A DNA stretch of 64,000 bases, from NCBI GenBank assembly GCA_947450645.1, contig CANFWH010000005.1, positions 1 to 64,000 of the forward strand, written 5' to 3'. The stretch is from Comamonadaceae bacterium. Lineage in GTDB: Bacteria > Pseudomonadota > Gammaproteobacteria > Burkholderiales > Burkholderiaceae_C. The notes below the pieces were generated by a model that searched no databases, was not told the DNA's origin, and saw only the letters and a list, made by a program, of their open reading frames with translations. A program made the translations under genes and the position numbers. The first letter of the stretch is position 1; every line of letters starts with the position of its first letter. Shown one piece after another: positions 1 through 64,000 of this stretch.

Positions 1-207
1 GTGCATGGCGTTTAAAGCCGCTATGTCATACAAACCTCGTCCAAGGCCCGATTGATTGGTTGCCACTGCAATCGTGTAGCCTGCTTGATTGAGCTTGGCG
101 ATGGCCTCAAGAGCGCCGCCTAACGGCTGCCACTCGTCCGCAGACTTCACGTAGTCATCACGGTCATGGTTGATCGTGCCGTCGCGGTCTAGGATGATGA
201 GTTTCAT
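1..207 (-). CDS. gmhB: D-glycero-beta-D-manno-heptose 1,7-bisphosphate 7-phosphatase, 3'-truncated by window edge
   Basis: The first 69 codons run off the window edge. The product starts MKLIILDRDGTIN, the DxDGT signature of HAD phosphatases (nucleophile Asp7, general acid Asp9), and continues with ATNQSGLGRG, typical of the GmhB/histidinol-phosphatase subfamily. GmhB removes the 7-phosphate in ADP-heptose synthesis for the lipopolysaccharide core. It lies 12 bp downstream of glyS on the same strand; glyQ-glyS-gmhB is a common Burkholderiales order (established knowledge), so it is probably the third gene of that operon. The C-terminal zinc-binding region is outside the window and could not be checked. 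Confidence 0.88.
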   Translation of the reverse strand, partial: MKLIILDRDGTINHDRDDYVKSADEWQPLGGALEAIAKLNQAGYTIAVATNQSGLGRGLYDIAALNAMH

Positions 208-219
208 GCGGGCTTTGGG

Positions 220-2418
220 TTAGCTAGCCAGCTTGGACAAATCCGCCACGCGGTTCATGGCGGCGTGCAGCATGGCAAGTAGTCCAAGGCGATTGGCTTT
301 GAGTGCTGCATCGTCCGCGTTGACCATCACGTGCTCAAAGAAAGCATCCACGGGTGCTTTGAGACTTGCTAGTGCGGTCAGCGACGTGGCGTAGTCACCT
401 CGGCTGTAAGCCACGTCGGATAAGGGCTGCACGAGTGCCAATGCAGCGTTTAAGTCAATTTCAGCTTGCTCTTTCAGTAGTGAAGTGTTGACGGATGCTG
501 TGACCGTGCCTTCTACTTTTTTCAAGATATTGCCCACGCGTTTGTTGGCGGCGGCGAGGGCAGCACTCTCTGGCAAAGCGGCAAATGCGCGGACGGCTTC
601 TAGGCGCTTGGTGACATCGCCAAGGCGAGCAGGGCGCATAGAGAGAACGGCATCTACTTCTTGCGCGGAATAGCCTTGTTCGCGCAAACTACCCGCAAAT
701 CGGTCGTAGATGAATTCTTGTATCGCTTCGCTAACTGATGGGAATGGAGGTTTGCCGACTTCCACCATATGGCGCCACCCATCAGGCCAAATAGCGGAGC
801 CACTACAAGCTGATTGAATCAAGCTCAATAGATTCAATGACAAGTTTTTTTCAACCAACATGCGAATCACACCGAGTGCATGACGACGTAGCGCAAACGG
901 ATCTTTATCACCCGTTGGCAAGTTACCAATACCAAACATGCCGACCAGCGTTTCCAATTTATCGGCCAGCGCCACGACCGTGCCCGTGTGGTTGCGCGGC
1001 AGCGCATCACCCGCAAAGCGCGGCTTGTAGTGGTCTTCAATCGCAATCGCCACGCCGTCGCGCAGCCCATCGTGCCGTGCATAGTAGCCGCCCATAATGC
1101 CTTGCAGCTCGGGGAACTCGCCCACCATGTCGGTCACCAAATCGGTCTTGGCAAGGCGTGCGGCTTCGCCTACTTTGCTTGCTAATACGTCGAAGTGGTC
1201 TTTGTCGTCTGCGGTATAGGGCAGCGTTGCTTCGCGCAGCATTTTGACGATGGATAAAGCAATAGCCGTGACGCGCGCCGTGCGCTCGCCTTGTGTACCC
1301 AGCTTGTTGTGATAAACGACTTTGGCGAGGCCTTCTACGCGTGACTCCAAAGTCTTTTTGCGGTCTTGGTCAAAGAAAAATTTGGCGTCTGCAAGGCGAG
1401 GGCGCACGACGCGCTCATTACCTTCAATCACAGCACTAGGGTCGCTTGGCGTGATGTTGCTAACCACCAAGAACTTGTTCGACAGCTTGCCCTTGGCGTC
1501 CAGCAGTGGAAAATATTTTTGATTCGCCTTCATGGTCAAAATCAAACACTCTTGCGGTACGTCTAAAAATTCCTTTTCAAATTCGCAGGTGAGGACATTG
1601 GGACGTTCGACCAGCGAGGTCACTTCGTCTAGCAAAGCTTCATCGTCGATGGCCTGCAAGCCAATACCAGCAAGGCTTGCAGCAGAGGCGAGTTGCGAAA
1701 CAATACTCTCGCGGCGTGCGGCGTAGCTGGCAATGACTGCGCCCTCAAGCAGCATCTGCGCTTCGTAGGAGTCCGCATCCTTAATGGTGATGACTGACTG
1801 TTTGGCTTCAAATCGATGACCTTGTGTGGTGTTGCTAGCTGTGATGCCAAGCGCCGTCACTGGCACAACAGACGCGCCGTGCAGAGCAATCAAACCATGC
1901 ACAGGGCGAACAAATTTCACATCCGTCCAGCCATCTGCTAGCTGATAAGTCATGACCTTTGGAATCGGCAAATTTTGAAATACATGAAATAAAGCAAAGT
2001 TCAAAGCTCCTTCGATGTTTTCTCCAAGCTCAGTCGTTTCAAGATAAATGTAGGTAATTGCACCATCATTCTTTTCAACTAACTTATCTCCATCTTTTGG
2101 CCAATAGCCGCCTTCTTTTTCAAGTCGCTTTTTTAAGGCCTGAGTTTGATTTCCGCTTGCATCAAATCCAACGTTTTTAGGCATAAGTTTTATGCTCTTA
2201 GGTTGGTTTGGTGCTTTGACTAATACATTACTCAAATGCAATCCAAGCCGTCTTGGCGTTGCATAAACAGTTTTGACAGAGTCAGCGCTTGCAATTTTCT
2301 GAAGCAACAAACTGCTCGTTATTAATTCTGCAAATGCTTCGCCAAGTTTTTTGAGGGCTTTTGGCGGCAGTTCTTCTACGAAAAGTTCGACTAATAAATT
2401 TTGCGTCATGTTGTTCAT
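220..2418 (-). CDS. glyS: Glycine--tRNA ligase beta subunit
   Basis: Beta subunit of the bacterial alpha2beta2 glycyl-tRNA synthetase, which recognises and binds tRNA-Gly while the alpha subunit makes glycyl-adenylate. The N-terminus [15 protein letters not shown] matches the family opening; family blocks such as [10 protein letters not shown] and [13 protein letters not shown] follow, and the C-terminal third is the DALR-like anticodon-binding part. It is 732 residues, slightly longer than the about 690 of enterobacterial GlyS. The ATG at 2418 overlaps the glyQ stop by 4 bp (ATGA), so the two subunits should be translationally coupled. A second in-frame Met at residue 4 could be the true start. 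Confidence 0.95.
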
Positions 2419-3362
2419 TTCTTCGCTCCCGCAGCTTGGGTTGCAGCGATTTGCGCGAGCACTTGCTCAGCGTGTTCGCGGCTGGCCATTGGGAAGCCTA
2501 GGCGTGCTCTGGAGTCGTAGTAACTTTGCGCCACAGCGCGGGAGATATTGCGGATGCGGCCAATGTAGGCGGCGCGTTCGGTCACGCTGATGGCACCGCG
2601 CGCGTCTAGCAAATTGAAGGTGTGACCGCACTTCAAAACTTGCTCATAGGCGGGCAGCGCGAGCTGTTGCTCTATCAAGTGCTTGGCTTGTTTCTCGTGT
2701 GCAGTGAAAGCGGTGAAGAGAAAGTCCGCATCACTGTGTTCGAAGTTGTAAGCGGATTGCTCTTGTTCATTTTGCAAGTACACATCGCCATAGCTGAGGC
2801 CTTCCGTCCATTTGAGTTTGTAGACGTTATCAACCTCTTGCAAGTACATCGCAAGGCGCTCAAGGCCATACGTAATCTCGCCTGTGATGGGTTTGCAATC
2901 AATGCCGCCGACTTGTTGGAAGTAAGTGAATTGCGTGACTTCCATGCCGTTGAGCCAGACTTCCCAGCCCAGTCCCCAAGCGCCCAGCGTGGGGTTTTCC
3001 CAGTCGTCTTCGACAAAGCGGATGTCATTTTTTTTGAGATCAAATCCGAGAGCCTCAAGCGAGCCGAGATACAAATCAAGAATGTTGGCAGGTGCAGGTT
3101 TGAGTACGACCTGATACTGGTAGTAGTGCTGCAAGCGATTGGGGTTTTCGCCGTAACGGCCGTCCTTAGGGCGACGACTCGGCTGTACGTAGGCGGCCTT
3201 CCAAGGCTCGGGGCCTAGGGCGCGAAGAAAGGTGGCGGTGTGGCTAGTGCCTGCACCGACTTCCATGTCGATGGGCTGAAGCATGGCGCATCCCTTGTCA
3301 GCCCAATAGGACTGAAGTGTGAGGATGATTTGCTGGAAAGTAAGGGGAGATTTTGAAGACAT
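2415..3362 (-). CDS. glyQ: Glycine--tRNA ligase alpha subunit
   Basis: Catalytic class II alpha subunit of heterotetrameric glycyl-tRNA synthetase. Nearly the whole protein follows the family pattern: [13 protein letters not shown] near residue 30, [19 protein letters not shown] (motif 2 region), [21 protein letters not shown] and [13 protein letters not shown] (motif 3 region). The length of 315 residues is about 10 more than E. coli GlyQ because of a short Ala/Lys-rich tail. It is the first gene of a glyQ-glyS-gmhB run. No T-box or other leader structure was seen in the 34 bp that separate it from the upstream regulator gene. Confidence 0.97.
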
Positions 3363-3396
3363 AGCCCTCGATTTTATCGAGTGCTAGAGCGATTGG

Positions 3397-3987
3397 TTAA
3401 ACCAACCCATTTGCGCGACCAAAAGCCAGCGCTTGCGTGCGGCTGTTGACGCCCAATTTTCTGAATAAGCGCCACAAATGAACTTTGACGGTGTGCTCGC
3501 TAATGTCCATCTTGGCTGCGATTTCACGGTTGCTGAGTCCTTGATTTAGCATCAGCATGAGCTCTTTTTGACGACGTGATAACTTTTTGGTGTGGTCGCC
3601 CGACTGTGTAATCACGGTTGTGTCTTCAGCAACTAGGGCACGAAGTGCCGCACTGATATCGTTTATCGATGTTGTTTTCTGAATGAAGATATCTGCACCA
3701 GCAGTAATGGCCGCATCCTCTAGTAATGCAGCAGACACGTTGGTAAAAACAATCAGCGGGCAATGCGCGTAGAGCGCTTTAAGCTGCGAAATAACGTGTA
3801 GTCCAGATGAATCAGGTAACTCTAACTCGATGACCAGTAAATCGGGCGCACCGTTCTGTGCGCTTTGCGTTGCAAATTCCGCAAGACTACCTGCCTCGTG
3901 AATCGAAGCGATCGGCGCTAAGCGGCGAATTTGGATCGCCATAGCTTCGCGGATAAGTGGATGGTTGTCAATGAGATAGACGTTCAT
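3397..3987 (-). CDS. Orphan NarL/LuxR-family regulator with degenerate receiver (Asp to Glu at phospho-site)
   Basis: A 196-residue protein with an N-terminal receiver-like domain (about 1-120) and a C-terminal LuxR HTH (about 130-190; LSNREIAAKMDISEHTVKVHL is cut here to its core, SNREIAAKMDISEHTVKVH). The receiver keeps the switch Thr87 and the beta5 Lys, but the expected phospho-acceptor Asp in LVIELELPDSSG is Glu54, and the second acidic residue of the beta1 pair is Asn8 (LIDNHP instead of VDDHP). Glu at this site often mimics phosphorylation, so the protein may be constitutively active or respond to something other than a kinase (inference). No kinase gene adjoins it; it sits alone between glyQ and leuD. 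Targets are unknown. Confidence 0.85.
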   Translation of the reverse strand: MNVYLIDNHPLIREAMAIQIRRLAPIASIHEAGSLAEFATQSAQNGAPDLLVIELELPDSSGLHVISQLKALYAHCPLIVFTNVSAALLEDAAITAGADIFIQKTTSINDISAALRALVAEDTTVITQSGDHTKKLSRRQKELMLMLNQGLSNREIAAKMDISEHTVKVHLWRLFRKLGVNSRTQALAFGRANGLV

Positions 3988-4065
3988 AATTGACTTCTAA
4001 GTTTAAATGAATAACCTTAGAGTATGCACATTTTATCATAGAGCAATCGTGCTATTTTATGGCAA

Positions 4066-4704
4066 TTAGGCCGCTAGCCATGGCTGTTGAGTGAGCCGCG
4101 CTGCTTCAAATAGTTTAATTTTGTCTGCGTAGCGAAGTGTGAGACCAATGTCATCAAGACCATTGATGAGGCAGTATTTTCGAAATGCTTGCACTTCAAA
4201 TGGCAACTCAGTGCCATCAGGTTTGCAGACCACTTGGCGTTCTAAATCGACGGTGAGCTGGTAGCCGACAAAGGCATTCATTTCATCAAAAAGCCTTGCC
4301 ACTTGTGCTTCTGGCAAAACGATGGGCAGCAGACCATTTTTAAAGCAGTTGTTAAAAAAGATGTCGGCATAACTTGGCGCAATGATGGCTCGAAAGCCAT
4401 ATTGATCGAGCGCCCACGGCGCATGCTCGCGTGATGAGCCGCAGCCAAAGTTTTTTCGAGCAATCAAAATGGATGCACCTTGGTACCTTGCTTGATTGAG
4501 CACGAAATCTGGGTTGATTTTGCGTGTATTTAAATCCATCCCTGGATAGCCTGTATCAAGGTAGCGATCAGCATCAAACAGATGCGGACCAAAGCCTGTT
4601 TTGCGAATCGACTTTAAAAATTGCTTAGGAATGATCGCGTCGGTGTCAACGTTTTCACGATCCATCGGTGCGACAAGCCCCTTGAGAAGAGTAAATCGTT
4701 CCAT
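4066..4704 (-). CDS. leuD: 3-isopropylmalate dehydratase small subunit
   Basis: Small (swivel-domain) subunit of isopropylmalate isomerase, which with LeuC converts 2-isopropylmalate to 3-isopropylmalate in leucine synthesis. Diagnostic blocks are [12 protein letters not shown] near residue 22 and [15 protein letters not shown] near residue 85, the substrate-specificity loop region of the family. Length (212 residues) is normal. Its ATG shares one base with the stop of the entericidin gene (TAATG on the minus strand), so translation of leuD probably depends on ribosomes finishing the small lipoprotein, with leuC further upstream in the same operon. Confidence 0.96.
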
Positions 4705-4835
4705 TATTTTTTCACCGCATTCTCGATAGCTTCGCCTGCTTTTTGCACATCTTGCCCCACACCTTTAATCGTGTTGCAGGCTGATAAGACTAGCGCCAGG
4801 CTAATGAATAGAAGTGAAATGATAAATTTTTTCAT
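4704..4835 (-). CDS. Entericidin-like small lipoprotein between leuC and leuD
   Basis: A 43-codon gene. The product has a basic start (MKKF), a hydrophobic segment and a lipobox LVLSAC with Cys near residue 22, followed by [20 protein letters not shown], the small amphipathic tail of the EcnA/EcnB entericidin family. A good Shine-Dalgarno (AGGAG) lies 7-8 bases before the ATG. The mature form would be an outer or inner membrane-anchored lipopeptide of about 21 residues. In enterobacteria entericidins are an antidote/toxin lipoprotein pair; here only one is present and its role is unknown. It is wedged between leuC and leuD with a one-base overlap to leuD, so it is made together with the leucine enzymes. 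Confidence 0.85.
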
Positions 4836-4861
4836 GTGTTTTCTCCTAAAGCATTTGTAGA

Positions 4862-6283
4862 TTAGACAAAGCGGCGTACATCAACAAAGTGACCATGCAC
4901 AGCCGCAGCCGCAGCCATTGCAGGGCTGACAAGATGGGTCCGCCCGCCTGCACCTTGGCGACCTTCAAAATTGCGGTTGCTGGTCGATGCACAGCGCTCT
5001 TGTGGCTCTAAGCGATCGGCGTTCATCGCTAGACACATGGAGCATCCTGGTTCACGCCATTCAAATCCTGCTGCCTTAAAAATTTCGTGCAAGCCTTCGC
5101 GCTCGGCTTGTGCCTTGACCAAGCCAGAGCCTGGTACGACAAGGGCTAGGCGAACGTTTTTGGCAACTTTCAAACCTATTTTTTTGACAACAGCCGCAGC
5201 CTCTCGCATGTCTTCAATGCGGCTGTTGGTGCAGCTACCGATAAAGACTTTGTCGATGCTGATGTCGTTCATGGCCTTGCCAGGCGTGAGTCCCATATAG
5301 CCCAAGGCGCGCTCAATAGCAGCACGTTTGGAGTCATCACGCTCTTTGTCTGGATCTGGCACGATGCCATCAATGCCCAATACCATTTCAGGGGAATTGC
5401 CCCAAGTGACTTGCGGCACGATTTTGGTTGCATCCAAATCGACCGTAGCATCAAACTTTGCGCCTGCGTCCGAGTGCAGCGTTCGCCAGTAGGCGGCAGC
5501 CTGTTCAAACACAATGCCCGTGGGAGCCATTGGACGCCCTCGCACGTAGTCAATTGTTTTGTCATCCACCGCGACGAGGCCAGCGCGCGCGCCCGCTTCA
5601 ATCGCCATATTGCAAACCGTCATGCGGCCTTCCATCGAGAGGGCGCGGATGGCGCTTCCCACAAACTCAATGGTGTAGCCCGTACCGCCTGCTGTGCCGA
5701 TTTTGCCGATGATCGCCAGCACGATGTCTTTAGCCGTCACGCCGCGCTGGACTTGGCCTTCCACACGGATCAACATATTTTTTTGTTTCTTCTGCAAGAG
5801 CGTTTGCGTCGCCATCACGTGCTCGACTTCGCTGGTGCCAATGCCGTGCGCGAGTGCGCCAAATGCGCCATGTGTACTAGTGTGTGAGTCGCCGCAAACA
5901 ACGGTCATTCCTGGCAAGGTCGCGCCTTGCTCAGGCCCCATCACGTGGACGATGCCTTGCTGCTTGTTTAGATACGGAAAGTATGCCGATGCGCCAAACT
6001 CTTTGATGTTGGCGTCTAGTGTGGTGATTTGTTCTTTGCTCACCAAATCGGTAATGCCGTCGTAGCCTTGTTCCCAGTTCGTAGTTGGCGTGTTGTGGTC
6101 AGCTGTGGCAACGATGGAGCTGACGCGCCAGACCTTACGACCCGCAACCCGCAGACCTTCAAAGGCTTGCGGGCTAGTGACCTCGTGCACCAAATGGCGG
6201 TCAATATAGAGCACGGATGTGCCATCATCTTCGGTGTGGACGACGTGTTCGTCCCAAATTTTGTCGTAGAGCGTGCGATTCAT
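4862..6283 (-). CDS. leuC: 3-isopropylmalate dehydratase large subunit
   Basis: Aconitase-family large subunit of isopropylmalate isomerase, acting with LeuD. The 4Fe-4S ligands are visible as Cys351 (IGSCTNSR), Cys414 and Cys417 ([11 protein letters not shown]); [15 protein letters not shown] and ATADHNTPT are further active-site blocks. I chose the ATG at 6283 ([13 protein letters not shown]), which gives 473 residues and the usual family N-terminus; an upstream TTG would add seven residues with no homologous sequence. The order leuC, entericidin, leuD on the minus strand implies a single transcript; leuB is not downstream within the window, where an orphan regulator follows. Confidence 0.96.
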
Positions 6284-6316
6284 AAAACGTGGCGCAAAGC
6301 GCAAAGGCGGAAAAAC

Positions 6317-7525
6317 TTAAATGCGAACAGCTTTTAGCTTGTGCGAAAAACCGCTCAAAGCCGCAATGCCACTGGCTTCGGCACGTTGACACCACAGCTG
6401 CAAATCACGCGCCAATTGCTCACGGCTTTGATTGGTCGAGACCCAAACCTGGCGTAGCTCTTCACGCATCATGACCATTTTGTCGAGCACGGGGTGAGCA
6501 CTTCTAGCTTCTTGCAAATGAGCCTGAGCAGTTGCTGGCACTTGATCTGCATCACGGTGCAGCCAGCGCTTGGCGGTTTTCAGTACGGACAAATCAGAGC
6601 CTTTGGCTTTGAGCGTTGCCATCTCTAACTTGCAAGCGGCTTTTATATCTAGCGCGTAGTGCGCCATCACTTGGTAGCGGTGAGCGATGATGGCTTCTAA
6701 GGTTTTTTCATCTGCCACAGGTTGCACTTCGCCCATGGTCATCACAGGTACGGTTTTTTTGGCTTTGGCAAGACTAAAGGTTTCCATGATGCGGATGTAC
6801 ATCCAGCCGATGTCAAACTCGTATGATTTGACCGAGAACTTTGCCGATGTGGGGTAAGTGTGGTGATTGTTGTGTAGCTCTTCGCCACCAATCAAGATAC
6901 CCCAAGGCGAGACATTGGTGCTGGTATCTGGTGATTCAAAATTGCGGTAACCCCAAAAATGGCCAATGCCATTGATGACGCCCGCAGCAAAAAATGGAAT
7001 CCAGGCGGTTTGAACGGCCCAGATAGCGAGGCCTGCTGAGCCAAACAAAAGTAGATCAATCACCATTAAGAGTGCAACACCTTTTGCACTGTGCTTGGCA
7101 TAGAGGTTGCGCTCGATCCAGTCGTCTGGCGTGCCTTGACCATACTTGGCAAGGGTTTCTGCGTTACGGCTTTCGATGCGGTACAGCTCAGAGCCGCGCC
7201 ACAGCACTTCGTCAATACCGCGAGTTTGAGGGCTGTGCGGATCGTCAGTGGTTTCGCACTTGGCGTGGTGTTTGCGGTGAATGGAAGTCCATTCTTTCGT
7301 CACCATGCCTGTGTTCAGCCATAGCCAAAAACGGAAAAAATGAGAGATGACGGGGTGAAGCTCTAGCGCACGGTGCGCTTGGCCTCGATGCAAAAACAGG
7401 GTGACCGCTGCAATGGTGATGTGGGTGGTGACCAAGGCCACCAGAATCATCTGCCACCAAGTGAAATTGAGTAATCCGTTAGCTGCCCATGAGAGCAGAA
7501 ATTCCAGCGTGGACATAAATGTCAT
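6317..7525 (-). CDS. Membrane fatty acid (acyl-CoA/acyl-lipid) desaturase
   Basis: Integral-membrane di-iron desaturase. Three histidine clusters are visible: HRGQAH near residue 45, HRKHH near 85 and HNNHH near 220, together the ligand set of the DesA/stearoyl-CoA desaturase family; hydrophobic segments flank them (FTWWQMILVALVTTH; LLMVIDLLLFG). About 170 residues follow the last His box, a charged cytoplasmic tail. It would introduce a cis double bond in membrane acyl chains, giving fluidity control; position specificity cannot be read. ATG at 7525 has AAAGG five bases upstream and is preferred over a TTG six codons earlier. It lies between leuC and the methyltransferase gene with short gaps. 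Confidence 0.85.
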   Translation of the reverse strand: MTFMSTLEFLLSWAANGLLNFTWWQMILVALVTTHITIAAVTLFLHRGQAHRALELHPVISHFFRFWLWLNTGMVTKEWTSIHRKHHAKCETTDDPHSPQTRGIDEVLWRGSELYRIESRNAETLAKYGQGTPDDWIERNLYAKHSAKGVALLMVIDLLLFGSAGLAIWAVQTAWIPFFAAGVINGIGHFWGYRNFESPDTSTNVSPWGILIGGEELHNNHHTYPTSAKFSVKSYEFDIGWMYIRIMETFSLAKAKKTVPVMTMGEVQPVADEKTLEAIIAHRYQVMAHYALDIKAACKLEMATLKAKGSDLSVLKTAKRWLHRDADQVPATAQAHLQEARSAHPVLDKMVMMREELRQVWVSTNQSREQLARDLQLWCQRAEASGIAALSGFSHKLKAVRI

Positions 7526-7562
7526 AAAGACCTTTTGAAACAAAGATGTAGCATTTTAAAGG

Positions 7563-8843
7563 TTATTTGCGTTGCCAAACGGCGGCAAAAAATCCATCAG
7601 TCTGATGTAGGTGAGGCCAAAGTCGCAAATAACCAGCTCGGCAAAGCGATTCACTGTTGGGAATGTCCAAATCCGCTAACACGGTTTGCGCGGGCAAGAG
7701 TGTGAAATCTGGGTTTGCTGCTGCAAAGGCTTCGGCAATACGTTCGTTTTCTTCTGGGAGCACGCTGCACGTCGCGTAAACCAAGCGACCGCCCGATTTG
7801 ACAAGTCTGGACGCGCTTTGCAAAATGTTGGTTTGTTTGGCAGTCAACTCAGCAATGGCTGTTTGTTTTTGACGCCATTTCAAATCAGGGTTACGGCGCA
7901 GGGTACCGAGTCCCGAGCAGGGCGCGTCGACCAAGACGCGATCCATCTTGCCAGCGAGGCGTTTGATGCGCTCGTCGCGCTCGTGGGCAATTGCGACAGG
8001 GTGAATGTTGGACAAGCCGCTTCGCGCTAAACGCGGCTTGAGCGCCGCCAAACGGTGCGCTGACACGTCAAATGCATAGAGCCTTCCTGTGCTGCGCATG
8101 GCAGCGCCAAGGCCTAGCGTCTTGCCACCAGCGCCAGCGCAAAAGTCCGCCACCATTTCGCCGCGTTTGGCATCGACGAGTAACGTGAGTAGCTGTGAAC
8201 CTTCGTCCTGCACCTCAATAGCACCAGCTTTGAAGACGGCTAGCTGCGACAGCGCCGTGCGCGCATTCATGCGCAGGCCAAGCGGGCTAAAGGGTGTGGG
8301 CACAGCGTTCACGCCCGCTTTTTGCAGCACGGTTTGGATTTGCTCGCGCTTGGAGTTGAGCGCGTTCACGCGCACGTCTAGTGGCGCGGTGGTCTCGCAA
8401 GACGCACAAAACGCCCAAAACTGCTCTTCGCCAAGCTCTTTGCGCAGAGATTCAGCTAGCCATGCGGGTAGATTATGTTTGTGCGCATCGAGCAATTCTT
8501 CGCCTTCAACTTTTTTGCAATCCATCAACCAATTTTTTTCGTGTGGCAACAGAGCGCCTTGCAAAAAATCTGCGTCGCTGGGGTTGCTGGTGGGGTAAGC
8601 AAGAATTGCTAGCCGACGGGATAGTGCTCCAGAGCCCGCGCGGGCTAAGGCTTCCAGACGGGTCTTGCTGCGAAGCACCGTGTACGCTGTCTCGGCGAGC
8701 ACAGCACGTTCGCGCTGCCCAATATTTTTGAGCTTGCGGTTATCTTTGAAATAGTGCGACAGCACCGCATCGGCAGGGTGTTCAAACTTGAGGACAAGGG
8801 CGACCAGCTCGGTACAAGCGTCTAAGAGTTGTTGGGGATGCAT
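7563..8843 (-). CDS. RsmB/NOP2-family RNA cytosine-C5 methyltransferase
   Basis: S-adenosylmethionine-dependent RNA m5C methyltransferase of the Sun/RsmB family. The SAM-binding motif FCAGAGGKTLGLG lies near residue 240, and the two catalytic cysteines are in VDAPCSGLGTLRRNPDLKW and YATCSVLPEEN. RsmB itself modifies 16S rRNA C967; whether this protein is RsmB or a paralogue cannot be decided here, because the N-terminal 130 residues are not an obvious NusB-like domain. I chose the ATG at 8843 (MHPQQLLDACTEL), one base after the purN stop; a start 34 codons earlier would lie inside purN and lacks family sequence. It is probably cotranscribed with purN. Confidence 0.88.
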   Translation of the reverse strand: MHPQQLLDACTELVALVLKFEHPADAVLSHYFKDNRKLKNIGQRERAVLAETAYTVLRSKTRLEALARAGSGALSRRLAILAYPTSNPSDADFLQGALLPHEKNWLMDCKKVEGEELLDAHKHNLPAWLAESLRKELGEEQFWAFCASCETTAPLDVRVNALNSKREQIQTVLQKAGVNAVPTPFSPLGLRMNARTALSQLAVFKAGAIEVQDEGSQLLTLLVDAKRGEMVADFCAGAGGKTLGLGAAMRSTGRLYAFDVSAHRLAALKPRLARSGLSNIHPVAIAHERDERIKRLAGKMDRVLVDAPCSGLGTLRRNPDLKWRQKQTAIAELTAKQTNILQSASRLVKSGGRLVYATCSVLPEENERIAEAFAAANPDFTLLPAQTVLADLDIPNSESLCRAGYLRLWPHLHQTDGFFAAVWQRK

Positions 8844-8844
8844 A

Positions 8845-9441
8845 TTATTTGGAACGGGGTAATTGCTGCTGGAGAAGGGTTCTGATAGCGGCGGGATAGA
8901 TGAGGTGCTCTTGGGTGAGCACACGGGCGGCAAGCGTGTGCTCATTGTCGTCGTTTAAAACGGGGACAACGGCTTGCGCCAATATTTCGCCTTCGTCCAG
9001 AACCGGTGTGACGCGGTGAACCGTTGCGCCTGCAAAACGGCAGCCCGCATCAATGGCACGTTGGTGGGTGTGCAAACCCGTAAAAGCAGGCAAAAGGGAG
9101 GGGTGAATGTTGATCATGCGTCCCGCATAGTGAGCCACAAAGTCTGCGCCCAAGATGCGCATAAAGCCCGCAAGTACCACCAGCTGTGGCTTGTGGGTAT
9201 CAATGGCTGCTTGCAGCGCAGCGTCAAATAGCCCCCGCGTTGCGAAGGCTTGATGATCGACGACTTGCGTTGCAATACCTTGGCTGTGTGCCCAAGCAAG
9301 CCCTTTGGCGTTTGTGGAGTTACTAATCACAGCTGTGATATGGGCGTTGTAAAGATCGCCCCATTGCTCAGCAATAGAAGCACGGACGATGGCTTGCATG
9401 TTCGAGCCCGAGCCCGAAATAAGGATGACAATGGATTGCAT
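8845..9441 (-). CDS. purN: Phosphoribosylglycinamide formyltransferase
   Basis: Transfers the formyl group of 10-formyl-tetrahydrofolate to GAR in purine synthesis. The N-terminal ISGSGSNMQAIV binds phosphate, FMRILG and NIHPSLLPAFTGLHTH carry the catalytic His and Asn region, and the C-terminal Asp-containing loop follows AGATVHRVTPVLDEG. Length of 198 residues fits the short bacterial form. It is the first gene of a purN-methyltransferase unit and is divergent from the response regulator gene with 49 bp between the starts. Confidence 0.95.
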   Translation of the reverse strand: MQSIVILISGSGSNMQAIVRASIAEQWGDLYNAHITAVISNSTNAKGLAWAHSQGIATQVVDHQAFATRGLFDAALQAAIDTHKPQLVVLAGFMRILGADFVAHYAGRMINIHPSLLPAFTGLHTHQRAIDAGCRFAGATVHRVTPVLDEGEILAQAVVPVLNDDNEHTLAARVLTQEHLIYPAAIRTLLQQQLPRSK

Positions 9442-9455
9442 AGATTGGATTATCC

Positions 9456-9484
9456 TTTGCTGATGTCTTGCTTCGCGCTATAGT
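9456..9484 (+). promoter_or_regulatory. Candidate sigma-70 promoter giving a leaderless transcript
   Basis: A -35-like TTTGCT (9456-9461) is separated by 17 bases from TATAGT (9479-9484), a good -10 match. The expected start site, 6-7 bases after the -10, falls on the A of the ATG at 9491, and no Shine-Dalgarno precedes that ATG. The purN start lies just upstream on the other strand, so this 49-bp gap has to serve both directions. Inferred from sequence only. Confidence 0.42.
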
Positions 9485-9490
9485 TCATGC

Positions 9491-10204
9491 ATGACATCTC
9501 CACACATCACGGTTGCACTCGTTGAAGACGACCCAGAAACCCACGCACGTCTGCTGGCAGCTTTGGCCACGGATGTGACTATTGAAGTGGTGTTTGCGAC
9601 CAATGCGGCCAAGCCCATGTTGCAATGGATGGTGGGGCGCATGGGGGAGCTTCACCCTCATGTCGTATTGGTCGATTTAGGCCTACCCGATCAGTCGGGT
9701 TTAGAAGTGATACGCCTTTGCAAAGCGATCCATCCCAAGACGGAGATCATGGTCATTACGATGTTTGGTGATGAGGCCAATATGATTCGCGCATTTGAGG
9801 CGGGCGCTAGTGGTTATTTGCTCAAGGACGGAAATGAGTCTGAGCTGTCTGAGCATGTGCATACCTTGCACGCAGGGGGCTCGCCCATGTCGCCGATTAT
9901 TGCGCGGCAGCTCTTGTCGCGAATGGGCGGCGCCAGCAGATCAGCTCCGCAAGCTATACGCCATATGACTTCCCAGCCAGCGGCCTCTGTGAAGCCAGAC
10001 GCAGAGCGACTGCTGACAGAGCGAGAAGAACAAGTGTTGCAATTTTTATCTCGTGGCTATAGCTATAGCGAATTAGCCAAAGAGTTGGGCGTCACCATTA
10101 ATACGATTCAAACGCATATCCGTGGTCTGTATGCGAAGCTAGAAGTCCATTCCAAATCTCAAGCAATTTTTCAAGCTAGGCAGCGGGGTATTCTTGATAG
10201 GTAA
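9491..10204 (+). CDS. NarL/FixJ-type two-component response regulator
   Basis: 237 residues: receiver domain (about 6-130) with acidic pair in VALVEDDPE, phospho-acceptor Asp62 (VLVDLGLPDQSG), switch Thr in VITMFG and Lys in YLLKDG; then a linker and a LuxR HTH (LTEREEQVLQFLSRG ... ELGVTINTIQTHIRGL). Unlike the orphan regulator at 3397 it retains every phosphorylation residue. Its 3' end overlaps the histidine kinase gene by 11 bp, so the pair should be a coupled two-component system. The signal and target genes are not evident; two acyl-CoA dehydrogenase genes follow on the same strand and are possible but unproven targets. Confidence 0.92.
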   Translation: MTSPHITVALVEDDPETHARLLAALATDVTIEVVFATNAAKPMLQWMVGRMGELHPHVVLVDLGLPDQSGLEVIRLCKAIHPKTEIMVITMFGDEANMIRAFEAGASGYLLKDGNESELSEHVHTLHAGGSPMSPIIARQLLSRMGGASRSAPQAIRHMTSQPAASVKPDAERLLTEREEQVLQFLSRGYSYSELAKELGVTINTIQTHIRGLYAKLEVHSKSQAIFQARQRGILDR

Positions 10205-12017
10205 GCGTGTTGCTGCTGCGGTCTTGCTCTGGCTGAGTTGCTGGGGTCTATCGGCGCAGGCTGAGGTTTTGACGATTCGACAAGTCAGTATGCAAGTCTC
10301 GACATCAGCTAAAAATGTTGAGGTTGAGAATCAGAGACTTCCTTTTCGTTGGGATGCTCATTTTTCTGGTGAGAACGGCAGCGCCAAGTACGTTGTGACC
10401 TTACCAGCCTATTGGGTGACGGCAGATATAAAACCCTATGCGATTTTTATTCCACGCATCGGAAATCAAGTCCAAGCATTTTTGAATGGGCAGATGGTTG
10501 ATTCCCCCAGCAGCTTAGATGATTCTTGGACAGACCAGAGTAAAGCACCCTACTGGTTAGCTTTACCCACTGCGCTATTGTTTAAGGATCGCCCGAATAT
10601 TTTGATATTGAATACAACGGTGCAGGCGCTACGTTGGGGCGGCTTGTCCGAGGTGTTCTACGGTCCAGAGCAAGAGCTGCGTGTCCAATACGCTATTGCC
10701 TATTGGTGGCAGCATTCGTCTTACATTGTCATTTTTGTCGCACTTTTTTTAATGGGCATGATTTCTTGGGCGCTTTGGCTGAGCCAGCGTGAAGGTCTGT
10801 ATGGACTTTTTGCTTTGAGCGCTATGTGGGGAGGTTTTAGTGCCATTAATCAGCTCTCTGCAACCTCTTGGTTGCCTTGGCCTTTGCAAGGCATTGCGGG
10901 ATCCGTGGCATTGGCTTGTCACATTATTTTTATGACACGCTTTACCCTAGGTATTGTGGGGCGGACGGCCTCTTGGGTTCGGTTGACGCTGTTGGCCACG
11001 ACGCTGTCGATTGGCATTGCTTTCATACTTGCAGAACCCGTCTATTGGACGGTGGCCGTGAGTTTTTTATTTCTTCCAATAGTCGTAGCTTTGATCTATA
11101 CGGCTAAAGCGGCAGACCAAACGCAATCTAGGCAAGCAAGGCTATTGTTTGGGGTGAGTCTTGTGGTGACGTTGGCTGCGCTACGAGATTTATTTACGAT
11201 TTATTTGCCTGAAACTGGGATGAGCCAATATACGTTATTACCCCACGCTTTGTTTTTGTATGTGATCGTGATGGGGTGGATTTTGGTGCAACGCTATATC
11301 GAGCAACATGCGCTGTATCAAGAGTTAAACGTATCACTAGAGCAACGCGTGTACGAGCGGGAGGTGCAACTCTCGCAGAGTTTTGAGCAAATTAAAAAAC
11401 AGGGCGAAGAACGAGCCAAATTGGTCGAGCGCCAGCGTATCATGTCCGATATTCACGATGGTGTGGGTGGCCAGCTGGTCGGACTGGTCAACATGATCAA
11501 GCGTGGCGAAACCAACCAATCTTTATTCGATCAAAAACAGTTGTCGGAGCACGCACAAATGGCGCTCGATGAGCTGCGCGTGGCAGTGGACGCTATGCAG
11601 CCCGTGGATGGCGATTTAACGACCGTACTTGCAACACTGCGCTATCGATTAGAACCGAGATTGAAGGCATCTGACATTACGCTTGCATGGCGTGTCCAAG
11701 AGCTGCCCGTGCTGATGGATCTCACTCCGCAAAAAGTATTGCAAATTCAGCGCATTTTGCTAGAAGCCTTTACCAACATCATCAAACATGCACAAGCAAA
11801 AACAGTGACCTTGGTTGCGCAGCACAAACCAAGCAGGACTTGCGTGCAAATTGTGCTGGTGGATGACGGTGTGGGCTTTGACCCCAGCACGCTTGCATCT
11901 AAAGGTCATGGCCTTAGCAATATGCGCTTTAGAGCCGAGGCCATAGGTGCAAGCTTAAGCATAACCAGAGGATTACCACAGGGATCGGTTTTGACGCTAG
12001 AAATGCCCATTTCCTAA
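10194..12017 (+). CDS. 7TM sensor histidine kinase (HisKA_3 type)
   Basis: 607 residues. A signal-anchor (MIGKRVAAAVLLWLSCWG) is followed by about 150 periplasmic residues with a jelly-roll look, seven hydrophobic helices (about 180-375), a coiled-coil linker (LEQRVYEREVQLSQSFEQI), the dimerisation/phosphoacceptor motif SDIHDGVGGQLVG with His421, and a HATPase domain (EAFTNIIKHA; VDDGVGFDPS; GHGLSNMRFRAEAIG). This resembles the 7TMR-DISM receptor class (family inference). The TTG at 10194 is chosen because it supplies the basic signal-peptide start and has GGGG about 8 bases upstream. It is the partner of the overlapping response regulator. Confidence 0.88.
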   Translation: MIGKRVAAAVLLWLSCWGLSAQAEVLTIRQVSMQVSTSAKNVEVENQRLPFRWDAHFSGENGSAKYVVTLPAYWVTADIKPYAIFIPRIGNQVQAFLNGQMVDSPSSLDDSWTDQSKAPYWLALPTALLFKDRPNILILNTTVQALRWGGLSEVFYGPEQELRVQYAIAYWWQHSSYIVIFVALFLMGMISWALWLSQREGLYGLFALSAMWGGFSAINQLSATSWLPWPLQGIAGSVALACHIIFMTRFTLGIVGRTASWVRLTLLATTLSIGIAFILAEPVYWTVAVSFLFLPIVVALIYTAKAADQTQSRQARLLFGVSLVVTLAALRDLFTIYLPETGMSQYTLLPHALFLYVIVMGWILVQRYIEQHALYQELNVSLEQRVYEREVQLSQSFEQIKKQGEERAKLVERQRIMSDIHDGVGGQLVGLVNMIKRGETNQSLFDQKQLSEHAQMALDELRVAVDAMQPVDGDLTTVLATLRYRLEPRLKASDITLAWRVQELPVLMDLTPQKVLQIQRILLEAFTNIIKHAQAKTVTLVAQHKPSRTCVQIVLVDDGVGFDPSTLASKGHGLSNMRFRAEAIGASLSITRGLPQGSVLTLEMPIS

Positions 12018-12068
12018 TGGCATAATGAAAAAGCACGTTCGTCCTATTTATTTTTTTAAGAGGCCATC

Positions 12069-13244
12069 ATGGATTTAGCTTTTACCCCAGAAGAAACTGC
12101 CTTTCGCATTGAGATACGCGATTGGGTTCGTGCTAATTTGCCATCAGAGATTGCGCATAAAGTCCATAACGCGTATCGCTTGACGCGCAATGATTTGCAA
12201 AGCTGGGCCAAGATACTTGGTAAAAAAGGCTGGCTCGGCCATGCGTGGCCTAAGGAGTTTGGTGGACCAGGTTGGAATGCCATTCAAAAACATTTGTTTG
12301 AAGAGGAGTGCGCACTGGCAGGCGCTCCGCGCGTGATTCCGTTTGGCCCCGTGATGGTGGCGCCCGTCATCATGGCGTTTGGTAATGCCGAGCAGCAGCG
12401 CAAGCATCTGCCTGGCATTGGTTCAGGCGAAGTATGGTGGAGTCAAGGCTATAGTGAACCAGGCTCGGGCTCCGATCTCGCATCGCTCAAATGCAAAGCC
12501 GAGCGAGTGGGCGACAAGTACATCGTCAACGGTCAAAAGACATGGACAACGCTCGGCCAATATGGCGAGTGGATTTTTTGTTTGGTGCGTACATCGTCTG
12601 AAGGCAAGCCGCAAACAGGCATTAGTTTTTTGCTGATTGACATGAAGAGCAAGGGCGTCAGCGTACGTCCCATCAAGCTTTTAGATGGTGAGTGTGAAGT
12701 CAATGAAGTTTGGTTCGATAACGTGGAAGTGCCCGTTGAAAATTTGATTGGCGAAGAAAATAAAGGTTGGAATTACGCCAAACATTTGCTGGCGCACGAG
12801 CGCACCAATATTGCCGATGTGAATCGCGCCAAGCGAGAGCTGGAGCGGCTTAAGCGCATTGCCAAAGACGAGGGCGTGTACGAAGACTTTAGATTCCGTG
12901 ACGAAATTGCCAAGCTCGAAGTGGACATTGTGGCACTTGAGATGCTGGTGCTGCGTGTTTTATCCGCCGAAAAATCGGGCAAGCAATCACTCGATATTGC
13001 AGGCTTGCTCAAAATCAGAGGCAGTGAAATCCAGCAGCGCTACTCTGAGCTAATGATGCTGGCTGCTGGCCCGCGCAGCTTGCCACTGATCGAAGAAGCT
13101 AAAGATGCAGGCTGGCAGGGTGACATGATTCCTGACTATTGCGCGCCATTGGCTAGCGTGTACTTCAACATGCGCAAGACCACCATCTATGGCGGCAGCA
13201 ACGAAGTGCAGCGCAATATCGTTTCTCAAACTGTTTTAGGATAA
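12069..13244 (+). CDS. Acyl-CoA dehydrogenase, large-subunit type (PimC-like)
   Basis: A 391-residue FAD acyl-CoA dehydrogenase: N-terminal helical domain, middle beta domain with SQGYSEPGSGSDLASL and NGQKTWTTLGQYGEW, and C-terminal helical domain ending TIYGGSNEVQRNIV. In medium-chain dehydrogenases the corresponding position reads YEGT, with the catalytic Glu; here it is Gly. Such proteins often work as one half of a heteromeric enzyme, as in pimeloyl-CoA dehydrogenase PimC/PimD. The next gene starts three bases after the stop and encodes the likely partner. Substrate is not readable; electrons would go to ETF (etfAB at 36-38 kb). The 51-bp gap upstream separates it from the kinase. Confidence 0.88.
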   Translation: MDLAFTPEETAFRIEIRDWVRANLPSEIAHKVHNAYRLTRNDLQSWAKILGKKGWLGHAWPKEFGGPGWNAIQKHLFEEECALAGAPRVIPFGPVMVAPVIMAFGNAEQQRKHLPGIGSGEVWWSQGYSEPGSGSDLASLKCKAERVGDKYIVNGQKTWTTLGQYGEWIFCLVRTSSEGKPQTGISFLLIDMKSKGVSVRPIKLLDGECEVNEVWFDNVEVPVENLIGEENKGWNYAKHLLAHERTNIADVNRAKRELERLKRIAKDEGVYEDFRFRDEIAKLEVDIVALEMLVLRVLSAEKSGKQSLDIAGLLKIRGSEIQQRYSELMMLAAGPRSLPLIEEAKDAGWQGDMIPDYCAPLASVYFNMRKTTIYGGSNEVQRNIVSQTVLG

Positions 13245-13247
13245 ATC

Positions 13248-14375
13248 ATGGACTTCAATTTTTCAGAAGATCAAGAGCAACTTCGTGACGCGGTCAAGCG
13301 TTGGGTAAGCAAGGACTACACGTTTGAGCGCCGTAACAAAATCATTGCAGCAGGAAATGGCAAAGGTGGCTACGACGCGGCTGTGTACCAAGAGCTTGCT
13401 GGACTAGGCCTTGCAGGACTTAATGTGCCTGAAAGCCATGATGGACTTGGCATGGGTGCTGTGGACGCGATGGTGGTGATGGAGGAGCTGGGGCGCGGCA
13501 TGGTGATGGAGCCGCTTGCGCAGACGCTAATCGTCAGTCGCGTGCTGAGCACATTTGCCGATAGCGCGATTCAAGCCTCGTGGTTACCAAAGCTGGCATC
13601 AGGCGAAGCACAGATCTCACTAGCCTATCAAGAATCCGCATCACGTTACAAGCTAGATGCCTGCCAGGCCACAGCTGTCAAGGCTTCCACAGGGTACGTT
13701 TTGAGCGGTAAGAAGGTGCTAGTTGTTGCGGGCGATAAAGTGACTGGTTATATCGTGAGCGCCAAATTAGACGGCAAGCCCGCCTTGTTTTTAATGGAAC
13801 GCAGCGCAGCGGGGGTCAAATCCACGCCTGTTGGCCTGCAAGATGGTTCCCGCGCCGCAGAAGTCACGTTTGATAACGCCGCCGCCACGCTCATCACCTT
13901 GGATGGCCTCTCTGTGCTTGAACTCGCCGTCGATACTGGCATTGCGCTTTTGTGCGCCGAAGCGGTTGGCGTGATGGACACGACGCTTGCCATGACGGTT
14001 GAATACATGAACACGCGCAAGCAGTTTGGTGTCGTCATTTCTTCATTCCAAGCACTGCGCCACCGTGTGGCCGATATCAAGATGCAATTAGAGCTAGCAC
14101 GCTCCATGAGCTATTACGCTGCACTCAAAATGGAAACACCATCCGCAGAGCGCCGCGCCTGCATGGCTCGCGCTAAATACCAGCTTGGTCAGTCGATGCG
14201 TTTTGTTGGGCAGTCTGCGGTGCAACTGCATGGTGGTATTGGCGTGACGGACGAGTACATGGTTAGCCATTGCTTCAAAAAACTAACGCAACTAGAGATG
14301 ACATTTGGCGATAGCCTGCATCATTTGGGTGAGGTGTCTAGCCGTATGCAAGACACCGCTGGGGTGTTTGCTTAA
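13248..14375 (+). CDS. Acyl-CoA dehydrogenase, small-subunit type (PimD-like)
   Basis: 375 residues. The N-terminal domain (MDFNFSEDQEQLRDAV), a shortened middle domain, and the C-terminal helical bundle with TRKQFGVVISSFQALRHRVA and AVQLHGGIGVTDEYMVSH are all visible. The end lacks the usual FAD-loop sequence and reads CFKKLTQLEMTFGDS. Together with the gene just upstream (3-bp gap) it looks like the two-subunit acyl-CoA dehydrogenases such as PimC/PimD. It is probably the last gene of the plus-strand unit, since hisD converges on it 10 bp beyond the stop. Confidence 0.87.
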   Translation: MDFNFSEDQEQLRDAVKRWVSKDYTFERRNKIIAAGNGKGGYDAAVYQELAGLGLAGLNVPESHDGLGMGAVDAMVVMEELGRGMVMEPLAQTLIVSRVLSTFADSAIQASWLPKLASGEAQISLAYQESASRYKLDACQATAVKASTGYVLSGKKVLVVAGDKVTGYIVSAKLDGKPALFLMERSAAGVKSTPVGLQDGSRAAEVTFDNAAATLITLDGLSVLELAVDTGIALLCAEAVGVMDTTLAMTVEYMNTRKQFGVVISSFQALRHRVADIKMQLELARSMSYYAALKMETPSAERRACMARAKYQLGQSMRFVGQSAVQLHGGIGVTDEYMVSHCFKKLTQLEMTFGDSLHHLGEVSSRMQDTAGVFA

Positions 14376-14385
14376 TTTTTAAATC

Positions 14386-15693
14386 TTACAGTCGCATCTG
14401 GGCGGCTCGTGCGTGGCTTTGCAAGCCTTCGCTATAGGCCAAAGTCGCCGCAATTTTGCCCAAAGACTTTGCACCTTGCTCGCTCACCTCAATGAGGCTT
14501 GAACGCTTCTGAAAATCGTACACACCCAGTGGCGATGAGAACCTCGCTGTGCCACTTGTAGGCAGCACATGGTTTGGCCCCGCGCAGTAGTCACCTAAAG
14601 ATTCACTGGTGTACGCACCCAAAAAGATGGCACCTGCGTGCTTGAGCAGTGGCTCCCATTGGTGCGGATTTCTGCTCGATACTTCTAAGTGTTCGGGCGC
14701 AATTTGGTTGCTAATGTCGCAAGCCTCTTCCATGCTGCGCGTGTGGATAAGCGCACCGCGATCATTGAGTGATTTCGCAATGATGTCTTTGCGTGGCATC
14801 CCTTGCAAAAGCTTATCCATACTGGCTTGCACGGCATCAAGATAGGCTGCGTCGGGGCTGAGCAAAATGCTTTGTGCCAGCTCGTCGTGTTCAGCTTGGC
14901 TAAATAAATCCATGGCAACCCAATCGGGCGGTGTGGTGCCATCGGCCAATACCAAAATCTCAGATGGACCCGCAATCATGTCGATACCGACTAAGCCAAA
15001 GACTTGGCGTTTGGCCTCTGCTACGTAGGCGTTGCCAGGGCCTGTGATTTTGTCAACTTTTGGAATGGTGGTCGTGCCGTAAGCAAGGCTGGCTATGGCT
15101 TGCGAGCCACCGATCGTGAACGCACGCGTGACGCCGCCCACATATGCGGCGGCTAAAACCATTGAATTTTTGATGCCTTGCGGTGTCGGCACAACCATGA
15201 TGATTTCGCCAACACCAGCCACGTGCGCAGGAATTGCATTCATCAAAACCGATGAGGGATAAGTCGCTTTGCCGCCAGGTACATAGATGCCCACGCGGTC
15301 TAGTGGTGTGACTTTTTGTCCCAAGAGCGTACCGTCTGCGTCCGTATATTGCCAACTCTCACCAGATGCTTTCTTTTGTGCTTCGTGATAACTTTTGATG
15401 CGGGAGGCCGCACTGGATAAGGCTTCACGCAGTTCTGGCGTGAGCGAGTCATAAGCAGCTTTGAGCTCGGTTTGTGTGAGTTCTAGCTCACTCATGGATT
15501 GAGCTTTAACGCCATCCCAGCGTGTGGTGTATTCCAGTACAGCTGTATCGCCACGTGATTTCACGTCCAGCAAAATAGCTTCCACAGTGCTACTGAGCGC
15601 CTTCGTGTCCTGCGCTGATATATGCAGCCGCGCTTGCAAATCAGCCGCAAATGAGGGGCTGGCGGTCGATAGGCGAAGTGGCTTGGCAATCAT
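14386..15693 (-). CDS. hisD: Histidinol dehydrogenase
   Basis: Oxidises L-histidinol to L-histidine with two NAD+ (last steps of histidine synthesis), zinc-dependent. Family blocks are [22 protein letters not shown], here seen from [12 protein letters not shown] onward, [14 protein letters not shown], and the C-terminal [21 protein letters not shown] with zinc/active-site His. I set the start at 15693 (MIAKPLRLS), 4 bp after the hisG stop, giving 435 residues, a normal length; the open frame extends 97 codons further upstream inside hisG but without homologous sequence. hisC and hisB, which often follow in Burkholderiales, are absent: the next gene converges from the other strand. Confidence 0.95.
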
Positions 15694-15697
15694 CGAA

Positions 15698-16357
15698 TTA
15701 GCGGACTGCATTTTCAAAAGCGATGAGGATAGGGCGCAGCAAATCGTGTTTGAGCTTGAGAGCCGCTTGATTGACGACGAGGCGCGAGCTAATGTCCATA
15801 ATGAATTCGACCTCAACGAGGTGATTAGCTTTGAGCGTCGCACCCGTAGAGACCACGTCCACAATGGCATCCGCAAGACCTGTGAGCGGTGCAAGTTCCA
15901 TCGAACCATAGAGTTTGATGATGTCAACGTGCACACCTTTGCCGGCAAAAAAATCTCGCGCAATTTGCACAAACTTGGTCGCAACGGTAAGACGTGCGCC
16001 TTGCTTCACCGCAGCTTGGTAATCAAAACCTTCGCGCACCGCCACGCTCATGCGGCATTTGGCAATTTTTAAATCAAGGGGTTGATAAAGACCATCGCTT
16101 CCACTCTCGATCAGCGTGTCTTTGCCCGTTACGCCAATGTCCGCGCCGCCTAGCGCCACGTAGGTGGGCACGTCGGTCGCGCGTACTAAGAGCACGCGTA
16201 CATGCGGTTGATTGGTTGCCAGAATCAGTTTGCGTGTGGTCTCGGGGTCGTCGAGTACTTCGATTCCTGCTGCTTTGAGCAACGGCAAAGTTTCATCAAA
16301 AATGCGACCTTTAGAGAGTGCGAGCGTAATCGTTGGCTGGGTGGATGCAGTATTCAT
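15698..16357 (-). CDS. hisG: ATP phosphoribosyltransferase catalytic subunit, short form
   Basis: First enzyme of histidine synthesis (ATP + PRPP). The protein has 219 residues, begins [17 protein letters not shown], and contains [14 protein letters not shown] and the PRPP-binding [16 protein letters not shown]. It lacks the C-terminal regulatory domain of long HisG, so it should need HisZ, a histidyl-tRNA-synthetase paralogue, for activity and feedback control (established for HisG-S); hisZ is not in the window. It lies 18 bp after murA and 4 bp before hisD on the same strand. Confidence 0.95.
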
Positions 16358-16375
16358 AGCGGCTACTTTACTCGC

Positions 16376-17653
16376 TCATTTCACGCGCTCAATATCCGCG
16401 CCAATGCCGCGTAGCTTATCTTCCATGCGGTCGTAGCCACGGTCTAGGTGGTAGATGCGCTCAACGGTGGTTTCGCCCTCGGCCACCAAGCCAGCAATCA
16501 CCAGCGATGCCGAGGCTCTAAGGTCAGTCGCCATCACATGCGCTCCCGATAGCTTGGCGTTGCCACTCACCATAGCCACCTTGCCGTCAATTTGAATGTT
16601 CGCGCCAAGTCGCACCAATTCGTTCACGTGCATAAAGCGGTTTTCAAAAATTGTTTCTGTTGCCATCGAGCTGCCCGTGCTTACGACATTTAGCGCCATC
16701 ATTTGTGCTTGCATGTCGGTGGGAAAGCCTGGGTATTCTGTCGTGCGAAAAGACTGCGCTTTCAGTTTCCCCGAGGAGATCACACGTATGCCATGCGGCA
16801 GGCCAAGTGGGGATTGGGTTACAGAGGCACCCGCCTCGCGAAGCTTATCCAGTAAGGCGTCCAGATGATCGCCCCGCGCATTTTCTAAAATTACGTCGCC
16901 GCCCGTTGCAGCCACGGCGCACAAAAACGTACCCGCTTCAATACGATCGGCCACTACGCTGTGCGTACAGCCGTGCAGTTTTTTTACGCCCGTAATTGTG
17001 ATGCGGCTCGTGCCGTGTCCCGTAATGTTTGCACCCATACTAATCAGCATTTCAGCAAGATCAGGAATTTCAGGCTCTTGCGCGGCGTTTTCTAAAACAG
17101 TTACGCCATCTGCTAAGCAGGCAGCCATTAAAAAGTTTTCTGTACCCGTCACGGTCACCATGTCGGTGGTGATGTGTGCGCCTTTGAGGCGCATCCAACC
17201 TTCAGGCAGGCGAGCATTCATGTAACCATGCGCTACATCAATGATTGCGCCCATGGCTTGCAAGCCCTTGATGTGCTGATCAACAGGGCGTGAGCCAATG
17301 GCGCAGCCGCCTGGCAGCGAGACAGTAGCCTTGCCAAAACGTGCCAAGAGCGGACCCAGTGCCAAGACTGATGCACGCATGGTTTTGACGAGTTCGTAGG
17401 GTGCTTCAGGCTTATTCAGCGCAGCCGCATTCAGCGTGACCACGCCATCATCAGATCGCTCAAAAGCCACGCCCATGTTACGAATCAGACGTTCCATCGT
17501 GACGACGTCTTGTAGGCGTGGCACGTTTTTAAGCGTCACACTATCTGCCGTCAACAGCGCCGCGCATAGCTCGGGGAGAGCGGCGTTTTTAGCACCAGAG
17601 ATACAGACTGTGCCATGCAAGGCGCGTCCGCCACGAATCAAAAGTTTATCCAT
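16376..17653 (-). CDS. murA: UDP-N-acetylglucosamine 1-carboxyvinyltransferase
   Basis: Transfers enolpyruvate from PEP to UDP-GlcNAc, the first committed step of peptidoglycan synthesis, in the cytoplasm. The catalytic cysteine that fosfomycin alkylates is Cys117 in [32 protein letters not shown] and [15 protein letters not shown] are further family blocks; 425 residues is normal. murA followed by hisG and hisD is a frequent betaproteobacterial order. tRNA-Thr lies 39 bp upstream on the same strand, so murA may be transcribed through or from just after the tRNA. Confidence 0.96.
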
Positions 17654-17692
17654 GAAATCTTGTGGCTAGAGAGGCTGAGAGGGAATAGTAAA

Positions 17693-17768
17693 TGGTGCCG
17701 GAGAGATGAATCGAACACCCGACCTTCTCATTACGAATGAGCTGCTCTACCGACTGAGCTACACCGGC
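17693..17768 (-). tRNA. tRNA-Thr (anticodon CGU)
   Basis: The minus strand folds as a 76-nt tRNA including an encoded CCA: acceptor GCCGGTG/CTCCGGC, D-arm GCTC/GAGC, anticodon loop TTCGTAA with CGT, T-loop TTCGATT. Position 6-67 is a U-U mismatch in the acceptor stem, and the T-stem contains two G-U pairs; otherwise the cloverleaf is regular. It lies between lon and murA. Confidence 0.95.
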
Positions 17769-17817
17769 ACACCAAAGCGGCAAATTATAAACGTGACCCG
17801 AAGGGCAAAAGCGTTGA

Positions 17818-20364
17818 TTAATGCTTCGTCGGACTGGCGGGCAACAAAATTGAATCGCTATTTTTGAGCAGTCGATCAGTGTGACTCAACAACTCAGAGC
17901 CTTTAGCAAACTCGTCATCAGTCAGCGGCACGGGCGCACGTTCTAGCGCCACTTCCAGTACGCGATCAATCCAGCGAACGGGAATGATTTCGACATTGTT
18001 TTTGACGTTATCAGGAATGTCGGCCAAGTCTTTAATGTTGTCTTCAGGAATGATCACAGTTTTGATGCCGCCGCGCAGCGCCGCGAGCAACTTCTCTTTC
18101 AAACCGCCAATCGCGGTGACTTCGCCGCGCAAGGTGATTTCACCTGTCATCGCGACATCGGCGCGCACAGGAATACCTGTGAGTGCTGAGACCATCGCGG
18201 TGGTCATGGCTGCACCAGCGCTGGGTCCGTCTTTAGGCGTGCCGCCATCGGGCACGTGGATGTGGATGTCTTTTTTTTCGAATACATCGTCGCGTATGCC
18301 AAGAAAGCGTGCTCTGCTGCGAACCACGCTGCGTGCGGCTTCCACGGATTCCTTCATTACATCGCCCAGCGACCCTGTACGTGTGATATTGCCCTTGCCA
18401 GGCATGACCGCAGTCTCGATAGTGAGTAAGTCGCCGCCGACTTCCGTCCACGCCAACCCAACGACTTGACCGACTTGGTTTTGCTTTTCTGCGCGGCCGT
18501 AGTTGAACTTGCGCACGCCTAAAAAGCCCATCAAATTGTCTGCATTGACTGTGACGCTTGCGCCGTAGGTTTTGAGTTGAATGCCTTTGACGACTTTGCG
18601 GCAAATGCTAGAGAGATCGCGCTCTAAATTACGCACACCTGCTTCGCGCGTGTAATAGCGCACCATGTCCCTGATCGCATCTTCAGTGACCAACAATTCT
18701 TCGGGCGCAAGGCCATTGTTTTTGAGCTGCTTGGGCAGCAAATAACGCATGGCAATATTTGTTTTTTCGTCTTCCGTATAGCCCGACAAACGAATCACTT
18801 CCATGCGGTCGAGCAGGGCAGGCGGGATGTTGAGTGTGTTCGATGTCGCGACAAACATCACGTCGCTCAGATCAAAATCAAGCTCGACGTAGTGATCGCT
18901 AAACGTATGATTTTGTTCAGGATCAAGCACCTCTAAAAGAGCACTTGATGGATCGCCGCGCACGTCCGAGCCAATTTTGTCAATCTCATCCAGTAAAAAA
19001 AGTGGATTACGCGTCCCAATTTTGCTGAGGCTTTGCAAGAGCTTACCTGGCAATGCTCCAATATAGGTTCGGCGGTGGCCGCGAATCTCAGCCTCGTCTC
19101 GCATACCGCCCAGCGCCATGCGAACGTACTTTCGTCCTGTGGCTTTGGCGATCGATTGTCCAAGGGATGTCTTGCCTACGCCAGGAGGACCCACCAAACA
19201 CAGGATGGGTGCTTTGAGCTTTCCTACGCGCTGCTGCACCGCGAGATATTCCAATATACGCTCTTTGACCTTATCGAGTCCAAAGTGGTCTTCGTTTAAT
19301 ACGCTATCGGCCAAAATGAGATCGTGCTTGATCTTGGTCTTTTTGCTCCAAGGCAAACTAATCAGAACATCGACGTAGTTACGAATGACCGTGGCCTCGG
19401 AAGCCATAGCCGACATGGTCTTCAGCTTTGCGACCTCTTTAAGCGCTTTTTTTTCTGCCTCTTTGGACATCTTGGATTGCTTGATTTTTTTCTCAAGCGC
19501 GGCAACATCAGCCCCGTCTTCTCCGTCGTTCAATTCTTTTTGAATTGCCTGAGCTTGTTCGCGCAAGTAGTAGTCGCGCTGATTTTTGTCAACCGCTTTT
19601 TTAACTTGACCGCGAATTTTTTTATCAACATTCAAAATTTCAATTTCACCCTCAAGTTGAGAGAGCAAAATTTTCATTCGAGCGGTCACGTCATCGGTTA
19701 AAAGAATCGCTTGCTTTTGCACAAGCTTAAATGGCACGTGTGAGCTAATCGTGTCCGTCATGCGGCTCATGTCATCTAAGCCTGCAATGGACGCCATGAT
19801 TTCACTGGGAATGCGGCGGCTAAGTTTGGTATAGGTTTCAAAGCGCTCAATCACGGCACGACGCAAAGCTTCTTGCGCTGTTTTTTGCTTCTCACTGAGC
19901 TTGAAGCCCTCCAGCGATTCCACTGGAATTTGCGGTGTGACTTCGGCTGCAAAGATAGCACCTTCCATCAATCGGATGTCGTGCACTTTGGCACGTTGCA
20001 AGCCTTCAATTAACACCTTGACCGTGCCATCAGGTAATTTCAGCATTTGCAAAATGTTACCTACGCACCCCACATCGAACATGTCGGACATGGTCAATTC
20101 ATCATTTTTATCCTCTAGAGCAGAATCACCCAGGGCGTTAGTTGGAGCAGGTTTCTTACCGTTTTTCTCAAGTTCAGTCGCCGTATCTTTTTGTGTCAGC
20201 AGCAGCACGCGCTTGGCACTATTCATAGCGATCTCAAGAGCTCGAATGCTTTTGGGTCTGCCCACAAACAACGGGATCACCATTTTGGGATACATCACCA
20301 CATCACGCAGTGGCACCAGCGGTAGCACTGTGGTAACGCTCTCTAAAAGCATTTGTGTAGACAT
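17818..20364 (-). CDS. lon: ATP-dependent protease Lon
   Basis: Soluble AAA+ serine protease degrading misfolded and regulatory proteins (family knowledge includes HipB-type antitoxins). N-terminal substrate domain opens LPLVPLRDVVMYPKMVIPL; Walker A GPPGVGKTS, Walker B FLLDEIDKIG, sensor ATSNTLNIPPALLDRMEVI, and the protease domain with the catalytic Ser in DGPSAGAAMTTA and downstream Lys. The start at 20364 (MSTQMLLESVTT) gives 848 residues; the reading frame is open 45 codons further upstream into clpX but with no Lon-like sequence. It follows clpX by 13 bp, implying a tig-clpP-clpX-lon operon; no sigma-32 promoter was recognised in that gap. Confidence 0.96.
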   Translation of the reverse strand: MSTQMLLESVTTVLPLVPLRDVVMYPKMVIPLFVGRPKSIRALEIAMNSAKRVLLLTQKDTATELEKNGKKPAPTNALGDSALEDKNDELTMSDMFDVGCVGNILQMLKLPDGTVKVLIEGLQRAKVHDIRLMEGAIFAAEVTPQIPVESLEGFKLSEKQKTAQEALRRAVIERFETYTKLSRRIPSEIMASIAGLDDMSRMTDTISSHVPFKLVQKQAILLTDDVTARMKILLSQLEGEIEILNVDKKIRGQVKKAVDKNQRDYYLREQAQAIQKELNDGEDGADVAALEKKIKQSKMSKEAEKKALKEVAKLKTMSAMASEATVIRNYVDVLISLPWSKKTKIKHDLILADSVLNEDHFGLDKVKERILEYLAVQQRVGKLKAPILCLVGPPGVGKTSLGQSIAKATGRKYVRMALGGMRDEAEIRGHRRTYIGALPGKLLQSLSKIGTRNPLFLLDEIDKIGSDVRGDPSSALLEVLDPEQNHTFSDHYVELDFDLSDVMFVATSNTLNIPPALLDRMEVIRLSGYTEDEKTNIAMRYLLPKQLKNNGLAPEELLVTEDAIRDMVRYYTREAGVRNLERDLSSICRKVVKGIQLKTYGASVTVNADNLMGFLGVRKFNYGRAEKQNQVGQVVGLAWTEVGGDLLTIETAVMPGKGNITRTGSLGDVMKESVEAARSVVRSRARFLGIRDDVFEKKDIHIHVPDGGTPKDGPSAGAAMTTAMVSALTGIPVRADVAMTGEITLRGEVTAIGGLKEKLLAALRGGIKTVIIPEDNIKDLADIPDNVKNNVEIIPVRWIDRVLEVALERAPVPLTDDEFAKGSELLSHTDRLLKNSDSILLPASPTKH

Positions 20365-20377
20365 AAGTCGGTACTTT

Positions 20378-21670
20378 TTAAGCCGCCTTGGCTTCTTTGC
20401 GCAAGACCAAGAGGGGCGGGCGGTTCTCGGTGATTGTTCCTGCGTCAAAGACGACTTTTTCCACGTTGCTCCTGCTTGGCAAATCGAACATGGTGTCAAT
20501 CAACGCTTGTTCAAAAATAGAGCGTAGACCGCGCGCGCCTGTTTTTCGCTTGATGGCTTTTTTGGCAATCGCGGTAAGTGCTTCAGGGCGAACATCAAGG
20601 TCGACGCCTTCGAGCGCCAGCATTTGCGCATATTGCTTCACTAACGCATTTTTAGGCTCGGTGAGAATGGAGACGAGTGCATCCTCGCTCAACTCTTCTA
20701 GTGTTGTAACGACAGGTAAGCGGCCAATGAGCTCGGGGATGAGTCCGTATTTGATCAAATCCTCGGGTTCGACATCTTTAAAGAGATCAGTTAAATTGCG
20801 ATTGCTTTTGCTCTTCACGGTCGCGCCAAAGCCAATACTGGTGGACTCTGTACGCGATTCAATCACTTTGTCTAGTCCCGCAAATGCCCCGCCGCAAATG
20901 AACAAAATATTGGTTGTATCGATTTTTAAAAATTCAGAATTTGGCACTTTGCGCCCACCCGCTGGCGGCACGCTAGAGACCGTGCCCTCCACAATCTTGA
21001 GCAACGCTTGCTGCACGCCTTCACCCGACACATCACGCGTAATGGATGGGTTCTCAGTCTTGCGCGAAATTTTGTCAATCTCATCAATAAACACAATGCC
21101 TTGCTGGGCTTTAGCCACATCGTAATCGCAGGCTTGCAAAAGCTTAGTAATGATGCCTTCCACGTCTTCGCCGATATAACCTGCCTCGGTGAGTGTGGTG
21201 GCGTCTGCCATCGCAAAAGGCACGTCTAAAGTGCGAGCCAGTGTTTGCGCGAGCAGTGTTTTGCCAGAGCCTGTTGGGCCAATCAACAAGATGTTGCTCT
21301 TGGAGAGTTCGACATCGCCTTTTTTAGCTTTAGCTTGAAAACGAATGCGCTTGTAATGGTTGTAGACGGCCACTGCCATGGCGCGCTTGGCACTGTCTTG
21401 GCCAATGACGTAGCTGTCCAAATGGCGCTTAATCTCTGCTGGCGTGGGTACGCCGTCTTTGATTTCTTTGGCAATCACGCCAGGCAGCTCTTCTTCTAAA
21501 ACGCCATTGCACAAGTCGATGCACTCATCGCAAATAAAAACATTGGGACCCGCTATGAGCTTGCGTACTTCGGCTTGGTCTTTATTGCAAAACGAGCAGG
21601 ACAAAGGCGCAAGTGCCGTGCCCGTTGCTTTGGCAGTTGTTTTTTCTATGCTCGGTTTTTTATCAGCCAT
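20378..21670 (-). CDS. clpX: ClpXP protease ATPase subunit ClpX
   Basis: AAA+ unfoldase that feeds substrates to ClpP. The N-terminal C4 zinc finger is CSFCNK ... CDECIDLC (about residues 25-55); Walker A GPTGSGKT, Walker [11 protein letters not shown], pore-loop region and C-terminal [13 protein letters not shown] follow. 430 residues fits the family. It lies 15 bp after clpP, as in most proteobacteria, and 13 bp before lon. The N-terminal extension contains a Lys/Thr-rich stretch before the zinc domain. Confidence 0.97.
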
Positions 21671-21685
21671 CGTGTGTGATGAAAA

Positions 21686-22351
21686 TTAGTTGGCAATAGG
21701 TGTCTCGCCGCTTGAGCGCTTAGCAATCACTTGATCCACAAGGCCATACGCCATGGTCTCTTCGGCGCTCATCCAATAGTCACGTTCCATGTCCTTAGCG
21801 ATTTTTTCTAGCGATTGTCCTGTGCGTTCAGCGAGAATTTTATTCAATTGCTCACGTGTTTTTAAAATTTCACGGGCTGAAATTTCAATATCGGCGGCCG
21901 TACCGCGTGCGCCACCCGAAGGCTGATGAATCATCACGCTGGCGTTAGGTAACGCAATGCGTTTGCCCTTCGCACCAGCCGCAAGTAAAAATGCACCCAT
22001 GCTAGCCGCCATTCCTGTGCAAAGTGTGGAGACGTCAGGCTTGATAAAGTTCATCGTATCGAAAATAGCCAAGCCTGCACTGACCGACCCGCCTGGTGAA
22101 TTGATGTAGAGAAAGATGTCTTTCTCTGGATTTTCGCTCTCCAAAAACAGCATTTGCGCAACCACGAGGTTAGCCATGTAGTCTTCAACAGGGCCAACCA
22201 AAAAGATGATGCGCTCTTTAAGCAGACGTGAGTAAATGTCGTAAGCACGTTCACCGCGCCCCGAAGTTTCAATCACCATGGGCACCATACCCAATCCTTG
22301 AGTTCCCTCTACGACGTCGGTACCGCGAGACGGATGAAAAATGGAATGCAT
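21686..22351 (-). CDS. clpP: ATP-dependent Clp protease proteolytic subunit
   Basis: Tetradecameric serine peptidase of ClpXP. The catalytic triad is visible: Ser117 in [12 protein letters not shown], His142 in [11 protein letters not shown] and Asp191 in [11 protein letters not shown]. The block [19 protein letters not shown] is diagnostic. 221 residues include a short N-terminal propeptide-like extension ([16 protein letters not shown]). It lies between tig (31 bp upstream) and clpX (15 bp downstream). Confidence 0.97.
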
Positions 22352-22382
22352 GGTGTTGTCCTTTAAATTAGAGGCGAATGAA

Positions 22383-23696
22383 TTATTGCTGAGCCATCAG
22401 CTCATCGAATTCAATCGACTTGGGGACGACTTTAGCGTTTGCAAGTACGAATTCCGTCACGTTGTTTTCCATCAAGATCGCGTCGACTTCACCGAGGCGC
22501 TGGCGGTCACCCATGTACCACTTTATCACCTCTGCTGGTTTCTCGTAGCTGGCGGCTAAGTCGGCAACGTGCGCTTTGATTTGCTCCATCGTGGTTTGCA
22601 GATTATTGGCTTTGACCAGTTCTGACACGATCAGTCCGAGGCGCACGCGACGTTCGGCTTGTGGTGTAAAAATTTCAGTTGGGATTGGCGCTTTGTCCGC
22701 ATCCTTGATGCCGCGCTGCTTGAGCTCGGCGCGAGCGCCCTCGACCATGCGATCGACTTCCGATTGCACGATCGCTTTTGGCAAATCCAGCTCGGCGTGG
22801 TTGATGAGTGCATCCATCACAGCGACTTTATTTTTATTCACTAAACGGAATTTCACTTCGCGCTCAAGGTTATTACGAATGTCAGCCTTAAGGCCAGCCA
22901 CTGTTGCATCTTTTACGCCAAGTGATTTCGCGAGTTCGTCGTTAATTTCTGGCAGATGTGCGGCTTCATTCTTTTTAATTGTGACCATAAAGTCAGCGGT
23001 TTTGCCAGCGACCTCTTTGCTCTGGTAATCAGCTGGAAAGTCAAGCGGGAACGTCTTGCTCTCACCCGGCTTCATGCCGCGCACGGCATCGTCAAACTCT
23101 TTGAGCATTTGGCCTTCGCCAACCAAGAACTGGAAGTCGCTTGCCTTGCCGCCGTCAAACAGTTCACCATCAATTTTTCCTTCAAAGTCCACGGTCACGC
23201 GGTCGCCAGCTTCTACGCTCGCATCCATACCGCGCTGGGCAAAGCTGCGGCGCTGCTTTTGCAAAATCGCCACGGTTTTGTCGATGGCAGCATCGGTCAC
23301 TTCGGACGTGTATTTTTGAATTTCTGCGGTCTTTAAATCTTTAATCGTCACAGTCGGATAGATTTCAAACAAAGCTTCAAATCTCAAATCGTCGCTACCC
23401 TCCAAGGCGTCCAACTCACTGATCTTGGGTTGACCTGCGACGTTGACTTGCGCTTCAACCACCGCGTCGTTAAACGCACGACCGACATGCTCATTCATGA
23501 CTTCATATTGAGCTGAATAGCCATACTGCTGCGACACCACGCTCATTGGCACTTTGCCTGGGCGAAAGCCTGCCATTTTGGCCGTCTTCGCAATCTTTTT
23601 GAGGCGCGTTTCAACTTCGGTGCTGAGGGCCTTAGCGGAGAGAGTCAGGATAATTTTTCGCTCTAATTTGTCGAGCGTTTCAACGGTAACAGCCAT
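22383..23696 (-). CDS. tig: Trigger factor
   Basis: Ribosome-associated folding chaperone and peptidyl-prolyl isomerase. The N-terminal domain carries the ribosome-docking signature [12 protein letters not shown]; the central FKBP-type domain (about 160-245) has [20 protein letters not shown]; the C-terminal helical chaperone arm completes 437 residues, a normal length. It is the first protein gene of the tig-clpP-clpX-lon run, with tRNA-Leu 41 bp upstream on the same strand. Confidence 0.96.
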
Positions 23697-23737
23697 GGTG
23701 CAAGTGCCTTCAAGGGATGAGTAAAAAAAGAAAAATT

Positions 23738-23824
23738 TGGTGCGCGAGGGGGGACTCGAACCCCCACACCATTGCTGGCGTCAGGACCTAAACCTGGTGC
23801 GTCTACCAATTTCGCCACCCGCGC
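23738..23824 (-). tRNA. tRNA-Leu (anticodon UAG)
   Basis: An 87-nt class II tRNA with encoded CCA: acceptor GCGCGGG/CTCGCGC, anticodon loop TTTAGGT with TAG, an extended variable arm, and T-arm GGGGG-TTCGAGT-CCCCC. It sits upstream of tig in the same direction and divergent from hpnC (45 bp). Confidence 0.96.
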
Positions 23825-23869
23825 TTCTAAAATTCAAAGAGAATTAGGTCAACCGTCTATTTTAGCTTC

Positions 23870-24661
23870 ATGTCAGTTCAGCATTACGAAAATTTCCCCA
23901 TCGCATCATTTTTATGCCCTAAGCGGTTGCGCCCAGCCGTGGCTAGTCTGTATTGGTTTGCGCGCACGGCGGACGATTTGGCGGATGAGGGGGGTATTCC
24001 TAGTGAGCAGCGACTTGCGGATTTAACCGCTTACCGAGCCGATTTGACAAGCGTACTGCAAGGCGAGACGCCAAGCGCACGCTGGCAGGGTTTGTTTCAA
24101 GCGCTTTGCAAGTATGCGCTGGCTAAAGTTCCATTTCCCAATCATCATCTGTACGCATTGTTAGATGCGTTTGAAAAAGACGTCCGTGATACCGCTGCAA
24201 GCTATTGCTATCAAACAAGAAGCGAGTTGCTCGCATATTGCCAGCTTTCGGCCAATCCTGTTGGTCGATTGATGCTGCATTTTTTTGATGTGGACGATGA
24301 TCTATCTAAAACACAAAGCGACGCGATATGTAGCGCTTTGCAACTCATCAATTTTTGGCAGGACGTGAGCGTGGACGTGCCGCGCGGCCGCTTCTATGTA
24401 CTGCCCGCCGAGGCCGAATCCCTGCAAGCCTTATGTGGATGGGCTCGCGGGCTGATGATGGCTGGTAGTCCTTTGTGCAAAAGGCTTAGCGGAAATGCCT
24501 CTTGGCGATTTGGTTTCGAGCTCAGGTTGGTTGTGCAAGGCGGGCTTCGCATTTTGGACAAAATTGAAGCGCAAGGTTTTGATACAACATTGAGCCGCCC
24601 AAAGATAAATAAATGGGACGCGCCGCTGATTTTGTGGCGTGCTCTATTGATGTTCAGATGA
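23870..24661 (+). CDS. hpnC: Hydroxysqualene synthase (HpnC)
   Basis: Isoprenoid head-to-head condensing-fold enzyme of the hopanoid pathway. HpnC turns presqualene diphosphate into hydroxysqualene; HpnD and HpnE act before and after. The two Asp-rich motifs are ARTADDLADEG (near residue 30) and NFWQDVSVDVPRGRFY (near residue 165). At 263 residues it is near the lower end of the family. The start at ATG 23870 has no clear Shine-Dalgarno. hpnD follows after 9 bp in the same direction. Confidence 0.93.
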   Translation: MSVQHYENFPIASFLCPKRLRPAVASLYWFARTADDLADEGGIPSEQRLADLTAYRADLTSVLQGETPSARWQGLFQALCKYALAKVPFPNHHLYALLDAFEKDVRDTAASYCYQTRSELLAYCQLSANPVGRLMLHFFDVDDDLSKTQSDAICSALQLINFWQDVSVDVPRGRFYVLPAEAESLQALCGWARGLMMAGSPLCKRLSGNASWRFGFELRLVVQGGLRILDKIEAQGFDTTLSRPKINKWDAPLILWRALLMFR

Positions 24662-24670
24662 TCTGATGTA

Positions 24671-25540
24671 ATGGCCACTATGACGAACCCTCAAACCTAC
24701 GTCCAAGAAAAAGCGGCTCAATCTGGAAGCAGCTTTTATTACGCGTTTTTGTTTTTGCCCAAACCCAAACGCGCCGCGATTACCGCCTTCTACGCTTTTT
24801 GCCGTGAAGTGGACGACGCAGTGGATGAGACCATGGACGCTGGCGTGGCTGCGACCAAACTAGCTTGGTGGCACAAAGAAGTGCTGGACGCTTTTGCGGG
24901 ACAAGCGCATCACCCTGTGATGCTCGCCCTAATGCCAGCCCTTGCTACGCTTGGCTTGCAAGGTAGCGTGCGTGCTGAACATCTCCTGCAGATTATTGAA
25001 GGCTGTGAGATGGATCTCACGCAAACGCGTTATCTCGATCAAGCTAATTTAAAGCAATATTGCCACTTGGTCGCTGGCGTGGTGGGCGAAGTAGCGGCGC
25101 ATATTTTTGGACAAATAGATGCCTCGCCCAACGGGGCGACGACGGCTTACGCGCACACGCTTGGGCAAGCGCTACAGCTCACCAACATCTTGCGCGACGT
25201 GGGCGAAGATGCACGCAAAGGTCGCATTTATTTGCCTATGTCTGAGCTGCAAAAATTTAACGTGAAGGCGCATGAGGTTTTGAATGCGATTCACTCAGAA
25301 CGATTCGTTGCTCTCATGCGAGATCAAGCCGCTAAGGCACACCAGCTCTACGACGCGGCGCTTTCTATGTTGCCAAAAGATGACCATCGTGCGCAAAAAC
25401 CAGGCCTAATGATGGCAGCGATTTATCATGATTTGTTGCGCGAGATCGAACGCTCTAACTTTCAGGTTTTGAATCAACGCATCAGCCTCACGCCACTGCG
25501 CAAATTTTGGTTGGCTTGGAAGGTGCAAGCGTTTGGGTGA
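24671..25540 (+). CDS. hpnD: Presqualene diphosphate synthase (HpnD)
   Basis: Condenses two farnesyl diphosphates to presqualene diphosphate. Signature motifs are FYAFCREVDDAVDETMD (first Asp motif) and LTNILRDVGEDARKGRIYLP (second), with 289 residues as expected. Together with hpnC upstream and hpnE at 28.1 kb it makes squalene by the three-enzyme bacterial route. The gene for squalene-hopene cyclase is not in the window. hpnD ends 9 bp before the stop of a convergent TonB receptor gene. Confidence 0.94.
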   Translation: MATMTNPQTYVQEKAAQSGSSFYYAFLFLPKPKRAAITAFYAFCREVDDAVDETMDAGVAATKLAWWHKEVLDAFAGQAHHPVMLALMPALATLGLQGSVRAEHLLQIIEGCEMDLTQTRYLDQANLKQYCHLVAGVVGEVAAHIFGQIDASPNGATTAYAHTLGQALQLTNILRDVGEDARKGRIYLPMSELQKFNVKAHEVLNAIHSERFVALMRDQAAKAHQLYDAALSMLPKDDHRAQKPGLMMAAIYHDLLREIERSNFQVLNQRISLTPLRKFWLAWKVQAFG

Positions 25541-25549
25541 GCTTGTTGA

Positions 25550-27655
25550 TTAAAAATTACTGTATAGCCCGACGTAAAGTCCACGACTTGCGCCGTATTG
25601 CGGTGCGCCCACGCCCACGCCCGTGCCATCGCGCAGTAAGTAGCTTCTATCAAACAAATTAATCACGGCAATGCGTCCCTCGATCGTTCCTTCGCCCGAA
25701 CGCCGCCACGTGTGCGTCAACGCTGCATTGACTGTGGTGTAGCTGGGCAGCGTGCTGGAATTGGGATCTCCGCCTGCGGGCGTATTGCGTAGTCCGCTAC
25801 CATAAATGACATCGGCACTGATTTTTGAATCACCAAAACGATAGTGCCCGCCGCTAGACGCAGAGAGCGTTTGGTTGTGATCGAGATAGACAGAATGGTT
25901 GCCGATATAGGCAAGCTCGCTAGCTGAAAACAGCGATTGTCCCGAGACGATGTTTTGCCCTTGCGCCGTCGCGTGCGTCACATTCAAAAACGTACCCCAG
26001 CGGCGTTCGGTGTAAATTGCCGATAACTCTAGTCCTTTGGCGTAACCCATTTGGTAGTTGAAGGGCGAGAGGATGAGAGCTTGACCAAACTGACCTTCAT
26101 CAATCAAGTTGGTTATTTTTTTGTAATACGCATTCGCGCCTATCGTGAGTTTGCTATTGACTTTTTGGCTCACGCCAAAATCAAAATATTGTGTGCGCTC
26201 GGCTTTCACGGGGCTGGAGGTTGGCACGCTGGCGGCGGCTGTTGTGCCTGTGTACAGATTAATACTGCTTTGCGAGGCTAACTCTTGCGGCGGCGGCGTG
26301 AAATAGTGCGAATAGCCTGCGTGATAAGACGTGCTCTCGCTCGGTTTGTATGCCAAGTTTAAGCGTGGACTGAGTTGTTGCTCTTGGATAAAAGCGCTAA
26401 CGGTATCAAAACGCAGCCCATAGTTGACAGTGAGTGGCTTAGAGATGTGCCATTCATCTTGCACATAAAGACTCGAAAGCATGCCCCTTTGGCTGGAGTT
26501 ATCAATGATGCTGACAGGGGTTGTGCTGGTTGGAGTCCCTGCGTTATTGGCAGGAAAAGCGCTGACAAAGTTGTTGCTTTGTGTCTGTTGGCGCGTGTAG
26601 GCCATGCCCAAGCGTAGCGTATGAGCACTGCCTAATTTGTTGCTCAGATCAAACTGCAAACCATTTGCTGAATTGGAGCGCATCGTGTCTGATGCCGTTC
26701 CAAGGTAAGCCAAATCGGCATTGGTATCGGGCGTGTAATGCAGGCTAGAGTATTGGTTAAAAAATGAAGTTTGGTAGCTGATATCACCGACATTTTTTTG
26801 AAGCGATAAAACAAAAAAGCGATTCAATTCATTTTGGTTTTCATTGATTTGCGATGAAGCCACAGGGCTATATCCTGCTAACGAAAACTGTGGTGTTTGC
26901 GATGGATTGTTGGGAATTTGAAACTTGCCGTTGTAGGTACCAAATAACAGCCCAATCTTGGTCTGCTCATCCACGGCATACGATAGATTGCCAAAGGTTT
27001 TGCCCTGCGAGGTTTGATCGTGTAAGGCGTTAGCGCCAGCGACGGGATTTTCAATGCCTAGCGAATTGGCCATCAAACTACCCGAGAGGTAGTACCTAAA
27101 GCCGCTTTGTCCACCAAAAAACTCAGCACTGGGCTCTATGTGGTTATGGCTTCCTGCGAGCACGCCCACACGCCCGCCTGGCACGCTGTCACCTTCTTTG
27201 GTGGCGATGTCCACAATGCCCGCAGTGCGCAGTCCGTACTGGGCTGGTAATGCACCTGTGACGAAGTCCAAGCTATCGACCACGCGTGTGCTCATTGATT
27301 GTCCAAAGCCTGTAATGCTCTCGGGCAACTGCACGCCATCAATGCGGTACTGCACATTGCCATGGTCGCCGCGCACATGCAACGAGCCCGATCCTTTGGA
27401 GTCTTGCACCACACCTGGCAGGCGCAAAAGAACTTCATCGAGTGGCGTATCACTGCCTAGACTTTGCGAGTCAATCATTTGCGTATCAACGTGATAAACC
27501 GTAGCGCCAATTTTGGGCGAAAGATTGAGACTCGCAGCGGCACGACCCGATGTGACAACAATTGTTTCCATCGTGGGCGGAGTGGCGTCATCGGCGGCAT
27601 GTGCGGCAAGATGAGCCATATTAAAAAAACAAAAAAGTAAAAAAAATCGAGACAT
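25550..27655 (-). CDS. TonB-dependent outer membrane receptor
   Basis: 701 residues: signal peptide MSRFFLLFCFFNMAHLAAHA, TonB-box-like METIVVTS, plug domain (DEVLLRLPGVVQDS ... LHVRGDHGNVQYRIDGVQ) and a 22-strand barrel ending in a terminal Phe (GLYVGLYSNF). It imports an unidentified substrate using TonB-ExbBD energy. Start at 27655 is chosen for its signal peptide and GAGG five bases upstream; 18 extra codons upstream look non-coding. The preceding gene on the same strand encodes a DUF2946-like membrane protein, a pairing often linked to metal (copper) uptake (inference). The pair interrupts the hpn genes. Confidence 0.9.
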   Translation of the reverse strand: MSRFFLLFCFFNMAHLAAHAADDATPPTMETIVVTSGRAAASLNLSPKIGATVYHVDTQMIDSQSLGSDTPLDEVLLRLPGVVQDSKGSGSLHVRGDHGNVQYRIDGVQLPESITGFGQSMSTRVVDSLDFVTGALPAQYGLRTAGIVDIATKEGDSVPGGRVGVLAGSHNHIEPSAEFFGGQSGFRYYLSGSLMANSLGIENPVAGANALHDQTSQGKTFGNLSYAVDEQTKIGLLFGTYNGKFQIPNNPSQTPQFSLAGYSPVASSQINENQNELNRFFVLSLQKNVGDISYQTSFFNQYSSLHYTPDTNADLAYLGTASDTMRSNSANGLQFDLSNKLGSAHTLRLGMAYTRQQTQSNNFVSAFPANNAGTPTSTTPVSIIDNSSQRGMLSSLYVQDEWHISKPLTVNYGLRFDTVSAFIQEQQLSPRLNLAYKPSESTSYHAGYSHYFTPPPQELASQSSINLYTGTTAAASVPTSSPVKAERTQYFDFGVSQKVNSKLTIGANAYYKKITNLIDEGQFGQALILSPFNYQMGYAKGLELSAIYTERRWGTFLNVTHATAQGQNIVSGQSLFSASELAYIGNHSVYLDHNQTLSASSGGHYRFGDSKISADVIYGSGLRNTPAGGDPNSSTLPSYTTVNAALTHTWRRSGEGTIEGRIAVINLFDRSYLLRDGTGVGVGAPQYGASRGLYVGLYSNF

Positions 27656-27735
27656 AGCAACCTCGTCACAAAGCGGAAAAACTCCTTTTGCTTGTCGCAA
27701 AAAGAGCACGGCTTTTGGAGCGATCAGTCGATCGC

Positions 27736-28071
27736 TTACAAGGTTTGGGGTGGCCCGCAGCTTGGCGGCAGGACTAGCGCTGGTGCAGAAATAACGCTTG
27801 GCGCGTTTGGCACGAAAAGAATCATGTAGGCAACGACCGCCAGCATGAGCGCGGGTGCATGGAGCGTGGGTAGTTCAGCAACCTTATGCAACACCACGCT
27901 ACAGATCGGGCAATCTTGCTCTTGCACCGTGCTGTCGTGGTAATGCCACATGGCTGTGCATACCAAGACCACAAAGGAAAACAGAGCCAGCATCAACCAC
28001 GCACGCCTAGAAGCAGCTTCAAATGCAAGCTGCAAGGTCGCTGTAGTGGAAGAGGCGCGGTTTGCTAACAT
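27736..28071 (-). CDS. DUF2946-like small membrane protein with CxxC/His cluster
   Basis: About 111 residues from the Met at 28071 (an upstream ATG at 28134 would add 21). One transmembrane helix (AWLMLALFSFVVLVCTAMW) is followed by HYHDSTVQEQDCPICS, a His plus CPxC cluster, and a second hydrophobic helix (ALMLAVVAYMILFV) with a Pro-rich tail. This arrangement is typical of DUF2946 proteins found beside copper or other metal receptors. The gene lies 80 bp upstream of the TonB receptor in the same direction and is likely cotranscribed. Function is not known; metal binding at the periplasmic face is an inference. Its start overlaps the hpnE start on the other strand. Confidence 0.72.
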   Translation of the reverse strand: MLANRASSTTATLQLAFEAASRRAWLMLALFSFVVLVCTAMWHYHDSTVQEQDCPICSVVLHKVAELPTLHAPALMLAVVAYMILFVPNAPSVISAPALVLPPSCGPPQTL

Positions 28072-29278
28072 GAGTTCTAAGTATATGCACGCCAACACAT
28101 TCCATTTTCCCCAGCCTAAGCCAGTAAAGCACATCGCCGTTATTGGTGCGGGTTGGGCGGGACTTGCCGCTGCCGTTCGCGCAGTGCAAGCAGGTCATCA
28201 TGTCACGCTGTTCGAAGCCTCGCGAAGCCTTGGTGGGCGTGCCCGCGCGGTTGATGTCACGTTGCCAAATGGCAAATCCATCACCTTAGATAACGGGCAG
28301 CATGTGCTTTTGGGTGCGTACCGTGAGACGCTGGATTTAATGCAAACCGTGGGTGTTGATTTGAACCCCACCCTGACGCGGATGCCGATTGCATTGTCCA
28401 CCTTTCAAACGCAGCGCTGGTCGTGGTTGGACTACACCTCGTTGGCTGCAAGCCTTATCGGATGGGGCTTGCGGGGTATGACTTGCCCAGACAGCACAAC
28501 TGTCTTGGCTTTGAGCAAACGCGCCTCGCCAAAAGTATTTACTGATTTGATTGAACCGCTTTGCTTGTCGGCGCTCAACACCGCGCCAGCCGAGGCAAGC
28601 GGACGTGTTTTTCTGCGTGTTTTAAAAGATGCGTTTTCTAGTCGAGACAGCTCCGACATGTTGATTCCCAAAGTCGATTTATGCCGCGTCTTCCCAAGCC
28701 ATGCCAGCTCTTGGCTGCAGGCCAGAGGCGCTGGCGTGCGCCTAGGCATAAGGGTTGCGAGCCTACTACCATTACAAAACGAATTTGACCACATGGTTGT
28801 GGCCACACCGCCTTGGGAAGCAGCGCGACTACTGCGCGATATTGCCCCAGATTGGGCGGCAAGTGTGGATGCGCTTGCGTACCGCGCCATAGCGACGGTG
28901 TATGCGCAATCGCCCGCTGATTTCAAGATGCCAAAACCCATGCTGGCATTGTCAAGCGATGCGCAAAATCCCGCGCAGTTTGTGTTTGCAAGACGTGAGG
29001 AAAAAGGGTTGTTGGCCTTTGTCGTCAGTGATTCAAAAGGCGAGCGCGAAGAGCTTGAGCGACTCGTTTTGGCACAGGGCAAAGCCATACTGGGTGTGGC
29101 TTTGCAGCCCGTGTCGACCATCGTAGAAAAGCGCGCCACGTTTGCCTGTACAGCGCAAATCAAAAGACCCGCGAAGCTTTCACTTGCGGGCCTGTCTGTC
29201 GTTGGCGATTACGTTGACGGGCCTTATCCGTCCACCATTGAGGGCGCTGTTTTAAGCGCCGCCCAATTTAAACTTTAA
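28070..29278 (+). CDS. hpnE: Squalene-producing FAD oxidoreductase (HpnE)
   Basis: FAD-dependent amine-oxidase-fold enzyme that reduces hydroxysqualene to squalene. The N-terminal Rossmann motif [17 protein letters not shown] and the following GGRARAVDV loop bind FAD; the C-terminal [19 protein letters not shown] is typical of the family. The start is uncertain: ATG at 28070 (402 residues) or at 28085 (397); a longer frame opening at 27950 lies inside the opposite gene and is unlikely. Its TAA shares two bases with the efp stop on the other strand. In many betaproteobacteria hpnE follows hpnD directly; here 2.5 kb of opposite-strand genes intervene. Confidence 0.9.
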
Positions 29279-29829
29279 ACGCGTTTACGGTACTCGGCCG
29301 TACGTGTATCAATCTCAACCTTGTCGCCTTGCGCCACAAAAATTGGCACACCGATTTCTAAGCCTGTGGCAATTTTGGCGGGCTTCAAAACCTTGCCCGA
29401 TGTGTCGCCTTTAACGGCTGGCTCGGTCCAAGTGATTTCGCGCACCACGCTGGTTGGCAGCTCGACGGAGATGGCTTTTTCTTCGTAGAACACAACTTCT
29501 AGTTCCATGCCGTCTTCTAGGTAATTGAGCGCGTCGCCCATGTTTTCGGCTTCGACTTCGTATTGGTTGAACTCGGTGTCCATGAGGATGTACATAGGAT
29601 CAGCAAAGTAGGAATAGGTGCAATCTTTTTTGTCGAGAATGACTTGGTCCATTTTGTCGTCGGCTTTAAACACGACTTCGGTACCAAAGTTAGCGATCAA
29701 GCTCTTGAGCTTCATACGCACGGTGGCGCTGTTGCGACCACCACGGCTGTATTCAGTTTTGAGCACGACCATCGGGTCTTTGCCATGCATAATGACGTTT
29801 CCAGCGCGGATTTCTTGAGCGGTTTTCAT
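29275..29829 (-). CDS. efp: Elongation factor P (Arg32, rhamnosylation type)
   Basis: Relieves ribosome stalling at polyproline. The 184-residue protein from [14 protein letters not shown] has three beta-barrel domains. The modified residue at the tip of domain I is Arg32 ([12 protein letters not shown]), the type rhamnosylated by EarP in Pseudomonas and betaproteobacteria, not the lysine type of EpmA. earP is not adjacent. The start at 29829 is preferred; 20 further codons upstream encode no EF-P sequence. Confidence 0.95.
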
Positions 29830-29911
29830 AATAAATTGCTTCGGGTTAGTTGAAAATAGGCAACCGCGCATTTTACCTGTACATGGCAAACATATTTTTT
29901 AGGGGGCAATC

Positions 29912-30814
29912 ATGCCTACGAATGAACTCATCATGGATACACAAAGTTTACTAAACGCCCAGGCTGGCGAGTCGCATGGCTTAACACGTCGAACTGCGGT
30001 GAAAGCTGCACTGGGCGTGGGCTACGCGGCAGCGGCAGCGCCGTTGATGGCACAAACGGCGATTAAAACTTCGAACGAAGGCTTGATCGCTGGCGAAGTC
30101 ATCATTGACGTAGGCGGCTTCAAAATGAATGCCTACCGCGCCGCGCCTTCGGGCAAAACCAATTTGCCAATCATCTTGGTCGTGCAAGAAATTTTTGGTG
30201 TCCACGAATACATTGCCGATACTTGCCGTCGCTTTGCAAAGCTGGGTTATATGGCGATTGCGGCTGAACTCTATCAACGTCAAGGCGATGCCAGCACCTA
30301 CAACAACATTGCCGATTTGATACGCGAACTCGTTGATAAAGTGAGTGATGCGCAGGTCATGGGTGACTTAGATGCGTGCGTGGCTTGGGCGGGCAACAAC
30401 GGCGGTGACACCAAGCGCCTAGCAATTACGGGTTTTTGCTGGGGCGGACGCATTACGTGGCTGTATGCAGCGCACAGCAAGGCTGTGAAAGCTGGTGTCG
30501 CATGGTATGGACGTTTAGTGGGTGAGCCGTCTAGCCTCTTCCCCAAGAACCCTGTGGACTTAGTGGGCAGCTTCCATGCGCCTGTGCTCGGACTTTATGG
30601 ACGTGCGGATGCGGGTATCCCGATGAGCTCGCTGGCGCTTATGCAAAACAAACTCGAAGGCTCCAAAAACAAAATTGCGAAGGCTTGCAATTTTGTAACC
30701 TACGAAGATACGGGGCACGCTTTCCATGCAGACTATCGTGCAAGCTATCGCAAAGGCCCTGCCGAGGACGGCTGGGCAAAGGCGATCGAGTGGTTTAAGC
30801 AACACGGCGTGTAA
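29912..30814 (+). CDS. Dienelactone hydrolase family protein with Tat signal
   Basis: 300 residues. A twin-arginine signal (LTRRTAVKAALGVGYAAAAA, cleavage near PLMAQ) leads to an alpha/beta-hydrolase of dienelactone hydrolase type: nucleophile Cys in GFCWGGRITW, acid in LYGRADAGIP, His in EDTGHAFHAD. The active-site Glu region VVQEIFGVHE is also present. Export suggests a periplasmic hydrolase of lactones or esters, unlike the cytoplasmic DLH of catechol pathways. A strong AGGGGG precedes ATG 29912. Its stop overlaps the next ATG (TAATG), coupling it to the ZIP transporter; why these two are coupled is not clear. Confidence 0.88.
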   Translation: MPTNELIMDTQSLLNAQAGESHGLTRRTAVKAALGVGYAAAAAPLMAQTAIKTSNEGLIAGEVIIDVGGFKMNAYRAAPSGKTNLPIILVVQEIFGVHEYIADTCRRFAKLGYMAIAAELYQRQGDASTYNNIADLIRELVDKVSDAQVMGDLDACVAWAGNNGGDTKRLAITGFCWGGRITWLYAAHSKAVKAGVAWYGRLVGEPSSLFPKNPVDLVGSFHAPVLGLYGRADAGIPMSSLALMQNKLEGSKNKIAKACNFVTYEDTGHAFHADYRASYRKGPAEDGWAKAIEWFKQHGV

Positions 30815-31617
30815 TGCTGATTGGTAGCATTCTTTTTGCCACGCTGTTGGCGGGCATTGGCAGCGTTTGGTTAGCGGCATTGCTTGGGTTTTGGGCGTTT
30901 GCACGCTTTAACGATCAGTTGCTGAGTCTTGCTGCGGGTGCGCTCTTAGCCACCGCTTTTATGCACTTGCTGCCCGAAGCTTTTGAGCATGCTACTGCGG
31001 CAGGTATTACCCCGCAGGCTCTATTCACGGCGCTTCTCACGGGACTTGTTTTTTTCTTTTTGCTAGATAAGGCCGAGCTTTATCACCACGGGCATGAGCA
31101 CCACGAGCACACGGATCATAGTCATCACGACCATGCACACGATCACTCTCACGGTGCGCGTAGCGGTGGCTCATGGGCGGTTTTGTTTGGTGACAGCATT
31201 CATGCCTTTGGCGATGGCATTGTGATCGCAGCCGCGTTTATGGTGAATGCGCAACTAGGTTGGGCAGCAGCTTTGGCGGTACTTGCGCACGAGGTGCCGC
31301 ATCATATGGGCGATTTGATTGTGCTAGGGCAAGGCGCAAGCCTTCCAAACACGAAACGCGGGGCGCTCATCAAAGTGAGCTTGGCTGGAACCGTCACTGC
31401 CATTGGGGGATTGGTTGGGTATGTGCTATTGGCAAGGCTTGAAAGCTATTTGCCGTATTTTTTGGTTGTGGCGGCCAGCAGCTTTATCTACGTAGCCCTA
31501 GCCGATTTAATTCCGCAATTACAGCGTCGCATGAGCCTTGGCGAGACGTTCAAGCAAGTAGCGTGGTTGTTGGCAGGGATGTTGTTGGTGATTGTTGTGA
31601 CAGGTATGTCACATTAA
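30814..31617 (+). CDS. ZIP-family metal transporter
   Basis: 267 residues, about eight transmembrane helices. The cytoplasmic loop after helix 3 is strongly histidine-rich (13 His in about 25 residues around 88-112), typical of ZIP metal-sensing loops. Transport-site motifs are DSIHAFGDGIVIAAAF (helix 4) and LAHEVPHHMGDLIVLG (helix 5). The family imports Zn2+, Fe2+ or other divalent metals into the cytoplasm. It overlaps the dienelactone hydrolase stop by one base. Direction of transport follows from family, not from the sequence. Confidence 0.92.
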   Translation: MLIGSILFATLLAGIGSVWLAALLGFWAFARFNDQLLSLAAGALLATAFMHLLPEAFEHATAAGITPQALFTALLTGLVFFFLLDKAELYHHGHEHHEHTDHSHHDHAHDHSHGARSGGSWAVLFGDSIHAFGDGIVIAAAFMVNAQLGWAAALAVLAHEVPHHMGDLIVLGQGASLPNTKRGALIKVSLAGTVTAIGGLVGYVLLARLESYLPYFLVVAASSFIYVALADLIPQLQRRMSLGETFKQVAWLLAGMLLVIVVTGMSH

Positions 31618-31634
31618 GACTTGAAAATGTGTGC

Positions 31635-32978
31635 ATGAGAAATCTTTGTATATGTGCGGTAGTTCTTGGATTTTTACCAGCCCTTGTCCGTGCGCAAGAC
31701 ACGGCATCTCCAGAACCCGAGCGCTGGAATGGGTATTTTCAATCAACCTTAATTCGGCAAAACAAGCCAGCATTTAATTCACCATACTTGGGGCAAAATA
31801 GTTTGACAGGCGCAAATGCGCAGGGTTTTTCTTTGACGGGCACAGCGTTTTTAGGCCTGCGTTTGGCGGGCGATGCAACCCGTAGTACCGAGTTCTATTT
31901 GAATCCTGAAGCGGAGGCGGCGACTCCTTTTTCCAACTTGCAAGGTCTGGGTGGTCTAACCAATAGCGAGCAGCAAAAAGGTAGCGGCGGACAAATCAAA
32001 GCTTATGTGGCTAGGGCGTTCATTAGGCAAACATGGGGTTCGGGTGATGCCAACTCCGAACGTGAGACCGTGGTATCAGGACTGAATCAGTTGGCACAGT
32101 CGCGTGACACGAGTCGAACCGTGCTTACGGTAGGCAAGATTGCCGTGGGGGACATTTTTGATCAAAATAGTTATGCACATGATGCAAGAACGCAGTTCAT
32201 CAACTGGGCCTTCATGACGCATGGCGCGTATGACTTTGCCTCAGATGCAAAAGGCTATACGTGGGGTGCCGCACTCGAGTACATCCAGCCCAGGTGGGCG
32301 CTGCGGGCGGGGCGATTTATCGAGCCGCGCACATCAAACGGACAGCCGCTGAATTGGAATATTTTTAAAAGCTACGGCGATCAAGTGGAGTACGAGCGCG
32401 GTTACTCCGTTGGTGCGCAAACGGGTAAATGGCGAGCGCTACTGTTTCGCAATAGCGCCATCATGGGTAACTATGTTGATGCGCTCGCTCAGGGGCAAAG
32501 TCTCGGCAGTGCGCCCAATTTCGACACGACACGCCGCAATCAAACTAAGGTGGGCGCTGGCCTTGCGGTGGAGCAAACGCTCTCTAAAAATGTAGGATTT
32601 TTTGCTCGCATTGCAGCGAACGATGGCAAGTCCGAGGACTACTCGTTTACGCAAGTTGATCGCTCTATCTCTACAGGCCTATCGTTCTCGGGCGTCAGCT
32701 GGAATCGCTCCGAAGACAAGCTGGGCGTGGCTTTAGGAATGAATGGGTTATCGGATGCTCATCGTGCGTACTTAGCGGCAGGTGGGTATGACTTTGTACT
32801 GGGCGATGGCAAACTCCCCAACTACAAACCCGAAACAATTGCCGAGACTTACTATGCGTGGAAGCTAGGACGACATCAACAAATCAGTGCGAATTTTCAG
32901 TGGATTAAAAACCCCGCCTACAACGCCGACCGCGGCCCTGTGCAGGTGTACGGTGTGCGTTGGCACATAGAGCTTTAA
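31635..32978 (+). CDS. Carbohydrate-selective porin, OprB-like
   Basis: 447 residues with a signal peptide (MRNLCICAVVLGFLPALVRA, cleavage after RAQ region) and a barrel rich in alternating aromatic/polar segments. NWAFMTHGAYDFASDAKGY, ALRAGRFIEPR and NYKPETIAETYYAWK match the pattern of Burkholderiales carbohydrate porin-like proteins of the OprB superfamily; the last strand ends VRWHIEL. It probably forms a sugar or small-solute channel. I set the start at ATG 31635; the frame is open 24 codons earlier but inside the ZIP gene. It overlaps the convergent nitronate monooxygenase gene by 4 bp. Confidence 0.75.
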   Translation: MRNLCICAVVLGFLPALVRAQDTASPEPERWNGYFQSTLIRQNKPAFNSPYLGQNSLTGANAQGFSLTGTAFLGLRLAGDATRSTEFYLNPEAEAATPFSNLQGLGGLTNSEQQKGSGGQIKAYVARAFIRQTWGSGDANSERETVVSGLNQLAQSRDTSRTVLTVGKIAVGDIFDQNSYAHDARTQFINWAFMTHGAYDFASDAKGYTWGAALEYIQPRWALRAGRFIEPRTSNGQPLNWNIFKSYGDQVEYERGYSVGAQTGKWRALLFRNSAIMGNYVDALAQGQSLGSAPNFDTTRRNQTKVGAGLAVEQTLSKNVGFFARIAANDGKSEDYSFTQVDRSISTGLSFSGVSWNRSEDKLGVALGMNGLSDAHRAYLAAGGYDFVLGDGKLPNYKPETIAETYYAWKLGRHQQISANFQWIKNPAYNADRGPVQVYGVRWHIEL

Positions 32979-33934
32979 AGTAATCTTGCCTTGGCTGCGA
33001 GGTACTCTCGCTTGAGGCGTGCCACAAACTCAGCCGTGCTGGTCACTTCTTTGATTGAGCCAATGCCTTGACCGCAGCCCCAAATATCTTTCCACGCTTT
33101 GGCGGAATTCTCGCCGCCGCCAAAGTTCATTTTGCTCGGGTCGCTTTGCGGCAAGTTGTCAGGATCCATGCCTGCTGCCACGATGGAACCCTTTAAGTAA
33201 TTGCCATGAATGCCCGTATAGAAATTGCTATACACGATGTCGTCCGAATTGCTCTTGGTAATCATCTCTTTGTAGCCATCGACAGCGCGTGCTTCGTGTG
33301 TGGCAATAAACGCCGAGCCAATGTAGGCAAGGTCTGCGCCCATGGCTTGCGCTGCGAGTACCGCGCCGCCTGTGGAGATAGCGCCTGACAAAACCAACGG
33401 ACCATCAAACCATTCGCGGATTTCTTGGATCATGGCAAACGGCGATTTCACACTAGCGTGTCCACCTGCACCTGCGGCCACCGCAATCAAACCCGTCGCG
33501 CCTTTTTCAATCGCTTTGTGTGCGAACACATTGCTAATGATGTCGTGCAGCGTGATGCCGCCCCAAGCTTTCACAGCGGTGTTCACATCTTCGCGCGCGC
33601 CCAAGCTGGTAATCACGATAGGCACTTTGTACTTCTCGCAAACCGCCATGTCATGCTCCAAACGGTCGTTGCTTTTGTGCACGATTTGATTAATGGCGAA
33701 TGGCGCAGCTGGCGCGGTTGGATTCGCCGCGTTGTAGGCCGCCAGCGTCTCGGTGATTTCAGCCAGCCAGTCCTCAAGCTGCGCAGCAGGGCGGGCATTG
33801 AGCGCAGGCATTGAGCCCACTACTCCCGCTTTGCATTGCTCAATCACAAGCTTTGGGGTGCTGATGATGAACATCGGTGAAGCGATGATGGGCAGCGGGA
33901 GATTGGCGAGGACGGGTGGGAGGAGTTTGGACAT
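32975..33934 (-). CDS. Nitronate monooxygenase (2-nitropropane dioxygenase family)
   Basis: 319-residue FMN TIM-barrel enzyme oxidising propionate-3-nitronate or alkyl nitronates. The opening LPLPIIASPMFIISTPKLV, the GATGLIAVAAGAGGH segment (FMN phosphate and catalytic His region) and LVLSGAISTGGAVLAAQAMGADLAYIGSAF are diagnostic. It is the last of a five-gene minus-strand run starting at etfB; association with acyl-CoA oxidation is by position only. Stop overlaps the porin stop region by 4 bp. Confidence 0.9.
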   Translation of the reverse strand: MSKLLPPVLANLPLPIIASPMFIISTPKLVIEQCKAGVVGSMPALNARPAAQLEDWLAEITETLAAYNAANPTAPAAPFAINQIVHKSNDRLEHDMAVCEKYKVPIVITSLGAREDVNTAVKAWGGITLHDIISNVFAHKAIEKGATGLIAVAAGAGGHASVKSPFAMIQEIREWFDGPLVLSGAISTGGAVLAAQAMGADLAYIGSAFIATHEARAVDGYKEMITKSNSDDIVYSNFYTGIHGNYLKGSIVAAGMDPDNLPQSDPSKMNFGGGENSAKAWKDIWGCGQGIGSIKEVTSTAEFVARLKREYLAAKARLL

Positions 33935-33964
33935 GGTGTTTTAGGTGCTATTTGAAAATTGAAA

Positions 33965-34384
33965 TCAAGTTAATTGCCAAATGGCGAGAGCCCACATCGC
34001 AAACAGGAGAAGGCCGCTTGCTAGAAAAATCTTAAACCGATGCATGACTTTGTTATAGCCCATATGGACAAAGCTGTGCCAAGAACGCAGCGCCACATAA
34101 CCCCATGCAAGACCAAGCAGGACGGGGCTTAGCGCTTTGGTGTTGAACATCAAAATGATGCAGAGTACATAAAACAGCGTGGGTAATTCAAACAAATTTT
34201 TGTAGTTATCCGCGCCCTTGGTGTTTTTGAGTACAGCGGATAGTTGTGAGCTACTAGGCGCAGATTGCGGATGAATGCGCCGCGCAGTCATTTCAGCAAT
34301 GCGTTCTTTGAGCATGGCAAACATCACGATAAAGGTGAGTGCCACTAGGGCAACCACGGGGTATAAAAACTCTGGATGCGCCAT
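33965..34384 (-). CDS. MAPEG-family membrane protein
   Basis: 139 residues with four hydrophobic helices. The block NLFELPTLFYVLCIILM and the later LRSWHSFVHMGYNKVMHRFKIF match the membrane-associated eicosanoid and glutathione metabolism family (glutathione-dependent or unknown bacterial members). It sits 11 bp after the acyl-CoA dehydrogenase gene and 30 bp before the nitronate monooxygenase gene in one transcription direction. The physiological substrate is unknown. Confidence 0.85.
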   Translation of the reverse strand: MAHPEFLYPVVALVALTFIVMFAMLKERIAEMTARRIHPQSAPSSSQLSAVLKNTKGADNYKNLFELPTLFYVLCIILMFNTKALSPVLLGLAWGYVALRSWHSFVHMGYNKVMHRFKIFLASGLLLFAMWALAIWQLT

Positions 34385-34395
34385 GGATTGACTCC

Positions 34396-36195
34396 TTAAA
34401 AACTATCAAGCGCCATCGCAGTCACGCTACCCGCACCATCCACGATGCTGCTTTTGATGCCTTCTGCCTTGCTCAAAATATGCTCGGCATAAAACTGAGC
34501 GGTATTGATTTTGGCTTGCATGAAAGCTGCATCGTTACCTTTGGCAAGTTCTTCTTCAGCCACCAAAAGCGAGCGTGCGAGCTGCCAGCCAGCTACGACA
34601 TTGCCAGCCAGCATGAGGTAAGGCACGCTGCCTGCAAAGACCGCGTTAGGTGATGCTTTGGTATTGCCTGCGACAAAGTCGATGACCTCGATCAAGGCTT
34701 TTCTAGCGGCGGTGAGTTGCTTAGAAACTGCCTTGCAGGCCACACTGGCTGTGGCTTGCGACAGGAGCACTTTTTCTGTCACTTCAATTTGAGCGCAAAT
34801 CGCTTTGGCGGTTTGGCCGCCATCACGCGCTGTTTTTCGCCCCACTAAATCGTTGGCTTGAATCGCGGTTGTGCCTTCATAGATAGGCAAAATTTTTGCA
34901 TCGCGATAGTATTGCGCGGCGCCTGTCTCTTCCATAAAGCCCATACCGCCGTGGACTTGCACGCCAAGGCAGGTGACCTCTTGGCTCATCTCAGTGGAGT
35001 AGCCTTTGACGAGCGGGACGAGAAATTCGTAGAACGCTTGATTTTGCTTGCGTGTGTCTGCGTCCGCGTGGTGATGCGCGGCATCGTAGGCAGACGCGGC
35101 TACTGCCGCCATTGCGCGACAGCCCTCGGTGTAGGCGCGCATGGTCATCAGCATGCGGCGCACATCGGGGTGGTGAATGATTGGGGCGCTTGCTGCTATC
35201 GAGCCATCGACGGGACGACTCTGCACTCGGTCACGTGCATAAGCCACGGCCTTTTGATAGGCTCGGTCCGCGACCGCAACGCCTTGAACGCCTACGCCAA
35301 AGCGGGCGGCGTTCATCATGATGAACATGTACTCTAAGCCGCGATTTTCTTGGCCAACCAGGTAACCAATTGCACCGCCGTGATCACCAAACTGCAGCAC
35401 CGCAGTTGGTGAAGCTTTGATGCCCAATTTGTGTTCGATGCTCACGCATTGAACGTCATTACGAGCACCAAGTGAGCCATCTTTGTTGACTAGAAATTTA
35501 GGCACCACAAATAGCGAAATGCCTTTTACGCCTTCGGGCGCACCTTGCACTCGCGCTAACACGAGATGCACGATATTCTCGGCCATGTCGTGCTCGCCAT
35601 AGGTGATAAAAATCTTCGTCCCAAATACTCTGAACGTCCCATCAGGCAAGGGTTCGGCGCGGGTTCGCACAGCTGCCAAATCGCTGCCCGCTTGCGGCTC
35701 GGTCAGGTTCATCGTGCCTGTCCATTCGCCACTCACCAGCTTGTCCAAATAGGTGGTTTTGAGATCATCTGATCCAGCGGTCAGCAGTGCTTCAATCGCA
35801 CCGTCCGTCAACATGGGGCACAGGGCAAAGCTGAGGCTGGCTGAGTGCAGCATCTCGACGCATGCCGCACCAATGGTTTTGGGTAAGCCTTGGCCGCCAC
35901 ACTCTGGCGGATGCTGCAAGCCCTGCCAGCCACCCGCACAAAACTGCGCGTAGGCTTCTTTAAAGCCCTTGCTCGTCACGACTTTGTTGCCAGCCTCCCA
36001 ATACGAAGGCGCCACATCGGACGGGTGATTCAAAGGGGCAACCACGTTCTCGTTGAACTTGGCGCATTCTTCTAAAACGGCTTGCGCCGTGTCAAGTCCG
36101 GCATCTGCAAAGGCTTCGATTTGTGTGAGCTGTTCAAGTCCAGCCAAATACTGGATATTGAACATCATGTCTTTGACTGGGGCGCGGTAGCTCAT
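34396..36195 (-). CDS. Acyl-CoA dehydrogenase, long (about 600-residue) type
   Basis: 599 residues; FAD acyl-CoA dehydrogenase with N-terminal helical and middle beta domains (TMNLTEPQAGSDLAAVRT; TKIFITYGEHDM) and a C-terminal part with the catalytic Glu in LPIYEGTTAIQANDLVGRK, followed by an additional C-terminal helical domain of about 130 residues (broadly AidB/FadE5-like layout). It begins beta-oxidation of acyl-CoAs and passes electrons to ETF. The ATG overlaps the etfA... gene boundary: its start codon shares 4 bp with the etfA stop (ATGA), so etfB-etfA-dehydrogenase forms one coupled operon. Confidence 0.93.
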   Translation of the reverse strand: MSYRAPVKDMMFNIQYLAGLEQLTQIEAFADAGLDTAQAVLEECAKFNENVVAPLNHPSDVAPSYWEAGNKVVTSKGFKEAYAQFCAGGWQGLQHPPECGGQGLPKTIGAACVEMLHSASLSFALCPMLTDGAIEALLTAGSDDLKTTYLDKLVSGEWTGTMNLTEPQAGSDLAAVRTRAEPLPDGTFRVFGTKIFITYGEHDMAENIVHLVLARVQGAPEGVKGISLFVVPKFLVNKDGSLGARNDVQCVSIEHKLGIKASPTAVLQFGDHGGAIGYLVGQENRGLEYMFIMMNAARFGVGVQGVAVADRAYQKAVAYARDRVQSRPVDGSIAASAPIIHHPDVRRMLMTMRAYTEGCRAMAAVAASAYDAAHHHADADTRKQNQAFYEFLVPLVKGYSTEMSQEVTCLGVQVHGGMGFMEETGAAQYYRDAKILPIYEGTTAIQANDLVGRKTARDGGQTAKAICAQIEVTEKVLLSQATASVACKAVSKQLTAARKALIEVIDFVAGNTKASPNAVFAGSVPYLMLAGNVVAGWQLARSLLVAEEELAKGNDAAFMQAKINTAQFYAEHILSKAEGIKSSIVDGAGSVTAMALDSF

Positions 36196-37124
36196 AGTGT
36201 TGCAACCAACTCAGGCACGGCAGCAAAGAGGTCGGCCACCAAGCCGTAATCTGCGACGCTAAAAATCGGTGCTTCGGGGTCTTTGTTAATCGCGACGATG
36301 ACCTTGCTGTCCTTCATGCCGGCCAAGTGCTGAATCGCGCCGCTGATGCCGCATGCCACATAGAGCTGCGGTGCCACAATCTTGCCCGTCTGACCCACTT
36401 GCCAATCGTTAGGCGCATAGCCTGCATCAACCGCGGCGCGAGACGCACCGAGCGCTGCGCCCAGCTTGTCTGCCAGCGGCGTCATCACTTCGTTGAACTT
36501 TTCGCTAGAACCAAGGGCTCGTCCACCGCTGACGATGATTTTGGCTGCGGTCAATTCTGGCCTATCGTTCTTCGCGATTTCACTACCCATGAATGCGCTC
36601 TTACCTTGGGAAGCCACGCTGGCTAAGGCTTCCACAGGTGCCGAACCGCCCGTGCTGGCTGCTGGATCAAAGCCCGTGGTACGCACGGTGAGCACGTGGA
36701 TACTGTCGATGGACTGCACGGTGGCAATTGCATTACCTGCGTAGATGGGGCGCTCAAACGTATCAGCGGAGATGACTTTCGTCACGTCTGATAGCTGCGC
36801 GACATCCAGTTTCGCCGCCACGCGCGGCGCAATGTTTTTACCGCTGGCGGTTGCTGGGAACAAGATATGGGAATAGTTGGAAGCAATCGCGAGGACTTGC
36901 GCCGCTACTTCTTCGGCAAGGCCATGTTCAAAATAAGCTGCGTCGGCATGCAAGACTTTGGTCACGCCAGCAATCTGGGAAGCCGCGCTGGCCGCGGCTT
37001 GCGCACCAGATCCCGCCACCAAGACATGGACATCAGCGCCGCAAGCCAGTGCTGCGGTGACGGTGTTGAGAGTGGCACCTTTAACGGATGCGTTGTTGTG
37101 TTCGGCAATAACAAGAATAGACAT
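36192..37124 (-). CDS. etfA: Electron transfer flavoprotein alpha subunit
   Basis: 310 residues from MSILVIAEHNN. N-terminal ETF domain and the C-terminal FAD domain with VSGGRALGSSEKFN, GAALGASRAAVDAG, QVGQTGKIVAPQLYVACGISGAIQHLAGM and INKDPEAPIF, all classic. It transfers electrons from acyl-CoA dehydrogenases to ETF-ubiquinone oxidoreductase. The start at 37124 has AAGGA upstream; ten extra upstream codons ([10 protein letters not shown]) overlap the etfB end and are rejected. etfB lies 10 bp upstream. Confidence 0.97.
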   Translation of the reverse strand: MSILVIAEHNNASVKGATLNTVTAALACGADVHVLVAGSGAQAAASAASQIAGVTKVLHADAAYFEHGLAEEVAAQVLAIASNYSHILFPATASGKNIAPRVAAKLDVAQLSDVTKVISADTFERPIYAGNAIATVQSIDSIHVLTVRTTGFDPAASTGGSAPVEALASVASQGKSAFMGSEIAKNDRPELTAAKIIVSGGRALGSSEKFNEVMTPLADKLGAALGASRAAVDAGYAPNDWQVGQTGKIVAPQLYVACGISGAIQHLAGMKDSKVIVAINKDPEAPIFSVADYGLVADLFAAVPELVATL

Positions 37125-37134
37125 TTGGAATTCC

Positions 37135-37884
37135 TTAGATAACTTTAGCTTCAAGCTTTAACTTAGCAACCAGCGTTGCCACATCAGGCACGATGACACC
37201 CGCACCGCGCTTGGCGGGCTCAGCCACTTTGAGCGTTTTAATGCGCGGAGTCACATCCACGCCGAGATCTTCGGGCTTGAAGATGTCCATTTGCTTTTTC
37301 TTCGCCTTCATGATGTTAGGCAGCGTCACGTAGCGCGGCTCGTTTAGGCGCAAGTCGGTGGTGATCACCGCTGGAAGGCTGATAGACAGAGTCTCGAGTC
37401 CGCCATCGACTTCGCGCGTGACTGACGCTTTGCCGTCAGCTATTTCCACTTTCGATGCAAACGTGGCTTGCGGAATGTCCGCTAAAGCCGCCAGCATTTG
37501 ACCCGTTTGATTGCAGTCGTCGTCAATCGCTTGCTTGCCCAAAATGACTAACTGAGCGCCTTCTTTGTCCATCAAGGCTTTGAGCAGTTTGGCAACCGCG
37601 AGAGGTTGCAGCTCGACATCGGTTTCAACAAGGATGGCGCGGTCAGCGCCAATGGCCATCGCGGTGCGTAGCGTCTCTTGGCATTGGGTCACGCCGCAAG
37701 ACACGGCAATCACTTCAGTGACAACGCCCTTCTCGCGCAAACGAGTCGCTTCTTCGACAGCAATCTCATCAAACGGATTCATGCTCATCTTGACCCCAGC
37801 GAGATCCATGCCCGTGCCATCGGACTTGACGCGCACTTTGACGTTGTAATCCACCACACGCTTGATAGCAACCAATACTTTCAT
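37135..37884 (-). CDS. etfB: Electron transfer flavoprotein beta subunit
   Basis: 249 residues, AMP-binding partner of Etf[19 protein letters not shown] opens the protein; [19 protein letters not shown] and the ETF-beta signature near [18 protein letters not shown] follow (here [16 protein letters not shown]). It starts the etfB-etfA-acyl-CoA dehydrogenase-MAPEG-nitronate monooxygenase run. The 175 bp upstream are shared with the divergent DUF1800 gene and hold two small palindromes. Confidence 0.97.
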
Positions 37885-37954
37885 AACCAGACTCCAAAGT
37901 TAAACAAAATTGACTGATCGATTCTAGGTGTTAGTCTTCGCTTGGACTGACGTA

Positions 37955-38012
37955 TGCCGCATATGGCAAAGATATAAATAGAACGACCGTGCTTTTATTG
38001 TAAGTCAACTTA
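37955..38012. promoter_or_regulatory. Two short palindromes in the etfB/DUF1800 divergent gap
   Basis: The 175 bp between the divergent starts of etfB (37884) and the DUF1800 gene (38060) contain TGCCGCATATGGCA (37955-37968; arms TGCC/GGCA around CATATG) and TAAGTCAACTTA (38001-38012; perfect 5-bp arms). Either could be a regulator site. I could not identify a convincing -35/-10 pair. Palindromes this short occur by chance, so confidence is low. Confidence 0.25.
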
Positions 38013-38059
38013 AGCACTTCCATTTCCGTTGAATGCTGAAATAAAAAATGGAGACAGCG

Positions 38060-39427
38060 ATGCAGGTTTTAAGCGAAGAGAGCGTTCGGCATTTGTTAGT
38101 GCGGACGGGATTTACCCCAAGTCTTGCAGAGCTGCAACCCTTTGTGGGTATGGCTTCCGAGGCCGCTGTCGATCGCATCCTCATTGCGGCGCAACAAAAC
38201 AAAACGACGGGAGCCTTGCCTGCATTCATCGCAGCATCCACTTTCACGCCGCCGCGCGAACTCAAAACGCAGGAGGAGCGCCAAGCGCAGCGTCGCACGC
38301 AAATCTTAGAAGGCGTGGACATGAAGCAATGGTGGCTGTGGGAAATGCTCACAACACCTCAGCCGCTAGCCGAGCGCATGACTTTGTTTTGGCATAACCA
38401 CTTTGCCACGTCGCAGCAAAAAGTGGTGCGCTCCATGGCGATGTGGAATCAGCATCAGCTACTTCGTGCAAACGCACTGGGCAGTTTTGCGACGATGCTG
38501 CGCGGCGTTGTGGTTGATCCCGCGATGTTGATTTATTTAGACAACGCGAACAGTCGCAAAGAAGCGCCGAACGAAAACTTGGCACGCGAGTTTTTGGAAC
38601 TCTTTACTCTTGGCGAAGCCAGTACCAGCAAGGCTTACAGCGAAGCGGACATTAAAGAAGCGGCGCGCGCCTTGACGGGTTACAGTATTGAGCCCGAGAC
38701 GGGCGCATTCGTTTTTAGACCACGCATTCACGACACAGGCAACAAAACTATTTTTGCTCAAACAGGCAATGTCGATGGCGAAGGACTGGTCAATTTGATT
38801 TTGGCGCAGTCACAAACCGCACGCTACATCGTCACCAAACTGTGGCTAGAGTTTGTCTCGCCAACGCCCAATCTTGCGGTGATTGCCAAGGCGGCAGATG
38901 CGTTTCGGCAAAGCAGTTACGACGTGAGCACTGCGCTTCGGGTGCTGTTACTGTGCGATGATTTTTGGGCAGCTGGCAATCGCGGTAGCTTAATTAAATC
39001 GCCGATTGATTTGCTGGTGGGCGTGGCGCGGCAATTTCAATTTTCTATCTCCCAGCCCGATGTGCTGATGAACCGCGCGGCGGGACTTGGACAAAACCTT
39101 TTGAATCCGCCCAATGTCAAAGGCTGGCCAGGTGGCGTGCAGTGGATTAATGCCACATCGCTCTTGGAGCGCAAGCGCACGACCGAGCAGATTTTTTCGA
39201 TTGGCAACAACATGAATGCGTCCAGTTTGGGGATGTCGTTTGACCGAGAAAAATTCTTAAATCAATACGGTGCAACGTCAGAGCGCGAACCCGAACCTGC
39301 CGCCAAGGTCAAGCTAGCAGGGGCGATGCTGGCAACGGCACAAACCACGCACGATGTGCCTGCGGGCACGGTGGGGTCGGCGTACATACGGGCGCTCACG
39401 CTTGACCCAGCTTTCCAACTCAAATAA
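38060..39427 (+). CDS. DUF1800 family protein
   Basis: 455 residues. Family blocks visible are VRHLLVRTGFTPS near the N-terminus, MTLFWHNHFATSQQKV, PNENLAREFLELFTLG, DIKEAARALTGY and LLNPPNVKGWPGG. DUF1800 proteins nearly always sit next to DUF1501 proteins, as here, and are thought to act outside the cytoplasm, but their function is not established. I chose ATG 38060 because GGAG lies 7 bases upstream; an ATG four codons earlier lacks a Shine-Dalgarno. No clear signal peptide is seen on this protein. The DUF1501 gene starts 16 bp after the stop. Confidence 0.9.
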   Translation: MQVLSEESVRHLLVRTGFTPSLAELQPFVGMASEAAVDRILIAAQQNKTTGALPAFIAASTFTPPRELKTQEERQAQRRTQILEGVDMKQWWLWEMLTTPQPLAERMTLFWHNHFATSQQKVVRSMAMWNQHQLLRANALGSFATMLRGVVVDPAMLIYLDNANSRKEAPNENLAREFLELFTLGEASTSKAYSEADIKEAARALTGYSIEPETGAFVFRPRIHDTGNKTIFAQTGNVDGEGLVNLILAQSQTARYIVTKLWLEFVSPTPNLAVIAKAADAFRQSSYDVSTALRVLLLCDDFWAAGNRGSLIKSPIDLLVGVARQFQFSISQPDVLMNRAAGLGQNLLNPPNVKGWPGGVQWINATSLLERKRTTEQIFSIGNNMNASSLGMSFDREKFLNQYGATSEREPEPAAKVKLAGAMLATAQTTHDVPAGTVGSAYIRALTLDPAFQLK

Positions 39428-39443
39428 AACGAAAGGACGCATC

Positions 39444-40661
39444 ATGCAACGCAGGCACTTTCTCAATCAATCTTCAAAAATCATGCTCGCAGGCCATATG
39501 GGTATTGGGCTGCTGGGTATGCCTCTGGCAGGCCTTTCCCAGTCTGGCCTACCGAGCACATTTTCAAAAAACTTAGTCAAGGATCGTGTTCTCATCTTGG
39601 TGGAGCTCAAAGGCGGCAACGACAGCTTGAATACCGTGATTCCGTATGCGAACCCGATTTACGCCCAGTTTCGCCCCACCATTGGTATCAAGTCAGACGA
39701 CGTGATCCGCATTGACAGCCAGCAGGGACTGCATCCAGCGCTTGCGCCGCTCCTCCCGATTTGGGAAAAGAATGAGCTCGCCATCGTGCAAGGTGTGGGC
39801 TACCCCGATCCCAATTTGTCGCATTTCCGTTCGATTGATATTTGGAACACGGCGTCGAAAAGTTCGGAGTATTTGAGCGACGGCTGGGCAGCAAGGGCCA
39901 TCCACAATGGCCTGCAAGCCACGACTGGTAAGGCTTTCACAAGTGAAGGCGTGCTGGTGGGCATCAACGAACAAGGTCCGCTGGCAGGTGCGGAATCTAT
40001 TTCACTGCGGCAAACCGAGACCTTTGTAAATCAGTCGCGTCTTGCCATGCCTGCTGAGTTGGCGGCGAACGTCTCGCTCGCGCACATCTTGGGTGTGGAG
40101 CGTGCCATCGTGGATGCGGCCAATGGCCTGCGCGGTGAAAAATACGCCTTTAAAACTGAATTTCCAAATAGTGGCTTTGGGCAATCGGTGCAAACCGCAG
40201 CGCAAATTGTGGCGGGGCAGCGCGGCAAGGCGGGCGTGCCCATCATCGTGCTGAGTCACGGCAGTTTTGATACGCACGTGAATCAAGTCGGCAATCACGC
40301 GAATCTGCTCAAGCAACTCAGTGAGGGCTTGGCAGCATTGCGATCCAGCTTGATCGAAGTCGGCGCATGGGACAACACACTGGTGATGACGTATTCCGAA
40401 TTTGGGCGGCGTGCGCGGCAAAATCAAAGCAATGGCACCGACCACGGAACAGCCGCTTCGCACTTCGTCATGGGCGGTGCGGTGCGCGGTGGCTTGATAG
40501 GACAAGCGCCCGATTTAGCGCGCTTGGATGGCGCGCAAAACCTTATCTACACCACGGACTTTAGGCAGCTGCAAGCCACGGTGGCAAAGGGCTGGTGGGG
40601 AATTAGTCCTGAGGCAGTGGTGCGTGGTAAGTTTGACCAGTTGCAATTATTACGCGGCTAA
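39444..40661 (+). CDS. DUF1501 family protein with Tat signal
   Basis: 405 residues. The N-terminus MQRRHFLNQSSKIMLAGHMG is a twin-arginine signal (RRHFLNQ), so the protein is probably exported folded. The sulfatase/alkaline-phosphatase-like DUF1501 core follows: LVELKGGNDSLNTVIPY, VQGVGYPDPNLSHFRSIDIW, and VMTYSEFGRRARQNQSNGTDHGTA with putative metal ligands Asp/His. The start at 39444 has AAGGA upstream. It is paired with DUF1800; the two may form a secreted complex of unknown function (inference). Confidence 0.92.
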   Translation: MQRRHFLNQSSKIMLAGHMGIGLLGMPLAGLSQSGLPSTFSKNLVKDRVLILVELKGGNDSLNTVIPYANPIYAQFRPTIGIKSDDVIRIDSQQGLHPALAPLLPIWEKNELAIVQGVGYPDPNLSHFRSIDIWNTASKSSEYLSDGWAARAIHNGLQATTGKAFTSEGVLVGINEQGPLAGAESISLRQTETFVNQSRLAMPAELAANVSLAHILGVERAIVDAANGLRGEKYAFKTEFPNSGFGQSVQTAAQIVAGQRGKAGVPIIVLSHGSFDTHVNQVGNHANLLKQLSEGLAALRSSLIEVGAWDNTLVMTYSEFGRRARQNQSNGTDHGTAASHFVMGGAVRGGLIGQAPDLARLDGAQNLIYTTDFRQLQATVAKGWWGISPEAVVRGKFDQLQLLRG

Positions 40662-40665
40662 GAAT

Positions 40666-41346
40666 CTACTTCAATACGCGCTTCAAAAACGCACTGATAT
40701 CCGCCACCTCGCGCGGATGCACGCTATGCGGCATGGGATAGGTGTGCCACTCGACGCTGTAGCCCAGCGCTTTTAATTTTTCGTGTGATGCCTCGGCTCT
40801 ATCTAAAACCACCACGGGGTCTTGCGTGCCATGCGCCATGAAGATGGGCGTGGATTTGTTGGCAGCGCTTGCCTCGACTTCCACCGTTCCTGCGAGTGGC
40901 AAATAGCCCGATAGCGCCATGATGCCCGCCAGACGTGCCTTGTGTCGCAGTCCTGTGTGCAGCGCCATGGCGCTGCCTTGCGAAAAACCTGCGATGACGA
41001 TGTGCTCAGGTTTGATACCACGGGCGACTTCGTTCGCAATCAAAGCTTCGATGTCGGCTTGTGATTTGGTAATGCCAGCGTCGTCTTCTTTGCGAATCGC
41101 GCCAGCGCCAAGTTCCGTGCCAAAAATGTCGTACCACGCTGGCATGACGTAGCCGCCGTTGATGGTGACGGGGATTTGCGGTGCGTGAGGGAAGATGAAT
41201 CGGATGGCAGGGCAGCCCGCTAAGTCAAGCTCGGGGTAGAGACCCGCAAAGTCGTCGCCGCTGGCACCAAGGCCATGCATCCAAATGACGGCGGCGGTGG
41301 GGTTGGGCGCTGATTCGATTTGGATGTGGTTTAACAATTGAGGCAT
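40666..41346 (-). CDS. Carboxylesterase/phospholipase-type alpha/beta hydrolase
   Basis: 226 residues, cytoplasmic. Oxyanion segment VIWMHGLGASGDDFAGL, nucleophile Ser in VIAGFSQGSAMAL, Asp in MAHGTQDPVV and His in TYPMPHSVHPREV make a complete triad of the acyl-protein-thioesterase/carboxylesterase family (EstB type). It hydrolyses short- to medium-chain esters. It converges on the DUF1501 gene with a 4-bp gap and is divergent from the Anbu operon. Confidence 0.92.
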   Translation of the reverse strand: MPQLLNHIQIESAPNPTAAVIWMHGLGASGDDFAGLYPELDLAGCPAIRFIFPHAPQIPVTINGGYVMPAWYDIFGTELGAGAIRKEDDAGITKSQADIEALIANEVARGIKPEHIVIAGFSQGSAMALHTGLRHKARLAGIMALSGYLPLAGTVEVEASAANKSTPIFMAHGTQDPVVVLDRAEASHEKLKALGYSVEWHTYPMPHSVHPREVADISAFLKRVLK

Positions 41347-41410
41347 GATGATTGCTTATAAGAATGAGAGAAATTGGATGAGGCTATTATCTAACTCAAA
41401 GTGCAGGTGT

Positions 41411-41435
41411 GGATTCTCGCCTTCGTGGGAATGAC
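41411..41435 (-). repeat. Dispersed 25-bp hairpin repeat, copy 1 (imperfect)
   Basis: Read on the minus strand this matches the copy at 56260-56284 except for two or three substitutions (core GTCATTCCC ... GGCG(A/G)GAATCC). The inverted arms are imperfect here. It is an intergenic repeat type that is read as MDSRLRGND when translated from the other strand, which explains a spurious N-terminal extension of the next gene. Confidence 0.75.
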
Positions 41436-41453
41436 CGACCGATGAAAGATGTT

Positions 41454-42905
41454 ATGAATTTTTATGACGAAATGTATGGCCTAGATGTCAAGCAAACGGG
41501 GCCGTTGCCGCATTACGAAGCCTATCAACAGTGGGCGAAAGGCTATAACTCTGAGGCCATGGCGCATAAGCGTGCGCAGGCCGATGCAGCCTTTCGGCAA
41601 GTGGGCATTACCTTTGCGGTGTATGGCGATGATGCAGGCACGGAGCGTTTAATTCCATTCGACTTGATCCCGCGCATCATTCCGTCTAACGAATGGACGA
41701 CCTTGCAAAAAGGTTTGATTCAGCGCGTGCAGGCGCTCAATATGTTTGTGCACGACGTGTATCACAACCAGCACATCGTCAAAGCGGGCATCGTGCCTGC
41801 GGAGCAGATTTATTTGAATGCCCAGTACCGCCCGCAAATGCAGGGCGTGCAAGTCGCTGGGAATAACTACTGCCACATCTCGGGTGTGGATATCGTCCGT
41901 GCAGGGCAGGGCGAGTTCTATGTTTTAGAAGACAACTTGCGCGTGCCTTCTGGCGTGTCGTACATGCTGGAAGACCGCAAAATGATGATGCGGCTGTTCC
42001 CAGAAGCGTTTAGCACGATGCCGATTGCGCCGATTGAGCACTACCCCGATTTGCTTTTGCAAACCCTACGCGAGAGCGCACCCGTAGGCGTGGATAACCC
42101 CAGCGTCGTCGTGATGACGCCTGGCATGTACAACTCGGCTTATTTTGAGCACGCGTTTTTGGCGCAGCAAATGGGCGTGGAGCTGGTCGAAGGCAAGGAT
42201 ATGTTTGTCGATGAGGGCCTCCTTTACATGCGCACCACGCAAGGGCCGCAGCGCGTGGACGTGATTTATCGCCGCATTGATGACGACTTTTTAGACCCGC
42301 TCGTCTTCCGTGCCGATTCCAATTTAGGCGTGCCAGGCTTAATGTCGGTGGTGTGCGCAGGGCGTGTGACCATCACCAATGCGGTGGGAACAGGCGTTGC
42401 GGACGATAAATCGACGTATCCATTTATCCCCGAAGTGATTAAGTTCTATTTGAATGAGGAGCCGATCTTGCATAACGTGCCAACCTACCAGTGTCGCAAA
42501 CCAAGCGACCTGTCGTATGTGCTGGCGAACCTCAAAGACTTGGTGGTGAAAGAAGTTCACGGTGCTGGCGGTTACGGCATGCTCGTTGGCCCTGCCTCAA
42601 CTCAGGCGCAGATTGAAGACTTCCGCGCAAGACTCATCGCCAAGCCAGGCGGCTACATTGCCCAGCCCACGCTGGCGTTATCGACTTGCCCCACTTATGT
42701 GGAGAGCGGCATTGCACCGCGCCACATCGATCTGCGGCCTTATGTGCTGTGCGGTAAAGAGACGCGGCTCGTGCCAGGAGGCTTATGCCGCGTGGCACTC
42801 GGCGAAGGTTCGCTGGTGGTCAACTCATCGCAAGGTGGTGGTACCAAAGACACTTGGGTGCTTGAAGACGCAAGCGCTGACACGCAGGAGGCCGCATCAT
42901 GCTGA
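41454..42905 (+). CDS. Circularly permuted ATP-grasp protein (Anbu operon)
   Basis: About 483 residues from MNFYDEMYGLDV; an ATG at 41442 or a GTG at 41409 inside the hairpin repeat would lengthen it. Family features: FRQVGITFAVYGDDAGTERLIPFD near residue 55 (seen as GITFAVYGDDAGTE), FYVLEDNLRVPSGVSYMLEDR, VDVIYRRIDDDFLDPL and KEVHGAGGYGMLVGP. These belong to the circularly permuted ATP-grasp amidoligase-like group, predicted to form amide or peptide bonds using ATP. It is gene one of four: its stop overlaps the alpha-E start by 7 bp. Family knowledge places this set with the Anbu protease; the product is unknown. Confidence 0.93.
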   Translation: MNFYDEMYGLDVKQTGPLPHYEAYQQWAKGYNSEAMAHKRAQADAAFRQVGITFAVYGDDAGTERLIPFDLIPRIIPSNEWTTLQKGLIQRVQALNMFVHDVYHNQHIVKAGIVPAEQIYLNAQYRPQMQGVQVAGNNYCHISGVDIVRAGQGEFYVLEDNLRVPSGVSYMLEDRKMMMRLFPEAFSTMPIAPIEHYPDLLLQTLRESAPVGVDNPSVVVMTPGMYNSAYFEHAFLAQQMGVELVEGKDMFVDEGLLYMRTTQGPQRVDVIYRRIDDDFLDPLVFRADSNLGVPGLMSVVCAGRVTITNAVGTGVADDKSTYPFIPEVIKFYLNEEPILHNVPTYQCRKPSDLSYVLANLKDLVVKEVHGAGGYGMLVGPASTQAQIEDFRARLIAKPGGYIAQPTLALSTCPTYVESGIAPRHIDLRPYVLCGKETRLVPGGLCRVALGEGSLVVNSSQGGGTKDTWVLEDASADTQEAASC

Positions 42906-43855
42906 GCTCCACCGCCGATCATTTATTTTGGATGGCGCGTTATACCGAACGCGCTGAAAACACGGCTCGGATGCTGGACATCCATTTGCAAAGCAGTCTG
43001 CTGGCAGGTGGCAAAAGCGAAGACCAGCGTAGCCGAGCGGCACGCGCTATGCTCACCATCTCTGAGCTAGAGCCCGCGTATCACGAGGCGCACGACGCAA
43101 TCAGCAGCGACTCGGTGCTGCGATTCATGGTGACGGATGCCAGCAATGCGTCCAGCATTTACAGCGCACTTTATGCAGCACGCGAAAACGCTAGAGCCGT
43201 CCGTGGTGCGCTGACCACCGAGCTGTGGGAGACTGTCAACGTGACGTGGCTAGAGTTGCAAGAGCGACTCGCGGCTGATGCGTGGACAGCAGACATGCCC
43301 GCGTTTTTTGAATGGGTCAAGCACCGCGCGCATCTCACGCGTGGCGTGACTTCGGGCACGATGCCGCGTGACGATGCGTATCGCTTTGTGGCGCTGGGTA
43401 ATGCGCTGGAACGCGCAGACAACGTGGCGCGGCTGCTCGACGTCAAGTTTTTTGAAGGTGCTGCGATTGAAGCGCAAAACTGGGATGCGATGGTTGAAAA
43501 GGGCGAGTACTACCACTGGGCAGCGATTTTGCGTAGCGTCTCGGGCTTTGAGATTTATCGCAAAACCTACAAGGGCGCCATTACACCAGCGCGTGTGGCG
43601 GAGCTTTTGATTCTTCGCGCTGACATGCCTCGTTCGCTGATGGCATGCATGAGCGCACTGTGCAATCAATTGGGATGGCTCGCCAATAAGAGGAGCGCAC
43701 AGACGACTCGGCAAGCAGGTCTCTTGCAAGCGCAGATTCAGTTCGCTAGCATTGACGACATCTTGCAGCAAGGCTTGCATGCCTATTTGACGCAGTTCTT
43801 GGAGCGCATCAACGTCATTGGCCAAGGCATTAGCCAAGACTTCTTAGTAGGTTAA
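42899..43855 (+). CDS. Alpha-E domain protein (DUF403)
   Basis: 318 residues, almost entirely helical. The start MLSSTADHLFWMARYTERAENTARMLD is diagnostic (seen to RYTERAENTA), and later LERADNVARLLDVKFFEG and LRSVSGFEIYRKTYKG recur in the family. Alpha-E proteins always accompany the permuted ATP-grasp protein; function unknown, possibly a scaffold or acyl/peptide carrier partner (inference). The gene overlaps the ATP-grasp stop by 7 bp and precedes the transglutaminase gene by 7 bp, so it lies in the middle of the operon. Confidence 0.93.
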   Translation: MLSSTADHLFWMARYTERAENTARMLDIHLQSSLLAGGKSEDQRSRAARAMLTISELEPAYHEAHDAISSDSVLRFMVTDASNASSIYSALYAARENARAVRGALTTELWETVNVTWLELQERLAADAWTADMPAFFEWVKHRAHLTRGVTSGTMPRDDAYRFVALGNALERADNVARLLDVKFFEGAAIEAQNWDAMVEKGEYYHWAAILRSVSGFEIYRKTYKGAITPARVAELLILRADMPRSLMACMSALCNQLGWLANKRSAQTTRQAGLLQAQIQFASIDDILQQGLHAYLTQFLERINVIGQGISQDFLVG

Positions 43856-43862
43856 ACACATC

Positions 43863-44684
43863 ATGCGCCTCATCATTCAACATGACACCCATTACCACTA
43901 CGACGATGCGCCCAAGCATCTAATTCAACTGCTGCGTCTGTCGCCGCGTGAGGATGCACACCAGCGTGTGGTCGAGTGGCGCATCTCTAGCCTTGGCAAA
44001 CAAACCGCCTTCAGAGACGCGTTTGGCAATCTCACGCACAGCCATATGCTGAGTAATCCACCGTCCGACGTGCATTTGCGTGTGGCGGGGATTGTGGATA
44101 TTTCGCCGCTGGTAATGGGTGTTGTGCCAGACGACCATCACACGCAAAGCGTGCCTGCTATGACGTACCTTGTGCCCACGCCTTTGACGGCCAGCTTTGC
44201 AGCCATCGAGCTACTCGCCAAGCAAACGTTGCCGCACGGTTTGCAAACAGGCTTAGATGCGCTTATTTTGGCGCGGGCGATTTGCCAAGCGGTGCTCTAC
44301 ACCTCGGGTAACACCGACGTGACCAGCACGGCTGAGCAAGCGTTTGCGATGGCCAGCGGTGTGTGCCAAGACCACGCGCATGTAATGATCGTCGCTTGCC
44401 GAAGCCTCGGTGTGAGCGCAAGGTACGTGAGTGGCTATGTCGATCCAGGTCACGACGATGCAAGCAAGAGCCACGCCGCCGCCAGTCATGCGTGGGTGGA
44501 TGTCTGGTTGCAAAACAAATGGGTCAGCATCGACGTGACGAATGGCATCTACGCCAGTGACTCGCATTGCCGCCTAGCGATTGGGCGGGATTATTTAGAC
44601 GCTTGCCCTGTGCGCGGCATGCGCGAAGGCGGGCAAACTGAACAATTAGATGTGTCGGTGACGGTACAAAGTTTGCAGCAATAA
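43863..44684 (+). CDS. Transglutaminase-like cysteine protease (Anbu operon)
   Basis: 273 residues: N-terminal beta domain (MRLIIQHDTHYHYDDAPKHL) and a transglutaminase core with catalytic Cys168 (SGVCQDHAHVMI), His209 (ASHAWVDVW) and Asp224 (SIDVTNG). The triad is complete, so it can act as a cysteine peptidase or transamidase; it may cleave or transfer the peptide made by the ATP-grasp partner (inference). Located third in the ATP-grasp/alpha-E/transglutaminase/Anbu run, 10 bp before the Anbu ATG. Confidence 0.93.
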   Translation: MRLIIQHDTHYHYDDAPKHLIQLLRLSPREDAHQRVVEWRISSLGKQTAFRDAFGNLTHSHMLSNPPSDVHLRVAGIVDISPLVMGVVPDDHHTQSVPAMTYLVPTPLTASFAAIELLAKQTLPHGLQTGLDALILARAICQAVLYTSGNTDVTSTAEQAFAMASGVCQDHAHVMIVACRSLGVSARYVSGYVDPGHDDASKSHAAASHAWVDVWLQNKWVSIDVTNGIYASDSHCRLAIGRDYLDACPVRGMREGGQTEQLDVSVTVQSLQQ

Positions 44685-44694
44685 AATACGCGGC

Positions 44695-45552
44695 ATGACT
44701 TATTGCATCGCCATCAAATTAAAGCAAGGACTCGTGATGTTGTCCGACAGCCGCACCAATGCGGGCGTGGATCACATCAGTACCTTTCGCAAAATGACCG
44801 TGTTTGAAAAGAAGGGTGATCGCGTCATTACCTTGCTCTCTTCGGGCAACTTAGCGATTACGCAAATGGTGCGCCAGCGCATCAATCAAGGTTTTGAAAA
44901 TGCCGATGGCACAGCGCGCACGATTTGGAATGTGCCCACGATGTTTGACGCGGCGCAGTTGGTCGGTGAAGCCGTGCGAGCGGTGGCCGCTAAAGAAGCC
45001 GAGGCGCTTAAAGCCGCTGATGTTGAGTTCAATATCAGTTTGATCTTGGGTGGGCAAATCGGCAGCGAAGAGCCACGCCTCTTTCACATGTATGCAGCGG
45101 GCAACTTTATTGAAGCAGCGGACGAGAACTGTTATTTCCAAATTGGTGAAGCCAAATATGGCAAGCCGATTTTGGATCGCGTGATCGAGTCACATATGAC
45201 GTTAGATGAAGCCGCCAAGTGCGCTTTGATTTCGATGGACAGTACGCTCAAATCTAATTTGTCGGTGGGTCTGCCACTCGATTTATTGATTTATGAAACG
45301 AATGCACTGGACGTGACGCACGTAACGCATATTGATGAGAAGAACGAGTACTTCCAAATGATTCGCAACAGCTGGGGGCAAAAGCTCAAGCAAGTGTTTG
45401 GCGAAATTCCAGATCCCAGTTGGTTGCCGCTCAAGGCGGGCGAGTCGCGCTATAAACCGCTGTTAGAAACACCGCAGTCCTTCGCGCCGCAAACGGCGGT
45501 GCTCACGTTTCAGCAGTTGTCGTTGGGTGGCAAGGTAGCGCAAGCACAGTGA
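44695..45552 (+). CDS. Proteasome-type peptidase Anbu
   Basis: 285 residues. Starts MTYCIAIKLKQGLVMLSDSRT: after Met removal Thr1 would be the N-terminal nucleophile, with Asp17 and Lys32 (FRK) completing the proteasome-type active site. The Anbu (ancestral beta subunit) family differs from HslV by its longer C-terminal part and its association with the ATP-grasp/alpha-E/transglutaminase genes, exactly as here. It should be a cytoplasmic self-assembling peptidase; no ATPase partner is encoded nearby. The hipA stop converges 10 bp beyond its stop. Confidence 0.93.
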   Translation: MTYCIAIKLKQGLVMLSDSRTNAGVDHISTFRKMTVFEKKGDRVITLLSSGNLAITQMVRQRINQGFENADGTARTIWNVPTMFDAAQLVGEAVRAVAAKEAEALKAADVEFNISLILGGQIGSEEPRLFHMYAAGNFIEAADENCYFQIGEAKYGKPILDRVIESHMTLDEAAKCALISMDSTLKSNLSVGLPLDLLIYETNALDVTHVTHIDEKNEYFQMIRNSWGQKLKQVFGEIPDPSWLPLKAGESRYKPLLETPQSFAPQTAVLTFQQLSLGGKVAQAQ

Positions 45553-45561
45553 ATTTAGTTG

Positions 45562-46905
45562 CTAGCGCAGCATATCCATGTGCCGAAACGCAGGCGAGAT
45601 CAGATTGATCTGTTTGCCGTCCACGCCGTAGCTTTCAAAGTAAGTTTTCCACTCACGCACCACCGTCCAAATGCGGTCGATGATGGCTGTGCTTGACACC
45701 TTCGTCAAACCAAAGCGTCCATGCATCGACATCGCATTGCCTATCGTGGCCAAGCGGCCTTGCATGCCCACGCCTAAATGCAAATACCGATCTGTGCCAA
45801 TGCTAGGACGCGGCATCACGTCGTACAGCGGCGAGAGCTGCCAACCTTGCTCGCGGAACTCGCCGTCTTTGCTCTCCTTCCCTAGCGAATGCAAGAACGC
45901 GTGATTGCGCAAATGGTCGTCATCGTTGCTCACCAAAATGTTAAACACCATGCGACCAAACAGTTCAGCAGAGTCGCTCTTGACCTTATGGATAGGCGCT
46001 TTGCGGCGGATCATGTCTGCAATTTCAAAATAGTTTTTGCTACGCGATTGATCCTCGGTGCAGCCGAGCATCGTGAGGCTGCTGACCATGTGCGTGCGGT
46101 GGACTTCCATGCCAGCAGCGCCTTTCACATACGCGCGATCAAAGCGTTTAATCATCATCACCGATTGACCGCCAATCGTGGCGAGTTTAATTTCAGGCAC
46201 ATCCAGCCCCGCGTCCTTGGCCAGCCACATCGTGGCCGTCTCAAGCATGGGCACGTTCAAACGATCACCCTGCGAAGGAAATTTTGCAAGCCACAGCACG
46301 CCGTCATCGTCCGCCACCGTCACCTTAGGACGCATCCCGCCAAGGCTCGTGCCTGCGTCAAAGATGTCCTCAAGGCTGGTCGGAATCGGTAGCCCTTGAT
46401 CGATGCGGTCAGCCGCTTCAATGAGGTACTGCAGGCGATGAATAGACGTTGGTTTTTGGGTTGGCGCTGTTTCATGAATGGTGTCTCGAAAATCGAGCGC
46501 ACCAATTCGCTCACTGCCAGCATGGCGCAGATAGACGGATTCAGGCAAGCTGTTAAGCGGTGCACCCATGTGTGACTCGATCACGCGGCGACCCCATGCG
46601 TCGGGGCTTGCGTCGCGTATCGCGCCAAACAAAGTCAATCCATCAAGTGGCTTTAAATCGACATCGCACAAAAGCAGTCGCTCGGCACACCCCGCACCAT
46701 ACGCGCCAAATGACAAACTAGCAGGATCGAGCTCTACTGTGTTATGCCGTGCCAGATACCGCGAACCATAGCCAAACTGCGAACGCAAAACTTCACTTTC
46801 TTGTTCTTTGATATCAAGCCAGCCAGCAGGCTGGAACACGCCTTGCATGTGCAGCATGACCAGTAGGCGTGAATCAATAACAGGAGGTTCTTTTGTCATT
46901 GCCAT
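45562..46905 (-). CDS. hipA: HipA-type serine/threonine kinase toxin
   Basis: 447 residues from MAMTKEPP (GGAG 8 bases upstream; a TTG six codons earlier rejected). HipA N-subdomain (about 20-130), then the Gly-rich loop DAGTSLGGMRPKVTV with Ser187, ATP-binding Lys208 (LWLAKFPS), catalytic Asp329 and Asn334 (NDDDHLRNH), and metal-binding Asp362 (LSPLYDVMP). All kinase residues appear intact, so the toxin should be active. In E. coli HipA phosphorylates glutamyl-tRNA synthetase and induces persistence; the substrate here is unknown. The antitoxin gene precedes it by 25 bp in the same direction. Confidence 0.93.
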   Translation of the reverse strand: MAMTKEPPVIDSRLLVMLHMQGVFQPAGWLDIKEQESEVLRSQFGYGSRYLARHNTVELDPASLSFGAYGAGCAERLLLCDVDLKPLDGLTLFGAIRDASPDAWGRRVIESHMGAPLNSLPESVYLRHAGSERIGALDFRDTIHETAPTQKPTSIHRLQYLIEAADRIDQGLPIPTSLEDIFDAGTSLGGMRPKVTVADDDGVLWLAKFPSQGDRLNVPMLETATMWLAKDAGLDVPEIKLATIGGQSVMMIKRFDRAYVKGAAGMEVHRTHMVSSLTMLGCTEDQSRSKNYFEIADMIRRKAPIHKVKSDSAELFGRMVFNILVSNDDDHLRNHAFLHSLGKESKDGEFREQGWQLSPLYDVMPRPSIGTDRYLHLGVGMQGRLATIGNAMSMHGRFGLTKVSSTAIIDRIWTVVREWKTYFESYGVDGKQINLISPAFRHMDMLR

Positions 46906-46930
46906 AGCGCGTACTCCAAACAATCAAAAG

Positions 46931-47272
46931 CTAAAAATCAAACGCGGCCAATTCGGCAGCAGATTTGCCTCGTGCCCTTTGAGGGAAATTTTTCTCAGCC
47001 AAGATTTGCGTCGTCAACTCATCTTGTGCCAGCAGGCTTGCTAAAGTCATTTGAGGCGCAATAGCATCCAAATAACGAATGATTTGTCCCACAGCAACGC
47101 TAGGCGAGCCGCGTTCAATCAATGCCGCCGTACTGCGCGACATCCCAGCACGCAGTGCAGCATCCTGCTGACGCACACGCCTATCTATTCGCAAACGGCT
47201 CAAACACTCGCCAACGTATTCGAGTTGACGAGTAAGTGCTGGAGTTAGGGTTTGAGATTGATCTTTTTTCAT
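46931..47272 (-). CDS. hipB: HipB-type XRE-family antitoxin
   Basis: 113 residues with a helix-turn-helix (about 26-72; RQQDAALRAGMSRSTAALIERG) and a C-terminal tail of 40 residues ending AELAAFDF. In family members the antitoxin dimer binds its operator and the cognate HipA; its tail is commonly unstructured and degraded by Lon, which is encoded at 18-20 kb. Its own operator probably lies directly upstream (47273-47318). It is longer than the 88-residue E. coli HipB. Gene order antitoxin then toxin is the usual one. Confidence 0.9.
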   Translation of the reverse strand: MKKDQSQTLTPALTRQLEYVGECLSRLRIDRRVRQQDAALRAGMSRSTAALIERGSPSVAVGQIIRYLDAIAPQMTLASLLAQDELTTQILAEKNFPQRARGKSAAELAAFDF

Positions 47273-47318
47273 GTCCGTTAAATCATACCATATAGATTTA
47301 ATGATTTAAATAACGGAC
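47273..47318 (-). promoter_or_regulatory. hipBA promoter with inverted-repeat operator
   Basis: The 46 bp between hipB and the TfoX-N gene carry an inverted repeat: GTCCGTTA (47273-47280) matches TAACGGAC (47311-47318), and AAATCAT (47280-47286) matches ATGATTT (47301-47307). A minus-strand promoter lies inside: TTTAAA (-35, 47310-47305), 17 bases, TATGAT (-10, 47287-47282). Transcription would start within a few bases of the hipB ATG, giving an almost leaderless mRNA. Binding of HipB here would block the polymerase, as in autoregulated hipBA operons (inference). Confidence 0.6.
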
Positions 47319-47686
47319 TAAATCGGTTGCTTAACTTTACGCTTCTTTGACGACTTATCTGTCCGACGCGCAATTTCAATTGACTCGCGTGCCAGCCCCA
47401 ATAGCTCTGATTGGGCGTCGAGAACATCTAGTGGAGCTTCAAAATATCTTCGCACTTGAATCAGTCCTTTCTTCGTGCTGTAAGAGAAACACTTACTTCC
47501 TAGCGCTTCGTATTTCGATCTGCTTGAATCATCGACAACAAAATAAAGTGTTTCCTGAATAATCATGCCAAACTGTACGGAGTCAAATGAGAATCCTGTG
47601 CCACCGAAGAATCGACTAGTAGTCAATCTGCCAAGTGGTGCAAGCTGCTCCGTAATATATGCCGCGTAGCTGGAATCAGATGCCAT
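47318..47686 (-). CDS. TfoX N-terminal-domain protein
   Basis: 122 residues matching the TfoX_N domain: ITEQLAPLGRLTTSRFFGG, then GTGFSFDSVQFGMIIQETLYFVVDD (seen as FGMIIQETLYFVVDD) and a Lys/Arg-rich tail. Full TfoX/Sxy proteins regulate competence in gammaproteobacteria and have a second C-terminal domain; this protein has only the N-terminal one, so it should not be taken as a competence regulator. Stop codon overlaps the last base of the hip inverted repeat. Role unknown. Confidence 0.85.
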   Translation of the reverse strand: MASDSSYAAYITEQLAPLGRLTTSRFFGGTGFSFDSVQFGMIIQETLYFVVDDSSRSKYEALGSKCFSYSTKKGLIQVRRYFEAPLDVLDAQSELLGLARESIEIARRTDKSSKKRKVKQPI

Positions 47687-47699
47687 TGTTAGCCACCCG

Positions 47700-48674
47700 C
47701 TAAACCATACCAGTCAAGGCTTCCACATGTGCTGCCACACTATTAGCCAGCGCATTCAAGTTGTAACCACCCTCTAGGCTCGACACGATGCGTCCCTTGC
47801 AGTGCTTGTCCGCAATCTTCATGATCTCTTTCGTAATCCACACGTAGTCAGCCTCGGTCATCCCGAGCTGCCCTAGGTCGTCGTCTTTGTGCGCATCAAA
47901 ACCTGCGCTGATGAAGATGATTTCAGGTTTGAAGGCGTCTAGTTCTGGCAGCCAACCTTCTTTGATTTTTTGGCAAATATCTTTGCCGCTTGTGCGTGCG
48001 CTAATGGGGATGTTGTGCATATTGGCCGCGACATTGCCCGTGCCGCTATGCGGATAAAACGGATGTTGAAAGATGCCGCACATCATCACGCGCTCGTCGC
48101 CGCTCAAGATGTCTTCTGTGCCATTGCCGTGGTGCACGTCAAAGTCCACCACCGCCACGCGCGTGAGGCCGTAGTGTTCCATTGCGTATTTCACGCCAAT
48201 CGCGACTTGGTTGAAGAAGCAAAAGCCCATCGACCTGCCACGTGTGGCGTGATGACCTGGTGGGCGCACGGCGCAAAAGGCGTTATCAACTTCCCCGCGC
48301 ATCACCGCATCCGTTGCCGCAATCACCGCGCCAGCCGCGCCAGTTGTGGCTCCCCAGCTATACGGATTGAGTGTGGTATCGGGGTCTAGTGGCAGATAGC
48401 GCAAGCCGTTGCCCTCAAACTGCTCGACCAAATCCATCGCTGCTTCGTGCGTTTCTTGCACATGGCTGGCTGTATGCGCCAGTGCGAGTTGCTCCAACGT
48501 GGCCTCGGGCGCGGTACGGCGCAAGACGTGCGCATTTAAGCCACTCGATTCCATCTTGGCCTCAATCGCTTTAATGCGCTCGGGGCACTCGGGGTGACCG
48601 CGTCCCATTTCGTGACGCAGCGAGTCGGGGTGGGTGTAGAAGGCCGTTTTATGGAGGGGGAATTTTTCGTGCAT
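47700..48674 (-). CDS. Histone deacetylase-family (AcuC/HDAC-like) amidohydrolase
   Basis: 324 residues from the Met at 48674. Zinc-dependent deacetylase fold: RGHPECPERIKAIE near the start, RPPGHHATRGRSMGFCFFNQ with the charge-relay His pair, VVDFDVHHGNGTEDIL with metal ligands Asp and His, and ISAGFDAHKDDDLGQL with the third ligand. Bacterial members deacetylate small acetylated amines or acetyl-lysine proteins. An ATG 13 codons upstream lies inside the preceding gene and is less likely. A 20-bp gap separates it from the SRPBCC-GyrI gene. Confidence 0.92.
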   Translation of the reverse strand: MHEKFPLHKTAFYTHPDSLRHEMGRGHPECPERIKAIEAKMESSGLNAHVLRRTAPEATLEQLALAHTASHVQETHEAAMDLVEQFEGNGLRYLPLDPDTTLNPYSWGATTGAAGAVIAATDAVMRGEVDNAFCAVRPPGHHATRGRSMGFCFFNQVAIGVKYAMEHYGLTRVAVVDFDVHHGNGTEDILSGDERVMMCGIFQHPFYPHSGTGNVAANMHNIPISARTSGKDICQKIKEGWLPELDAFKPEIIFISAGFDAHKDDDLGQLGMTEADYVWITKEIMKIADKHCKGRIVSSLEGGYNLNALANSVAAHVEALTGMV

Positions 48675-48694
48675 AAGAGATGTTGAGAGCAGGC

Positions 48695-49678
48695 TCACTT
48701 TAAAGGGACGCATAAGAGCGTCACCCAGCCATTGCTGTGTGGCGCTTCCATGGGATTGATTTGATACACCTCAAGGGCAGGGCGACTCTTGTCAATTTTG
48801 AGTTTTAGCATTTTGACTTGGCCATAAACCGTGTTCCAACTGGAGGGCAAAAAGTCATAGTTACCACGCATCGTCATCTGGAAATATCTGCCCGCAGGCA
48901 AAGTGATACCTGCCTCGCCAGCGTTTAAGTGTTTCACCGCAAAGCCCATATCCATCATGGTGGTGGCCTTCATAAATTTGACTTTGTGATACGCCGCAAT
49001 GGCAGGTTTCTTCTCCCAGCGCTCCGTGTCTTTGGATAGGCTTTGCCACAGGCGCGGATAGGCCTCCTTCATCGCGACGCGCATATCCATAAGCGTGCCT
49101 TCGAAGTGCTCCGTCGCATAGGTTTGTGCGCTGCGTTCAACGACGCCATCAAAGTTAAGACTCGGATGCTCGCTGGTTGGATCGAGCTTGCCACGCAAAA
49201 TCGCCAGCCCCAGTGCAAAGTCATAACCAAGCATCTTGGCAATAAAGCCTTGCATTGGGCGCATGGGTAGCGGCATTTGCGATTGCATGTCCCAGGTGAC
49301 TTCTGTACCGCCATTGACAGTTTTAAATAGCCAACTTACGTTTGCCGTGTTTTTAAAGGGACGTAAAAACGTCAGCAACAAATCCAATTGTTCATTGGGG
49401 ACAATTGACAGGTGTTGCATAACGCCCGCACCAATCATGCGTCCATCCCACGAATAAGTACCACCCAGCTCATCAGGATTGTTGAGGTTTACTTTGTGAT
49501 TGGGTTCATGCAGCGACCATGGACTCCATGCTGTCCAATTAGAAAAATCACGCACATAGGCAAACACTTCGGACGCGGGTTTTGCAATGACAATAGAGCG
49601 CGTCACGGTATATCGTGCGGGGCGACTGAATAAGTACGCCAATGTCGCCGCCAAAATCAATAAAAGAATCCACCACAT
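48695..49678 (-). CDS. SRPBCC (polyketide cyclase-like) domain fused to GyrI-like domain
   Basis: 327 residues: a membrane anchor (MWWILLLILAATLAYLFSRP), an SRPBCC lipid-binding domain (about 25-170; YVRDFSNWTAWSPWSLHEPN, TWDMQSQMPLPMRP), then an AraC-effector/GyrI-like domain (about 190-325; AGEAGITLPAGRYFQMTMRG). Both domains bind small hydrophobic ligands, so a membrane-attached ligand sensor or carrier is plausible (inference). ATG 49678 has AGGAG 8 bases upstream. It is divergent from moxR with only 11 bp between the starts. Confidence 0.85.
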   Translation of the reverse strand: MWWILLLILAATLAYLFSRPARYTVTRSIVIAKPASEVFAYVRDFSNWTAWSPWSLHEPNHKVNLNNPDELGGTYSWDGRMIGAGVMQHLSIVPNEQLDLLLTFLRPFKNTANVSWLFKTVNGGTEVTWDMQSQMPLPMRPMQGFIAKMLGYDFALGLAILRGKLDPTSEHPSLNFDGVVERSAQTYATEHFEGTLMDMRVAMKEAYPRLWQSLSKDTERWEKKPAIAAYHKVKFMKATTMMDMGFAVKHLNAGEAGITLPAGRYFQMTMRGNYDFLPSSWNTVYGQVKMLKLKIDKSRPALEVYQINPMEAPHSNGWVTLLCVPLK

Positions 49679-49689
49679 CGTTATCTCCT

Positions 49690-50601
49690 ATGAACCGTTT
49701 AGTCAAACAAATTAGCTCCGTTATTGTAGGCAAAGAGCCGCAAATTCAACTTGCCGTTACCTGTTTATTAGCAGGCGGTCATTTACTGATCGAGGACGTT
49801 CCAGGCGTTGGCAAAACTACGCTGGCGCACGCACTGGCCAAAAGCTTGGGGCTTTCGTTTAACCGCGTGCAGTTCACCGCCGATTTGATGCCTTCCGATT
49901 TGACGGGCGTATCGATTTACGACCGCGCACGAGAAGAGTGGATTTATCACGCTGGTCCATTGTTTACACAGGTGCTACTCGCGGATGAAATTAATCGCGC
50001 CAGCCCCAAAACGCAAAGCGCACTTCTAGAGGCGATGGAAGAAAAACAAGTGACCGCAGAAGGCCAAACTCGCGCTTTGCCTGCGCCGTTTTTTGTGCTC
50101 GCCACACAAAATCCACGTGCTGGATTTGGCATAACGGCAGGAACGAATGCACTGCCTGAGTCACAACTCGACCGTTTTTTAATGCGCCTCTCGCTGGGCT
50201 ATCCAGATGCCGCATCCGAGCGTCAATTGCTCGCTGGCCTCGACTCGCGCAAGTTGATTGAAGCCATGCCTTCCGTGATGTCGGCCTTGCAATTGGCCGA
50301 AGCCCAGCAAGCTGCTATGCGCGTGCATGCCAGTGATGCGCTCTTGGATTACGTGCAGCGCGTCACTGCTGCCACCCGCGCTAAGCAATGGTTTTCGCAA
50401 GGGATTAGCCCGCGTGCCGCGATTAGCTTGCTCCGCGCGGCCAAGGCCTTTGCGCACCTAGCTGGGCGTGACTTCGTCAGTCCCGATGATGTGAAAGCGG
50501 TGGCCGAATCGGTCATGGCGCACAGACTCGCCGATTTGCCAAACGCCACGCGCAGTACCCAGCAGCAACTCGCTGCCATGCTGGCTAGCATCCCGCTTTG
50601 A
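49690..50601 (+). CDS. MoxR-family AAA+ ATPase
   Basis: 303 residues from MNRLVKQISSVIVGK. Walker A EDVPGVGKTTLAHAL, Walker B VLLADEINRASPKTQSALLEAMEE, sensor ATQNPRAGFGI, and the C-terminal lid with QGISPRAAISLLRAAKAFA. MoxR proteins act as chaperone-like ATPases for metal insertion or assembly and commonly precede DUF58 and TgpA genes, as here. No Shine-Dalgarno precedes ATG 49690; an in-frame ATG at 49642 lies in the opposite gene and also lacks one. Confidence 0.92.
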   Translation: MNRLVKQISSVIVGKEPQIQLAVTCLLAGGHLLIEDVPGVGKTTLAHALAKSLGLSFNRVQFTADLMPSDLTGVSIYDRAREEWIYHAGPLFTQVLLADEINRASPKTQSALLEAMEEKQVTAEGQTRALPAPFFVLATQNPRAGFGITAGTNALPESQLDRFLMRLSLGYPDAASERQLLAGLDSRKLIEAMPSVMSALQLAEAQQAAMRVHASDALLDYVQRVTAATRAKQWFSQGISPRAAISLLRAAKAFAHLAGRDFVSPDDVKAVAESVMAHRLADLPNATRSTQQQLAAMLASIPL

Positions 50602-50622
50602 TACGCTGAGTTTGAGCGCCTC

Positions 50623-53355
50623 ATGCACTTGAATCTACGCTGGGATACTCGCCAATCAAAGTGGTGGACGACATGGATGAGCCGCAAACCAGCGAGCGAT
50701 ACGTACACACTCACGGCGCACAACATCTATGCGCTGCCCACTCGCGCAGGCTGGATGATGCTGGTGACGGTTGCCGTGCTGATGCTAGCCACGATCAATT
50801 ACCAATTGAGCCTGGGATACGTGCTCATCTTTTTGCTGATGGGCGCAGGTGTCGTGGGATTGTTTTTGGCGCATCGCGCTCTCACGCAGATGCAGTTACG
50901 GCTATCGACGGCGCAGCTGCTTTGCGGCAAGCTGGGCGATGAGATTGAGGTGCTGATTCAAACAGGAAGCTTTGATGAGCGCCTGCGCCTAAAGCTCACG
51001 CAAATAGGTTCGCAGTCCTTACCCAGAGTGATCTGCGAGACGCGCTATCCGCTGGGCTTGCTCCGCCTTTGGAGCGTATGGCGGCTTGCCAGTACCGTTC
51101 AAGTCGATCCACCAGACGCGGGCGGCGGTACTCGTGCAAGCCACAGCCAATGGGCGTTTGCAGCCCATGCCGATGCTGAGGACAATCCCGATCAAGGCAG
51201 TATGAAGACGGATATTCGCGCGTACCGCGTGGGCGATGCGCCGCGGGATGTGCTGTGGAAGACTGTTGCCAAACGCCCTGATACGCCTAGTAACTGGGGC
51301 GTGCGCGAATGGGGCGACGAGCCGCCAGAGCAAGTACAGCAGCGCGCCGTGCCCTTGCCGCAGCATCGTGATTCGCAGACCGACATTGATGCTTTGCGCC
51401 GCGCGCGGGACGCCGTCCGCATGCGTGATCTCACGCTTTTGCTGGCGCTGCTCTTTATTGCTTTGCCGTTTTTTCAGCACTTGGTGTGGTGGTATCCGCT
51501 CATGGCTTGTAGCTTGATTGCGTGGCGATTTTGGCAAATCAAAATGGCTGCAGCGCCTTCGCCAAAATGGCTGCAACTCCCGCTGGTCATGGCCTTGGGA
51601 ATTTTGGTTTGGTTGCTGTTCCGCAGTTTTAGTGGGATTGAAGCTAGTGTGTCGGCGTGCATTGGCCTACTCGGCATCAAAGCGCTAGAACTGCCGCACT
51701 CTGCGCGTACCGTTGATACGAGTCAAAATTTTACGCGTGACCACTGGGTCTTGACGTTTCTTGGGCTCTTCACGCTCTCGGCACATTTTTTGGTATCGCA
51801 GTCACTCACCAGTAGCGTGCAGGTGGTGCTGGGGCTTGCAGCGCTGTTATATGTGCTGGTGCTCTCGCATAGCAAACTGCCCGCTAAGCCATATGGATTG
51901 TGGTCTCGCCCAGTGCGGGTGACGCTCATCTTGGTCGTTTTTGGTGCGCCGTTTATGGCGGCGATGTTCTTTTTATTCCCGCGTTTTGCGCCGCTGTGGT
52001 CGCTGCAAGAGCAAAAAACAGTGTCCCTCACAGGCCTGACCAGTGAGATGCAGGTGGGCGATATGGGCGAGATTTCGCGCGATAACAAAATCATTCTTCG
52101 CTTGCAAATGGATGCACCACCTAACTTGGATAGCAAAGACATTTACTTGCGAAGCTACGTATTGCCGCGCTTTGATGGCCGCACGTGGAAGAGCTATCGG
52201 CAAGGCAACCCAGAAGTGGCAAAACAAAAAGCGTTCTTAGATGCGCCTGAGTTTGCAGGACGCGGCTACACCGTGATGCTCGAGGATGGCAAGCCCTTTC
52301 ACACCTCAATTTCAACCGACTCGCGTAATGATCCAGAAAGCAAGAGCCGTACTTACTTGCAAGCGGCAGCGGCTCTGCCACTAGGTAGTAATCCGCGTAC
52401 AAGCCAATGGATACAAGGATTAGCGCAAGACGCGCCATTTAAAAATTTCGACACCACCGATTGGAGCAACTATTTACTGGGCGTTTTGAAGAGCGGCGGC
52501 TACCGCTACACGCTTGAGCCAGGTACGTATGGATTGCATGTGGTGGACGAGCTTTTGTTTGATCGCAAGCTCGGTTTTTGCGAGCATTACGCTACAGCCT
52601 ATGTGGTGGCGATGCGCAGTCTTGGCATTCCTGCCCGCGTGGTGACGGGCTATCAAGGCGCGGAGACGAATCCCATTGATGGCCTGCAAGTGGTACGCAA
52701 CAGCAATGCCCACGCATGGGCGGAGTATTGGGGACAACTGCCCGCTAGCCCAGAGTGGACATGGCGCCGCGTAGACCCAACGGCGGTGATTGCGCCCGCT
52801 CGGATCCAAAATGCCGAAAGTTTTAATCAAGCGCCACAGCAATTGGTGGCGCAAGGACGCGGGGTGTGGTCGTCTAGTTTGCTGGCTCCCGTGTTCAAAA
52901 GTTTATGGCGAGCAAGGCAAAGTTGGGAAGCCACTAATCACGCATGGGAAGCGTGGTTCTTTGGCTACAACCAAGCGGCGCAAATGAGTTGGCTCAAACG
53001 CCTTGGCATCGACGATCCCAGTTGGAAGGATTTGGTGCAGCTGTTAGATATCGCCTTGCTCGGGCTATTTGGCCTTGGCATCATCGTTTATGTGTGGCGC
53101 GGCAGGCAGGGCATTGATCCATGGATGGCACTCGTGGAGGCCATACGGAATAAGGCTTTGCAGCAAGGCGTGCAGCTTTCCGAACACGCCACGCCGCGTG
53201 AAATTGCTTTAGCGTTGCCACATCGGACTATGCAAATGACACAGTGGTTAATGGATTTGGAAGCGGCAAGATATCGCTCTAAAAAAATTGATGTTGCTAC
53301 ACTCAAGCGGCAATCCAAAAATATTTTTAAATCCTATTTCAAAGCACGTTCGTGA
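50623..53355 (+). CDS. DUF58-TgpA transglutaminase fusion protein
   Basis: 910 residues in one open frame. Residues 1-240 look like a shortened DUF58 protein: membrane segments (about 44-84) and the motif DIRAYRVGDAPRDVLWKTVAKR (197-218; seen DIRAYRVGDAPRDVLWKTV). From about 262 the sequence becomes TgpA: helices to about 450, then a periplasmic transglutaminase core with Cys653 (LGFCEHYATAYV), His697 (NAHAWAEYW) and Asp718 (RRVDPTA), a membrane helix near 835 and a cytoplasmic tail. In related genomes these are normally two adjacent genes. The DUF58 part is missing its C-terminal about 90 residues. It follows moxR by 21 bp; mltB overlaps its stop by one base. Probably a periplasmic peptidoglycan- or envelope-related transamidase system. 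Confidence 0.85.
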   Translation: MHLNLRWDTRQSKWWTTWMSRKPASDTYTLTAHNIYALPTRAGWMMLVTVAVLMLATINYQLSLGYVLIFLLMGAGVVGLFLAHRALTQMQLRLSTAQLLCGKLGDEIEVLIQTGSFDERLRLKLTQIGSQSLPRVICETRYPLGLLRLWSVWRLASTVQVDPPDAGGGTRASHSQWAFAAHADAEDNPDQGSMKTDIRAYRVGDAPRDVLWKTVAKRPDTPSNWGVREWGDEPPEQVQQRAVPLPQHRDSQTDIDALRRARDAVRMRDLTLLLALLFIALPFFQHLVWWYPLMACSLIAWRFWQIKMAAAPSPKWLQLPLVMALGILVWLLFRSFSGIEASVSACIGLLGIKALELPHSARTVDTSQNFTRDHWVLTFLGLFTLSAHFLVSQSLTSSVQVVLGLAALLYVLVLSHSKLPAKPYGLWSRPVRVTLILVVFGAPFMAAMFFLFPRFAPLWSLQEQKTVSLTGLTSEMQVGDMGEISRDNKIILRLQMDAPPNLDSKDIYLRSYVLPRFDGRTWKSYRQGNPEVAKQKAFLDAPEFAGRGYTVMLEDGKPFHTSISTDSRNDPESKSRTYLQAAAALPLGSNPRTSQWIQGLAQDAPFKNFDTTDWSNYLLGVLKSGGYRYTLEPGTYGLHVVDELLFDRKLGFCEHYATAYVVAMRSLGIPARVVTGYQGAETNPIDGLQVVRNSNAHAWAEYWGQLPASPEWTWRRVDPTAVIAPARIQNAESFNQAPQQLVAQGRGVWSSSLLAPVFKSLWRARQSWEATNHAWEAWFFGYNQAAQMSWLKRLGIDDPSWKDLVQLLDIALLGLFGLGIIVYVWRGRQGIDPWMALVEAIRNKALQQGVQLSEHATPREIALALPHRTMQMTQWLMDLEAARYRSKKIDVATLKRQSKNIFKSYFKARS

Positions 53356-54332
53356 TGCGGTTTTTTATTTCATTTTTTGCGCTTTTCTTTTTGATGATTG
53401 GTCTGCAAGCCACGGCGAATGCAGCTTCCAAGAAGGTTAAACGCGCCAAACATGGTGCACAGCACGTGGTGAGCTACGCCAAAAATAAAGATGCTATGGC
53501 GCTAGCTGACGCGATTACCGCCAACGAAAACCTTGACTCCGCGTGGGTGCGAGCGCAAATGCGTGAGGCCAAATTCTTGCCGCGCGTGGTGCAGTTAATG
53601 ACCCCCGCGCCCGTGGGCGACAAAAAAAATTGGGCCGTGTACCGTAGCCGATTCGTTACGCCTGCATACATCAATGCAGGCGTAGCTTTTTGGCAAGCCA
53701 ATCAGGACGTGCTCTTGCGAGCCGAGAAGGAATACGGCGTGCCTCCCCGCATTGTGTTAGGCATCTTGGGTGTGGAGACGATTTATGGTCGCAACACAGG
53801 TGGCTTTCGCGTGTTAGATAGCTTGGCAACACTGTCATTTGACTACCCGCTTGAGCATCCACGGCGTGAAGCCAGGGTGCTGTATTTTCGCGGTGAGCTG
53901 GCTCAGCTTTTGGTGTTGGCTCAGTACATGAAGCGTGATCCCAAAAGTTTCAAGGGCAGCTATGCAGGTGCAATGGGTTGGCCGCAATTTATGCCCAGCT
54001 CGTGGTTGAAATATGCCGTCGATTTTGATGGCGATGGTAAGGTTGATTTATGGCATTCGCAGGCCGACATGATTGGTTCGGTCGCCAATTATTTTCAAGC
54101 ATATGGTTACAAGCCACAGCTAGCTGGGCGTGCAGGATTGGCCTTTGAGCAAGCGACCGTAGAACTAGAAAATGGTGATGACGTTCCCACGCAATATCCT
54201 GTCGATGACAACTTCTTTGTCATCACCAAATACAACAGCAGTTACTACTACGCGGCGGCGGTGTTAGAGCTAGGCAGTGCGATTGAACAAGCGATTGAAC
54301 AGGAGATTAAAAATGGACAAGCTAAAAACTAA
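53355..54332 (+). CDS. mltB: Lytic murein transglycosylase B
   Basis: 325 residues from the ATG whose first base is the last of the TgpA stop (TGATG); a GTG one codon earlier is possible. Signal peptide MRFFISFFALFFLMIGLQA, no lipobox seen, so a soluble form in the periplasm. MltB catalytic Glu in LGILGVETIYGRNTGG, plus YAGAMGWPQFMPSSWLKYAVD, DGDGKVDLWHSQADMIGSVANY and ITKYNSSYYYAAAVLEL. It cleaves glycan strands to 1,6-anhydromuramyl products. Placement after the TgpA fusion supports a shared envelope role. Confidence 0.94.
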   Translation: MRFFISFFALFFLMIGLQATANAASKKVKRAKHGAQHVVSYAKNKDAMALADAITANENLDSAWVRAQMREAKFLPRVVQLMTPAPVGDKKNWAVYRSRFVTPAYINAGVAFWQANQDVLLRAEKEYGVPPRIVLGILGVETIYGRNTGGFRVLDSLATLSFDYPLEHPRREARVLYFRGELAQLLVLAQYMKRDPKSFKGSYAGAMGWPQFMPSSWLKYAVDFDGDGKVDLWHSQADMIGSVANYFQAYGYKPQLAGRAGLAFEQATVELENGDDVPTQYPVDDNFFVITKYNSSYYYAAAVLELGSAIEQAIEQEIKNGQAKN

Positions 54333-54981
54333 GATGCCTATTAAGGCCGTCATCTTTGACTGTGATGGCACGCTGGTGGATAGCGAAGTGCTGGGTGCGA
54401 AAGCGATGTATGAAGTGGCGGCTAAGTACGGCTGCAGCATGGGCTTTGACGCCTTTGTTCACAGTTATACAGGGCGCAATATGGCGCTCAATATCGAGAC
54501 CATCAATAGCTTTAGCGAAACCCCCATGCCAGACGAATTTGCGACTGAAGTACGCGCCGCGATGGCGATTAAGTTTGAGCAAGAGTTGCAAGAAATAGAA
54601 GGTGCTAAAGCGATGCTCACTCATTTGCGTGAGCGCGGGATTCCCGTTGCGGTGGCAACCAATGGCCCACGCGCGAAAGCCGAGCAGACATTGGGATTGA
54701 CGGGCTTGCTGCCATTTTTTCAAAATCCAGACAGTTTGTTTTGCGCTTACGAGCACCACACGTTTAAGCCTGACCCAAAACTATTTTTATTAGCAGCAGA
54801 ATTTTTGCAAGTTGCGCCCGAGCACTGCGCCGCCGTGGAGGACAGCTTGAGTGGACTCAAAGCTGCTGTCCATGCGGGTATGCAGACGTTCTCCTTGGTC
54901 GATTTAGATGCGCTCTCAGAGAGGCTATCACCCGCGCCGATTCATTTGGAGCATTTAGCTGACCTAGAGCGCTATCTATGA
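54313..54981 (+). CDS. HAD-superfamily (subfamily IA) phosphatase, YieH-like
   Basis: 222 residues from MDKLKTKMPIKAVIFDCDG; AGGAG lies about 8 bases before the ATG, which sits in the last 20 bp of mltB. Motif I DCDGTLVDSE, motif II ATNGPRAKAEQ, and motif III/IV TFKPDPKLFLLAAEFL and CAAVEDSLSGLKAAVHAGM are all present. It is a phosphoglycolate/phosphogluconate-type phosphatase; the substrate is not determinable. Its stop overlaps the next ATG by 4 bp. Confidence 0.9.
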   Translation: MDKLKTKMPIKAVIFDCDGTLVDSEVLGAKAMYEVAAKYGCSMGFDAFVHSYTGRNMALNIETINSFSETPMPDEFATEVRAAMAIKFEQELQEIEGAKAMLTHLRERGIPVAVATNGPRAKAEQTLGLTGLLPFFQNPDSLFCAYEHHTFKPDPKLFLLAAEFLQVAPEHCAAVEDSLSGLKAAVHAGMQTFSLVDLDALSERLSPAPIHLEHLADLERYL

Positions 54982-56237
54982 AAAATGACGCTGCCAATAT
55001 CGCCATTATTGGCGGTGGCCCTGCGGGCTTGATGGCGGCGGAAGTCATATCCAGCAAGGGTTTGCAGGTCGATCTCTATGACGCCATGCCCTCCGTGGGG
55101 CGCAAATTTTTACTGGCAGGCAAGGGCGGTTTGAATCTCACGCATAGCGAACCCACCGATCAATTCATCACTCGCTACGGCAAACAACAATCGCATATTG
55201 AACCACTGCTTGATGCTGCGCAGGGCGGCTTCGGAGCAGAGCAAGTGCGCGAGTGGGCGACGGCACTTGGTATCGACACCTTCATCGGTAGCTCGGGACG
55301 CGTCTTCCCCAAAGACATGAAGGCTGCGCCGCTGCTGCGTGCGTGGCTGCATCGTCTGCGCCATCCCGATGCAAGCGCTGGCGGCGTGTCTGTGCGCTTT
55401 CATATGCGGCACAAATGGACGGGTTGGAATGCGGCAGGTGAACTCACGTTTGATGCTCCGCAAGGCACAGCCAGCGTGGCTTGCACGAGTGCTATTTTGG
55501 CGCTGGGCGGTGCCAGTTGGAAACGCCTTGGCTCAGATGGCGCGTGGGCTGGATTGCTCAAAACACGCGGCGTCGATGTCGCTTCGCTTGTGCCATCGAA
55601 CTGCGGGTTCGATGTAGCGCCTGCATGGAGCGAGCATTTCAAATCGCGCTTTGCGGGACACCCTTTGAAGACGGTTGCAATTTCAGGATCGAATTTTGAG
55701 TGGCGCAAAGGCGAGTTCGTCATCACCGAAACAGGCGTGGAGGGCAGTTTGATTTATGCGGTCTCTAGCCATTTGCGGGACGAAATGGTTGCGAATGGGA
55801 GCGCCACATTCCACCTCGATTTATTGCCTGATTTTTCGCAAGAACGTGTGCTTCGCGAGATCAATCATCCGCGTGGGTCGAAATCTTTATCAAACCATCT
55901 AAAAAGCCGCCTAGGGCTAGACGGCGTGCGGATGGGGCTTCTGTACGAGCTATTGCCTAAAGAGCTTATGAATAATGCCGCGCAGCTAGCAATGGCCTGC
56001 AAAGCCCTACCCATAAGACTTGGCGCGGCACGGCCAATTGACGAAGCGATTAGCACGGCAGGTGGCGTTCGCTTTGAATCTATGACAGCAGGGCTGATGC
56101 TCAAGCAAATTCCAAACGTGTTTTGCGCTGGTGAAATGCTCGATTGGGAAGCGCCCACGGGTGGTTATTTGCTGACGGCTTGCTTCGCCAGCGGTAAGCG
56201 CGCGGCAGAGGGCGTTTTGGCGTACTTGAAAAAGTAG
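54978..56237 (+). CDS. HI0933/BaiN-family flavoprotein (FAD-dependent oxidoreductase)
   Basis: 419 residues. FAD motif IAIIGGGPAGLMAAEVI at the N-terminus; SVGRKFLLAGKGGLNLTHSE next; C-terminal family end SMTAGLMLKQIPNVFCAGEMLDWEAPTGGYLLTACFASG (seen as AGEMLDWEAPTGGYLL). HI0933-family proteins are uncharacterised flavoproteins, sometimes reported in tRNA or steroid metabolism; no role is claimed. It overlaps the HAD stop by 4 bp (ATGA) and ends just before a hairpin repeat that could end transcription. Confidence 0.92.
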   Translation: MKNDAANIAIIGGGPAGLMAAEVISSKGLQVDLYDAMPSVGRKFLLAGKGGLNLTHSEPTDQFITRYGKQQSHIEPLLDAAQGGFGAEQVREWATALGIDTFIGSSGRVFPKDMKAAPLLRAWLHRLRHPDASAGGVSVRFHMRHKWTGWNAAGELTFDAPQGTASVACTSAILALGGASWKRLGSDGAWAGLLKTRGVDVASLVPSNCGFDVAPAWSEHFKSRFAGHPLKTVAISGSNFEWRKGEFVITETGVEGSLIYAVSSHLRDEMVANGSATFHLDLLPDFSQERVLREINHPRGSKSLSNHLKSRLGLDGVRMGLLYELLPKELMNNAAQLAMACKALPIRLGAARPIDEAISTAGGVRFESMTAGLMLKQIPNVFCAGEMLDWEAPTGGYLLTACFASGKRAAEGVLAYLKK

Positions 56238-56259
56238 GAATAGCCCCAAACTGATAAGG

Positions 56260-56284
56260 GTCATTCCCGCAAAGGCGGGAATCC
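56260..56284 (+). repeat. Dispersed 25-bp hairpin repeat, copy 2 (perfect hairpin)
   Basis: GTCATTCCCGC ... GGCGGGAATCC forms an 8-bp perfect stem (ATTCCCGC/GCGGGAAT) with an AAAG loop, between the flavoprotein stop (56237) and the clpB start (56307). It could terminate the upstream transcript or protect the mRNA end, but no U-tract follows, so it is not a typical terminator. The second copy is at 41411-41435 in the opposite orientation. Confidence 0.8.
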
Positions 56285-56306
56285 ATGCTACTTAAAGGGA
56301 GCTTTT

Positions 56307-58904
56307 ATGCGTATCGATAAACTCACGACTAAATTTCAAGAATCATTGGCGGATGCACAAAGTCTAGCCAATGGCAACGACCACGCCTACATTGAGCCTG
56401 CGCATCTGCTGGTGGCGATGCTGCGCCAAGAAGACGGCCCGCAAAGCCTCTTGCAGCGTGCGGGTGCGAACGTGGCAGGACTGATCACCGCCTGCGAATC
56501 CGCAATGGCCAAACTGCCCAGCGTCTCGGGCGGCGAGCAAGTGCAGCCCAGTCGCGATTTAAGCAATCTGTTGCAAGCCGCAGAAAAAGAATCCATCAAA
56601 CGCGGGGACGAGTTTGTGGCGAGTGAAATGTTTTTGTTGGCACTGGCCGACAGCAAGATTGACTTCGCGCAGGCCTTGCGCAGCAAGGGTTTGACGCGCA
56701 AGAGCTTGGATGCTGCCATTAGCGCCGTGCGCGGCGGCGAGGGTGTGAAGAGCGCCGACGCGGAAGGTCAGCGTGAAGCGCTTAAAAAATATTGCTTGGA
56801 TTTGACCGAGCGCGCACGCCTCGGAAAGTTAGATCCCGTGATTGGCCGCGACGACGAAATTCGCCGCACGATTCAAATTTTGCAGCGCCGTACCAAAAAC
56901 AATCCTGTGCTAATTGGCGAGCCTGGCGTGGGCAAGACTGCGATTGTGGAAGGCCTCGCGCAGCGGATTGTGGCGGGTGAAGTGCCCGACTCACTCAAAG
57001 GAAAGCGCGTGCTGTCGCTCGATATGGCCGCGCTACTTGCTGGCGCAAAATTTAGAGGTGAGTTTGAAGAGCGGCTTAAATCCGTTTTGAATGAATTGGC
57101 TAAAGACGAAGGCCAAACGATTGTGTTTATTGACGAACTCCACACCATGGTGGGCGCGGGCAAGGCCGAGGGCGCCATGGACGCGGGCAATATGCTCAAA
57201 CCCGCGCTGGCGCGTGGCGAATTGCACTGCGTGGGTGCGACGACGCTGTCTGAGTACCGCAAGTACATTGAAAAAGACGCAGCGCTGGAGCGGCGTTTCC
57301 AAAAAATCTTGGTGGAAGAGCCAAGCGTTGAAGCCACGATCGCTATCCTGCGCGGCCTGCAAGAAAAATACGAAGTGCACCACGGTGTCGAGATTACCGA
57401 TCCTGCCATCGTGGCAGCGGCGGAGCTGTCCCATCGCTACATCACCGATCGCTTTTTGCCCGATAAAGCGATTGATTTGATTGATGAAGCTGCGGCCAAA
57501 ATCAAAATTGAAATTGACTCCAAGCCAGAAGTGATGGACAAGCTGGATCGGCGTTTGATTCAGCTCAAAATTGAGCGCGAAGCGGTGCGCCGCGAGAAAG
57601 ATGATTCGTCTAAAAAACGTTTTGAATTGATCGAAGAGGAGATCATCACGCTGCAAAAAGAAATTGCTGATTACGATGAAATTTGGCAAGCTGAAAAAGC
57701 TGCTGCGCAAGGCAGTGCGGAGCTATCGAAAGAGCGAGATCAACTGAAGTTCCGTATCGAAGAGCTCACTCGCAAAGGTGACTTCAATGCCGTTGCAGAG
57801 TTGCAGTATGGCAAGTTGCCCGAATTAGAAAAGCAGATCAAAGCGGCACAGGACAAGGAAACAAAAGCCAAAAAGAGCGGTGCTGCAAGCAAGCCAAGGC
57901 TCTTGCGCACGCAAGTAGGCGCAGAAGAAATTGCCGAAGTGGTGAGCCGCGCCACGGGCATTCCCGTCTCCAAAATGCTGCAAGGCGAGCGCGAAAAACT
58001 CTTGCATATGGAGACTAAATTGCATGAGCGCGTGGTGGGTCAAGACGAAGCGATTGCAGCGGTGGCGAACGCGATTCGTCGCTCGCGCTCGGGACTGTCT
58101 GATCCCAACAAGCCAACAGGATCATTCCTCTTTTTAGGCCCAACAGGTGTGGGTAAAACCGAGCTGTGTAAAACGCTGGCAAGCTTTATGTTTGACAGCG
58201 CGGATCACCTCATCCGCATCGACATGAGCGAGTTCATGGAGAAACACTCGGTGAGTCGCATGATTGGTGCGCCTCCTGGCTATGTGGGTTACGACGAAGG
58301 TGGCTACCTCACGGAAGCCGTGCGCCGCAAGCCCTACAGCGTGGTGCTATTTGACGAGATTGAAAAAGCGCATCCCGATGTGTTCAATGTGCTCTTGCAA
58401 GTGCTGGACGATGGTCGCCTCACGGATGGTCAAGGTCGCACGGTAGATTTTAAAAACACCGTGATCGTGATGACTAGCAACATGGGCTCGCGCATCATTC
58501 AAGATATGGTGGGCGAAGACGCGGAAGCGATTAAAGAAGCGGTGTTTGAAGAGCTCAAAAAATTCATGCGACCTGAATTTTTAAATCGCATTGACGAGAC
58601 CGTGGTGTTCCATGGCTTAGATGCGGCGAACATCGGTGCGATTGCCAAAATCCAATTGCAAACGTTAGTAGAGCGCCTTGCCAAAATGGACTACGCACTC
58701 GTTGTGTCAGAAGCTGCGATTGCCGAGCTTGCGAAAGTGGGCTTCGATCCTGTGTTTGGTGCTAGGCCGCTTAAACGTGCGATTGCGCAGCGTTTGGAAA
58801 ATCCATTGGCCAAGCTTCTGCTAGAAGGTAAGTTTGAGCCAAAGAGCACAATCCACGTGACTGTCGATCCGATTCAAGCACCAGGTGAGTTTCAGTTTGC
58901 TTGA
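56307..58904 (+). CDS. clpB: Protein disaggregase ClpB
   Basis: 865 residues. Clp N-domain repeats (1-145), AAA1 with Walker [11 protein letters not shown] and Walker [14 protein letters not shown], coiled-coil M-domain (about 410-525, charged Lys/Glu repeats), AAA2 with [15 protein letters not shown] and [20 protein letters not shown]. It rescues aggregated proteins together with DnaK. No sigma-32 consensus was seen in the 69 bp upstream, which contain the hairpin repeat. Its last 13 bp overlap the convergent phosphotransferase gene. Confidence 0.97.
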
Positions 58905-59992
58905 GACTGAGTTTGCTTCTGCGCAAACGCCCAGCCCATCTCGGCTAGCGGCCTAGCGCCTTTGGCGGAGTTGACGGCTTGGGCGCTGGATGCTGTGCCC
59001 ATCTCCACGCGCTTGGCAATGCCTTGCAAGATGGAGGCGAGTCGGAATAGGTTGTAGGCTAAGTAAAAATTCCAATCGGCTCGCAAAGCTTCGGGTGTGA
59101 AGTAACCCGTGCGCTCGCAGTATTTGGCGATGTACTCATCCTCGGATGGAATGCCAAGTGCCTTGTGGTCGAGTCCACCAATACCGCGAAAGCTACCAGG
59201 CGGAATATGCCATGCCATGCAGTGGTAGCTAAAGTCTGCGAGTGGATGGCCGAGCGTGGAGAGCTCCCAGTCCAGCACCGCAATCACGCGGTTCTCGGTC
59301 GGGTGGAACATCATGTTATCCAACCTGTAGTCGCCGTGCACGATGGAGACCAGCGATTCGTCCTCGGCGGTCTTGGGCATATTGGCAGGCAACCATTCCA
59401 TGAGTCTGTCCATCGCTTCAATAGGCTGCGTAATCGAGGCTATGTATTGCTTAGTCCAGCGACCGATTGACCGTGCAAAGTAATTACCAGGCTTGCCGTA
59501 GTTGGCGAGACCGCGATCAGCAAATTTAACGGTATGTAATGCGGCTTGCACGCGGTTCATTTCGTCATAAATTTCGCCGCGATCTTTGTTACTCATGTCA
59601 GGCAGCGCCTGATCCCACAGAATGCGACCTTGCATAAACTCCATGATGAAGAAGGCGCGACCAATCACCGATTCGTCTTCACACAGCGCTAGCATTTCGG
59701 GCACGGGAACGTCTGTGCCATAGAGACCGCTCATGACGGCAAATTCGCGCTCGATCGCATGTGCAGAAGGCAACAGCTTGGCGACGGGGCCAGGTTTGGC
59801 GCGCATCACGTAGCTGCGTTTTGGCGTGATGAGTTTGTAGGTTGGGTTGGACTGTCCGCCTTTGAACATTTCAATCGTGAGTGGCGATTCAAAACCTTTG
59901 ACATGCTGCGTCATCCACGATGTCAGCGCGGCCTCATCAATTTTGTGTTGTTCTGATACAGCTCGCGTGCCAACGAATTGATCGTAATTCAT
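58892..59992 (-). CDS. APH-family phosphotransferase (ACAD10/11 kinase-like)
   Basis: 366 residues. Kinase-like fold: [25 protein letters not shown] (nucleotide loop and Lys), catalytic [11 protein letters not shown], metal-binding [17 protein letters not shown]. This subfamily matches the N-terminal kinase domains of ACAD10/11, which phosphorylate hydroxyacyl-CoAs so that they can be dehydrated and degraded (family knowledge). It is the last gene of a minus-strand run beginning with paaH, consistent with an acyl-CoA role. Overlaps the clpB 3' end by 13 bp. Confidence 0.9.
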
Positions 59993-60013
59993 ATTGATTG
60001 TGTTGACGTGGTT

Positions 60014-60787
60014 TTAAACGGGATGAATCTCATGACTGATATTGAGTAACAACTCTTGATTTCGAATCACAAGTCCACCTGGTTCGATGCGGATGGCTTC
60101 TTCGCGCTCCATGCTTTTGAGTTCTTGATTCACGCGTTGGCGCGATGCGCCCAAAAGCTGTGCGAGTTCCTCTTGCGCGAGGTGCAGGCTGATACGAAAT
60201 TCGTTCGGATGATTCAGCGCGGGCACACCATAACTGCGCTTAAGATGGAGTAATTGCTTGGCAAGGCGCGAACGTAGTGGAAGCGTATTGAGGTCTTCAA
60301 TTAAACCAAAGAGCTGCCGAATGCGACGCGCTTGCAGGCGCATCAGGGCTTCGTAAAATTCCACGTGCGTGGCTAAGATTTTGTGAAAGTCCGTGCGGCT
60401 AACGCAAACCATGGTGGTATTGCCGTGTGCATAGACATCATGCGTGCGTTTATCGCCATCAAAAATGGAGACATCGCCAAACCAAATGCCGGGCTCTAAA
60501 TAAGCAAAAATAATTTGCTTGCCCGTAAGCGACGTGGAGCTCACCCGTGCTGCGCCTTTGGCGCAAGCAATCCATTCGGTCGGTGGCTCACCACGCGCTG
60601 CAATCAAATCGCCATCGTGAAATCGCTTGACGTAGATGCAGCGCAAGATATCGTGCTTGAGTGCAGGCGACAGCGTAGAAAACCAGCGTCCGCCATTGAT
60701 CGCTAAGCGTTCTTCAGGTGTGATGATGGGCTCTTGAGTGTCTTCGTCAAAATCTAAAATTTCGCGGCGCATAGTCTTTGGGGTCAA
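60014..60787 (-). CDS. Crp/Fnr-family transcriptional regulator
   Basis: 257 residues: an N-terminal stretch of 35 residues, a cyclic-nucleotide-binding beta-roll (about 45-150; FHDGDLIAARGEPPTEW, EPGIWFGDVSIFDG), a long dimer helix and a winged HTH (LHLAQEELAQLLGASRQRVNQELK). No cysteines typical of Fnr are clustered at the N-terminus, so it is Crp-like; effector unknown. Its ATG overlaps the stop of the enoyl-CoA hydratase gene by 4 bp, which suggests it regulates its own acyl-CoA operon or is regulated with it (inference). Confidence 0.9.
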   Translation of the reverse strand: MTPKTMRREILDFDEDTQEPIITPEERLAINGGRWFSTLSPALKHDILRCIYVKRFHDGDLIAARGEPPTEWIACAKGAARVSSTSLTGKQIIFAYLEPGIWFGDVSIFDGDKRTHDVYAHGNTTMVCVSRTDFHKILATHVEFYEALMRLQARRIRQLFGLIEDLNTLPLRSRLAKQLLHLKRSYGVPALNHPNEFRISLHLAQEELAQLLGASRQRVNQELKSMEREEAIRIEPGGLVIRNQELLLNISHEIHPV

Positions 60788-61566
60788 TCAATGTATCGAG
60801 GAGGGCGCTTGCCCAAAAATGCTTCAATGCCCTCTTGGGCATTGGCGTGATGCAGGTTTTTGACGAAGTGTACGCGTTCTGCATCTAACTGCGTATGCAG
60901 GTCGTTGGTTTGTGCCGATTGGGTCAATTCTTTGATGCTGGCCAGTACGTTGGGCGCACGAGCGTTCAAGCTGGAGGCCAATACCAGTGCGGCTTGCAGG
61001 GTATCGCCCGCATCCGATAAACGATTCACCAAGCCGAGTTGATGCAGTCGATCCGCTGTTTGGCGTTCAGCCGTGAGCATCCACTCCATCGCCAAATTGG
61101 CAGGCAGTTTTTGCGTCAGCTGCCAACTGCCACCGCCGTCAGGTGAGAGTCCGACCGTGCTGTACGACATCACAAAAATACTGTTTCTAGCCGCTACCAA
61201 TAAATCGCAAGCCAGCGCAAGCGAGAAGCCTGCACCAGCCGCCGCGCCTTCTACCGCCGCAATCACGGGCTTGGGATAAGTGCGAATGCATTCGATAAAG
61301 CCATGCAAGCCTTCAATGCTTTGGCTTTGTACTTCTGGCGGTTGCTGGCGGTTGGCGAGCAAGCGATTTAAATTGCCGCCTGCGCAAAAGTTAGCACCTT
61401 CGCCTGTAATGATGACCGAGCGCACATCGGGATTGGTCTCTGCAGCATTCAAGGCTTCGATGCCTGCCGCGTACATTTCGGGGCCTAGCGCATTGCGCAT
61501 CTCGGGGTTGCTAATCGTGAGGATGAGTGTCTGCCCTTGGGCTGATGCTTTGAGCTGTGCCGTCAA
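60784..61566 (-). CDS. Enoyl-CoA hydratase/isomerase (oxepin-CoA hydrolase or PaaG-like)
   Basis: 260 residues, crotonase fold. Oxyanion-hole segments GANFCAGGNLNRL and EGAAAGAGFSLALACDLL are seen; the catalytic position reads STVGLSPDGGGSWQL, with Asp as in PaaG-type isomerases rather than the usual two-Glu hydratase. Likely an epoxyphenylacetyl-CoA isomerase, oxepin-CoA hydrolase or related enzyme of phenylacetate-like pathways (inference). The start is TTG at 61566, supported by AGGGGA 6-7 bases upstream and the 1-bp gap after paaH. Confidence 0.85.
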   Translation of the reverse strand: MTAQLKASAQGQTLILTISNPEMRNALGPEMYAAGIEALNAAETNPDVRSVIITGEGANFCAGGNLNRLLANRQQPPEVQSQSIEGLHGFIECIRTYPKPVIAAVEGAAAGAGFSLALACDLLVAARNSIFVMSYSTVGLSPDGGGSWQLTQKLPANLAMEWMLTAERQTADRLHQLGLVNRLSDAGDTLQAALVLASSLNARAPNVLASIKELTQSAQTNDLHTQLDAERVHFVKNLHHANAQEGIEAFLGKRPPRYID

Positions 61567-61567
61567 C

Positions 61568-63085
61568 TTATTCCCCTTGCAACAAACTGAGGCCTAGCGC
61601 ACCACGGCGGCGCAGCCACGGGCTTGGGCGATAGCGTGGGTCGCCATACACCGTTTGCATGTTGAACAGCACTTCCAGCACGTTGGTGGGGCCATAGTGG
61701 TTGCCCATGGCAAGCGGGCCGCGTGGATAGCCGAGGCCTAGCGTAACGGCCAATTCCAAATCTTGCGGCGAGCACACGCTTTGCTGGCACATGTCGGTGG
61801 CGATATTGATGATGGTGGCAACCACGCGCTGCGTCACAAAACCTGCGCTGTCGCGGATCACGCTGACGGCCTTACCGTCGCTGGCAAACAGCGCATGCGC
61901 CGCGTCCCGCATATCGGGGCGAGTCATGGGATTGGTTGCCAGTACGCGTCGCTTGGTCTCTTTGTCGTCAATCAGCATGTCGATGCCCACAGTGCGAGCG
62001 GGATCAAGCCGCTCGACGACCGCGACCGTCGTCACATCAAAACCCAGCGGCGCAACAATAGTGAGCGCCTCCATGGACGGCGACTGCCCTGTTTCAATTT
62101 TTGCGCCAAGCTCTTTGAGTAATTGCAAGAGCTCGCCTCTGCGAGCCGCGCGGGTACTGACCCACACGGGCGGCATTTGGGAGACCACAGGCGCTGGGGC
62201 CTCTGGCGCAATCACCGCTTGGCCGTCCTTGTAATCGTAAAAACCAGCGCCGACTTTTTTGCCGACCACGCCGCCAGCCAAACGCTGCGCCGTGATGACG
62301 CTTGGGCGGTAACGCGGCTCGTCAAAGTATTGGCGATATACCGATTCCATCACAGGATGCGAGACATCCAGCGCGGTTAAATCCATCAGCTCGAAAGGAC
62401 CGAGCTTGAAGCCGACTTGGTCGCGCAGGATGCGGTCAATCGTCACGAAATCAGTGACACTCTCTTGCACAATGCGCAGCGCCTCGGTGCCGTAGCCGCG
62501 TCCTGCGTGGTTGACGATAAAGCCAGGCGTGTCTTGCGCCGTCACGGGCGTGTGTCCCATTTGTTTGGCGAATGCGGTGAGCTGATCGCACACGCCTTGC
62601 GATGTTTTTAAGCCTGCGATGACTTCGACGACCTTCATCAAAGGCACGGGATTAAAAAAGTGATAGCCCGCAAAGCGCTCTGGGTGCTGCATCCCAGCGG
62701 CAATAGCCGTGACGGACAGCGATGAGGTGTTGGTGGCGAGTACGCAATCCGCGCGCACGATTTTTTCTAAATCGGCAAACAAATTGCGTTTCACGTCCAA
62801 GCGTTCAACAATGGCTTCAATGATGAAGTCGCAGTCCGCCAAGTCCTGCTGGGATTGGGCTGCCACAAGGCGCGATTTTTGCGAGGCTGCTTGTTCAGCC
62901 GTCAGCCGTCCTTTTTCCACCAGCTTGTCCCACTGCTGACCCAGCGCGGCAATGGCTTTGGTAATCGCTTCTGGTTGCGTATCAAATAATTTAACGACGC
63001 TGCCTGCCTGCGCGGCAATCTGCGCGATGCCGCGCCCCATGGCACCTGTGCCAACGAGGCCAACGGTTTTGAATGTGAGAGTCAT
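61568..63085 (-). CDS. paaH: 3-hydroxyacyl-CoA dehydrogenase PaaH-type
   Basis: 505 residues. NAD-binding VGLVGTGAMGRGIAQIAAQAG, the catalytic-His segment YHFFNPVPLMKVVEVI near residue 140, and two tandem C-terminal 3-hydroxyacyl-CoA dehydrogenase domains (QDTPGFIVNHAGRGYGTEAL; second copy near 410-480, LGLGYPRGPLAMGNHYG). This two-domain form is PaaH (PaaC), which oxidises 3-hydroxyadipyl-CoA in phenylacetate degradation; the other paa genes are not in the window. It leads the run paaH-hydratase-regulator-kinase. Confidence 0.9.
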   Translation of the reverse strand: MTLTFKTVGLVGTGAMGRGIAQIAAQAGSVVKLFDTQPEAITKAIAALGQQWDKLVEKGRLTAEQAASQKSRLVAAQSQQDLADCDFIIEAIVERLDVKRNLFADLEKIVRADCVLATNTSSLSVTAIAAGMQHPERFAGYHFFNPVPLMKVVEVIAGLKTSQGVCDQLTAFAKQMGHTPVTAQDTPGFIVNHAGRGYGTEALRIVQESVTDFVTIDRILRDQVGFKLGPFELMDLTALDVSHPVMESVYRQYFDEPRYRPSVITAQRLAGGVVGKKVGAGFYDYKDGQAVIAPEAPAPVVSQMPPVWVSTRAARRGELLQLLKELGAKIETGQSPSMEALTIVAPLGFDVTTVAVVERLDPARTVGIDMLIDDKETKRRVLATNPMTRPDMRDAAHALFASDGKAVSVIRDSAGFVTQRVVATIINIATDMCQQSVCSPQDLELAVTLGLGYPRGPLAMGNHYGPTNVLEVLFNMQTVYGDPRYRPSPWLRRRGALGLSLLQGE

Positions 63086-63175
63086 ATGGTGTTTATCCTA
63101 GGTAGTGATTATCAGATGTGTTGCTACGATGAGTGCTCGTATTTATACCTACTTTCGCTCTCAATAGGATGCACT

Positions 63176-63871
63176 ATGACGCTCAAACTCTGCGGTTTTT
63201 CTGCCAGCAACTACTACAACAAAATTAAATTGCAATTGTTAGAGAAAGGCGTCGCGTTTGAAGAAGAATTGGTTTGGACAGGCAGCACGCATCCCAAATT
63301 GATCGAGCGTTCGCCCATGGGCAAAGTGCCGTTTTTAGATACGCCCCAGGGCGCAATTTCCGAATCTATTGCTTGCGCCGAATACATCGAACAAGCCTAC
63401 CCCGCGCATCCACTCTTGCCAGCAGATGCGTTTGCGGCAGGTAAAGTCCGCGAGCTCATCGTTCACATGGACTTGCATCTAGAACTGGTCGCTCGCGTGC
63501 TGCACCTAGAGGCGCTGTGGGGCGGCAAGGTGAGCGATGGCGTGAAAGAGCGCCAGCGCAAACTACTCGACCAAGGCATTGCCAGCTTCGCCAAAATCGC
63601 CAAGTTTTCACCGTTTGTAGCGGGCGAGACGTTCACGCTAGCCGACTGCGCGGCGGCCGTGCATTTGCCGCTGGTCGGAATGACCACCAGAATCATTTAT
63701 GGTGAAGATTTGCTTGCTAAGGCGACGCCGTACAAGGACTACCTCAAACATTTAACCGAGCGTCCAGCCTTTGCCAAGATGAACGCCGACCGCAAAGAAA
63801 ACACAGAGATGTTTATGGCTAAGGTGCGCGCGCAAGTGGATGCGGCTAAGGCGGCTAAAGCGGCGGGTTAA
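63176..63871 (+). CDS. Glutathione S-transferase
   Basis: 231 residues from MTLKLCGFSASNYYNKIK; AGGA lies 8 bases upstream. Thioredoxin-like N-domain with Ser/Tyr near residue 10 and the cis-Pro/ESIACAEYIEQAYP glutathione-binding segment, C-terminal helical domain with PFVAGETFTLADCAAAVHLP. Substrate unknown; beta/theta-like bacterial GST. A longer frame from 63086 is rejected because it lacks any GST sequence. It is divergent from paaH and its stop overlaps the stop of the MFS gene. Confidence 0.9.
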   Translation: MTLKLCGFSASNYYNKIKLQLLEKGVAFEEELVWTGSTHPKLIERSPMGKVPFLDTPQGAISESIACAEYIEQAYPAHPLLPADAFAAGKVRELIVHMDLHLELVARVLHLEALWGGKVSDGVKERQRKLLDQGIASFAKIAKFSPFVAGETFTLADCAAAVHLPLVGMTTRIIYGEDLLAKATPYKDYLKHLTERPAFAKMNADRKENTEMFMAKVRAQVDAAKAAKAAG

Positions 63872-64000
63872 GACTTCCGCCTCGACCAACTACTTAAGCT
63901 AATCGCGCACAGCATCACAAAAAAACCATACCAGTGCAGGTGGCTCATGTGATTGTTGGCAATCAGCCAGCCGCCCAGTCCCGCGCCAAAGGCTTGCCCG
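63868..64000 (-). CDS. MFS transporter, C-terminal fragment
   Basis: Only the last 44 codons are in the window. They read GQAFGAGLGGWLIANNHMSH and then a hydrophobic helix (WYGFFVMLCAISL) and a basic tail (SRRKS). The GxGLGGWLI pattern in the penultimate helix is typical of drug/sugar efflux MFS proteins. Substrate and family level cannot be determined from this fragment. The stop codon (63868-63870) overlaps the GST stop by two bases. Confidence 0.65.
   Translation of the reverse strand, partial: GQAFGAGLGGWLIANNHMSHLHWYGFFVMLCAISLSSWSRRKS

Follow-up and report, generated by a model that had tools for sequence, protein, structure and literature searches.

PA2875 and PA2874 of Pseudomonas aeruginosa, which we take to be a MoxR ATPase and a DUF58 protein respectively, form with the transglutaminase gene tgpA the described arrangement closest to the locus analysed here. 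These three genes are reported to be co-transcribed, the periplasmic part of TgpA is reported to have transglutaminase activity, and its topology is given as five N-terminal helices, a periplasmic domain and one C-terminal helix (PMC3507681). According to the same report tgpA appears essential and PA2875 appeared non-essential, and the result for PA2874 was not conclusive (PMC3507681). For MoxR ATPases it is common to act with a partner protein, NorQ-NorD being a pair that is reported to have been structurally studied (PMC13036017), and background on MoxR and Bat operons is available (PMC11834572). No established role for the MoxR-DUF58-TgpA cluster was found in the literature, nor any experiment linking MoxR to TgpA activity, nor any paper joining DUF58 with DUF3488. 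The literature on DUF58, MoxR, transglutaminase and gene fusion, represented mostly by the openings of abstracts, does not describe a fused form; the cluster is already known and its fused form is new as far as this literature shows.

The window is a stretch of 64,000 nucleotides from contig 5 of a Comamonadaceae draft genome (G000; 2.47 Mb in 76 contigs, 93.8% complete), whose genus was sampled by five genomes (G000 to G004). Its locus resembles the P. aeruginosa cluster PA2875-PA2874-PA2873 (tgpA) in the triad transglutaminase, the DUF3488/TgpA_N membrane part and the third place of this enzyme in the co-transcribed cluster (PMC3507681), and differs from those separate genes in being fused and shortened in this genus. 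The features of the locus are as follows.

49690..50601, + strand: MoxR-type AAA+ ATPase gene (Pfam AAA_3, E 9.9e-57, and AAA_lid_2; likely start 49690 from the congeners, longest ORF from 49642)
50623..53355, + strand: fused DUF58-TgpA gene, 910 aa; same fusion in G004 (L041/L053) and G001 (L033/L054)
50623..50916, + strand: DUF58 N-terminus with a two-helix membrane hairpin, residues 1-98 (hydropathy peaks at 46-64 and 64-82; 84-86% identity in congeners)
50920..50979, + strand: beta-region deletion stretch, residues 100-119 (net about 30 residues of the separate DUF58 proteins missing, from the DUF58 profile and the alignment with 11 separate relatives)
51211..51276, + strand: DUF58 motif, residues 197-218 (from the sequence; segment 191-230 has 93-97% identity in congeners)
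51310..51417, + strand: linker, residues 230-265 (outside both the DUF58 and the TgpA profile; about 70 C-terminal DUF58 profile positions missing here)
51436..52287, + strand: TgpA_N (PF11992), membrane part and start of the periplasmic part (Pfam)
52234..52317, + strand: TgpA periplasmic deletion stretch, residues 538-565 (TgpA profile, net loss of 38 positions)
52495..52779, + strand: transglutaminase core (PF01841), residues 625-719, with C653, H697 and D718 (Pfam; homologous to PDB 6g49)
53352..54332, + strand: MltB-like lytic transglycosylase gene, overlapping the stop codon of the fusion (alternative ATG at 53355)

A sequence-only reading of the window had described the 910-codon frame as a DUF58 motif at residues 197-218 followed from about residue 262 by a TgpA protein with a complete Cys653/His697/Asp718 triad. 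The frame, the motif (DIRAYRVGDAPRDVLWKTVAKR) and all three triad residues are present, and TgpA does follow DUF58; the boundary shifts, as the DUF58 profile ends at residue 229 and the TgpA profile starts at 266 rather than near 262, leaving residues 230-265 matched by neither in G000. TgpA_N was matched at residues 272-555 (E 4e-38, 131.7 bits against a cut-off of 30) and Transglut_core at residues 625-719 (E 7.8e-18), and matches to PDB 6g49, the periplasmic part of a TgpA-type enzyme, flank residues 538-565 on both sides. At the hydropathy threshold used, the DUF58 part has two helices and the TgpA part four N-terminal ones plus one more, where the P. aeruginosa protein is described as having five N-terminal helices. 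AlphaFold run on the fusion from three sequences gave a mean pLDDT of 33.3 and no usable model.

The Pfam DUF58 model (PF01882) had no match in the whole fusion, in residues 1-259 or, by genome search, in G000. None of three separate relatives from the same family reached the PF01882 cut-off (one sub-threshold at E 0.077, two with no match), so its absence is no argument against the DUF58 label, and it is a short motif that gives these same-family proteins the DUF58 name. A profile of 11 separate relatives aligned with residues 1-230 of three fusions at an hhalign E of 5.5e-36, by which these residues are clearly homologous to DUF58 proteins that relatives encode separately. Against a canonical PF01882 protein from G001 (contig C91), the 11 relatives matched over 34 residues around the motif (E 4.9e-4, probability only 32%) and the fusions alone at E 0.1 and a probability of 0.6%. 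On that contig (L092) the canonical DUF58 protein (219 bits) stands between a second MoxR gene and another protein, a set present only in G001 among the five genomes. This third protein is presumably VWA-like, in an arrangement that would resemble a Bat-type operon.

The same reading had held that the DUF58 part is shortened both mid-protein and at its C-terminus, and on that ground that the join is a deletion-fusion rather than a simple loss of a stop codon. Both statements are borne out by profiles of 20 separate DUF58 and 21 separate TgpA proteins, in which net about 30 and about 70 DUF58 positions are missing. In G000, DUF58 profile positions 11-96 correspond to residues 11-99 and positions 140-252 to residues 115-229, so that 15 residues of the beta region stand for 43 positions (net 28 lost). 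The corresponding stretch of G001 has 4 residues for 34 positions (net 30 lost), and in G004 the two DUF58 matches overlap by nine residues, which places the loss less sharply. After the motif, profile positions 254-323 are unmatched in all three species. The possibility that so short a DUF58 part is of normal length falls away, since the separate relatives have about 100 profile positions more. Shortening also affects the periplasmic part of TgpA: residues 538-565 of G000 (28 residues) represent 66 profile positions and 18 residues of G004 represent 56, a net loss of 38 in each. The fused protein is thus trimmed in three places, the middle and the C-terminus of DUF58 and the periplasmic part of TgpA (52234-52317; G000 and G004); the last of these goes beyond the sequence-only reading, as does the finding that the fusion is common to the genus.

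That reading had pointed to sister genomes, and the same join was found in two of them. G004 carries the fusion at full length (residues 1-903, 80% identity); G001 carries residues 1-555, across the join, on one contig (82%) and the remainder on another (73%). Both match deposited Comamonadaceae MAGs, CANFCG010000017.1 and JANXRP010000062.1 respectively. The frame is therefore open across the DUF58-TgpA join in three species, the join-spanning pieces of the other two MAGs having 79-82% identity and a linker without an indel. In G003 (78% complete) contig ends cut the locus at residue 195 and it resumes at 662, and the fusion state is not judgeable there. In G002 (99% complete) neither the fusion nor its DUF58 half had a match, and the only MoxR match was a weak one of 31% elsewhere. 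At the corresponding place in G002 (L081:1474-3409), MoxR, DUF58 and TgpA are cleanly gone between one flanking gene and MltB. The flanking genes are kept directly beside MltB, and we take them to be deacetylase-like and SRPBCC-type, the latter bordering the gap. Such a clean loss in a 99% complete congener indicates that the whole MoxR-DUF58-TgpA module is dispensable in G002.

Outside the genus the two genes were separate in every relative read, as the sequence-only reading had expected of related genomes. A search of the same family matched 357 of 399 genomes, and among the 150 matches listed, four from this genus and 146 from outside, no fusion was seen in the 146. The DUF58 open frame has at most 669 residues in 143 of these 146 genomes, shorter than the fusion; three of those frames (236, 269 and 292 residues) are under whole-protein length, possibly cut by contig ends, and a fusion is not excluded there. 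Frames of 967-997 residues in G096, G201 and G399 were considered as fusions and are in fact separate overlapping ORFs, and the long frames of G008 (1339), G014 (1122) and G034 (1015) are two ORFs each with at least one stop between them. The other same-family genomes (L036-L040, L065-L070, L082, L086-L088, L090) share the order DUF58 then TgpA on one strand; they differ in that their DUF58 proteins have the additional profile positions and that stops or frame changes separate the genes.

A phylum sample of 398 genomes gave 121 above the TgpA_N cut-off, some of whose shorter TgpA frames are possibly cut by contig ends and thus uninformative. Ten TgpA frames of at least 900 residues, G000 aside, were candidates for fusion, and the DUF58 gene is separate in all ten, placed in another ORF by blastp in nine and recognised by eye in the tenth (G504, L091). 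Among 16 plasmid records none had a single place covering 80% of the query; four Cupriavidus records cover both halves, with separate genes in all three replicons read (NZ_CP046333.1 left out). The viral scan found no relative of the fusion, and the scan of genome contigs returned two loci, both from this genus. On these comparisons the fusion is derived and, as far as examined, restricted to this genus.

The MoxR gene lies directly upstream of the fusion, an adjacency kept in 4 of the 5 genomes of the genus, with 89-91% identity in three congeners. Ten loci with separate genes, five of them from this family, have MoxR in every case and an MltB-like frame in six; the MltB-like name of the downstream gene in the window comes from blastp similarity to MltB frames elsewhere and from Pfam SLT_2 in two such frames. 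Elsewhere in the window, at 41409-45552, lies a run of four genes. From their sequences we take them to resemble an operon of ATP-grasp, alpha-E, transglutaminase-like and Anbu-type proteasome-related proteins.

TgpA and the downstream MltB-like transglycosylase share one stop-free frame in G005 and G028 (L039:2059-6189 and L040:3202-6486; genus g25). Of 11 genomes in the genus of G028, nine have a stop-free match across the TgpA-MltB join and the other two match the MltB part only; one of these two, G803, has a frame of 415 residues and its genes may be separate. Joint frames of this kind (genera g25 and g2) are like the fusion in uniting neighbours of the same cluster and unlike it in joining TgpA to the transglycosylase rather than to DUF58, and this second fusion supports tight coupling within the cluster.

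Constraint was estimated as Nei-Gojobori dN/dS between species, the segment borders being approximate where G004 is compared with G001; several segments are close to saturation at synonymous sites, which makes the values rough, and all are well below 1. They are 0.13-0.18 for the hairpin (1-98), 0.14-0.20 for the beta region (99-190), 0.055-0.08 for the motif segment (191-230), which has the highest identity of all segments (93-97%), and 0.23-0.42 for the linker (231-266), the fastest-evolving segment compared, with 47-53% identity and no indels. TgpA_N gave 0.12 in the three main comparisons and 0.26-0.29 over the short stretch that lies in G001's second piece, the transglutaminase segment 0.05-0.11 and the C-terminal segment 0.14-0.23; the neighbours gave 0.06-0.09 (MoxR) and 0.10-0.17 (MltB). 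Selection is purifying on both halves, and the reading frame that connects them is maintained.

These values bear on whether the DUF58 half is a remnant in decay, left to TgpA as no more than a leader or an additional membrane anchor. The roughly 100 missing profile positions and the dispensability of the whole module in G002 would fit such decay, and the low dN/dS of the motif is matched by that of the transglutaminase segment. A motif segment that is the best conserved by identity and evolves as slowly as the transglutaminase segment is not what decay would leave, however, the hairpin and beta region (0.13-0.20) are only slightly faster than TgpA_N (0.12), and MoxR has been kept next to the fusion; we regard the remnant explanation as unlikely. 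A deletion introduced in assembly, which the sequence-only reading had named for bases 51300-51420, could be suspected in a draft of 76 contigs, but two other deposited MAGs have the same join, their linkers free of indels. Such an error would have to be repeated in three assemblies, always in frame, and is not credible; we give it practically no weight.

The fusion might also be nominal, with TgpA made also or mainly as a separate protein by internal initiation near Met267. Residue 267 of G000 and its counterpart in G004, residue 258, are both encoded by ATG, and GGGA stands about ten bases ahead of this codon in G000; GGGA is missing from the G004 context, however, and none of ATG, GTG and TTG occupies the position in G001, where the nearest are an ATG at 258, nine codons earlier, and a TTG at 273. 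The linker, moreover, is in frame and of constant length in three species. On these sequence contexts a separate TgpA start is not well supported, and we consider it quite improbable that the fusion is nominal. Cleavage of a full-length protein within the linker, restoring two proteins, would be in keeping with the fast evolution of that segment, but the released DUF58 piece would still be without its C-terminal part, and we hold this to be very improbable.

The reading we prefer over these, and consider fairly probable, is that, within a MoxR-DUF58-TgpA operon of one genus, deletion-fusion turned the genes for DUF58 and TgpA into one that encodes a single membrane protein, the DUF58 half serving as a MoxR adaptor to TgpA with a dispensable C-terminus. 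On this view MoxR, an ATPase of the cytoplasm, would act on TgpA, with its presumed periplasmic active site, by way of the DUF58 half as an adaptor anchored in the membrane, and the fusion would fix the pairing of adaptor and enzyme covalently. We infer the adaptor role and the fixed pairing from the fusion itself, the joint loss in G002 and the constraint. More speculatively, tethering may have made the C-terminal part of DUF58, perhaps a docking surface, dispensable, with the hairpin and motif staying constrained. With five plus one helices, as in P. aeruginosa, TgpA would place the join with both its ends on the cytoplasmic side, which would make a direct join topologically possible; this topology is a predicted one, hydropathy giving four N-terminal helices. 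A MoxR-type ATPase working with a partner protein is also found in NorQ-NorD and other MoxR/VWA pairs (PMC13036017); NorD differs in carrying a VWA domain with a metal site, and Pfam found no VWA match in the fusion. An action of MoxR on TgpA, tied to it by the fusion, is likewise something that we infer, and the finding that PA2875 appeared non-essential and tgpA essential in P. aeruginosa means that TgpA may work there without MoxR, which counts against a strict need.

The fusion suggests that DUF58 and TgpA normally work as one unit. Tentatively, and with less confidence than in the adaptor scheme, the protein may be seen as a natural covalent adaptor-enzyme machine, in which TgpA would be the dedicated client of the MoxR-DUF58 pair, the C-terminal docking module of DUF58 could be dropped once tethered, and the hairpin and motif would be the minimal MoxR-responsive unit. 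As a natural fusion it is evidence for joint action of DUF58 and TgpA at a fixed ratio, and it trims the DUF58 protein down to a smaller core under constraint, offering concrete constructs for asking whether MoxR controls a periplasmic transglutaminase.
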